Part shown: positions 1 to 34,769 of the stretch, in pieces
Position numbering within the stretch: position 1 is the first letter of the stretch
Layout: each line of letters starts with the position of its first letter
DNA from: Flavobacteriales bacterium
GTDB taxonomy: Bacteria; Bacteroidota; Bacteroidia; Flavobacteriales_C; GCA-002722245
Reading direction: 5' to 3'
Length of the DNA stretch: 34,769 nt
NCBI GenBank assembly: GCA_023251075.1
Contig: JAHEZM010000032.1
Span: forward strand, 1 to 34,769
Translations under genes and position numbers: made by a program
The notes under the pieces: generated by a model
Databases searched by the model: none
Seen by the model: the letters and a program-made list of their open reading frames with translations, nothing else
What the model was told of the DNA's origin: nothing

Positions 1-425
1 ATTAAGTCGATTACTTTAATACCTGTAAATAAAACTTCAGTTGAAGTTGATAATTCTTCGAATTTTGGTGGCATCCTGTGAATAGGATATCCTCCTACAT
101 TACTCAATTGTCCGATACCATCGATTGCTTCTCCAACTACGTTGAACAAACGGCCTTTAATTTGATCGCCAACTGGCATAGTAATAGGAGCACCTGTTGC
201 TACAACATCCATTCCGCGACGTAATCCGTCTGTAGAGTCCATGGAGATAGCACGAATAGTGTCTTCACCAACGTGTTGTTGACATTCTAAAACGATTTTT
301 TGGCCGTTCGAACCTATAATTTCCAAGGCGTCATAAATGTTCGGTAATTGAACATTATCACCGCTGAAATTAACGTCGATAACAGGACCGATGATCTGTG
401 AGATTTTACCTACCTGATTTGACAT
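1..425 (-). CDS. atpD: F1Fo ATP synthase beta subunit, N-terminal part (cut by window edge)
   Basis: The reverse strand from the ATG at 423-425 reads [20 protein letters not shown], then the beta-barrel domain typical of F1 beta ([22 protein letters not shown]). About 141 residues are present and the reading frame leaves the window before the P-loop (GGAGVGKT) would appear. The protein is the catalytic subunit of the F1 sector, making ATP from ADP and phosphate on the cytoplasmic face of the inner membrane. A TATCTTCG box at 467-474 (minus) is a one-mismatch match to the Bacteroidota -7 consensus, implying a leader of about 35-40 nt. The next gene, ribF, is divergent. Identification is by family sequence, including the near-invariant N-terminal pattern. 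Confidence 0.96.
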
Positions 426-466
426 TTTTATTGAGTTATTTAGTGTTTCTTTCTTTAATTCGGGTG

Positions 467-474
467 CGAAGATA
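467..474 (-). promoter_or_regulatory. Candidate -7 box for atpD
   Basis: TATCTTCG on the minus strand, one mismatch from TAnnTTTG, about 40 nt upstream of the atpD ATG. No TTG -33 box is visible at the usual 17-23 nt spacing, so support is partial. Confidence 0.45.
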
Positions 475-520
475 AGTCTTTTTCGGAAAAAGAGGTAATA
501 ATATTCCTCATTTATTTTCC

Positions 521-528
521 TATTTTTG
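521..528 (+). promoter_or_regulatory. Candidate -7 box for ribF
   Basis: TATTTTTG matches TAnnTTTG exactly. Its last three bases are the TTG that would be the most upstream possible ribF start, so transcription would begin downstream of that codon and ribF would have to start later. No clear -33 TTG is seen. Confidence 0.5.
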
Positions 529-564
529 AACAAGCTGTTAAAATATTCCACAGCCGTTGAAAAG

Positions 565-1491
565 GTGAAAGTTTATTATCGTTTGGAAGACTTTAATCCG
601 CTTGATAAAGCGGTGGTAACTACGGGTACATTTGATGGGGTGCACAAGGGGCATCAAACCATTATTAATCGTTTAAAAGAAATTGCTGTTAAAGAGAAAG
701 GGGAAGTGGTGGTAATTACCTTTGAGCCTCATCCCCGAATTGTAATTTATAATGACAGCAGTATTCGCTTAATTAATTCATTACCTGAAAAAATAGATTT
801 ATTGGAAAAAGCGGGTGTTGATCATTTATTGGTAATCCCTTTTACAAAGGAGTTTTCGAGAACTACTTCCATCGATTTTATTCGAAATATTTTAGTGGGA
901 AAAATTGGTACTAAAAAATTGGTGATTGGCTACAATCATTATTTTGGTAGAAACAGGGAAGGGTCTTTTAGCCACTTAAAAGAATACGGACCCATTTATG
1001 GTTTCGATGTGGAGGAAATTCCGGCGCAGGAAATCGATAATGTAGATATTAGTTCCACTAAGATAAGGGATGCAATAGAAAAGGGAGAAGTACGATTGGC
1101 CAATTCATATTTAGGGCATGATTTCACTATTTTGGGCAAGGTTGTTGAGGGGAATAAGAGAGGTAGAGCCATAGGTTTTCCTACGGCAAATATTGCGGTG
1201 GATGCTTCTTATAAAATCATACCTTCACTGGGAGTTTATGCAGTTAGAGTTTCTATCGATAATAAGTTCTATAATGGTATGTTGAATATTGGAAAACGTC
1301 CTACGGTGAGTGATACAGATACTATTTCTATTGAAGCGAACGTTTTTGATTTTGTGGGAGATTTATATGGTAAAGAGATAAAGGTTTCTTTTCATTCGCG
1401 CATTAGAGATGAAAGAAAATTCGATTCGATAGATAAACTAAAAGAGCAGTTGCAGAAGGATAAAAACAATTGTAAAAAAATACTCGCATGA
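565..1491 (+). CDS. ribF: Bifunctional riboflavin kinase / FAD synthetase
   Basis: Makes FMN from riboflavin and FAD from FMN, in the cytoplasm. The N-terminal nucleotidyltransferase half carries [12 protein letters not shown] (HxGH-type ATP site), [12 protein letters not shown] and [15 protein letters not shown]. The C-terminal flavokinase half carries [11 protein letters not shown] (PTAN motif) and [11 protein letters not shown]. Length (308 aa) is normal for RibF. The frame is open from a TTG at 526, but that codon sits in a TATTTTTG promoter box. The GTG at 565 gives [13 protein letters not shown], matching the usual RibF N-terminus, so I prefer it; codon 526 remains possible. The stop overlaps the next start (ATGA), so the LRR gene is probably co-translated. 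Function is certain; the start is likely. Confidence 0.93.
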
Positions 1492-2090
1492 AGAAATTTG
1501 TATTGAGTTTATTGGGATTGATTATTTCTTTCCATTCAATCGCGCAAAGCAGCTCCGATTCTATTGTTAGTGTTTTGCATAGCACTGCTGCATTTACCGA
1601 TTTAACTATGGCGAAGGAAGATCCCAGCAATGTTAAAAAGTTAGTGCTGAAGAGAAAGAAAATCGTTGAAATTCCACAAGAAATTTTTCAGTTTACAGAA
1701 TTAGAATACCTGGATTTATCGAGCAATAAAATAACAGTGATACCCAAAGAAATATCAAAGTTAACCAAGCTGAAAGTATTGATCGTAGAGAACAATAAAA
1801 TAAAAGAGTTACCTGAAGAACTATTTATGCTAACCGGTCTATTGGTTATAAGTGCCGGAAATAATGAGATTTATTATATGTCTTCAAAAATCAAAAATTT
1901 AACGAAGTTAATTCAGCTTGATTTATGGAGTAATAATATTTCTGAGTTTCCCGCAGAGATTGGTGAATTGACAGAATTGAAAGTATTGGATTTAAGATCT
2001 ATTGCCATGAATGCCGATCAGCAAATGGACATCAGAAATCTTTTGCCCAATACAAAAGTGCTTTTCGACGAAAGTTGTAATTGTAATTAG
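1488..2090 (+). CDS. Secreted leucine-rich-repeat protein
   Basis: 200 aa. Residues 1-20 form a signal peptide (MKK, hydrophobic core, HSIAQ cleavage region). Residues about 48-170 hold five to six leucine-rich repeats of 23 residues with the pattern LxxLxxLxLxxNxIxxIPxEI, a capless short solenoid of the plant/SDS22-like type; the C-terminus ends with a Cys pair (CNCN). Such solenoids bind protein partners; the partner here is unknown. The start ATG overlaps the ribF stop by four bases (ATGA). Its 3' end overlaps the convergent lipoprotein gene by four bases, with no room for a separate terminator. No catalytic domain is visible. Confidence 0.85.
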   Translation: MKKFVLSLLGLIISFHSIAQSSSDSIVSVLHSTAAFTDLTMAKEDPSNVKKLVLKRKKIVEIPQEIFQFTELEYLDLSSNKITVIPKEISKLTKLKVLIVENNKIKELPEELFMLTGLLVISAGNNEIYYMSSKIKNLTKLIQLDLWSNNISEFPAEIGELTELKVLDLRSIAMNADQQMDIRNLLPNTKVLFDESCNCN

Positions 2091-2929
2091 TGAACAATTG
2101 ATGTTCTGATGTTCAGCATGGTTAATTTTAACTTTGCAAAATCATCTTCCGACATGATCAGTCTTTTTGCATTTGTAATAGTACTATCCACTGGCATTTT
2201 ACTATACATATCCTGAATACTTACCAATTTGGTTTTGATTTGAGCCAAATCAGCATCTTTACAATCACCCAATAATTTTACCAGATTATCTAAAGAGGGT
2301 TTTTGTTCTGCAATTTTTTCGCGAATAAGAGTTAAGTCGTTATTCTCTGTTTTAAGTTGAGTTGCAATATAAAGAGCTTCTACCCACCCTCCTGCCATTA
2401 CAGCAGCGGCAACAGAGTGCATTTTATTTTCAAAAAGATAATTGTCGGTAGATAAATAGGCTTCACTAATGATTTGAAGCAAAGAGTCTTTTTTGTTTTG
2501 GTTGGCTTCCATTCTACTGATAGTAGATTCGTTAAAAACATCATTGATATTTAAATCGGTAGATATTTTTTGTGCTGCAATCAGATAGTTTTTTGATTCT
2601 TGTGGATGATCGAAAACAGTGGTGAAACTTAAATCGGCGAAGTAAATACCAAGATTTAATGATTTCTCCATAGATGTTACATACTGGGATATCTTTTTGT
2701 CGTCGTTCAATAATTTTGGGTCATAAATTACTTTGGCTCTTTTAATGATTTCAGCCATTTCAATAGGAGTAGGGAGTGCATCAAACACTTTTGCGGCCGA
2801 TTTAAAATCTCTCACCTGATCTGCAGAAAGATTTACTTCAGGTTTTTTTACCACAGTAGCTTCTGCAGGTTGTTCATCACAGCCAATTAACATTGTTGCC
2901 GATAAAAATAGGATAGCTCTTTTGATCAT
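2087..2929 (-). CDS. Lipoprotein of unknown function, last gene of the nadB operon
   Basis: 280 aa. The N-terminus MIKRAILFLSATMLIGC is a lipoprotein signal with the modified Cys at residue 17 (lipobox LIGC). The rest is largely alpha-helical by composition, with charged, Leu-rich segments; I recognise no catalytic motif. A segment around GIYFADLSFTTVFDH is a pattern often seen in uncharacterised Bacteroidota lipoproteins. It begins 16 nt after the methyltransferase stop, so it is probably co-transcribed with nadB and its followers. The gene converges on the LRR gene with a 4-nt overlap. Probably envelope-located; function not inferable. Confidence 0.8.
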   Translation of the reverse strand: MIKRAILFLSATMLIGCDEQPAEATVVKKPEVNLSADQVRDFKSAAKVFDALPTPIEMAEIIKRAKVIYDPKLLNDDKKISQYVTSMEKSLNLGIYFADLSFTTVFDHPQESKNYLIAAQKISTDLNINDVFNESTISRMEANQNKKDSLLQIISEAYLSTDNYLFENKMHSVAAAVMAGGWVEALYIATQLKTENNDLTLIREKIAEQKPSLDNLVKLLGDCKDADLAQIKTKLVSIQDMYSKMPVDSTITNAKRLIMSEDDFAKLKLTMLNIRTSIVH

Positions 2930-2945
2930 AATGACAGTAATATAT

Positions 2946-3677
2946 TTACAAACATACTAAATTCAAATGGATTGGAAAGGTCACCTTCAGGGCTTTGTTT
3001 ATCCATACAATTTTAAGCTTTTTTTCAATATCCAGAATAGGATCGCTACCCATTTTATTTTTGTAGTGTTGTACGCTCGACCAGCTGCTTAAGTATCCGA
3101 GATATTCTTCCAGAGTCCAGTTTACGTTATAAAAGAATTGTTTTTCTTCCATTTTCCAAGGGAAAGGAATGGATCGGTAATTGTTTTCAATGTGTTTTCT
3201 TTCCGCGTCCCAAAATGGTCCAACGATATTCGTGTAGAAATCCTTTGTAATTTCATCTACTTCCTTATTTACCGAATTTAATCCATAGCACCATGCAACA
3301 AAGGTTCCCTGTGGTTTTAATAATCGGGTTACTTCAGTGAAGAATTTTGTGAAATCGAACCAATGCAATGCCTGAGCTACAGTAATAAGATCGGCACAAT
3401 GATTAGGATAAGTTGTGTTTTCAGCTTTTTGAACAGAGTACTCAATGTTATTAGTACTGACGGCGCTATCGATTTGTTTCTGACTCAAATCGTTGGCTAA
3501 AATTGTGTTGAATTTTTTGGCTAGTATAATAGCTGCTTGCCCGTTACCCGTAGCCATATCAATAGCACAATCAAAAGTATTTACTCTTGAAAAAATAAAT
3601 TCAAATAATTCGGCAGGATATTGGGGACGATATTTTGCGTAAATATTGGCTTGTTTAGAGAAATTATCTTTACTCAT
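2946..3677 (-). CDS. Class I SAM-dependent methyltransferase
   Basis: 243 aa. Motif I is AIDMATGNGQAA at about residues 38-49, followed by the acidic post-II segment ANDLSQKQI, a motif IV-like DLITVAQALHWFD and motif VI LLKPQGTFVAW. HWFD after the motif IV strand is typical of the trans-aconitate-methyltransferase/TMT1-like branch of Methyltransf_11 proteins. It transfers a methyl group from S-adenosylmethionine to a small molecule; the substrate cannot be read from sequence. The start overlaps the upstream membrane-protein gene by 8 nt, so it is part of the nadB operon. Family is confident, substrate unknown. Confidence 0.87.
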   Translation of the reverse strand: MSKDNFSKQANIYAKYRPQYPAELFEFIFSRVNTFDCAIDMATGNGQAAIILAKKFNTILANDLSQKQIDSAVSTNNIEYSVQKAENTTYPNHCADLITVAQALHWFDFTKFFTEVTRLLKPQGTFVAWCYGLNSVNKEVDEITKDFYTNIVGPFWDAERKHIENNYRSIPFPWKMEEKQFFYNVNWTLEEYLGYLSSWSSVQHYKNKMGSDPILDIEKKLKIVWINKALKVTFPIHLNLVCL

Positions 3678-4725
3678 GTGAAGTAATACTATCTGTTCTT
3701 TTCAACCATTTTGGGAATACTATTATTCCTATCACTAAGTAAGGGTAAAAAGTAATTCCACGCCACAATAAAATTAAAGCAAAAATAATTTCCTTCGACG
3801 AAACGTCGCTCATTACTTCCATAAAAGCATATTCAGCAATACCCGAGCTACCCGGTGAAAGAGGAAGAAGCATGATTAGCCATGTAAGTAATTGGCGGCA
3901 AAAAATAATAATCTGGTCGAAATCGGGAATAAAGGCCAGGAAAATAAAATTGAGTACTAAAAATCTAAAGGTCCATGATAAAAAAGTAGCGGTAAAAGCT
4001 TCCAGAAAAAAGGAAAAAGGTTTTTTGATTAACTCCTGAGAAGCAATTTCAATTTCTACTCCTGTTTTTGCTGCTTTTCTTCTGAATCTTCTAAGAAAAG
4101 GCAAAGCGAAAAAGGGTTTTACAATGAGTCGTTTAAGAAGTTGTGGATTGATAAACAAACCATAGTACAAAAGGATAGTGAGGAATAATAAAACAAAATA
4201 ACCTGCCCACAAATAATATTCAAAACCAGAAATTAAATTCATCGAAGGAGGGAATATATCCCATTCTCCAAGTATCAGTAATAGTATAGGTAAAATAAGC
4301 ACGTAATATATTTTATCCAATAAAACCGTTACGATTAACATGGAAGTACTTTTACCAAAGCTTATTCCTTCCCGGTTAATAATAAACATAGCGAAACCGG
4401 AACCACCAGCCGAAGAAGGAGTAATAGAAGAGGCAGTTTCCCACAACATAATTACATCGAATGAATTTCTCCATGTAATTTTTTTATCGCTCAGTACCCG
4501 TAAACGCCACATGTACATTAAGTCCCTTAAGCAATGAGCAATAATAGCTAAGGAGAGCCAAACGCAAGACTGTAAAGTGAAATGGAGCGACTGAATAATT
4601 TCCCACAAACTTTTTTCGCTATCGAAAAGTTTGAAAATAAGAACACAAGCTAAAACACTGATGGCAATTGGAATCAGTAATTTCTTGAAGCTAAATTGAT
4701 TTTGAATATTATTTTCCGAACTCAT
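3670..4725 (-). CDS. YbhN / LPG-synthase-TM family inner-membrane protein
   Basis: 351 aa with about eight hydrophobic segments. The central stretch TASSITPSSAGGSGFAMFII followed by a Leu/Ile-rich helix (VTVLLDKIYYVLILP) is the signature of the lysylphosphatidylglycerol-synthase transmembrane family (UPF0104, YbhN-like). Members act as or resemble lipid flippases; the soluble aminoacyltransferase domain of MprF is absent, so lipid aminoacylation is unlikely. A second signature, LLPLSPGSSGIAEYAFM, lies near the C-terminus. The start overlaps the nadB stop by 4 nt and the stop overlaps the methyltransferase by 8 nt. Translational coupling with an NAD biosynthesis gene looks like operon economy, not a shared pathway. 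Confidence 0.86.
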   Translation of the reverse strand: MSSENNIQNQFSFKKLLIPIAISVLACVLIFKLFDSEKSLWEIIQSLHFTLQSCVWLSLAIIAHCLRDLMYMWRLRVLSDKKITWRNSFDVIMLWETASSITPSSAGGSGFAMFIINREGISFGKSTSMLIVTVLLDKIYYVLILPILLLILGEWDIFPPSMNLISGFEYYLWAGYFVLLFLTILLYYGLFINPQLLKRLIVKPFFALPFLRRFRRKAAKTGVEIEIASQELIKKPFSFFLEAFTATFLSWTFRFLVLNFIFLAFIPDFDQIIIFCRQLLTWLIMLLPLSPGSSGIAEYAFMEVMSDVSSKEIIFALILLWRGITFYPYLVIGIIVFPKWLKRTDSITSHE

Positions 4726-6296
4726 AGGGTATTGATTTCGGAAGCATAGTCCATACTATAATGAAGGCCCACATTTTCTTTTCGCATGGAGGCCCATTTA
4801 ATAATTAAATACGCAACATTGATTACATTTCTAAGTTCGCATAACTCGCGTGAAGCGGTTGTTTTTTTGTACAAAGCTTCCGTTTCCTGATAAATAATTT
4901 CCAGTCGGTCTAAAGCTCTTTTCATTCTAATGTTTGATCTCACAATACCTAAATAGGTGCTCATAATCATTTTTACCTCCTTTAAACTTTGAGTAATTAA
5001 AACCATTTCTTCCGGGGCTTCTGTTCCCTCGTCGTTCCACTGAGGGATTTCCATTTTTAAAGAGGTTTCTTTTGCTGCTTTAGAAGCATGGAGGGCAGCG
5101 CGATGAGCGAAAACCACTGCTTCTAAAAGTGAGTTAGATGCCAATCGATTGGCTCCGTGTAAACCAGTGCAGGAGCATTCCCCTATAGCATATAAATTTT
5201 TTGCCGATGATAATCCGTTTTCATCCACTTCCACGCCACCACAAGTATAATGTTGCGCCGGTACTACCGGAATAAAATTCTTTTCCGGACGAATTCCCAG
5301 CGAAATACATTTGTTGTAAATATTGGGAAAATGTTCTTTAAATTTTTCCATGTCGAGATGTGTGCAATCCAAGTAAACAAAATCATCTCCATGAATTTTC
5401 ATTTCTTTATCGATAGAGCGGGCAACGATATCACGAGGAGCAAGATCTTCACGAGTATCGTATTTTTTCATGAAATATTCTCCTTTTCGGTTGAGCAGTC
5501 GCGCACCAAAACCTCTTACCGCTTCTGATACCAGGAAAGATGGATTTTCACCGGGGTTATACAATGATGTGGGATGAAATTGCACGAACTCCATATCCTT
5601 CACTGTAATTTTTGCACGATAGGCCATCGCAATTCCATCGCCGGTAGCAACCAAAGGGTTGGTGGTGGAAAGATAAACATGACCTGCACCACCTGTTGCC
5701 ATTAAAGTTGTTTTGGCCAGATAGGTGTGAATACTTCCTGTTTTGTTATTCATCACATAAGCTCCGAAACATTCGATATCGGTTGTTTTCCGTGTGACTT
5801 CAATACCCAAATGATGTTGTGTTATCACTTCCAAAGCGAAATGGTGATCGAGAACAGTAATATTTTTATGCTTGTGAACTTTTTTAAGAAGAGTTCTTTC
5901 TATTTCCCAGCCAGTAATATCTTTATGATGCAATACGCGGTGTTCAGAATGTCCGCCTTCTTTGGCTAAATCGTATTCACCTTCCTCATTTTTATCGAAT
6001 TTGGTTCCCCACTCAATTAATTCATTAATTCTTTCTGTTGATTCGCGCACCACAATCTCCACTACTTTTTCATTGCACAAACCACCGCCACATTCCAAAG
6101 TATCTTTAATATGTTTTTCGTAGTTATCACCTTCATTCCACACGGCAGCAATACCACCTTGTGCATATTTGGTATTTGATTCTTCTGGATTTTCTTTAGT
6201 GATGATTACCACTTTTCCATGCTGCGCCACTTTAAGTGCATAGGTTAATCCGGCGATTCCCGAACCAAGAACTAGAAAGTCTGTTGTGTGCCTCAT
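4722..6296 (-). CDS. nadB: L-aspartate oxidase
   Basis: 524 aa, the usual NadB length. Oxidises L-aspartate to iminoaspartate with FAD, the first step of de novo NAD synthesis, in the cytoplasm. Seen: FAD dinucleotide fold LGSGIAGLTYALK near residues 10-22; KYAQGGIAAV; TGGAGHVYLSTTNP; the substrate-site HYTCGGVEVDENG; and the C-terminal FAD signature GLHGANRLASNSLLEAVVF. A GGGLCNE segment and EGGHSEHRV are family-typical and separate it from succinate dehydrogenase flavoproteins. It heads a four-gene minus-strand operon. nadA and nadC are not in this window. A TAGATTTG box at 6313-6320 is a likely promoter. Confidence 0.96.
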   Translation of the reverse strand: MRHTTDFLVLGSGIAGLTYALKVAQHGKVVIITKENPEESNTKYAQGGIAAVWNEGDNYEKHIKDTLECGGGLCNEKVVEIVVRESTERINELIEWGTKFDKNEEGEYDLAKEGGHSEHRVLHHKDITGWEIERTLLKKVHKHKNITVLDHHFALEVITQHHLGIEVTRKTTDIECFGAYVMNNKTGSIHTYLAKTTLMATGGAGHVYLSTTNPLVATGDGIAMAYRAKITVKDMEFVQFHPTSLYNPGENPSFLVSEAVRGFGARLLNRKGEYFMKKYDTREDLAPRDIVARSIDKEMKIHGDDFVYLDCTHLDMEKFKEHFPNIYNKCISLGIRPEKNFIPVVPAQHYTCGGVEVDENGLSSAKNLYAIGECSCTGLHGANRLASNSLLEAVVFAHRAALHASKAAKETSLKMEIPQWNDEGTEAPEEMVLITQSLKEVKMIMSTYLGIVRSNIRMKRALDRLEIIYQETEALYKKTTASRELCELRNVINVAYLIIKWASMRKENVGLHYSMDYASEINTL

Positions 6297-6312
6297 CGAA
6301 AAAATTGATAAG

Positions 6313-6320
6313 CAAATCTA
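6313..6320 (-). promoter_or_regulatory. -7 box of the nadB operon promoter
   Basis: TAGATTTG on the minus strand, an exact TAnnTTTG match, 16 nt upstream of the nadB ATG. No TTG is found at -33. It is divergent from the nfuA promoter some 12 bp away. Confidence 0.55.
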
Positions 6321-6331
6321 TTAAATTTAAA

Positions 6332-6360
6332 TTGCTCTTCCTTAATTTACCTTAACTTTG
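6332..6360 (+). promoter_or_regulatory. Promoter of the Nfu-type Fe-S scaffold gene
   Basis: TTG at 6332-6334, 18-nt spacer, TAACTTTG at 6353-6360: a full Bacteroidota promoter. The predicted leader is about 46 nt. Confidence 0.68.
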
Positions 6361-6410
6361 GTGCAAGCTGAGAAAGCTGATTTGAATTAAATTAGAATAA
6401 AAAGAAAGTT

Positions 6411-7013
6411 ATGACAAAGGTACCTATCACTATATATGCAGAGATGACGCCAAATCCCGACGTTATGAAGTTTGTTGCAAATAAACTTTTGAATATGGGA
6501 ACTCCTTTGGATTTCACTAAAACAAGCGATTCGTCGAATTCACCCTTGGCCAGTAAATTACTGAATTTCCCTTTTGTGGAGTCGGTTTTCATTGCCAATA
6601 ATTATGTGTCGGTGAGTAAGAGCAATGCTGTTGAGTGGGATATGGTAACTATGGAGCTGCGTGAATTTATTCGCGATTATATTGGTGAAGGGGGTGTGGT
6701 GATAAAAGAGTTGGTTCAAAGAGATGAAGCACAAGTTACTTCTGCAGATGTGCTTACAGAAACTTTGAATATTGCTACTTCAGAAACCGACAAAAAAATA
6801 ATTAGTGCTTTAGATGAATATATTCGTCCGGCAGTTGAATCAGATGGTGGATCTATCGATTTTAAATCCTTTGAAGATGGAAAAGTGAAAGTAGTTTTAA
6901 GAGGAGCTTGTAGTGGTTGTCCGTCTTCTACCGTTACTTTGAAACAAGGAATAGAAGGCTTGTTAAAGAGATTGGTTCCTGAAGTGCAGGAAGTGATTGC
7001 AGAAGCGATGTAA
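6411..7013 (+). CDS. nfuA: Nfu-type iron-sulfur cluster scaffold/carrier
   Basis: 200 aa. Residues about 6-92 form the Nfu N-terminal domain (ITIYAEMTPNPDVMKFV), and residues about 128-195 form the NifU C-terminal domain with the cluster-binding CxxC (C167, C170) in GACSGCPSS. It binds a [4Fe-4S] cluster between subunits and passes it to client apoproteins in the cytoplasm. The domain order (Nfu_N then NifU) matches mitochondrial NFU1 and Bacteroidota homologues, not E. coli NfuA, which has a degenerate A-type N-domain; the symbol is therefore by function. It is monocistronic and ends 17 nt before the convergent ATPase gene. Confidence 0.92.
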   Translation: MTKVPITIYAEMTPNPDVMKFVANKLLNMGTPLDFTKTSDSSNSPLASKLLNFPFVESVFIANNYVSVSKSNAVEWDMVTMELREFIRDYIGEGGVVIKELVQRDEAQVTSADVLTETLNIATSETDKKIISALDEYIRPAVESDGGSIDFKSFEDGKVKVVLRGACSGCPSSTVTLKQGIEGLLKRLVPEVQEVIAEAM

Positions 7014-7030
7014 GAGGAAACAAAGTTTAA

Positions 7031-8179
7031 TTAAATATTTCTAAAGTTTATTATTCCGTTTTCTTTACTTCTGGTTTCTTCATCACCGTCATAAATTAGG
7101 CAAGTTGAAACTAAGTTATCGGTCATTATTCTTCTAAGATAATGTATGTTGTTGAAGAAATCTCTGTGAAAATGTTTCGCCGATTTAATTTCAAAGGCAT
7201 CTATATCATTTCCATTTTCGCAAATAATGTCTATTTCGTGTTGTGATTTATCTCGGTAGTAAAATAAATTAGACAGCTTACCTGCATTGAATCTTCTTTT
7301 GAGAAATTCTAGAACAATTAAATTCTCAAAGAGTCCTCCACGTAAAGGGTGAGTAGCCAATTGCTTTTCATTTTCAATACCTAACAAAAAACAGACTAAT
7401 GCTGTGTCGCAAAAATATAATTTAGGTGTTTTTATTAGTCTTTTACCTATGTTGCGATAATAGGGAGCTAAGCGAAAAATAATGTACGATGCTTCCAGTA
7501 CACTTACCCAATGTTGTATGGTGTGTACAGACACTCCGACTTCACTGCTTAGAGCGGACGCATTGAATTCCGTGCCGATTCTTCCTGCACAAAGTCGAAT
7601 AAATAATTGAAATTTTGACAGATCTTTTATATTGAGCAATTGTCTTACATCTCTTTCGATATAGGTGTTGTAATAATTTTTGCTAGTATCTTGAGGAGGT
7701 GTCTTTTTCCCCCAAACAGCTGGATATCCGCCATTTATTATAAGCGTATCGGTGTTGATGGTTTTAATTCTTCTTCCTAATTCCTTTAAACTAAACGGTA
7801 AAAGAGTTAGTGTTGCTGCTCGACCTGCAAGCGATTGGGTAACTTTTTCCATTAAGCTAAAGTTACTGCTACCTGTAAGAACAAATTGTGCTTTTTTGTT
7901 CTCATCGGCTACTACTTGTAGATAAGAAAATAACTCAGGATATCTTTGTGCTTCATCAATGATAATTCCTTTTGAATGTTGTTTTAGAAATTCTTTTGGC
8001 GATAATTCAATGTGTTGTCTGATACTAGCATCTTCCAAGTTTACATAGTGATAATTTTTAAAAACCATTTTACATAAAGTGGTTTTTCCTGACTGACGAG
8101 GACCTGTAAGTACTATGATTTGAAAGTGCTTTGATAGGTGTTCTAATTCACTCTGTATTTCTCTGTTTATAAAAGCCAT
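7031..8179 (-). CDS. AAA_14 / DUF4143 family ATPase
   Basis: 382 aa. Walker A GPRQSGKT at residues 26-33, Walker B GIIIDEAQRYP at about 71-81, and a sensor-1-like FVLTGSSNF at about 99-107 define the AAA_14 domain. The second half is a DUF4143 domain: a winged-helix-like segment (LSSEVGVSVHTIQHWVSVL) and a C-terminal PD-(D/E)xK-like region (HEIDIICENGNDIDAFEIKSAK). This large bacterial/archaeal family has no agreed function; stand-alone, poorly conserved copies are typical. The ATG lies only 4 nt downstream of a perfect -7 box, and a 27-bp palindrome fills the promoter spacer (see findings). It looks like an autonomous, self-regulated unit. Confidence 0.9.
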   Translation of the reverse strand: MAFINREIQSELEHLSKHFQIIVLTGPRQSGKTTLCKMVFKNYHYVNLEDASIRQHIELSPKEFLKQHSKGIIIDEAQRYPELFSYLQVVADENKKAQFVLTGSSNFSLMEKVTQSLAGRAATLTLLPFSLKELGRRIKTINTDTLIINGGYPAVWGKKTPPQDTSKNYYNTYIERDVRQLLNIKDLSKFQLFIRLCAGRIGTEFNASALSSEVGVSVHTIQHWVSVLEASYIIFRLAPYYRNIGKRLIKTPKLYFCDTALVCFLLGIENEKQLATHPLRGGLFENLIVLEFLKRRFNAGKLSNLFYYRDKSQHEIDIICENGNDIDAFEIKSAKHFHRDFFNNIHYLRRIMTDNLVSTCLIYDGDEETRSKENGIINFRNI

Positions 8180-8183
8180 GATT

Positions 8184-8213
8184 CAAATATACAAATTTGA
8201 AGTTGAACTTCAA
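8184..8213 (-). promoter_or_regulatory. Promoter of the AAA_14/DUF4143 gene, with embedded operator
   Basis: On the minus strand: TTG (8213-8211), 19-nt spacer, TATATTTG (8191-8184), then the start codon 4 nt later. The predicted transcription start falls at or next to the ATG, so the mRNA should be leaderless or nearly so. The spacer and -33 lie in the palindrome at 8192-8218. Confidence 0.75.
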
Positions 8214-8218
8214 ATTTG
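8192..8218. promoter_or_regulatory. 27-bp perfect palindrome, putative operator
   Basis: Arms CAAATTTGAAGTT and AACTTCAAATTTG (13 bp each) around a single G. It exactly fills the space between -7 and beyond -33 of the ATPase promoter, where a bound dimeric repressor would block polymerase. It is not followed by a T-tract on the minus strand and precedes a gene, so a terminator is less likely. Confidence 0.65.
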
Positions 8219-8317
8219 GCTAAAGCTAATTTTTTGGAATAGATTATTGAATCATTGTTTGTAATACTGAAGAATAAATAAAGCGATTTTTATATTGATT
8301 TTTTAAACACAGATCAC

Positions 8318-9334
8318 TTACTTCTCCTTCCTCCTCGCGATGTTAATTATTCCTTTAATCGATACCACATTCAATGGGAATTCCAAAAGCACATGCATAA
8401 AGCTTAATAAAAACAAAACGGTTAATCCGGCATGGTAATCGTAATAGTACAGCACTACTGAACTCACCCAAATAATGCCGATAAAGATTAATTGTTTTTT
8501 ATCTGTTTCATACCATTTAATGATAGAGGTTTTAGAAAACCAGTTTAAGTAATGATAAGTGTATGCAAAAGCAATAAAAGATTGTATCCTAATGAAAGTA
8601 ACATTGATGTGGCCTACTATTTTACTTTTCATTCCAAAGTATTGTAAAATTCTTTCACTTACTGATTTGAAAGTACTGTCATCAAAGCGTTGTAAGGTTA
8701 ATTCGCTTGGAATTTCAAATTTCTTAAATGAGTAAGTGAAAATAATAAAGGCACAAAAAATCAAGGCCATTACGGCAAAAATTCCGGGTGTACTTTTAGT
8801 TTTCAATGCACCATATAACATGAAAAGGAGGGTGAATATGTACACGTGAATTAGAGTGGGTGTGAAAACACCTAGCCAAACAATATAAAATTCCTGACCT
8901 TGTAGAAAAAATCCCAGAATCATTGCTCCCACGGCAGCCAGTATAGCTATCCAAATATTTTCAATAAAGGCAACACAAACTGCTGCTATAATAGATCCGA
9001 AGATTAAAGTAGGAGACCATTGCATTAATCCTTTTCTGATAGGGTGGTCTATCGTCCAAAAATCAAAATAGGATTCTGTTATGTTCCAATGAGAAAGGGC
9101 TGTAATTACCGGACTCGCAGAAATGAAAATGGAAATGGCCAACATGATCCAAAAAACATTTTTATTTTTTGAGAAGTAGTTTCTTTCTTTCAGCCAATTA
9201 ATTTCAGTTAAATAATGCAGAGGACCCATTACTGCGTAGGAGAATAGAAAAAGCTCAAAAGGAATTTTTAGTGCCAGAATAAGGGCCAAAAACATCAATC
9301 CTATGTTGAGCCAGTCGATTTGAGTCGATTTCAT
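8318..9334 (-). CDS. Polytopic membrane protein of unknown function
   Basis: 338 aa with about nine hydrophobic segments, so an inner-membrane protein. I do not recognise the family with certainty. Visible features: MGPLHYLTEINWLKERNYF near residue 35; YTYHYLNWFSKTSIIKW near residue 255; and YDYHAGLTVLFLLSFMHVLLEFP near residue 300. Conserved-looking His residues inside or at the ends of helices recall membrane metalloenzymes such as the Brp/Blh carotenoid-cleavage family, but no diagnostic motif is present, so that is only a suggestion. It is divergent from the methionine/cysteine gene; a TTTG-N21-TAATTTAG element in the 72-bp gap could serve as promoter. Confidence 0.78.
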   Translation of the reverse strand: MKSTQIDWLNIGLMFLALILALKIPFELFLFSYAVMGPLHYLTEINWLKERNYFSKNKNVFWIMLAISIFISASPVITALSHWNITESYFDFWTIDHPIRKGLMQWSPTLIFGSIIAAVCVAFIENIWIAILAAVGAMILGFFLQGQEFYIVWLGVFTPTLIHVYIFTLLFMLYGALKTKSTPGIFAVMALIFCAFIIFTYSFKKFEIPSELTLQRFDDSTFKSVSERILQYFGMKSKIVGHINVTFIRIQSFIAFAYTYHYLNWFSKTSIIKWYETDKKQLIFIGIIWVSSVVLYYYDYHAGLTVLFLLSFMHVLLEFPLNVVSIKGIINIARRKEK

Positions 9335-9406
9335 TCGCCTAAATTAGTCGAACTTTTAGAAAAAGAACAAACAATTGCTACTTTTACGCCTCAAATAAAT
9401 ATTCAA

Positions 9407-10558
9407 ATGAAGTTTGCAACGAAAGCCATTCATGCCGGACAAGAGCCGGATCCTACAACAGGAGCTATAATGACTCCTATTTATCAAACTTCCACGTATG
9501 TGCAAGAACGACCAGGCGTACACAAAGGTTATGAGTATTCTCGTACTCACAATCCTACACGTACTGCTTTAGAAGTGAATCTTGCTGCCTTGGAGAACGG
9601 TAAACATGGATTGTGTTTTGGTAGTGGATTGGCGGCGATGGATGTGTTGCTGAAAACTTTTGCACCGGGTGATGAGATTATTTCGTCGAATGATTTGTAT
9701 GGAGGTTCTTACAGAATTTTCACAAAGGTTTATGCCCATTATGGATTGAAATTTCATTTTGTGGATATGGAAGATGCGAATAGTATTAACCAGTATATCA
9801 ACAAAAACACGAAGATGATTTGGATTGAAACTCCAACTAACCCCATGATGAATATTATTGATATTGCTGCTGTTGCAGCAATTGCTAAAAAGAATAATGT
9901 GTTGTTGGGAGTAGATAATACTTTTGCTTCTCCTTATTTGCAAACACCCTTGGATTTAGGTGCTGATGTGGTAGTTCATTCATTAACAAAATATATTGCA
10001 GGACATAGCGACGTGATTATGGGAGCGATTATTTTAAATGATGATGCACTCACAGAGAAATTAAGATTCTTACAGAATGCTACTGGTCCGATTCCTGGTC
10101 CGCAAGATTGTTTTTTAGCTTTAAGAGGAATTAAAACTTTACATGTGAGAATGGATCGTCATTCTGAAAATGGTAAAAAAGTAGCTGAGTTTTTAGTGAA
10201 ACACCCTGCTGTAAGCAAGGTGTATTGGCCTGGATTTTCAACGCATCCAAACCATTCGGTAGCTGCGAAACAAATGAAACAATTCGGTGGAATGATTTCA
10301 TTTTCTTTGAAAAATGACCATTTGGAAACTGCAAGAGAAGTATTATCTAAAGTAAAAATATTTGCTTGTGCTGAATCATTAGGAGGGGTAGAATCTTTAA
10401 TCGGACATCCGGCTACCATGACTCACGCATCAATACCCAAAGAAGAAAGAGAAAAAGTAGGTGTTACCGATTCTTTAATTCGTTTGAGTGTAGGTATTGA
10501 AGATGCCGATGATTTGATTGCCGATTTGAAACAAGCTATTGAAAGTGTGGTGAAGTAA
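9407..10558 (+). CDS. metB: Cystathionine gamma-synthase / gamma-lyase family PLP enzyme
   Basis: 383 aa. Cys/Met-metabolism PLP enzyme. Seen: THNPTR (phosphate-binding YSRTHNPTR near residues 44-52), ETPTNP, the PLP lysine K195 in SLTKY, and PATMTHASI near the C-terminus. It joins O-acyl-homoserine and cysteine to cystathionine (synthase) or cleaves cystathionine (lyase); the two are not safely separated by sequence alone, and the symbol follows the common Bacteroidota annotation. The frame extends to 9320, but the ATG at 9407 begins MKFATKAIHAGQ, the canonical N-terminus. The extension would also run through the promoter region shared with the divergent membrane-protein gene. Confidence 0.9.
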   Translation: MKFATKAIHAGQEPDPTTGAIMTPIYQTSTYVQERPGVHKGYEYSRTHNPTRTALEVNLAALENGKHGLCFGSGLAAMDVLLKTFAPGDEIISSNDLYGGSYRIFTKVYAHYGLKFHFVDMEDANSINQYINKNTKMIWIETPTNPMMNIIDIAAVAAIAKKNNVLLGVDNTFASPYLQTPLDLGADVVVHSLTKYIAGHSDVIMGAIILNDDALTEKLRFLQNATGPIPGPQDCFLALRGIKTLHVRMDRHSENGKKVAEFLVKHPAVSKVYWPGFSTHPNHSVAAKQMKQFGGMISFSLKNDHLETAREVLSKVKIFACAESLGGVESLIGHPATMTHASIPKEEREKVGVTDSLIRLSVGIEDADDLIADLKQAIESVVK

Positions 10559-10610
10559 ATCAGAGTGAGAGTGAGACTGGAGAGTGGTATTAAACTGTAC
10601 ACACCCGGTA

Positions 10611-10762
10611 CGTCCTTGCGAAAATTTTGTACCCAAAATTGAAGCAATCTCATTGTGGATAATGGAGATTTTGTATTTGACTTTAGTTAAACAAGAATAT
10701 TATTGGGTTAAATATTATGATGAGATTGCTTCAATTTTGGGGACAAAATTTTCGCAAGGACG
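10611..10762. repeat. Long inverted-repeat element (43-bp arms)
   Basis: Left arm 10611-10653 and right arm 10720-10762 are inverted copies matching at 42 of 43 positions, separated by 66 bp. The outer ends are CGTCCTTGCG/CGCAAGGACG; the inner ends contain GAAGCAATCTCAT/ATGAGATTGCTTC. GAAGCAATCTC next to a CGTC(A/C)TTGCG core resembles a widespread family of dispersed palindromic repeats. No transposase or credible gene lies within it. It sits between metB and folC and could form a very stable RNA hairpin. Confidence 0.85.
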
Positions 10763-10832
10763 TAGTGGCTATATTAACGGATGTGATTAGAATAAACCAT
10801 TGTTCTAGTCATCAAATAAGTGTTCAAAAAAT

Positions 10833-12053
10833 ATGACCTACGAGGAAACCATCGCGTATTTGTATGCACAGTTGCCCATGTTTCAAAGGGTGGGACAAGT
10901 AGCGTACAAAGCCGATTTATCTAATATTATCCGTATTTGTGATTTATTAAACAATCCTCAAACCCAATTTAAAACCATACATGTTGCAGGTACCAACGGC
11001 AAAGGTTCTGTAACGCATATGCTGGCTTCTGTTTTACAGGAGGCTGGATATAAGGTGGGTATTTATTGTAGTCCGCATTTAATTGATTTTAGGGAGAGAG
11101 TGAAGGTGAACGGGCAAATGATTTCGAAGCAGGAAGTGATTGATTTTGTTGCGCAGTGCAAAGATTTATTTGATGAAATTGAACCATCTTTTTTTGAATA
11201 TACTACTGCTTTGGCTTTTCAATGTTTTGCGCAGCAAAAAGTTGACGTAGCAATTGTTGAGGTAGGTTTGGGCGGACGATTAGATTCTACCAATGTTATA
11301 ATTCCTGAGCTTTCTGTTATTACAAATATTGGTTTGGATCACACTAATATTTTAGGAGATACTTTAGAAAAAATTGCTGCTGAAAAAGCAGGGATAATAA
11401 AGTGGAAAGTTCCGGTAGTTATAGGAGAGAAGCAAAATGAAACACAAAAAGTATTTGAGCAGATAGCCATAGAAAAAAATGCTGAATTGCGTTACGCAAA
11501 ACCATTTAGTATAGCCTGTGATTTACAGGGGTCGTATCAAAAAAACAATATAGCTACAGCTCATGAAGTACTAGAATTACTCATTGAAAAAGGCTGGAAG
11601 ATTAATCAAAAAAATATTGAGAATGGATTTTTGCATGTAGCTAAGAATACTGCATTTATGGGGCGTTGGCAAATACTAGGGAAAGAACCGAAAATTATTT
11701 GCGACACAGCACATAACAAGGAAGGCGTTCAGTATGTAGTACAGCAATTAACGCAAGAGAAATACGAAAATCTTCATATTGTTTGGGGTGCAGTTAAAGA
11801 TAAAGACCAAAGTAAAGTATTAGAGATATTGCCTCCCAATGCACATTATTATTTTTGTGCACCCAAGCTGGAAAGAGCTATGTATACTAGGGAATTGAAA
11901 AAATTAGCTTCCTCTTTTCATTTGGAAGGTGAAGAGTATTCGAGTGTAGAGAGTGCTTGTTATAAAGCAAAATCGGCCGCTGGTGCAGCCGATTTGATTT
12001 ATATTGGGGGAAGTACTTTTGTAGTGGCTGAGGCACTATTGCTTTTTCGTTGA
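10833..12053 (+). CDS. folC: Bifunctional dihydrofolate synthase / folylpolyglutamate synthase
   Basis: 406 aa. Adds glutamate to dihydropteroate and to folates, using ATP, in the cytoplasm. Seen: P-loop VAGTNGKGSVTHML (GTNGKGS at residues 53-59), YCSPHLIDFRERV, EVGLGGRLDSTNVI, SVITNIGLDHTNILG (Mg-binding His), and the C-terminal domain with CDTAHNKEG and IVWGAVKDKD. Length is normal. It follows the inverted-repeat element, and its last 18 bases overlap the convergent exbD. No strong promoter box is visible in the 70 bp upstream. Confidence 0.96.
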   Translation: MTYEETIAYLYAQLPMFQRVGQVAYKADLSNIIRICDLLNNPQTQFKTIHVAGTNGKGSVTHMLASVLQEAGYKVGIYCSPHLIDFRERVKVNGQMISKQEVIDFVAQCKDLFDEIEPSFFEYTTALAFQCFAQQKVDVAIVEVGLGGRLDSTNVIIPELSVITNIGLDHTNILGDTLEKIAAEKAGIIKWKVPVVIGEKQNETQKVFEQIAIEKNAELRYAKPFSIACDLQGSYQKNNIATAHEVLELLIEKGWKINQKNIENGFLHVAKNTAFMGRWQILGKEPKIICDTAHNKEGVQYVVQQLTQEKYENLHIVWGAVKDKDQSKVLEILPPNAHYYFCAPKLERAMYTRELKKLASSFHLEGEEYSSVESACYKAKSAAGAADLIYIGGSTFVVAEALLLFR

Positions 12054-12461
12054 CAATACGGTTTTAATGCCCGCCTGAGAGGTGATATTCATCACATCTA
12101 CCAAATCCTGAATCGTTAAATCTTTATCGATTTTAAGAAGTACCATTGTTTCTTTTTCGCCTTTTTCAGCCTTTTGTTTTTCAAGATAGCCAGCTATTTG
12201 TTCTAAAGAAATAGGTTGATCCTGAATGAAATAAACCATATTGCCGGCTTCATCTTTTTTAACTACTAATACCTGTTGATTTTGTGGGTGTACACTATCA
12301 CTGGCTTTTTTAGAAGAAGGTGTATTTACAGGAATAGAGCTATCGCGAGTACTCATTACGGCAGCAAAGATGAAGAACAGCATCAAAAAAAACATGATGT
12401 CGTTCAGCGCTTCGGTGTAAACGTGTACTTCTTCTTTTTCTTTTCTTCGCAACTTTATCAT
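12036..12461 (-). CDS. exbD: ExbD/TolR-type biopolymer transport protein
   Basis: 141 aa. One N-terminal transmembrane helix (DIMFFLMLFFIFAAVM) begins with the conserved proton-relay Asp (D21); the remainder is a periplasmic domain ending in LTIQDLVDVMNITSQAGIKTVL, the ExbD/TolR fold signature. Together with ExbB it converts proton-motive force to movement of TonB or a Tol-type partner. Its ATG overlaps the exbB stop by 4 nt, so the two are translationally coupled. The 3' end overlaps the convergent folC by 18 nt. No tonB is adjacent; ExbD and TolR cannot be told apart by this sequence alone. Confidence 0.9.
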   Translation of the reverse strand: MIKLRRKEKEEVHVYTEALNDIMFFLMLFFIFAAVMSTRDSSIPVNTPSSKKASDSVHPQNQQVLVVKKDEAGNMVYFIQDQPISLEQIAGYLEKQKAEKGEKETMVLLKIDKDLTIQDLVDVMNITSQAGIKTVLSTKKQ

Positions 12462-13156
12462 CGTGTAGGTTCTTTAAGAATATCAATGAAAGTCATGGTA
12501 TCCCATTCTAAATTCTGAATGGCTTTGTTGATCATTGTATTAATCCAGTTGGAGAATACATAGGCGCAAATTCCTACAATTAATCCTGCCACCGATGTTA
12601 CTAATTTTACATACATACCATTAGAAACAACATCTAATTTTAAATTTCCTCCGGCTTGTGCGATATCGAAAAACAATTGAATTACACCAAGCAATGTTCC
12701 CAAGAAACCAAGCATTGGTGCAATTCCAGCTACTAATTTAAGAACGTTGGTATTTTTTTCGAGTTTATATACTTCAAATTTCGCAGCGTTTTCAATTGAA
12801 TCTTCAATCTCTCTCATAGGCATACCAATTCTTGAGATACCTTTCTCCAGCATTCTGGCGATAGGTTTTTGAGAACTTTTACAGAAGGTTAAAGCCGAAT
12901 CAACATTACCTGCTATAATAAAACCTTCGATGGTTTTCATAAAATTAGCATCGGTAGAAGTTTGTTTTTTGATGAATAGATATCGTTCAACAAAGATGTA
13001 AATGGATAGAATTGATAAAATGGCAATAGGTATCATAATAATACCACCTTTCAGCACCAAATCAAGAATGTTCATATTTACAGCATGTTGTTCAGGAACA
13101 TTTATGGCTGTTGCTGAAGTTGCAGTAGCGGGAACCTGAAGAAAAAGATTTAACAT
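12458..13156 (-). CDS. exbB: ExbB/TolQ/MotA-family proton channel
   Basis: 232 aa with three transmembrane helices: about residues 28-55 (LVLKGGIIMIPIAILSILSI), the region KLVAGIAPMLGFLGTLLGVI, and LVTSVAGLIVGICAYVF. The last two carry the small-residue Thr/Gly patterns (GFLGTLLGV and TSVAGLIVG) that line the channel. With ExbD it forms the inner-membrane motor. The start MLNLFLQVPATATSA leaves a 30-residue periplasmic N-tail, normal for Bacteroidota. It is the first gene of a two-gene unit reading away from tRNA-Val on the minus strand. Confidence 0.92.
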   Translation of the reverse strand: MLNLFLQVPATATSATAINVPEQHAVNMNILDLVLKGGIIMIPIAILSILSIYIFVERYLFIKKQTSTDANFMKTIEGFIIAGNVDSALTFCKSSQKPIARMLEKGISRIGMPMREIEDSIENAAKFEVYKLEKNTNVLKLVAGIAPMLGFLGTLLGVIQLFFDIAQAGGNLKLDVVSNGMYVKLVTSVAGLIVGICAYVFSNWINTMINKAIQNLEWDTMTFIDILKEPTR

Positions 13157-13306
13157 AGAATTTAGTTTTTCTGATAATTAACGCACATTATTTCAAAATA
13201 ATATGGCTAATATAAATTAATGAAAAAGTGTTGAGTTACTTAATTTGAAGTAATTCTTAAAAATGGATTGTTGATAGAGTGATAAAATAAAAGGAATTGA
13301 AATAAA

Positions 13307-13331
13307 AAAACCCTCAGAATGTGAGGGTTTT
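13307..13331 (-). terminator. Rho-independent terminator of tRNA-Val
   Basis: Perfect 10-bp stem (AAAACCCTCA / TGAGGGTTTT) with a 5-nt loop directly after the tRNA on the minus strand, followed by a run of T on that strand (A7 at 13304-13310 on the plus strand). Confidence 0.88.
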
Positions 13332-13332
13332 G

Positions 13333-13407
13333 TGGGAGCTACAGGATTCGAACCTGTGACCCTCTGCTTGTAAGGCAGATGCTCTGAACCAGCTGAGCTA
13401 AGCTCCC
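13333..13407 (-). tRNA. tRNA-Val (anticodon UAC)
   Basis: 75 nt. The acceptor stem GGGAGCT pairs with AGCTCCC, discriminator A; the D arm is TAGCTCAGCTGGTTCAGAGCA; the anticodon arm is TCTGC-CTTACAA-GCAGA with anticodon TAC; the T arm contains GGTTCGAATCC. The CCA end is not encoded (ACAA follows). It stands alone, with its own promoter and terminator. Confidence 0.97.
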
Positions 13408-13429
13408 AATAATTTCTTTGAACGGGCTG

Positions 13430-13459
13430 CAAATATAGTCCATATTTTATTTTCTACAA
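13430..13459 (-). promoter_or_regulatory. Promoter of tRNA-Val
   Basis: On the minus strand: TTG (13459-13457), 19-nt spacer, TATATTTG (13437-13430), 22 nt before the mature tRNA 5' end. Full consensus match. Confidence 0.82.
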
Positions 13460-13481
13460 ATAATATGGATTTTTTTTATGC

Positions 13482-15629
13482 TTATTTTTTCTTATCGGGA
13501 TAAAACAATCGCAATACCGCTGGGAAAAAGAAGAAGTGACTAAACCAGGAGAATATAATTGCGGAGGCACTTAATATTCCTAAATCAACAATTAAAAGAA
13601 TTTCACTTCCCATTAAAACTGCAAAGCCAATGGCAAACATAATACTTGTTGCGGTGCAAGGATGTACAATATTTCTTACCGAATCGGCAAATAAAATATT
13701 GGTAGTGTAATTATTTCTGAGGTGCAGATTGCTCTTAAATGCCCAAATGATATGAAGTGCATCATCGGCTACCATTCCTACTACTACTGAAAATATTACA
13801 GAGGTGGCCACGTCGAAAGGAATATTGAGCCATTTCATTAACAGAGCAACGGCGCATAGTGGAAAAACAGAAACCAATGTGGCAATTAAACCTATTTTGA
13901 AATTTCTAACAAAAACCGACATCACCAATAAAATTAATAGAACAGCAACCAGTAAACTTTCCAGCATTTCATCTACCACGATGTTGGTTTGTTCGATATA
14001 TGCGGGAATATAGCCCATCGGACGAACGGTAATACCATATCCTTTTATTTTTTGATCGATCACTTTTTGTACAGCATTCAAGTGTTTCTCCATTTGTTTC
14101 ACTGTTCCGGAAGGAATTCGTACGGTTAATCGCGATACTTTTTTATCGGCAGTTAAGTAAGCAGCAGCCAATCGGTTGGCTTCTTTCGGACTAATAATTT
14201 TAAGTTCGTTGATAATGGGTTTCCAAACATCGTAGGTTACAATACTGGTAACAATAGGCACTTTTTTAAGGTCTTTTCTAATGTCGGAAATCAAGGTCAT
14301 GTTCTCTGGGGAAAGAGCTGCGCCATCAGATTTTTTAATAATAAACTCAACAATGTTTACAGAACCATAATTTTTTTCAATGTATTCTTTGGATTGTCGC
14401 ACCTTATTGTCTTCCTTCATAAAGCCGATAGAGTCGGTATCCACAGAAATTTTTCCATTGTGAGAAAAAAGATCACTTGGAAAAACATAAATTCCCATGA
14501 ACATCCACCCTAGCAATACAACTGTAAGAACTACGGAAAGACCTTTAGACAAACGGAAATAAAAACCATCTAAAAGTTTATTCATCCAATCTACTTTTTC
14601 TAAATTTTTATTTACGTCTACATAACGAACCACGAGTGGAGTTCCAATTAAAAATAAAACCAGTAATCCAATGATAATTCCTAATGAAGTGAGCAAGCCA
14701 AATTGAAAAACTACGTGAATATCGCTGATCATTAAAGAACCGAAACCAATAATGTTAGTAAGGGCAGAGGTGGTAATGGGTGGAATTTTTTTCCTCAAAT
14801 AAGGAGTTATGTCGGAGGTATGTTTTGCTACTAAGTGTACAGAAAAAGAAAAGTAATTGATTACAAATAGCAGAGGAGCAATAAGCGTTACTAGATTGAT
14901 GGGTACATTTAAATAACCAAACAATGCCATAGAAGGCCATAATGCCAATACTACCAAAACAGAGCATAGAATCAGGTAAGATGCTTTTCGTAATCTCCAC
15001 CATAATAAAACAAAAATAAGTATGTAGCATATTAGAAATAACCACCACGAATCTCTGGTACTCATTTCGTTTATTTCAGTGAATATTACTCCTGGTCCTG
15101 TTATATCGGCACGAATATTAGTTGGTATTTTAGCAAGTACATTGGTGTTGAGTGTATCGAGAAGAAAGGGGCGGTTTTGATCGGGCTCGGGGTGTTTTCT
15201 CACCTTCATGAAAATAATTTCTCCATTAGGGTTTGAGGCTTTGAAGTACGAATCATTAATTCTATTGATATATTTCTCATCAATAAAACTTTGAGCAGAA
15301 AGCAAGTTTAATCGTGAAAAATTATCTTCAATTCCGTAAACGGATCTCAGGTTATTTCGAATATTTTGAATTTGAGTTTGGCGCGTGTCTTCAGAGGCAG
15401 TATCGGGGAAAGTTAAAAAAAGAATCATGGGTTCATCGTTCCCAAATGATTTTAAAAATTCTTTTTTATCGGGAAGTTGGTAGGAGTTTTCGGGATACCA
15501 GTCTTCGGGGTGGTTGGCGACTTTAAGATCTTTAATAGGGATGCCTACTAGGGCAGTTATTAATATTAATAATATCAATAACCATGGTCGTTCGGAGGCG
15601 TATTTAACGTATCTAGCGTAAAATTTCAT
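13482..15629 (-). CDS. RND superfamily (MMPL-type) exporter
   Basis: 715 aa, built as two similar halves: TM1 (LLILLILITALVGI), a periplasmic loop, then a cluster of five helices (about residues 190-340); then the second half with SVVLTVVLLGWMFM, a loop, and a second cluster. The last cluster carries GMVADDALHIIWAF, the paired acidic residues used as proton relay in RND/HpnN-like carriers. It is smaller than tripartite RND pumps (about 1000 aa) and fits predicted lipid or hopanoid exporters of the MMPL family. The next gene upstream is a fatty acid desaturase with a 38-nt gap, so a lipid substrate is plausible but not shown. An AATCTTTG box within the 3' end of that gene could be its promoter. 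Confidence 0.86.
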   Translation of the reverse strand: MKFYARYVKYASERPWLLILLILITALVGIPIKDLKVANHPEDWYPENSYQLPDKKEFLKSFGNDEPMILFLTFPDTASEDTRQTQIQNIRNNLRSVYGIEDNFSRLNLLSAQSFIDEKYINRINDSYFKASNPNGEIIFMKVRKHPEPDQNRPFLLDTLNTNVLAKIPTNIRADITGPGVIFTEINEMSTRDSWWLFLICYILIFVLLWWRLRKASYLILCSVLVVLALWPSMALFGYLNVPINLVTLIAPLLFVINYFSFSVHLVAKHTSDITPYLRKKIPPITTSALTNIIGFGSLMISDIHVVFQFGLLTSLGIIIGLLVLFLIGTPLVVRYVDVNKNLEKVDWMNKLLDGFYFRLSKGLSVVLTVVLLGWMFMGIYVFPSDLFSHNGKISVDTDSIGFMKEDNKVRQSKEYIEKNYGSVNIVEFIIKKSDGAALSPENMTLISDIRKDLKKVPIVTSIVTYDVWKPIINELKIISPKEANRLAAAYLTADKKVSRLTVRIPSGTVKQMEKHLNAVQKVIDQKIKGYGITVRPMGYIPAYIEQTNIVVDEMLESLLVAVLLILLVMSVFVRNFKIGLIATLVSVFPLCAVALLMKWLNIPFDVATSVIFSVVVGMVADDALHIIWAFKSNLHLRNNYTTNILFADSVRNIVHPCTATSIMFAIGFAVLMGSEILLIVDLGILSASAIIFSWFSHFFFFPAVLRLFYPDKKK

Positions 15630-15667
15630 TTGTAAAAATTGAATCGGCGAATAACTTGTGCAAAGAT

Positions 15668-16804
15668 TTAGCCATTACTATGACTTAATTCAGCTTCTTT
15701 TTCCACCAAAATTTGGTTGGCAGTATGTTTCAAATGACGCAGATGTGAAGCCACACCTTCAAAAAATGAAAAAGACTTGTACCAATCTACTTTATTTTCT
15801 TCAAAAGTTTCCTTAATGATTTTCGTAAGTGCAGGATAGTGAATATGTGATACTTCAGGAAACAAGTGATGTGCAATATGTAAATTAAATCCGCCAAAAA
15901 TAAAATTGGCTATTTTGCTATCAGGGTTGAAATCGATAGTGGTAATTACTTGATGATGAGTCCATGCATCATGCACCAATTCATTGGCATGATCAGCTTC
16001 AATGTAGGGAACTTCTTCTACATGGTGAGAGATAAAAAAAGTAAATGATAGGAAAATAGAGATGACCAAATGCATACTGAAGAAAGCGCCAACGATAGTC
16101 CATGCGCCAAGCGGGCAAAAGACAATGGGTAATACCAGAAATAAAGTTAAATAGGCTATTTTAGTGGCAATCACCTGAATGAAAGCAGAGATAGGAACAT
16201 TCTTGAATTTAAGGTTGGCTTGTTCTTTTCTGAAATAGAAACTGAAATCTACACCAAAAATAAAAATCAAAGAAAAAAGCATGTATAAAAAGGGAGCATA
16301 GTAATGCTGATATTTATGTATGCTATGCGCTTTTTGATGAGGGTGTAATAAAATTAAACCAGAAGACTCCAAATCAGAATCATTGTGGTAAACATTGGGG
16401 AAAATGTGGTGCGAGCTATTGTGGCGAATTTGCCAAAAATAACCGCTTAGTCCTTGTAGTGAAAAAATAAGATTAAAGATAAGATTGTCGACTTTTCTAT
16501 TTCCGCTAACGCAATGGTGTGCAGCATCATGACCAATATTGATTCCAATAATAAGGAATATCATTCCAAATAAAATGTAGCTTAATGTGAGATACAAATA
16601 AGAAGTGGCGTGGAGAACTAAAAAATAAGAGGGAATAAGTATTAAAAGCATTATTGTGAATTTGATCCACAAGGCAATGTTTCCATTTTTTGTATTCTTT
16701 GTTTCAGAAAAATATAGATCAGCTTTTTTTTTGATCTGTTTGAATATTTGGTCTGTTGTATCTTTCGACTCGTATTTCAGTTTCCTCTTCTCGAATGGTT
16801 TCAT
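15668..16804 (-). CDS. Membrane fatty acid desaturase (HxxHH third box)
   Basis: 378 aa. Three His boxes of the di-iron membrane desaturases: HDAAHH at about 92-97, HNSSHH at about 128-133, and HIAHHLFPEVSH near the C-terminus; four to six hydrophobic segments lie between them. It introduces a double bond into membrane or acyl-CoA fatty acids at the inner membrane. The third box begins with His, not Gln. The frame is open eight codons further upstream to a TTG at 16828, but that codon overlaps a TACCTTTG promoter box (16826-16833), so the ATG at 16804 is chosen. It lies between the RND exporter and the GH20 gene. Confidence 0.9.
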   Translation of the reverse strand: MKPFEKRKLKYESKDTTDQIFKQIKKKADLYFSETKNTKNGNIALWIKFTIMLLILIPSYFLVLHATSYLYLTLSYILFGMIFLIIGINIGHDAAHHCVSGNRKVDNLIFNLIFSLQGLSGYFWQIRHNSSHHIFPNVYHNDSDLESSGLILLHPHQKAHSIHKYQHYYAPFLYMLFSLIFIFGVDFSFYFRKEQANLKFKNVPISAFIQVIATKIAYLTLFLVLPIVFCPLGAWTIVGAFFSMHLVISIFLSFTFFISHHVEEVPYIEADHANELVHDAWTHHQVITTIDFNPDSKIANFIFGGFNLHIAHHLFPEVSHIHYPALTKIIKETFEENKVDWYKSFSFFEGVASHLRHLKHTANQILVEKEAELSHSNG

Positions 16805-16825
16805 TAAAATGACTTTTTCGCGAAG

Positions 16826-16833
16826 CAAAGGTA
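16826..16833 (-). promoter_or_regulatory. -7 box of the first desaturase gene
   Basis: TACCTTTG on the minus strand, exact TAnnTTTG, 21 nt upstream of the chosen ATG. A TTTG further upstream is at 30-nt spacing, too far for a standard -33. Confidence 0.5.
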
Positions 16834-16951
16834 AGAAAATTTCCCTAAAATTTTACGTATTTACAAACTTCGTTTCCTTTCGTTAAGTTGCTGATAATCA
16901 GTTGTTGTTATGGGCTTTGTTTTGTTTTAATGAAATGATTTGGATCAGTAT

Positions 16952-18658
16952 TTACTCTAAGATGATTTCATCCATAAAGATCCATGCGCCATTTCCTTCT
17001 CCATTAAATCCTTCTGGAATGATCACTTTTTGTGCTACAATTTTAATGTAATTTGATTTCACAGCGGGAAGCGGAATGGATACCGAAACAGTTTGTCGGC
17101 CAATTTTATTGACATGCTGTTTTTTTATAGAAATGAAGTTTACTCCATCTTCAGAAGTAAAAATCTCAATATCCTGAGGATGGTGAATCCATGCATTTAC
17201 CTGATTGTGAAAGGTCATTGTTATTTTATTAATTTCAATATTATTGGTTTGAATAACCATTGCTGCATCAGAATTTTCGAATGCAAGCCATTGTCCGTCA
17301 CCAAAAGAAGCCGAACCTGAAATACCATTTAACAATGCATTTTTTCCGTTGATTGCCAGATATTTTGTGCTGGGGGTATTCAAAAGTTCTATAGGTAAAC
17401 CTATTCCTTTATGCAAAGAGAAAGTTTCAGAAATTATTGATCCGGCTGGTTTTTCGTTGTTAAAAGTTAAGGCATTTAAAGTGCTGTTTTCCTTGATGTA
17501 AAGAATGTCTTTAAAAACCGGAGAGTTGGTTGTTGGCTCACTGCCATCAAGAGTGTAATGAATACGGAGAGAGGGTTTGGTAGTGTTTAGTTTCAGGGCG
17601 ATTTGACCAGGAACTGTGCTGGTGAGGTATTCAATTTTTACATCAAAAAACTTTTCTTCTTTGATGGTTTTTATTCCTTCAATCAATGCTGGAAATGCAC
17701 TAACATCGGTTTTTTCCATAGAACCCCAGGTAGTAAAACAATGCCCTATCATATTAGGGTTTTGTAATGAATAAGTGTATTTAATAAAGGTATTGGCAGC
17801 ATCAACATCTTTATAGCTGCAAGGCAAAACTTTAAAACCTTTTTGTAAAAACAAATCTACAGAAGGGTAAGAACTTCTGCTGTTGTAATGCCAATCGCAA
17901 ATAATAATGTCTTTAGGAATAGAATCTATGGCAGGGGAAGTGCCACAGGCAGAAGCTTCCCAAATACCGTAATTCATTGTATTTGCATCAATCAACCGAT
18001 CACCCCAGATATACATTTGCAATTTCTTTTCTTTTACGAAATGCTGATGAAATTCATTGATTGCTTTAGCAAATAGCTGAGCGTTATTTTTACCGAAACT
18101 ATTGGGTGATTCTTTGGTTCCCAAAAGAAATACTTCATCCATTCCCACATGAATTCCTTTTGCACCAAAAGCACTTACAATTTCATCGATTAGCGGAAAA
18201 ATGATTTGGTTAACTTTCGGATTGGTAACATCCCATTCTCTGCAATAAATACTTTCATTTTTAGGGAAGGCATTGGGTGTTAAATCCAATTCGGGATAAG
18301 TTTTTAAAAGACCAAAAGTATTTTCTTTCCAGGATTGATGACCTACGGATTGAAATTCGGGAATAAGTTCAATGTTATTTGCTGCACAAGCTTTGGCAAA
18401 AGATTTTGCACCGGCTTTGGTAATCGGACTATCACCGCCTCTTAATTCCGGATGAGAATCGAATTCAAAATTGTAATCCACTTCTAAAAATAAAGTATTG
18501 ATTCCTTGCGCGGCCAGTTGAGGCAATTGCTGAGCCAATACAATTAAATCTTTATCGCTTTCATTATTGATTACATGAAAGGCCTGAATTTTTTTTGAGC
18601 TTTGAGCGAAAAAAAACTGACTAACAAATAGGAGTAGTAATGTTGATTTTATTTTCAT
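16952..18658 (-). CDS. Secreted GH20 beta-N-acetylhexosaminidase with C-terminal accessory domains
   Basis: 568 aa. Residues 1-19 are a signal peptide (LLLLFVSQFFFAQS). The catalytic barrel includes HVGMDEVFLLG with the paired catalytic D174-E175, preceded by EFQSVGHQSW and followed by the substrate-site YIWGDRL and GIWEAS. It removes terminal GlcNAc-type residues from oligosaccharides such as chitobiose. The N-terminal non-catalytic GH20b domain is absent. After the barrel come a chitobiase C-terminal domain (LRIHYTLDGSEPTTNSP, about residues 355-420) and an F5/8-type-C-like jelly roll (about 435-568). No type IX tail is visible, so it is likely periplasmic. A TTG-N18-TACATTTA promoter lies upstream. 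Confidence 0.88.
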   Translation of the reverse strand: MKIKSTLLLLFVSQFFFAQSSKKIQAFHVINNESDKDLIVLAQQLPQLAAQGINTLFLEVDYNFEFDSHPELRGGDSPITKAGAKSFAKACAANNIELIPEFQSVGHQSWKENTFGLLKTYPELDLTPNAFPKNESIYCREWDVTNPKVNQIIFPLIDEIVSAFGAKGIHVGMDEVFLLGTKESPNSFGKNNAQLFAKAINEFHQHFVKEKKLQMYIWGDRLIDANTMNYGIWEASACGTSPAIDSIPKDIIICDWHYNSRSSYPSVDLFLQKGFKVLPCSYKDVDAANTFIKYTYSLQNPNMIGHCFTTWGSMEKTDVSAFPALIEGIKTIKEEKFFDVKIEYLTSTVPGQIALKLNTTKPSLRIHYTLDGSEPTTNSPVFKDILYIKENSTLNALTFNNEKPAGSIISETFSLHKGIGLPIELLNTPSTKYLAINGKNALLNGISGSASFGDGQWLAFENSDAAMVIQTNNIEINKITMTFHNQVNAWIHHPQDIEIFTSEDGVNFISIKKQHVNKIGRQTVSVSIPLPAVKSNYIKIVAQKVIIPEGFNGEGNGAWIFMDEIILE

Positions 18659-18662
18659 GTGA

Positions 18663-18691
18663 TAAATGTACTTTCTTTTTTATTCCATCAA
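18663..18691 (-). promoter_or_regulatory. Promoter of the GH20 gene, overlapped by an inverted repeat
   Basis: Minus strand: TTG (18691-18689), 18-nt spacer, TACATTTA (18670-18663; one mismatch). A 10-bp perfect inverted repeat (ACTTTCTTTT at 18670-18679, AAAAGAAAGT at 18690-18699) spans the spacer and both boxes, so it may be an operator. Confidence 0.58.
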
Positions 18692-18704
18692 AAGAAAGTG
18701 TTAA

Positions 18705-18719
18705 GACAAATGCCGGACA
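18705..18719 (-). promoter_or_regulatory. Candidate regulator site upstream of GH20
   Basis: TGTCCGGCATTTGTC on the minus strand, two TGTC half-sites 11 bp apart, lying upstream of the GH20 -33 box. A near-copy (12 of 15 identical) lies in the chitinase upstream region at 21357-21371. Inferred from this pairing only. Confidence 0.35.
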
Positions 18720-18756
18720 CACAAAATGTAGGAGAGGGGGTGCTAGTGTATTTTCT

Positions 18757-19836
18757 TTATCTGCCTAAGTTTTTGAGAACTATGTAGTGACTTTTTATAG
18801 CTCTAAAAAAATTTCCTTCAGAGTGATAAGGCAAGTTGAATTCTTGTGCAGTTGATTTTACGATGACTGAAAGTTTTTTGTAATGTGTGTGACAAATATT
18901 GGCAAAAAGATGATGTTCGATTTGGTAATTTAATCCACCAATGTACCACGAAAAAAATTTACTCTTAGGCGAAAAATTGGCGGTAGTTTGCAATTGATGA
19001 ACCGCCCAATTGTTTTCTATTACTCCTTCTTCATTAGGTAATGGAAATTCATTTTGAGGCATTACGTGCGCCAACTGAAAAATTAAACTTAGAATTAATC
19101 CGCAAACAAAATGCATGATGAAAAACCCTAGTAAAACCAACCAAACAGGAACATTGAAAAGAAATATGGGAATGAAAATGAGGTAAAAAAAATAAAGTAG
19201 TTTCCAAAAAATTACAGAAGTCAACTCTTGTGTAAATTTATTTTTCTTAATGAGTCCTTTTTCTTTAAAGCGAATAGCTTGAGTAATATCTTTCCATCCG
19301 GCCCAACTAAGAGTCATTAATCCATAGGCGAAGAAAGCCAAAATATGTTGGTATCGATGAATTTTCTTTTTGGTGTGATGCGGAGAAAATCTTAAAAAAG
19401 AAGGGCCATCAATATCTTCATCCACTTGGTGAATATTGGTGTAAGTATGATGTAATACGTTGTGTTGTAGCTTCCATAATTTGGCATCACCGCCCACTAT
19501 ATTGGCAGTGTATCCGGCAATTCTGTTGAGAATTTTATATTTGGAAAAAGCACCATGATTTCCGTCGTGCATGATGGAAAGTCCTATTCCTGCCATTCCA
19601 AATCCCATTACGAACCACAGGCCTAAAATAATTAAAGCATTTTCAATATAACCACTATTAATAAGCCCAAAGGGAACCAAATAAATACAAAGCATACAAA
19701 CAGCTTTAAGTATTATTTTGTAATTGCCATATTTAGATAAATGATTGTTTTCGAAATAAAAATTTACTCTATTCTTTAGAGTAGCGAAAAATTGAGCATT
19801 ATCGTTTTTAGAGAATTTATAGGTTTCAGTCCTCAT
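18757..19836 (-). CDS. Front-end-type fatty acid desaturase (QxxHH third box)
   Basis: 359 aa. Membrane desaturase with boxes HDGNH (about residues 90-94), HNVLHH (about 125-130) and NYQIEHHLF near the C-terminus. In the third box Gln replaces the first His, the mark of the front-end (delta-5/delta-6-like, linoleoyl-CoA desaturase-like) group, although no fused cytochrome b5 domain is present. It would place double bonds in acyl chains at the inner membrane. The frame opens two codons earlier with GTG at 19842; I use the ATG (MRTETYKF). A TTG-N18-TATCTTCA element in the upstream region may be its promoter. It lies between GH20 and GH18 genes, all on the minus strand. Confidence 0.9.
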   Translation of the reverse strand: MRTETYKFSKNDNAQFFATLKNRVNFYFENNHLSKYGNYKIILKAVCMLCIYLVPFGLINSGYIENALIILGLWFVMGFGMAGIGLSIMHDGNHGAFSKYKILNRIAGYTANIVGGDAKLWKLQHNVLHHTYTNIHQVDEDIDGPSFLRFSPHHTKKKIHRYQHILAFFAYGLMTLSWAGWKDITQAIRFKEKGLIKKNKFTQELTSVIFWKLLYFFYLIFIPIFLFNVPVWLVLLGFFIMHFVCGLILSLIFQLAHVMPQNEFPLPNEEGVIENNWAVHQLQTTANFSPKSKFFSWYIGGLNYQIEHHLFANICHTHYKKLSVIVKSTAQEFNLPYHSEGNFFRAIKSHYIVLKNLGR

Positions 19837-19965
19837 TTGCACGCTACTAATTAATTCGGGTGAAGATAGACTTTAACTAATTAGCACAATCATTAAAAAG
19901 GTTAAATATAATTTGTGTTTTTGTTAGTGCTGAGTTAAATGCATGGGGGAGTAAGAGAAGAAAGA

Positions 19966-19999
19966 AAGCTGAGTTAAGAATAATTTCTTAACTCAGCTT
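19966..19999 (-). terminator. Terminator of the chitinase gene
   Basis: Perfect 15-bp stem (AAGCTGAGTTAAGAA / TTCTTAACTCAGCTT) with a 4-nt loop, starting 6 nt after the chitinase stop and followed on the minus strand by a T-rich tract (TCTTTCTTCTC). It separates the chitinase from the desaturase gene. Confidence 0.8.
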
Positions 20000-20005
20000 A
20001 AGAAA

Positions 20006-21271
20006 TTATTCAACCATCATTGTTTTGATAGTGCTTTGTTGGTTGTTTAGAATCTGAATATAATACAATCCTTTACTTAAATCAGAAGCATCAAAAGAAA
20101 TTTGATGATCTCCTGCAGCCAAATTTGCTTGGTGAATTAATTGAACTTCTTGTCCTAACTGATTTACTATTTTAATAGTGGTGAAAGAAGCATTTTCTGT
20201 ATTCAATTGAACATAACCGGTTTTTGAACATGGATTCGGGTAAACAGAAAAATCATTAACATTAGTTACTTCTTCCTGAGCGGTACTACATACTGTGATT
20301 TGATCATAAATTGCACTTAATAATGATTTTGCTCCGGTAGCATCTTCTGTTAATTGCCAAATCATAATTCCACCTCCGTTGGCACAAGCATAAGTTGTTT
20401 TTTGTTGAATGGTTGGAATACCATTGTAAGAAATCATATTGGGACTTGTTCCAATTTTATCTTTTGTTTCGGCATTGGCATAAGTAGCAACAATAGTTGA
20501 ATAAGCTATTTCCTGACTGTTAGCGTATGATCCCCAACCGTATCCATAGAAAGGTACACCGATTACCAGTTTAGATCCGGGAACACCTTTGGTGTTTTTC
20601 CAATAATTAAAATCAGATACCGCCTGGTTATAGGTAGAATGTTCACCTGCATTGTCGGAAGGCAACACTGCATCATACGACATGATATTGATCCAATCGT
20701 ATTGGGCTGCTGCAAGATTAGTTACGTTAGATCCAAACCAGTTGGCAAGTGCGGAACTCATTTTGAAATTGGCATTGTGTAATGCTGTGCCCAAAGCGGT
20801 TACAAATGTTTCATATTGAGCTTTGGTTACATAAGATCCGTTTAACACATCTCCTTCTATATCTACATCAATACCGTCTAATGAGTTGTTAGTGCAGTAA
20901 TTTACTAAGTTGGTAACGAAAGTATTCATCTTGGTAGAGTTACTCATAATTCCTTGGTAAGTGCTGCCCGATGCTCCAGCCCCACCAATAGATAAGAATA
21001 CTTTTACATTTTGATTGTGGCAAGCAGTTACAACAGTAGCCAGGTGGGAAGTAGTTCGACCATCTGCTAAAATAATTGCGGCAGAACTGTTGGGGTTGGC
21101 GAAGGCAACATTTAAATGGGTTAATTTTGTGAGCTGCACGCTATTTACACTATTGGGAAAACCAGCCCATGTGGGTAGGTAACCAATAATTTTGGGTTGT
21201 GCGAAAAGTTGTACGGAACAAATAAATAAGAAAGTGATTAAGCACAAAACGGGGTAGGTTTGTTTTTTCAT
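20006..21271 (-). CDS. Secreted GH18 chitinase with type IX (type A) sorting tail
   Basis: 421 aa. Signal peptide 1-24 (LITFLFICSVQLFAQ). The GH18 barrel starts KIIGYLPTWAGF; the catalytic motif DGIDVDIE is at residues 132-139 with E139 as acid; SIGG (about 94-97), NIMSYDA and GIMIWQLTED are the other barrel signatures. It cleaves internal beta-1,4 bonds of chitin. Residues about 345-421 (VYPNPCSKTGYVQL, then DLSKGLYYIQI) form a type IX secretion type A C-terminal sorting domain, so the enzyme should cross the outer membrane and be anchored or released. No carbohydrate-binding module is seen. Followed by a strong terminator; its promoter is not clear in the 180 bp upstream. Confidence 0.93.
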   Translation of the reverse strand: MKKQTYPVLCLITFLFICSVQLFAQPKIIGYLPTWAGFPNSVNSVQLTKLTHLNVAFANPNSSAAIILADGRTTSHLATVVTACHNQNVKVFLSIGGAGASGSTYQGIMSNSTKMNTFVTNLVNYCTNNSLDGIDVDIEGDVLNGSYVTKAQYETFVTALGTALHNANFKMSSALANWFGSNVTNLAAAQYDWINIMSYDAVLPSDNAGEHSTYNQAVSDFNYWKNTKGVPGSKLVIGVPFYGYGWGSYANSQEIAYSTIVATYANAETKDKIGTSPNMISYNGIPTIQQKTTYACANGGGIMIWQLTEDATGAKSLLSAIYDQITVCSTAQEEVTNVNDFSVYPNPCSKTGYVQLNTENASFTTIKIVNQLGQEVQLIHQANLAAGDHQISFDASDLSKGLYYIQILNNQQSTIKTMMVE

Positions 21272-21356
21272 AAATAAAATTTTAAATAGGTCTCATTAAA
21301 AAGGGTCATACTTAAGATACTGCTTAAATCTTAGAGAAATAAGGGATATAAAATTT

Positions 21357-21371
21357 TGTCCGGTGCTTGTC
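21357..21371 (+). promoter_or_regulatory. Candidate regulator site between chitinase and divergent gene
   Basis: TGTCCGGTGCTTGTC within the 10-bp direct repeat TTGTCCGGTG (21356-21365 and 21367-21376), phased by 11 bp. The arrangement (one helical turn apart) fits a protein bound to one DNA face. Similar to the site upstream of GH20. Confidence 0.4.
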
Positions 21372-21425
21372 CGGTGAAATTTAAGTTAATGTTAAGCGCT
21401 TTTAAGAAAATGTAAACAACATGAG

Positions 21426-21454
21426 TTGTTGGTTTTTGTTTTACTTTACATTTG
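21426..21454 (+). promoter_or_regulatory. Promoter of the DUF3999-like gene
   Basis: TTG (21426-21428), 18-nt spacer, TACATTTG (21447-21454): full match. Start ATG 24 nt downstream. A small inverted repeat AACAAC-ATGA-GTTGTT (21415-21430) overlaps the -33 box. Confidence 0.75.
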
Positions 21455-21478
21455 CCATTAACACCTTATATTGTTAGC

Positions 21479-21997
21479 ATGAAGAAAGGATATTGCTTAA
21501 GTATTATATATGTATTGTTCTCCTGTACTTTGCTTGCTCAGAACTATCCTTTTTCGGTGTCGGTTCAAAAAATAGAGAAGGATGGTTTTTATGCGATTCA
21601 AATTAGTGAGGAGGTATTGAAACATTGCAAATCAGATTTTGGAGATTTACGTTTGATAGACGAAGCCCAACAAATTTGGCCCTACTTATTAAGAGGAGAT
21701 AAAAAAAACGGAGTACAATTGGTGGGGCAATTATTCAAAAATCATCAATATACGGTTATATATGGTAATCCTGAATCTTTTGTTCCCGATTATTCGGCCG
21801 CATTCGAAAAAGAAATTCCTCAAACACTAATTAAATTGTGGGTGGGTCAACCCAAAGCTTTTAAAGTAAAAGATGAAACAGAGGAAGTAAATCGTTTTTT
21901 GGATGAGCATGAGATTGAGATATGGATATTTTTACTGGTGTTGGCAATACTTTTTGTATTCTTTACTGTTAAAATGATTCGCGATTCTAAAAGGTGA
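21479..21997 (+). CDS. Small membrane-anchored protein resembling the DUF3999 N-terminus
   Basis: 172 aa. Signal peptide MKKGYCLSIIYVLFSCTLLAQ, a beta-rich periplasmic domain (YPFSVSVQKIEKDGFYAIQI, DFGDLRLIDEAQQIWPYLL), and one C-terminal membrane helix (IWIFLLVLAILFVFFTV) with a short basic tail. The DLRLxDxxxxxxPY pattern resembles the N-terminal domain of DUF3999 proteins, which are much longer; this looks like a short form. Function unknown. The open frame runs back to a TTG at 21452, but that codon is inside the TACATTTG promoter, so the ATG at 21479 is the start. Divergent from the chitinase with about 207 bp between the starts. Confidence 0.8.
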   Translation: MKKGYCLSIIYVLFSCTLLAQNYPFSVSVQKIEKDGFYAIQISEEVLKHCKSDFGDLRLIDEAQQIWPYLLRGDKKNGVQLVGQLFKNHQYTVIYGNPESFVPDYSAAFEKEIPQTLIKLWVGQPKAFKVKDETEEVNRFLDEHEIEIWIFLLVLAILFVFFTVKMIRDSKR

Positions 21998-22045
21998 TTT
22001 CGTTATGGATAATTATTTTACTTTAGCTTCATTAAAACTATTGAT

Positions 22046-22507
22046 ATGACACACGAATTTCATTTGAACCATTTATACATGATTAGAAAAAAATTGCTGG
22101 GGTACCTGGAAAACACGGCAATGGAGAAATTGTTGATTATTCCGAAAGGATGCAACAATAATATGTTGTGGCAAATAGGTCATTGTGTGGTGTCTCAACA
22201 AAGGTTAATGTATTCTTTAAGCGGTTTACCAATGAATGTGAGTGATGAATATTTTCAATTGTTTAAAATTGGAAGTTCTCCGAAGGATTGGTCCAGCACA
22301 CCTGATTTACAAATGGTGAAGGAGTCCTTATTAAAAACTGTAGATCAGTTAAAAATCGATTTGGAGAAAGGTTCATTCAAAGAATATAAATCCTATACCA
22401 CTTCTGCCGGTATTACTTTAAATAATGTGGGAGATGCCTTTGTTTATAGCAATTATCATGAGGGAGTGCACATTGGAAATCTTGAAATATTTTCACGTAT
22501 TTTATAG
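22046..22507 (+). CDS. DinB-like (YfiT/DinB superfamily) protein
   Basis: 153 aa. Four-helix-bundle DinB superfamily: the N-terminal helix, MLWQIGHCVVSQQRLMY with a metal-ligand-type His (about residue 47), and the C-terminal NYHEGVHIGNLEIF with two further His residues (about 138-142), making a plausible three-His metal site. Family members are metal-dependent enzymes (for example thiol transferases or isomerases) or of unknown role; this one is not assigned. It starts 48 nt after the preceding gene; a TACTTTAG box (22019-22026) is a one-mismatch -7 element. Family is fairly sure, substrate unknown. Confidence 0.85.
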   Translation: MTHEFHLNHLYMIRKKLLGYLENTAMEKLLIIPKGCNNNMLWQIGHCVVSQQRLMYSLSGLPMNVSDEYFQLFKIGSSPKDWSSTPDLQMVKESLLKTVDQLKIDLEKGSFKEYKSYTTSAGITLNNVGDAFVYSNYHEGVHIGNLEIFSRIL

Positions 22508-22534
22508 ATTTTCAGGTAATTGTGACTCATTGAG

Positions 22535-22561
22535 TTGAAATTTATCAAGAATTTTATTTTG
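22535..22561 (+). promoter_or_regulatory. Candidate promoter of the 1806-aa protein
   Basis: TTG (22535-22537), 17-nt spacer, TATTTTG (22555-22561; one base shorter than the consensus). The same TATTTTG form precedes the paralogous gene at 30247, which supports it. The implied leader is about 95 nt and contains the two palindromes described next. Confidence 0.4.
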
Positions 22562-22600
22562 GTATTAATCATAAAGTTTTGTTTATTTGGAAATAGGGGG

Positions 22601-22634
22601 ATTATAGCACAGCTATAATTCAGAAATTTCTGAA
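22601..22634. promoter_or_regulatory. Two adjoining palindromes in the leader of the giant type IX gene
   Basis: ATTATAGC-ACA-GCTATAAT (22601-22619), with a 3-nt loop, runs straight into TTCAGAAATTTCTGAA (22619-22634), a 16-bp perfect palindrome. They lie 30-63 nt upstream of the start codon. They could be operators or a 5'-UTR hairpin; no T-tract follows the first. Confidence 0.55.
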
Positions 22635-22663
22635 CACGACGAAACAACTATGATTTTACAACT

Positions 22664-25600
22664 ATGAAAAGTTTACACTTTTTATTTCTTTCTTTTGTTC
22701 TATTTGGTGCGCAGATAATGCAAGCTCAGAACGATTGTCCGGCAGAACCAGAAACCGGAAAGTTTGATCCCTTAACTTATATCAAAGCTTCAACTCCTAC
22801 GGATCCTTCAAAAGGAACAGGTATTTGGTTAGGACAAGGAACTATTCTTCGCAATGGCTCGGAGGTTCGTCCGGCTTTTATTCCTTCCAATCATCCAGAA
22901 TGGGCATTGGCGATTGCTGTGGCTTGGAATTATTCGAGAAACGTGATTCAACGTGTGGAATACCCTCAAATTGGATATTGGTTAGGAACGGTAGTTCAAG
23001 AGACCGAGTTGGGTTGTGTTACAGGAACCACATGGACTCCTGCCAGCCATGCCTCCAACAATATGGCGAATGCCACTACCATCATGAATCACGATGGTTG
23101 TTATCAAATTGAAGGTCCTGGATCAGCCTATGGTCAGTTGAACCAAAACTATCCTTTGGGTCGTTTTCCCTTATCGATGCATCCTAATTTGATTATGGGG
23201 CCAACTAATTTTGAAACCTCTTCGATGGTTAAATCTTATTTCGATGTTTATACTGCTGAAGTTTATAACAATCAAGTGGGGTGGGATATTTATCAAAGTA
23301 TTGATTGTACCACAGATCCCTACGCCTATATAAAAACATCGGCATCGGGATACAATGGTGGTATTAACGCTTTTGCAGGTAATGCTTCAAAGTTTAATGG
23401 TAGTCAGAACAACAACAATTGTTGGGGAGGTATGTCTGCAACAACTGCAAATTATGCTAATGATGTAGCAAAATGGGTTTCTGTATTAGAGAATAATACT
23501 TCATATTGCGAATATCCAACAGGGAGTTCTTTTGATTCTTATTATAATAACGACATGACCTGGACGATGGTAAGCAATTACATCAACAGCATTAAAATCA
23601 TGTATCCGGAGGTAAACTGGGCTTCCGTTACCGCTTCTGTTCAGGCAACCTTTAATAGTTTGGCAGTGGGTGGTGTTATTAAATTCGAGCAAATGGGAGA
23701 TGTAATCGATGCCATTGTTCTTAATTTGCCTCGCGATTATCCTCAAACAGTGGAAGGTTCTCCAATAGGGGTTGATGTTTTTGGCTGTTCGGGTAAAAAA
23801 GTTCCTTATGGTCATTTTGAACTTTTGAATGGTACACAATCACTTTGTATTGGTGAGTCGGTAACATTGAATATGGTAGTTGATGCCGGAGGTGGTACAA
23901 CACCAACTTTTAAATGGTATAAAACTTCTGCACCGGCAACTATTTTAGCCACTACTCAGTCATTTACTATTACTCCAACCGTTGCGGGAAGTGAAGTGTA
24001 TGCGGGTGAAATTTGTAATACGGCAGGATGTTTCAGATTAGGTTGTAATAATTACAATTCCTGTATGGATTCACGAGATTTATGCGGCGTTAAAATTGAC
24101 GCGAAGCAATGTAATACCTGTTCTTTTACAGCTACTGCGAATTCTGTAAACACACCTTGTAAGGGTTCTACGGATGGAAAAATTAATTTAACTTTTACCA
24201 ATACTCCCGCAAAATATATAATTAGCTATACCGCTACAACACCTGCCGGTACTACGGTAGCTGTTTTAGATACTTTAACCGGAAACACTGCTACAATCAA
24301 TAATATTAGAGATGGATCCTATAACATTCAAGTTACCGACGTAAGTGATCCTACCTGTAAAGCACGCACTACTGTTATTGTTGGATACAACGTAAACACC
24401 AATTTTTATGTAGATGCAAATATTTTGAGTACAGCCAATTGTGTTGCTAATTTAAAAGCAGAAGTAAAAGAATTGCCAGCTCCATGTAATTGGAAAGTTA
24501 GGGTTCATGTACCTGTTTATTTCTGGTGGGAAAATGCAGTAAATTTCGGGGTAACAACTTCAACAGGATTGGCTAATAGTGATCATTATACCCGTACTGC
24601 ACCACAAGGAGAAATTGATCCATACAATCCTGCTCAAATTTATGAATCTGTTTTCTCATTAAATACGGGTGATGATATGACTTTTGAATTGGCATTAACC
24701 AATACTCCGGGTGCATCACAGATTAGAGATTATCAGATTACAGTGTGGGATGAAAATAATGTGCAGGTATATACGAAATTAGTTAAAGATCATTCAGCAC
24801 AACCAGATGCACCATTTACTGCAGGTAATTATAAAGTAACTTGTCCGGCAACTATTCCAACCTACACTTTCACCTGGTCACCTGCCCTTAATGGAGAATC
24901 GCACACGAATACCACATCAACAGGTTCCGCCACTGTTGATAAATCGGCCGATGTGGTATATAGTGTAACTGCCATAAGTAGTTCCGCTCCAACTTGCCCG
25001 TTGAAAGATGTGGTTACTGTTAATCATGATCCTAGTTGTAATACTACTCCATGTGTTAAGCCTTCCGCTACTATTAGTGGTGGGGCAGGAATTTGCAATG
25101 GAGATTCAACGCAATTATCGGTTGCATTAACAGGTACTCAACCCTGGAAAATTAAATACAACAACGGTGGAACTCCTGTTATAAAATCAGGAATCACCAG
25201 TAGCCCTTACACTTTTTATGTAAAAACTGCCGGTACTTATAAAGTAGATAGTGTTTGGGATTCTAAGTGTGATACGGCTGGAAAAGGATCGGCAGTAGTT
25301 ACAGTGAATCCTTCGCCAAGTATTACTATTTCCGGAGATACATCAATATGTGCAGGGGAAACAGCAACATTAACGCTTAATTTAACAGGAACTGCTCCAT
25401 ACAATATTGTGGCAAGTTTAGGCAGTAATAGTGTGCCTTACACCACTAGTTTGAGTACATACACCTTACCTATAACTGTTCCGGGTACCTATACTTTGAA
25501 AGTAACAGATGCTACAGGTTGCTCATTTACTAAAAAAGTAACGGTGATTGTTTCTCCTTTGCCCACTTTGGAAATTGGTCCGGATCAAAGTATTTGTTCG

Positions 25601-28084
25601 GGTTCTACTGTTACTCTGGATGCAGGCGCGGTTTTTCCAAATTATGCGTGGACGGGCGTAAAAACCGGAACCAACAAAACTATTGTAGCTGATCTTCCGG
25701 GAAAATATAAATTGGTAATTACGGATGCCAATGGTTGTAAAGCTAGCGACAGTTTGAATGTTGCTCAGGGTACAGCCGTAGTGATTGATTTTGGTGGTAG
25801 TACTAAAACCATTTGTCAGGGAACTAATGTAGTACTTCAACCTACTGTTTCCGGAGGTGATGGAAATTATACTTACAAATGGAGCAACGCTGCATCGGGT
25901 AGTGCAAATTCTTTCACTGCATCAGCCGCTGGTTATTATACTTTAGAAGTTACCGATGGTATTGGATGTAAAGATAAAGACAGCGCTAATGTTACCGTAA
26001 GCACCAGTTTAACGGTTAATTTAGCTGATGCTACTATTTGTAGCGGAGATAGTATTATTTTAAATAGCGGATACAGTGGAGCAGGATATGGTTTTACCTG
26101 GAATACTGGTGCAACCACACCTACCATTGTAGCAAAAACTGCAGGAAAATATAAAGTTGTAGTTGATAATAATGGTTGTAGCGGAACCGACAGTATGACT
26201 TTAACTCTGAATACTCTACCTACTGCGAATTTAGGTGCTGATAAAAATGTGTGTGCAGGGAGTACAGTTGTACTCGATGCAGGTTCATTCAAAACTTATG
26301 CGTGGAGTACTACTGAAAGTACCCAAACAGTAAATAAAGGAGTGGGAACTTATATGGTTACAGTGGAGGATAACAATGGCTGTAAAGATTCTGATACAAT
26401 TAATGTTGTGGCCACTCCAAAACCAAGTCCTAATGTTATTGTAGATCAGCAAACCTGTCCGGGAAGTAATGTTACTTTCGATATTAGTTCTTACAATAAT
26501 GGTAATGGTCCTTATACCTATAAATGGGATAATAGCAGCACGGCATCTACATTAACCTTATCCAACGTTGCAGTAAATTCATTGCACTATGTGGATGTAA
26601 CCGATAAGTATAATTGTACAGGAAGAGATACAGCGAATGTAATTGTAAAAGCTAATCTATCGGTTCAAATTACAGGAACTCCTGACACTGCAATGTGTGC
26701 CGGTTCGAGCATTACTCTCGCTTCTAATTACAATGCTGCGGGAGGATATAATTTGAGTTGGAGTACAGGTTCTACGGCTGATAATATTGTAGTGAGTACA
26801 GCAGGAAATATTACGCTAACGGTAGATGATGGTAATGGATGTTCGGGTAGCGATGTTTTAAATGTTGTGGTTCATAATGCTCCTGATATGACTTTAATTC
26901 CTGTGGCTGCCTCTGTTTGTAGTGGTGATGCTGCTGTTTTGGGGCATAACTACGGAGCAGGATATACTTATTTGTGGACTCCAGGAAATGCAACAACTGC
27001 CACCATTAGCACTACCAATGGTGGTGCATATACTGTAGTAGTTACCAATACATCAACAGGTTGTTTTGCCGATACCTCTGTTACTGTTACATCGAACAGC
27101 AAACCATTAATCGATTTAGGAAATAGTATTGATACTTGTGCCGGAGTGAGTATGACTTTAGCGGATATTAGCGGACAAACAGGTGTTACTTATTCATGGA
27201 CTAAAACAACTACCGGAGCTGCTGTTATCGGAACTTCTTCAACTTTCGTGGCCAGTACTAGTGATACCTATCAGTTAAAAATAACTGATGCAAATACCTG
27301 TACCAATAGCGATGCAGTGAATGTAAATTTCAGGGCAATGCCGAATGTGAATTTAATTAATGGTTTAGATAGTGCATTTATCTGCGGTATTGAAACAATT
27401 AATTTGAATGCTGGAAATATAGGAATGACCTATCATTGGTTGCCGGGTAATGAAACAACGCAAACAATAACGGTTTCAACCAGTAACGATTATTCAGTGG
27501 AGGTAAGCAATGGAAATTGTAAAGCTACCGATAAGGTTTATGTGAGTAAAGTGGTTCTTCCGGAAGGAGTACTGAACGATAAAATTGGTGCCTTACAACC
27601 CAACTATTGTTTCGTTGAAGAGAAAAATGGTGTTACACTTTCAGCATTGGGAACCGATGGAATTACCTATAATTATTTGTGGAATACAGGCGCTACAACA
27701 TCGAGTATTAATATCACTCAGGAAGGAACATATGCAGTAACTATTAGTAAAGATAAATGTCAGGTTTCTGATGTAACTACGCTAATAGATTATTGTCCTA
27801 CTACCTTCTTTATTCCTGATGCATTCACTCCAAACGGAGATCATAAAAATGATGTATTTAAAATTTACGCATCCAACGTTCCTAACTTTGAAATCTTAAT
27901 TTTTAATCGTTGGGGAGAGCAAATTTACCGCAGTACAGATATCAATCAAGCTTGGGATGGTACCTATGGTGGAGCAAAAGTACAACAAGATGTGTATGTG
28001 GTAAAAGTGATGTACGACGTTAATTTAGAAACCGGAAAAACCAGTAGAAAAGAAAGATTAAGTAAGTTGGCTGTGGTATATTAG
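22664..28084 (+). CDS. Giant type IX-secreted protein with possible lysozyme-fold N-domain and Ig-like repeats
   Basis: 1806 aa. Signal peptide about 1-21 (FLSFVLFGAQIMQAQ). Residues about 60-280 are a globular domain with VVQETELG (E113), GCYQIEGPGSAYGQL (145-159), HPNLI and SGYNGG (228-233), an order that recalls GH19/GH23 lysozyme-fold enzymes; unproven. One Ig-like unit is at about 385-470; SprB-like and another beta domain (NTPCKGSTDGKINLTF) are at about 485-790. Residues about 797-1710 are roughly 12 Ig/PKD-like units with the signature xCxG ... YxW ... GxYxVxVxDxxGC. Residues about 1715-1806 (FIPDAFTPNGDHKNDVF, FNRWGEQIY, WDGTYGG) are the gliding-motility-associated type B sorting domain. 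It is cell-surface or released; paralogous C-terminally to the gene at 30247. A strong terminator follows. Confidence 0.93.
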   Translation: MKSLHFLFLSFVLFGAQIMQAQNDCPAEPETGKFDPLTYIKASTPTDPSKGTGIWLGQGTILRNGSEVRPAFIPSNHPEWALAIAVAWNYSRNVIQRVEYPQIGYWLGTVVQETELGCVTGTTWTPASHASNNMANATTIMNHDGCYQIEGPGSAYGQLNQNYPLGRFPLSMHPNLIMGPTNFETSSMVKSYFDVYTAEVYNNQVGWDIYQSIDCTTDPYAYIKTSASGYNGGINAFAGNASKFNGSQNNNNCWGGMSATTANYANDVAKWVSVLENNTSYCEYPTGSSFDSYYNNDMTWTMVSNYINSIKIMYPEVNWASVTASVQATFNSLAVGGVIKFEQMGDVIDAIVLNLPRDYPQTVEGSPIGVDVFGCSGKKVPYGHFELLNGTQSLCIGESVTLNMVVDAGGGTTPTFKWYKTSAPATILATTQSFTITPTVAGSEVYAGEICNTAGCFRLGCNNYNSCMDSRDLCGVKIDAKQCNTCSFTATANSVNTPCKGSTDGKINLTFTNTPAKYIISYTATTPAGTTVAVLDTLTGNTATINNIRDGSYNIQVTDVSDPTCKARTTVIVGYNVNTNFYVDANILSTANCVANLKAEVKELPAPCNWKVRVHVPVYFWWENAVNFGVTTSTGLANSDHYTRTAPQGEIDPYNPAQIYESVFSLNTGDDMTFELALTNTPGASQIRDYQITVWDENNVQVYTKLVKDHSAQPDAPFTAGNYKVTCPATIPTYTFTWSPALNGESHTNTTSTGSATVDKSADVVYSVTAISSSAPTCPLKDVVTVNHDPSCNTTPCVKPSATISGGAGICNGDSTQLSVALTGTQPWKIKYNNGGTPVIKSGITSSPYTFYVKTAGTYKVDSVWDSKCDTAGKGSAVVTVNPSPSITISGDTSICAGETATLTLNLTGTAPYNIVASLGSNSVPYTTSLSTYTLPITVPGTYTLKVTDATGCSFTKKVTVIVSPLPTLEIGPDQSICSGSTVTLDAGAVFPNYAWTGVKTGTNKTIVADLPGKYKLVITDANGCKASDSLNVAQGTAVVIDFGGSTKTICQGTNVVLQPTVSGGDGNYTYKWSNAASGSANSFTASAAGYYTLEVTDGIGCKDKDSANVTVSTSLTVNLADATICSGDSIILNSGYSGAGYGFTWNTGATTPTIVAKTAGKYKVVVDNNGCSGTDSMTLTLNTLPTANLGADKNVCAGSTVVLDAGSFKTYAWSTTESTQTVNKGVGTYMVTVEDNNGCKDSDTINVVATPKPSPNVIVDQQTCPGSNVTFDISSYNNGNGPYTYKWDNSSTASTLTLSNVAVNSLHYVDVTDKYNCTGRDTANVIVKANLSVQITGTPDTAMCAGSSITLASNYNAAGGYNLSWSTGSTADNIVVSTAGNITLTVDDGNGCSGSDVLNVVVHNAPDMTLIPVAASVCSGDAAVLGHNYGAGYTYLWTPGNATTATISTTNGGAYTVVVTNTSTGCFADTSVTVTSNSKPLIDLGNSIDTCAGVSMTLADISGQTGVTYSWTKTTTGAAVIGTSSTFVASTSDTYQLKITDANTCTNSDAVNVNFRAMPNVNLINGLDSAFICGIETINLNAGNIGMTYHWLPGNETTQTITVSTSNDYSVEVSNGNCKATDKVYVSKVVLPEGVLNDKIGALQPNYCFVEEKNGVTLSALGTDGITYNYLWNTGATTSSINITQEGTYAVTISKDKCQVSDVTTLIDYCPTTFFIPDAFTPNGDHKNDVFKIYASNVPNFEILIFNRWGEQIYRSTDINQAWDGTYGGAKVQQDVYVVKVMYDVNLETGKTSRKERLSKLAVVY

Positions 28085-28104
28085 TGTGAGAAAAAATTAA
28101 AAGT

Positions 28105-28138
28105 AAAAAGCCAAAAGCAGAAATGTTTTTGGCTTTTT
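28105..28138 (+). terminator. Terminator of the giant type IX gene
   Basis: Perfect 12-bp stem AAAAAGCCAAAA / TTTTGGCTTTTT with a 10-nt loop, 20 nt after the stop; the 3' arm ends in the T-tract and runs into TTTTTGTTGTT. Confidence 0.87.
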
Positions 28139-28195
28139 GTTGTTATTTTAGATCCTGAATCACTGGATGGTTGTGTTTTGTAAAATGAAAATCAA

Positions 28196-29344
28196 ATGAA
28201 AAATATAATTGGGGTTGTTGCTATAGTTCTATTTTCGATTTCCTTCTTTTTTTTGAATTCTTGCAAAGAAGATAGTGAAATAATTAGTGGCGAAAAATCT
28301 AATAAAACGAATGATTCATTGCCACAAAAAACAGAAAAAGTAAAACGAAAAGGGGGTCTTCATAGTTCAAAAAAAGGAATAAAGAATAAAAGACCAACAA
28401 TTGTGAGTGCATATGAAAATATGGATCAATATGCATTTAATACTCCAGCTTCTAATAGTAATTCAATCGAATCATTGGCAAAATATTTTTCTGCAAAAGC
28501 CTCTAATGATTACGAGAAAGCCCGGTTAATATATTCTTGGATAGCAAAAAATATTAATTATGATGATGACGGTTACAATACCGGAAATTATAATGATTGT
28601 ACTGCTAATACAGTATTTAAAACAAAAAGAGCTGTTTGTGAAGGCTATAGTAATTTATATGCTTCGATCGCTGAAAAGTGTGGTTTAGAAGTAAAAGTTA
28701 TTTCTGGGTACGCTAAAGGTTATAGTTATAAAATTGGTCAAAAATTCTTGAAAACTAATCATGCGTGGAATTCAGTAAAGATTGATGGAGATTGGAAATT
28801 GCTGGATGTAACCTGGGGTGAGGGATATGGCAAAAATGTTGATGGGAAATTGAAATCGGTAAAAAAATATACTGATTATTGGTTTTGTACCGACCCACAC
28901 GAATTTATTTTTAAGCACTTACCACAAAAACCCGCCGATCAACTGATTGATCAACCTATCTCAAAGTTAGAATATGAGCTCTTACCAGAGGTGGATGAAG
29001 ATATATTTTGTTTGGGGGTATCTGCTAAAGATATTCTATCAAAAATGTTGACGGATAAAAAATTCCGGATACCTAATGCTTATCAGCCAGAGTATGATTT
29101 AAAAATAAAAAAGATTGAATTGGAAAAGTTTTTGGGAATTGGAAATGAATATTACTTTGAATTTGTAAGCAAGGAGGATTTGGATATAGCTTTTATAAAT
29201 GGAAAAGATTGGACTTATTTTAAAAACGAGGATGGAATTTACAAAGGAACAATAAAAGCTGTTCGTGGAAAATTAAGTATCAATGTTAAATTGAAAGGGT
29301 TCGATAATTCATATTATACTTTGTTGGAATATGTAGTACGTTGA
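28196..29344 (+). CDS. Transglutaminase-like lipoprotein
   Basis: 382 aa. Lipoprotein signal with lipobox LNSC (Cys 23). The acidic residues right after it (CKEDSE) resemble a Bacteroidota surface-export signal. A low-complexity basic linker covers about residues 35-70. The transglutaminase/protease-like core (about 90-210) has the full triad: C148 in RAVCEGYSNL, H189 in NHAWNSV, D204 in LLDVTWG, as in kyphoscoliosis-peptidase-like proteins. A C-terminal beta domain of unknown type follows (about 220-382). It may be a peptidase or crosslinking enzyme on surface proteins; the substrate is unknown. It lies between two giant type IX proteins and converges on yaaA with a 4-bp gap. Confidence 0.87.
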   Translation: MKNIIGVVAIVLFSISFFFLNSCKEDSEIISGEKSNKTNDSLPQKTEKVKRKGGLHSSKKGIKNKRPTIVSAYENMDQYAFNTPASNSNSIESLAKYFSAKASNDYEKARLIYSWIAKNINYDDDGYNTGNYNDCTANTVFKTKRAVCEGYSNLYASIAEKCGLEVKVISGYAKGYSYKIGQKFLKTNHAWNSVKIDGDWKLLDVTWGEGYGKNVDGKLKSVKKYTDYWFCTDPHEFIFKHLPQKPADQLIDQPISKLEYELLPEVDEDIFCLGVSAKDILSKMLTDKKFRIPNAYQPEYDLKIKKIELEKFLGIGNEYYFEFVSKEDLDIAFINGKDWTYFKNEDGIYKGTIKAVRGKLSINVKLKGFDNSYYTLLEYVVR

Positions 29345-29348
29345 TTTA

Positions 29349-30104
29349 TTATCTTACAAAAATCCATTCCTTTTCGCTCGATAATTTTTCGTTAAAAAAA
29401 TATTTTTCGCTATTGAAGTTTTTCAATTTTTCAACGTTTGAAATTTCATTTTTGATGATGTAATTCGCCATCATACCACTTGCTTTTTTGGCGAACACCA
29501 TTACGGTTTTATATTCTTTTCCTTTTTTTTCCTTGAACTGGCAGCTTACAATTTGTGCTGATATTTTTTGGGTGTTGATGACTTTAAAATACTCATTGGA
29601 AGCAAGGTTGATAAGAGCTTCTCCTTTCAATTCAGAATTTAATTGTTGTGTTACTTTTTCTTGCCAAAAGGAATAAAGATTTTTGTGTTTTTTGGGTCCC
29701 CATGAAGTGCCCATTTCCAAGCGATAAGGTTGTATTAAATCTAAAGGTTTAAGTATGCCGTAAAGTCCCGATAAAATTCTTAAATTTTCTTGAGCAAAAT
29801 CTAATTCTTTCTTGCTGAAATGATAGGCATCTAACCCATTGGCTACCTCCCCATCAAATGCAAATACTGCTGGTCGCGAATTTTTAACACTGTGTTTTTC
29901 TGTAAAATTTTGGTATCGTTGAAAGTTCAACTCACTTAACTTCTCACTTAATTCCATTAAACGACCTATTTTTTTAATAGACATTTTACGCAGTCCTCCA
30001 ATTAATTCCATGCTTTGAGGAATGAATACTGGGGTACTTGATTTTGAGCTGGGTAATTTCGAATCGAAATCGAGTGTTTTAGCCGGAGACAAAAGGATTT
30101 TCAT
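29349..30104 (-). CDS. yaaA: YaaA family peroxide-stress protein
   Basis: 251 aa (E. coli YaaA is 258). N-terminus MKILLSPAKTLDF is diagnostic; LSGLYGILKPLDLIQPYRLEMG and NLASNEYFKVI are further family signatures. YaaA limits free intracellular iron and protects DNA during peroxide stress; it is cytoplasmic and DNA-binding in E. coli. The frame is open to an ATG at 30128, but that ATG overlaps the TATGTTTG promoter box, so the second ATG at 30104 (the canonical N-terminus) is the start. Monocistronic, divergent from the second giant protein. Confidence 0.94.
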   Translation of the reverse strand: MKILLSPAKTLDFDSKLPSSKSSTPVFIPQSMELIGGLRKMSIKKIGRLMELSEKLSELNFQRYQNFTEKHSVKNSRPAVFAFDGEVANGLDAYHFSKKELDFAQENLRILSGLYGILKPLDLIQPYRLEMGTSWGPKKHKNLYSFWQEKVTQQLNSELKGEALINLASNEYFKVINTQKISAQIVSCQFKEKKGKEYKTVMVFAKKASGMMANYIIKNEISNVEKLKNFNSEKYFFNEKLSSEKEWIFVR

Positions 30105-30121
30105 GCTTCGTGGTTTGTTTA

Positions 30122-30152
30122 CAAACATAGAATATACTCTTCTTAATCACAA
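30122..30152 (-). promoter_or_regulatory. Promoter of yaaA
   Basis: Minus strand: TTG (30152-30150), 20-nt spacer, TATGTTTG (30129-30122). The leader to the ATG at 30104 would be about 10 nt. Confidence 0.75.
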
Positions 30153-30202
30153 GAAAATTGACCTACTAGCAGTTGGAAGAGTAAAACACTGCTTTTATTT
30201 TT

Positions 30203-30232
30203 TTGCCTATGTGCTTTTTTGTCCCTATTTTG
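30203..30232 (+). promoter_or_regulatory. Candidate promoter of the 1245-aa protein
   Basis: TTG (30203-30205), 20-nt spacer, TATTTTG (30226-30232), 14 nt before the ATG. The -7 form is one base shorter than consensus and the same as the one ahead of the paralogue at 22664. Confidence 0.4.
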
Positions 30233-30246
30233 AATTCACATTTGCT

Positions 30247-33200
30247 ATGAGAAAACGGTTCGCCCTTTCTGTTTTATTTACCTTAATTTTTTGTGGAGCT
30301 TTTTCACAGAACGTGGCTTTGTTCCCTATTTGCAACCCGGGATCGATCAGTTTAGGAAACGACGTAACGTTTTGTAGTGGTGATAGTGTTACTTTCACTG
30401 CCAATGGAACTTATGATCGTTTTGTTTGGAATACCGGAGCTTCTGGCCCATCGTTGAAAGTAAAAACCAGTGGAACTTATATTGTTCATGGATTAAAATC
30501 GGCCACTGTGGAGTTGATTAATAATGGGAATTTCAATACCAATACCGTTAATTTTACTAGTGATTACACTAATGCAGTAGGTAATTTGCAGTACGATGTA
30601 ATCAGTCAGCCCAACTATTATAAAATTGTTCCAAAAACAGATGATGCTTATTGGGATTTTACGAATACCTGCATGGATCACACTTCGGCTAATTTATCGA
30701 GTAATATGCTGGCGGTAAACGGTTATAAATTGTCGACTACCAAAAAAATATGGTGTCAAACAGTGGCCGTAAATGCCAATCAAAATTATACTTTATCGGC
30801 ATGGGCTGCCACGATGGGTAAAGATGGAATTGCGAATATTAATCCTGCCAAATTGCAGTTTAAAATTAACAATGTAGTGGTAGGTTCAACACTTAACCTA
30901 ACTACCACCACTTGTGATTGGAAAAATTTTACCAATACCTGGGCTTCAGGAGTAAATACTTCTGCCCAGGTTTGTATTTACGATATTTATAACGACTTAA
31001 ATGGTAATGGAAATGACTTTGCTATAGATGATATTTCGCTTAAAACTGTTGATACCTGTAGGGTTTCCGATACTGTTGTGGTAATAGTAAATCCTAAACC
31101 AGTAGTAAATTTAGGAAATGATGTTTCTACTTGTAGCGGTGCTTCAGTGGCGTTAACGGTGCCTAATACTCAACCATCGTGGACTTATTTTTGGAGTACT
31201 TCCGAAACTACTAATCCTATTTCAGTTTCTGCCTCAGGAACTTATTCGGTAACGGTTACCGATAACAAAGGATGCACAGGTAATGATAATATTGGAGTTA
31301 CTTTCAATAACAATTCAACAATCAGTTTAGGTAATGATATCAGTCAGTGTGGGGGCTCGGTGAATTTAGATGCAGGAGCAGGTTTTACTACTTATGCTTG
31401 GAGCGGAGTAAAAACGGGAAGTGGTCAAACTATGTTGGCTGATGTCTCCGGTCAGTATATTGTTTCAGCCAGCAATGGCTCTTGTAATGCAAAAGACACC
31501 ATCAATGTAAATTTATATTCCCTTCCAACAGTAAATTTGGGTCCGGATCAAACTTCTTGTACAGGAAATGTGGTGGTGAAAGCGGGTCCGAATTTCGCTT
31601 CTTATTTGTGGAGTAATGCAATCTCAGGGCCGATCGATTCTAATATTACCGTTAATTCTTCTTCCTCTGTTTGGGTGGAGGTGACTAACAATAATAATTG
31701 TAAAGATCGTGATACGATGCAGGTGAATATTGTAAATAATTTGGTGATTAATTTAGGTAACGACACCAATGTTTGTGGAACTTCTTTGTTGTTGGATGCC
31801 GGTGCCGGATTGTCTTCTTACACTTGGAGCGGAATAAAAAGTGGTAGCGGAAGAACAATGCTGGCCGATGTTTCGGGTGAATATATTATCGATGCAAGTT
31901 CGGGTTCTTGTTCTGATATAGATACCATCAATGTTACTTTACACTCTTTGCCAACAGTGAATTTAGGGAATGATCAATCTACCTGTTCAGGAAATATTAT
32001 TTTACATGCCGGACCAACTTTTTCTTCTTATTTGTGGAGTGATGCAACCACAGATTCTACGCTAACTAGCAGCGGACAGGGAACTTACTGGGTGGAAGTA
32101 AGCGATAATTTTCAATGTAAAGATCGCGATACTGTTATTGTAACTTCAGCCAATGTTCCTGTAATAAATTTAGGAGCAGATGTTAGTGTTTGTGCCGGAG
32201 TAGTTACGAATTTGAATGCCGGTTCGGGTTTTACTTCTTACACTTGGAGTGGCGCAAAAAGCGGAACTTCACAAAGTATCATCGCTGATGTTACAGGTGT
32301 TTATTATGTGGAAGGAATGTTGGGTGGATGTTTTGCAAGAGATACAATAAACATTGCGATTAACTCGCTCCCCACGGCTAATATTGGTAATGATCAAACT
32401 CTTTGTACCGGAGGAACAGCAAATTTTAACGCAGGATCTTTTACTTCTTATTTATGGAGTGATGCAAGTACCAATTCAACTTTTTCTACAAATATATCAG
32501 GTACTTATTGGGTGGAGGTGACCGATAACAAAGGTTGTAAAGACAGAGATAGTGCAGTAGTTACTGTGGTAAATTCATTGGTGCTAAACATTGGTGGAAA
32601 TAAATCTATTTGTAATGGAGCTTCTATTGTTTTAAATGCGGGAAGTGGATTTGTTTCTTATGCATGGACGGGTGTTAAAACAGGAAGCGCACAAAATATT
32701 ACAGCGGATATTGCGGGAAAATATAAAGTGGTAGTAACTGCTGCCGGAGGTTGTACTGCTGCTGATAGCATGACATTATCGTTTTATCCTGTCCCTGTAG
32801 TGAGTTTAGGTAATGATGTTAATGTGTGCGAAGGTTCTACTGCTACCATTACCGCCACTGCTGGTTTTAACTCTTATTTATGGTCAACAGGCGAATCTAC
32901 TGCAAGCATTACTAAAGGACAGGGAACTTACAACGTTCAGGTTCGTGATGCCAATAATTGTGGTGCAAAAGACACTATCATTCTTACTTCGGTTTCATTA
33001 CCACAAGTGAATATTGGAAATGATGTGGTGGCTTGTGATGGAGTTACTCAAACTTTTCAGGATAATATTAATCAAGCCGGGGTGACTTATTCATGGACCG
33101 CACAAAGTTCAGGTGCTGTTTTAGGAACGGCATCATCACAAGATGTTTACACTTCCGATAAATATATTTTAACTGCTACCGATCCAAACAATTGTAAAGC

Positions 33201-33984
33201 AAGTGATACTGCTGAGGCTACTTTTTTAGCATTACCCAATGCTGAAATACTAAATGTGGTTGATACTACAGTGATTTGTGAAGGCAATAATAAAATTTTA
33301 AAAGCCACCGATTTTGGTCAGAATATTACTTATTTCTGGACTTACAGTAAAGAGACTACTCAGAGTGTTAACGCGAAAACAACAGGTTGGTATCAGGTGA
33401 TAGTTTATAATGGATATTGTACCGATACTGATGCAATATACTTGCGTGTGGTTAGCTTACCTAAAACTGCTCTTAATGATACGGTGAATATTATTCAACC
33501 CAATTATTGCTTTATAGAAGAAACGAATGGGGTGGTGTTGGATGCTTCCTCCAACGATGGGATAAATTATAATTATTTATGGAGCACTGGAGAAACAACT
33601 TCTTCTATAATTATAAATGCAGAAGGTACTTATTCAGTGAATTTAGAAGTAGATGGTTGCACTGCTTCCGATAAAATTAAAATCATTGATTATTGTCCAA
33701 CCAAAGTTTTTATTCCTAACGCTTTCACTCCAAACAACGATGCTAAAAATGATCTTTTTAAAGCGCGTGGAGAATATGTTGAAGATTTTGAAATGTATAT
33801 TTTTAATCGCTGGGGAGAATTAATTTTTCATGGAAATGGTTTGTCCACAGGTTGGGATGGAACATATGGAGGAGTTCGCGTTCAACAAGATGTTTATGTT
33901 TACAAAGTGAGTTATAAATCAAATGAACCCAATGGTGTTGATGCTGCTCATGAAGAATTAGGAAAGGTAGTGGTGGTTTATTAA
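30247..33984 (+). CDS. Giant type IX-secreted protein with double-module Ig-like repeats
   Basis: 1245 aa. Signal peptide MRKRFALSVLFTLIFCGAFSQ. One Ig-like unit is followed by an inserted jelly-roll domain (about residues 87-268; VELINNGNFNTNT ... FAIDDISLKT), the pattern of CBM4_9/choice-of-anchor modules. Then come about 12 Ig-like units; residues 359-920 consist of four double modules of 142, 139, 140 and 141 aa. The unit signature is LGxDxxxCxG ... AGxxFxSYxW. The last ~90 residues (FIPNAFTPNNDAKNDLF, FNRWGELIF, WDGTYGG) are the type B type IX sorting domain. The open frame extends 75 codons upstream into the divergent yaaA region, but only the ATG at 30247 gives a signal peptide. Probably a surface adhesin or matrix protein. 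Gene arfB follows 16 nt later with no terminator. Confidence 0.92.
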   Translation: MRKRFALSVLFTLIFCGAFSQNVALFPICNPGSISLGNDVTFCSGDSVTFTANGTYDRFVWNTGASGPSLKVKTSGTYIVHGLKSATVELINNGNFNTNTVNFTSDYTNAVGNLQYDVISQPNYYKIVPKTDDAYWDFTNTCMDHTSANLSSNMLAVNGYKLSTTKKIWCQTVAVNANQNYTLSAWAATMGKDGIANINPAKLQFKINNVVVGSTLNLTTTTCDWKNFTNTWASGVNTSAQVCIYDIYNDLNGNGNDFAIDDISLKTVDTCRVSDTVVVIVNPKPVVNLGNDVSTCSGASVALTVPNTQPSWTYFWSTSETTNPISVSASGTYSVTVTDNKGCTGNDNIGVTFNNNSTISLGNDISQCGGSVNLDAGAGFTTYAWSGVKTGSGQTMLADVSGQYIVSASNGSCNAKDTINVNLYSLPTVNLGPDQTSCTGNVVVKAGPNFASYLWSNAISGPIDSNITVNSSSSVWVEVTNNNNCKDRDTMQVNIVNNLVINLGNDTNVCGTSLLLDAGAGLSSYTWSGIKSGSGRTMLADVSGEYIIDASSGSCSDIDTINVTLHSLPTVNLGNDQSTCSGNIILHAGPTFSSYLWSDATTDSTLTSSGQGTYWVEVSDNFQCKDRDTVIVTSANVPVINLGADVSVCAGVVTNLNAGSGFTSYTWSGAKSGTSQSIIADVTGVYYVEGMLGGCFARDTINIAINSLPTANIGNDQTLCTGGTANFNAGSFTSYLWSDASTNSTFSTNISGTYWVEVTDNKGCKDRDSAVVTVVNSLVLNIGGNKSICNGASIVLNAGSGFVSYAWTGVKTGSAQNITADIAGKYKVVVTAAGGCTAADSMTLSFYPVPVVSLGNDVNVCEGSTATITATAGFNSYLWSTGESTASITKGQGTYNVQVRDANNCGAKDTIILTSVSLPQVNIGNDVVACDGVTQTFQDNINQAGVTYSWTAQSSGAVLGTASSQDVYTSDKYILTATDPNNCKASDTAEATFLALPNAEILNVVDTTVICEGNNKILKATDFGQNITYFWTYSKETTQSVNAKTTGWYQVIVYNGYCTDTDAIYLRVVSLPKTALNDTVNIIQPNYCFIEETNGVVLDASSNDGINYNYLWSTGETTSSIIINAEGTYSVNLEVDGCTASDKIKIIDYCPTKVFIPNAFTPNNDAKNDLFKARGEYVEDFEMYIFNRWGELIFHGNGLSTGWDGTYGGVRVQQDVYVYKVSYKSNEPNGVDAAHEELGKVVVVY

Positions 33985-34000
33985 TTAAAGTATTTAGGAA

Positions 34001-34393
34001 ATGAAAGAGTTGTTGAGTGAGATATCTTTTAAAACATCACGCAGTGGAGGTAAAGGCGGACAAAATGTAAACAAAGTAGAAACAAAAGTTCAGCTTCTTT
34101 TTAATGTTCAAGAAAGTGCTTTTTTAAGCGATGAACAAAAGAATTTAATTCTTAACAAAGCCATTAACAAAATTAACGACGAAGGAATTTTACAACTAAG
34201 CGAAGAGAGTGAGCGATCTCAATTGGCCAATAAAGAATTGGTTGTTAAAAAGTTTTTTCTTCTCCTCGAAAAATGTTTTGAAAAACCAAAACCCCGTAAA
34301 AAAACCAAAGTCCCTAAATCAGTAAAACGAAAACGCTTTGATGATAAAAAGAAAAGAAGCGAGGTAAAGAAAAATAGAGGAAGGATTTTGTGA
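34001..34393 (+). CDS. arfB: Peptidyl-tRNA hydrolase ArfB-like ribosome rescue factor
   Basis: 130 aa. The GGQ motif at residues 19-21 is in SRSGGKGGQNVNKVETKVQL, the class I release-factor catalytic signature. The C-terminus is a Lys/Arg-rich tail (KPRKKTKVPKSVKRKR and beyond), as in ArfB/YaeJ (140 aa in E. coli), which inserts in the mRNA channel of stalled ribosomes while GGQ hydrolyses the peptidyl-tRNA. It starts 16 nt after the giant gene stop, so could be read through from it. Length and both functional regions are complete. Confidence 0.93.
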   Translation: MKELLSEISFKTSRSGGKGGQNVNKVETKVQLLFNVQESAFLSDEQKNLILNKAINKINDEGILQLSEESERSQLANKELVVKKFFLLLEKCFEKPKPRKKTKVPKSVKRKRFDDKKKRSEVKKNRGRIL

Positions 34394-34724
34394 GAAGGGG
34401 GGAAGTCGGTTTTTCAGCATGTTTTTCATACACAATAGTCTTTACTAACGCAAAGTGATGACTCATTTTTGGCAATATTAGTAAACACTGTTTTTAATGG
34501 GTAACTAATCTTTCTCCTCGGAGGAGGAGAGTGTGTAAATGCCTGTGAAAGAGGAAGAGGATGGATTTTAATATTTGTGGGGTAGAAAAGTAATCTATTT
34601 TAATCCATCCTCTTTCAGCCCACATGCAAAATCGCGCTCTCCTCCTCCGAGGGGTAATGACCCATATTAAGGCAAACCGTAAATAGAATACGGTCTGTAA
34701 GTGTTTCTTTGAAAGAAAAAACTT
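34394..34724. other. Gene-free interval with a long imperfect palindrome
   Basis: 331 bp between arfB and the next start. It contains the inverted-repeat element at 34516-34652 and AT-rich flanks. I see no RNA gene and no full consensus promoter; GTTTCTTTGAAAG at about 34702-34714 is at best a weak -7 region. Confidence 0.5.
34516..34652. repeat. Imperfect inverted-repeat element
   Basis: Outer arms CCTCGGAGGAGGAGAG (34516-34531) and CTCTCCTCCTCCGAGG (34637-34652) match perfectly (16 bp); inner arms AAGAGGATGGATT (34555-34567) and AATCCATCCTCTT (34602-34614) match perfectly (13 bp); the stretches between are partly complementary. A shorter palindrome CTCCTC-G-GAGGAG (34514-34526) sits in the left arm. 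No transposase is present. It differs in sequence from the element at 10611. Confidence 0.75.
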
Positions 34725-34769
34725 ATGGAATTAATAGAAATTATCACTTCATTAAACACTCAAGAGAAA
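34725..34769 (+). CDS. Start of an unidentified gene (cut by window edge)
   Basis: ATG followed by 14 open codons (MELIEIITSLNTQEK) to the window end. Too short to identify. The predicted N-terminus is helical and it has no signal peptide. Supported only by its being the first open frame after the repeat element. Confidence 0.35.
   Translation, partial: MELIEIITSLNTQEK

Follow-up and report, generated by a model that had tools for sequence, protein, structure and literature searches.

The promoter palindrome of an AAA_14/DUF4143 ATPase gene as a probable operator for its own product

The ATPase gene and its surroundings

The stretch of DNA considered here, referred to as the window, is 34,769 nucleotides long and comes from a member of the Flavobacteriales. 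Its minus strand carries a gene (7031–8179) for an AAA_14/DUF4143 protein of 382 amino acids, P0001, which combines a STAND-type NTPase, a winged helix and a PD-(D/E)XK domain. It stands by itself as an insertion between two convergent genes, nfu and a gene for a 338-aa protein (interval 7014–8317). These two genes are adjacent, with no ATPase gene between them, in four congeneric genomes, and elsewhere the neighbours of the ATPase gene are unrelated.

Further along the window are two very large proteins (22664–28084 and 30022–33984) carrying CHU_C type IX secretion signal domains as well as Ig-like domains. Two long inverted repeats, AAGCTGAGTTAAGAATAATTTCTTAACTCAGCTT and GAATAATTTCTTAACTCAGCTTAAGAAATTATTC (19966–20011), overlap each other where a GH18 gene with a secretion tail ends, and may form either a terminator or two alternative hairpins. 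A terminator-like hairpin, AAAACCCTCAGAATGTGAGGGTTTT (13307–13331), lies beside a tRNA gene (13333–13407, minus strand). This tRNA was the sole Rfam match in the window, and no known RNA element was found at the promoter palindrome described below.

P0001 matches the Pfam families PF13173 (107 bits, cut-off 27) and PF13635 (170 bits, cut-off 28), both above the gathering score, and the PADLOC PDC-S01 profiles with an E-value of 5e-99. Towards its N-terminus the protein is an NTPase of the STAND type, with invariant Walker-type residues (G26, G31, K32, T34, D75 and E76), and the modelled structure of this part matches those of 2qen, 2fna and NLRs. In the AlphaFold model (pLDDT 92.7), residues 218–230, encoded at 7490–7528 on the minus strand, make up a helix in the winged-helix segment, taken to be the recognition helix. 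The C-terminal domain is modelled with a PD-(D/E)XK fold and matches the nuclease Can2 (E 4e-4, probability 1.00) and, less closely, McrC and Hjc. This putative nuclease domain has the acidic/lysine motif of the fold, E285, E315, D317, E330 and K332, which is invariant in 61 proteins (the last four residues lie within 7184–7237, minus strand). Residues K311 and S312 (7244–7249, minus strand) sit in a loop of this domain joining strands 305–310 and 315–322.

The STAND NTPases PABY2304 (2qen) and SSO1545 (2fna) share the NTPase and winged-helix fold over about 245 residues (Z 16.7 and 15.8). Their alignment ends at about residue 267, so that the PD-(D/E)XK domain falls outside the match.

By profile, the family is PDC-S01, predicted to provide defence as a single-gene system, a point absent from the earlier note on this DNA. 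PDC-S01 is described as an ATPase fused to PD-(D/E)XK that ranks fourth in abundance among the predicted defences of prokaryotes, at tens of thousands of copies; validation is pending for most PDCs (PMC12988326). The passages of that paper located by term search do not mention an operator or regulation of PDC-S01, and a literature search found no description of how DUF4143 genes are regulated. A DUF4143 gene of Thermus thermophilus HB27 rose 6.6-fold in the presence of a plasmid in an Ago-containing strain (PMC4406477), which indicates that the transcript level of such a gene can change.

A palindrome in the promoter, private to each gene

Directly before the ATPase gene lies a perfect palindrome of 27 bp, CAAATTTGAAGTT-G-AACTTCAAATTTG (8192–8218, minus strand), the core of the putative operator. 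The earlier note had described two 13-bp arms flanking a single G, with the TTG of the –33 element in the distal arm, a –7 box touching the proximal end and a start codon 4 nt beyond that box, and each element was found in its place by sequence and repeat search. The TTG occupies 8213–8211 on the minus strand, 19 bp from the –7 box TATATTTG (8191–8184), whose consensus and position follow PMC9723704, and the ATG is at 8179–8177. In Flavobacterium psychrophilum, the –7 box was mapped at –12 to –5 (PMC9723704). This spacing would place +1 at the A of the ATG, and the promoter is thus predicted to be leaderless.

When the whole window was shuffled into 200 first-order Markov copies and searched for perfect inverted repeats with loops of 0–4, the arms never exceeded 12 bp. 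Arms of 13 bp are thus unlikely to arise by chance, although on their own they are not extreme; the strong evidence is their recurrence. The source genome has five family members by sequence search, the window gene included, and four of the five have a perfect inverted repeat at the same position just before the gene. The arms are 13 bp in the window gene (L011) and 22 bp in the other three, with a loop of 22 nt in L013 and of 5 in L014 (the third is L012). The four repeats all differ in sequence.

The survey was then taken to relatives from the same genus and family, a 395-genome sample of the phylum and a scan of genome contigs, later joined by plasmid and phage loci; it covered bacteria, mostly Bacteroidota. 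A palindrome score of at least 9 was reached by 51% of 123 family starts; among 177 starts of neighbouring genes the share was 1.7%, and among shuffled sequences 1.5% (Mann–Whitney p about 2e-28, a nominal value given that related sequences do not count as independent). Roughly one in five of the genes surveyed has no clear dyad. The earlier note had turned to orthologous or paralogous promoters as the place where its proposal could fail, and palindromes are present in four of the five paralogs and in most relatives. The palindrome is a family-wide element whose sequence is private to each gene, which the earlier note had not recognised.

The centres of these sites were picked from symmetry alone. 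At least 14 of 18 pairs are kept in 64% of family sites, compared with 0.3% of coding controls, and the two-fold axis falls on a base pair (an odd centre) in 109 of 125 sites. Aligned on their centres, 67 non-redundant sites yield a 37-bp consensus near TTATRCAATTTGnAAGTTnAACTTnCAAATTGYATAA. Pairing is 84–99% at distances d = 12–16 from the centre, 81–90% at d = 5–8 and 63–78% at the centre itself, and symmetry is down to background by about d = 20. The arms differ among the sites yet remain complementary: position 14 may be G, A, T or C and is still 99% symmetric, and position 16, where all four bases also occur, is 90% symmetric. In four genes (L102, L041, L066 and L100) the arms are 24–32 bp long (32 in L102, 28 in L041) and exceed the 37-bp dyad, for which the operator model gives no explanation.

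In this register, the window's dyad runs from 8187 to 8223 on the minus strand, centred at 8205, with 15 of 18 pairs kept. It spans the –33 element and the spacer and reaches into the –7 box with its promoter-proximal outer arm. In L030, L031, L033 and L051, the –7 box is instead at the upstream edge of the dyad, and in Treponema and Moraxella plasmid genes the dyad overlaps a sigma70-type promoter, by inspection. The site thus overlaps the gene's own promoter, as the operator of an autogenous repressor should.

Several members without a clear dyad have direct repeats in its place, in three copies each by inspection, with a period of 22 bp in L109 and L179 and of 23 bp in L163. Longer periods, 32–33 bp, were found in one Treponema gene and several weak matches. 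Among the weakly matching relatives, L019, L023, L026, L027 and L028 have direct repeats upstream of the gene at a period of 33 bp, which may represent a further operator geometry.

Since the gene is a lone insertion whose neighbours elsewhere are unrelated, whatever reads its private site must move along with it. Where close copies lie in different contexts, the similarity of their DNA often starts 18–26 bp away from the centre of the dyad and stops close to the stop codon, so that operator and gene move as a unit. The one insertion examined closely replaced about 100 bp, with about 23 bp extra on the left, and showed neither the clean edges nor the target duplication of a transposable element, so that a transposition mechanism is not claimed. 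The palindrome was also considered as one of two transposon ends, and this was rejected for want of a systematic 3′ partner and for the imprecision of the insertion. A strong 3′ palindrome is present in 22% of cases and is terminator-like where inspected. The paralog L013 has a 58-bp perfect palindrome without a loop directly after its stop codon. On an Emticicia plasmid (L162), the ATPase gene (2498–3664) lies between two arabinose genes, those for L-ribulose-5-phosphate 4-epimerase and araA, on the opposite strand, and is thus a single-gene insertion within a sugar pathway cluster.

Two of the paralog operators were sought elsewhere in the genome. That of L012 is unique. That of the window gene has 14 matches including the true site, against 7 for a reversed control that undercounts chance because it is not palindromic; the matches elsewhere are degenerate, with 2–3 mismatches. 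As neither paralog operator has another good match, no regulon is visible.

Protein residues that covary with the dyad

For 107 proteins (effective number 55), the mutual information of alignment columns with the bases of the dyad was computed. The top pairs in the winged helix were 219–d5 (19.5 sd), 218–d7 (18.7) and 219–d6 (17.0), and those in the nuclease-domain loop were 312–d16 (15.4), 311–d15 (11.5) and 311–d14 (10.9). The maximum among 13,428 null pairs with flanking bases, 22–57 from the centre, was 4.8 sd. At d5, G goes with K at residue 219, C with N and A with P; K311 goes with G at d15, and at d16 N312 goes with A and D312 with C. In the window copy, K311 disagrees with the right outer arm, the arm that overlaps the –7 box.

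When trained on proteins of less than 55% identity, base prediction reached an accuracy of 0.67–0.82 against a majority baseline of 0.37–0.57, and each named residue was the top predictor of its base, ranking first of 370 columns. The signal came from this prediction and from column-wise mutual information; a partial Mantel test by region gave no information. Viral contigs, used as an independent set, provided only eight sites with clear dyads, two of them identical. There, 219–d6 (12 of 16, baseline 4) and 312–d16 (12 of 14, baseline 0) both hold, and 219–d5 holds weakly (12 of 16, baseline 9). The pairs 218–d7, 311–d14 and 311–d15 were no better than baseline in these eight sites.

The direct-repeat sites are relevant here as well. 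The half-site of L109, which was excluded from training, fits the code at all four residues (218, 219, 311 and 312), and the site of L163 fits at residues 218 and 219. These sites suggest one half-site per protomer.

The earlier note had put forward the ATPase's own winged helix as a possible dimeric reader of the site. The covariation of the start of the recognition helix with the inner dyad bases supports this proposal. The association of nuclease-domain residues 311 and 312 with the outer half-sites had not been part of it. The comparative support that the AAA_14/DUF4143 protein binds its own promoter site is strong, although coevolution is an association and the binding itself is inferred.

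Probable autogenous control and its alternatives

The palindrome is very probably an autogenous operator, to which the AAA_14/DUF4143 protein encoded next to it would bind as a symmetric dimer, repressing its own gene. In each protomer, the N-terminus of the recognition helix (217–222) would read the base pairs 5–7 from the centre, and the PD-(D/E)XK loop (311–312) those at 14–16. The protein would presumably be a dimer in solution as well. As the site lies over the –33 element and spacer in some genes and over the –7 box or the start site in others, the bound protein would exclude RNA polymerase and keep the gene at a low level; repression is thus suggested by where the site lies. A phage trigger, or activation of the ATPase, may then relieve it. 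With one private site per paralog, several copies could be regulated separately in one cell.

The same palindrome could act as a hairpin or cruciform, in DNA or RNA, that is recognised by its shape, for example by a nuclease domain like that of a Holliday-junction resolvase. The perfect arms of up to 32 bp, the compensatory changes between arms and the weak structural match of the C-terminal domain to Hjc resolvases agree with such a role. However, pairing is lowest at the centre (63–78%) and highest at d = 12–16, the opposite of what a stem requires, and particular residues predict particular bases. The direct repeats of some relatives are unable to form a hairpin, and the site in the window precedes the point at which the transcript is predicted to begin, all of which makes a shape-recognised structure very improbable. 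Palindromes in promoters are ordinary operators of host repressors, and an unrelated host transcription factor might bind this one too. This is hardly credible when four paralogs in one genome have four different palindromes and, across phyla, the sites change in step with residues of the encoded protein.

The site might instead be mainly a cleavage target, with the PD-(D/E)XK domain cutting or nicking its own promoter palindrome and thereby moving the gene, or killing the cell when activated. In favour of this, the loop at 311–312 adjoins the invariant E315 and D317, and the motif does not vary among 61 proteins. The gene is also inserted singly, and copies in different contexts often share homology from the outer edge of the dyad onwards. 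Nevertheless, the site is intact beside the gene in the copies seen, the one examined insertion replaced about 100 bp without clean edges, no systematic partner site was found at the 3′ end, and a cut in the right arm would often break the promoter or start codon; such a role is improbable. It is also unlikely that the protein activates its promoter, or both activates and represses it, as do C proteins, which bind operators in their own promoters (PMC12707154). The dyads lie over the –33 element and spacer or over the –7 box and start site, which are usually repressing positions.

Autogenous repression has parallels in known systems. The nuclease I-TevI represses its own gene through a site overlapping the promoter (PMC3943268), much as would be the case here. 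I-TevI, however, belongs to the GIY-YIG enzymes and has an operator similar to its cleavage target, whereas here a private dyad covaries with winged-helix and PD-(D/E)XK residues of a STAND ATPase. The C proteins of type II restriction-modification systems likewise control a DNA-targeting system autogenously, from operators within their own promoters (PMC12707154). They are mostly separate HTH regulators, unlike the present case, in which the operator would be read by the effector itself, using two modules. For PDC-S01, to which P0001 belongs by profile, a self-operator is new as far as the literature was searched.

A more speculative and rather doubtful extension of autogenous repression is that the operator serves as both brake and sensor. 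The STAND ATPase-nuclease would be parked on its own promoter with the nuclease loop on the outer half-sites, and activation would either release it or trigger cutting, coupling derepression or destruction of the locus to defence.

A self-encoded operator would provide a DNA ligand for a PDC-S01 protein and a readout of its activating stimulus, and the residue-to-base code can be tested through swaps of one or two residues. If the proposed reading is correct, a single protein reads DNA with both its winged helix and its nuclease domain, and this would account for how several paralogs may be kept in one cell without cross-talk.
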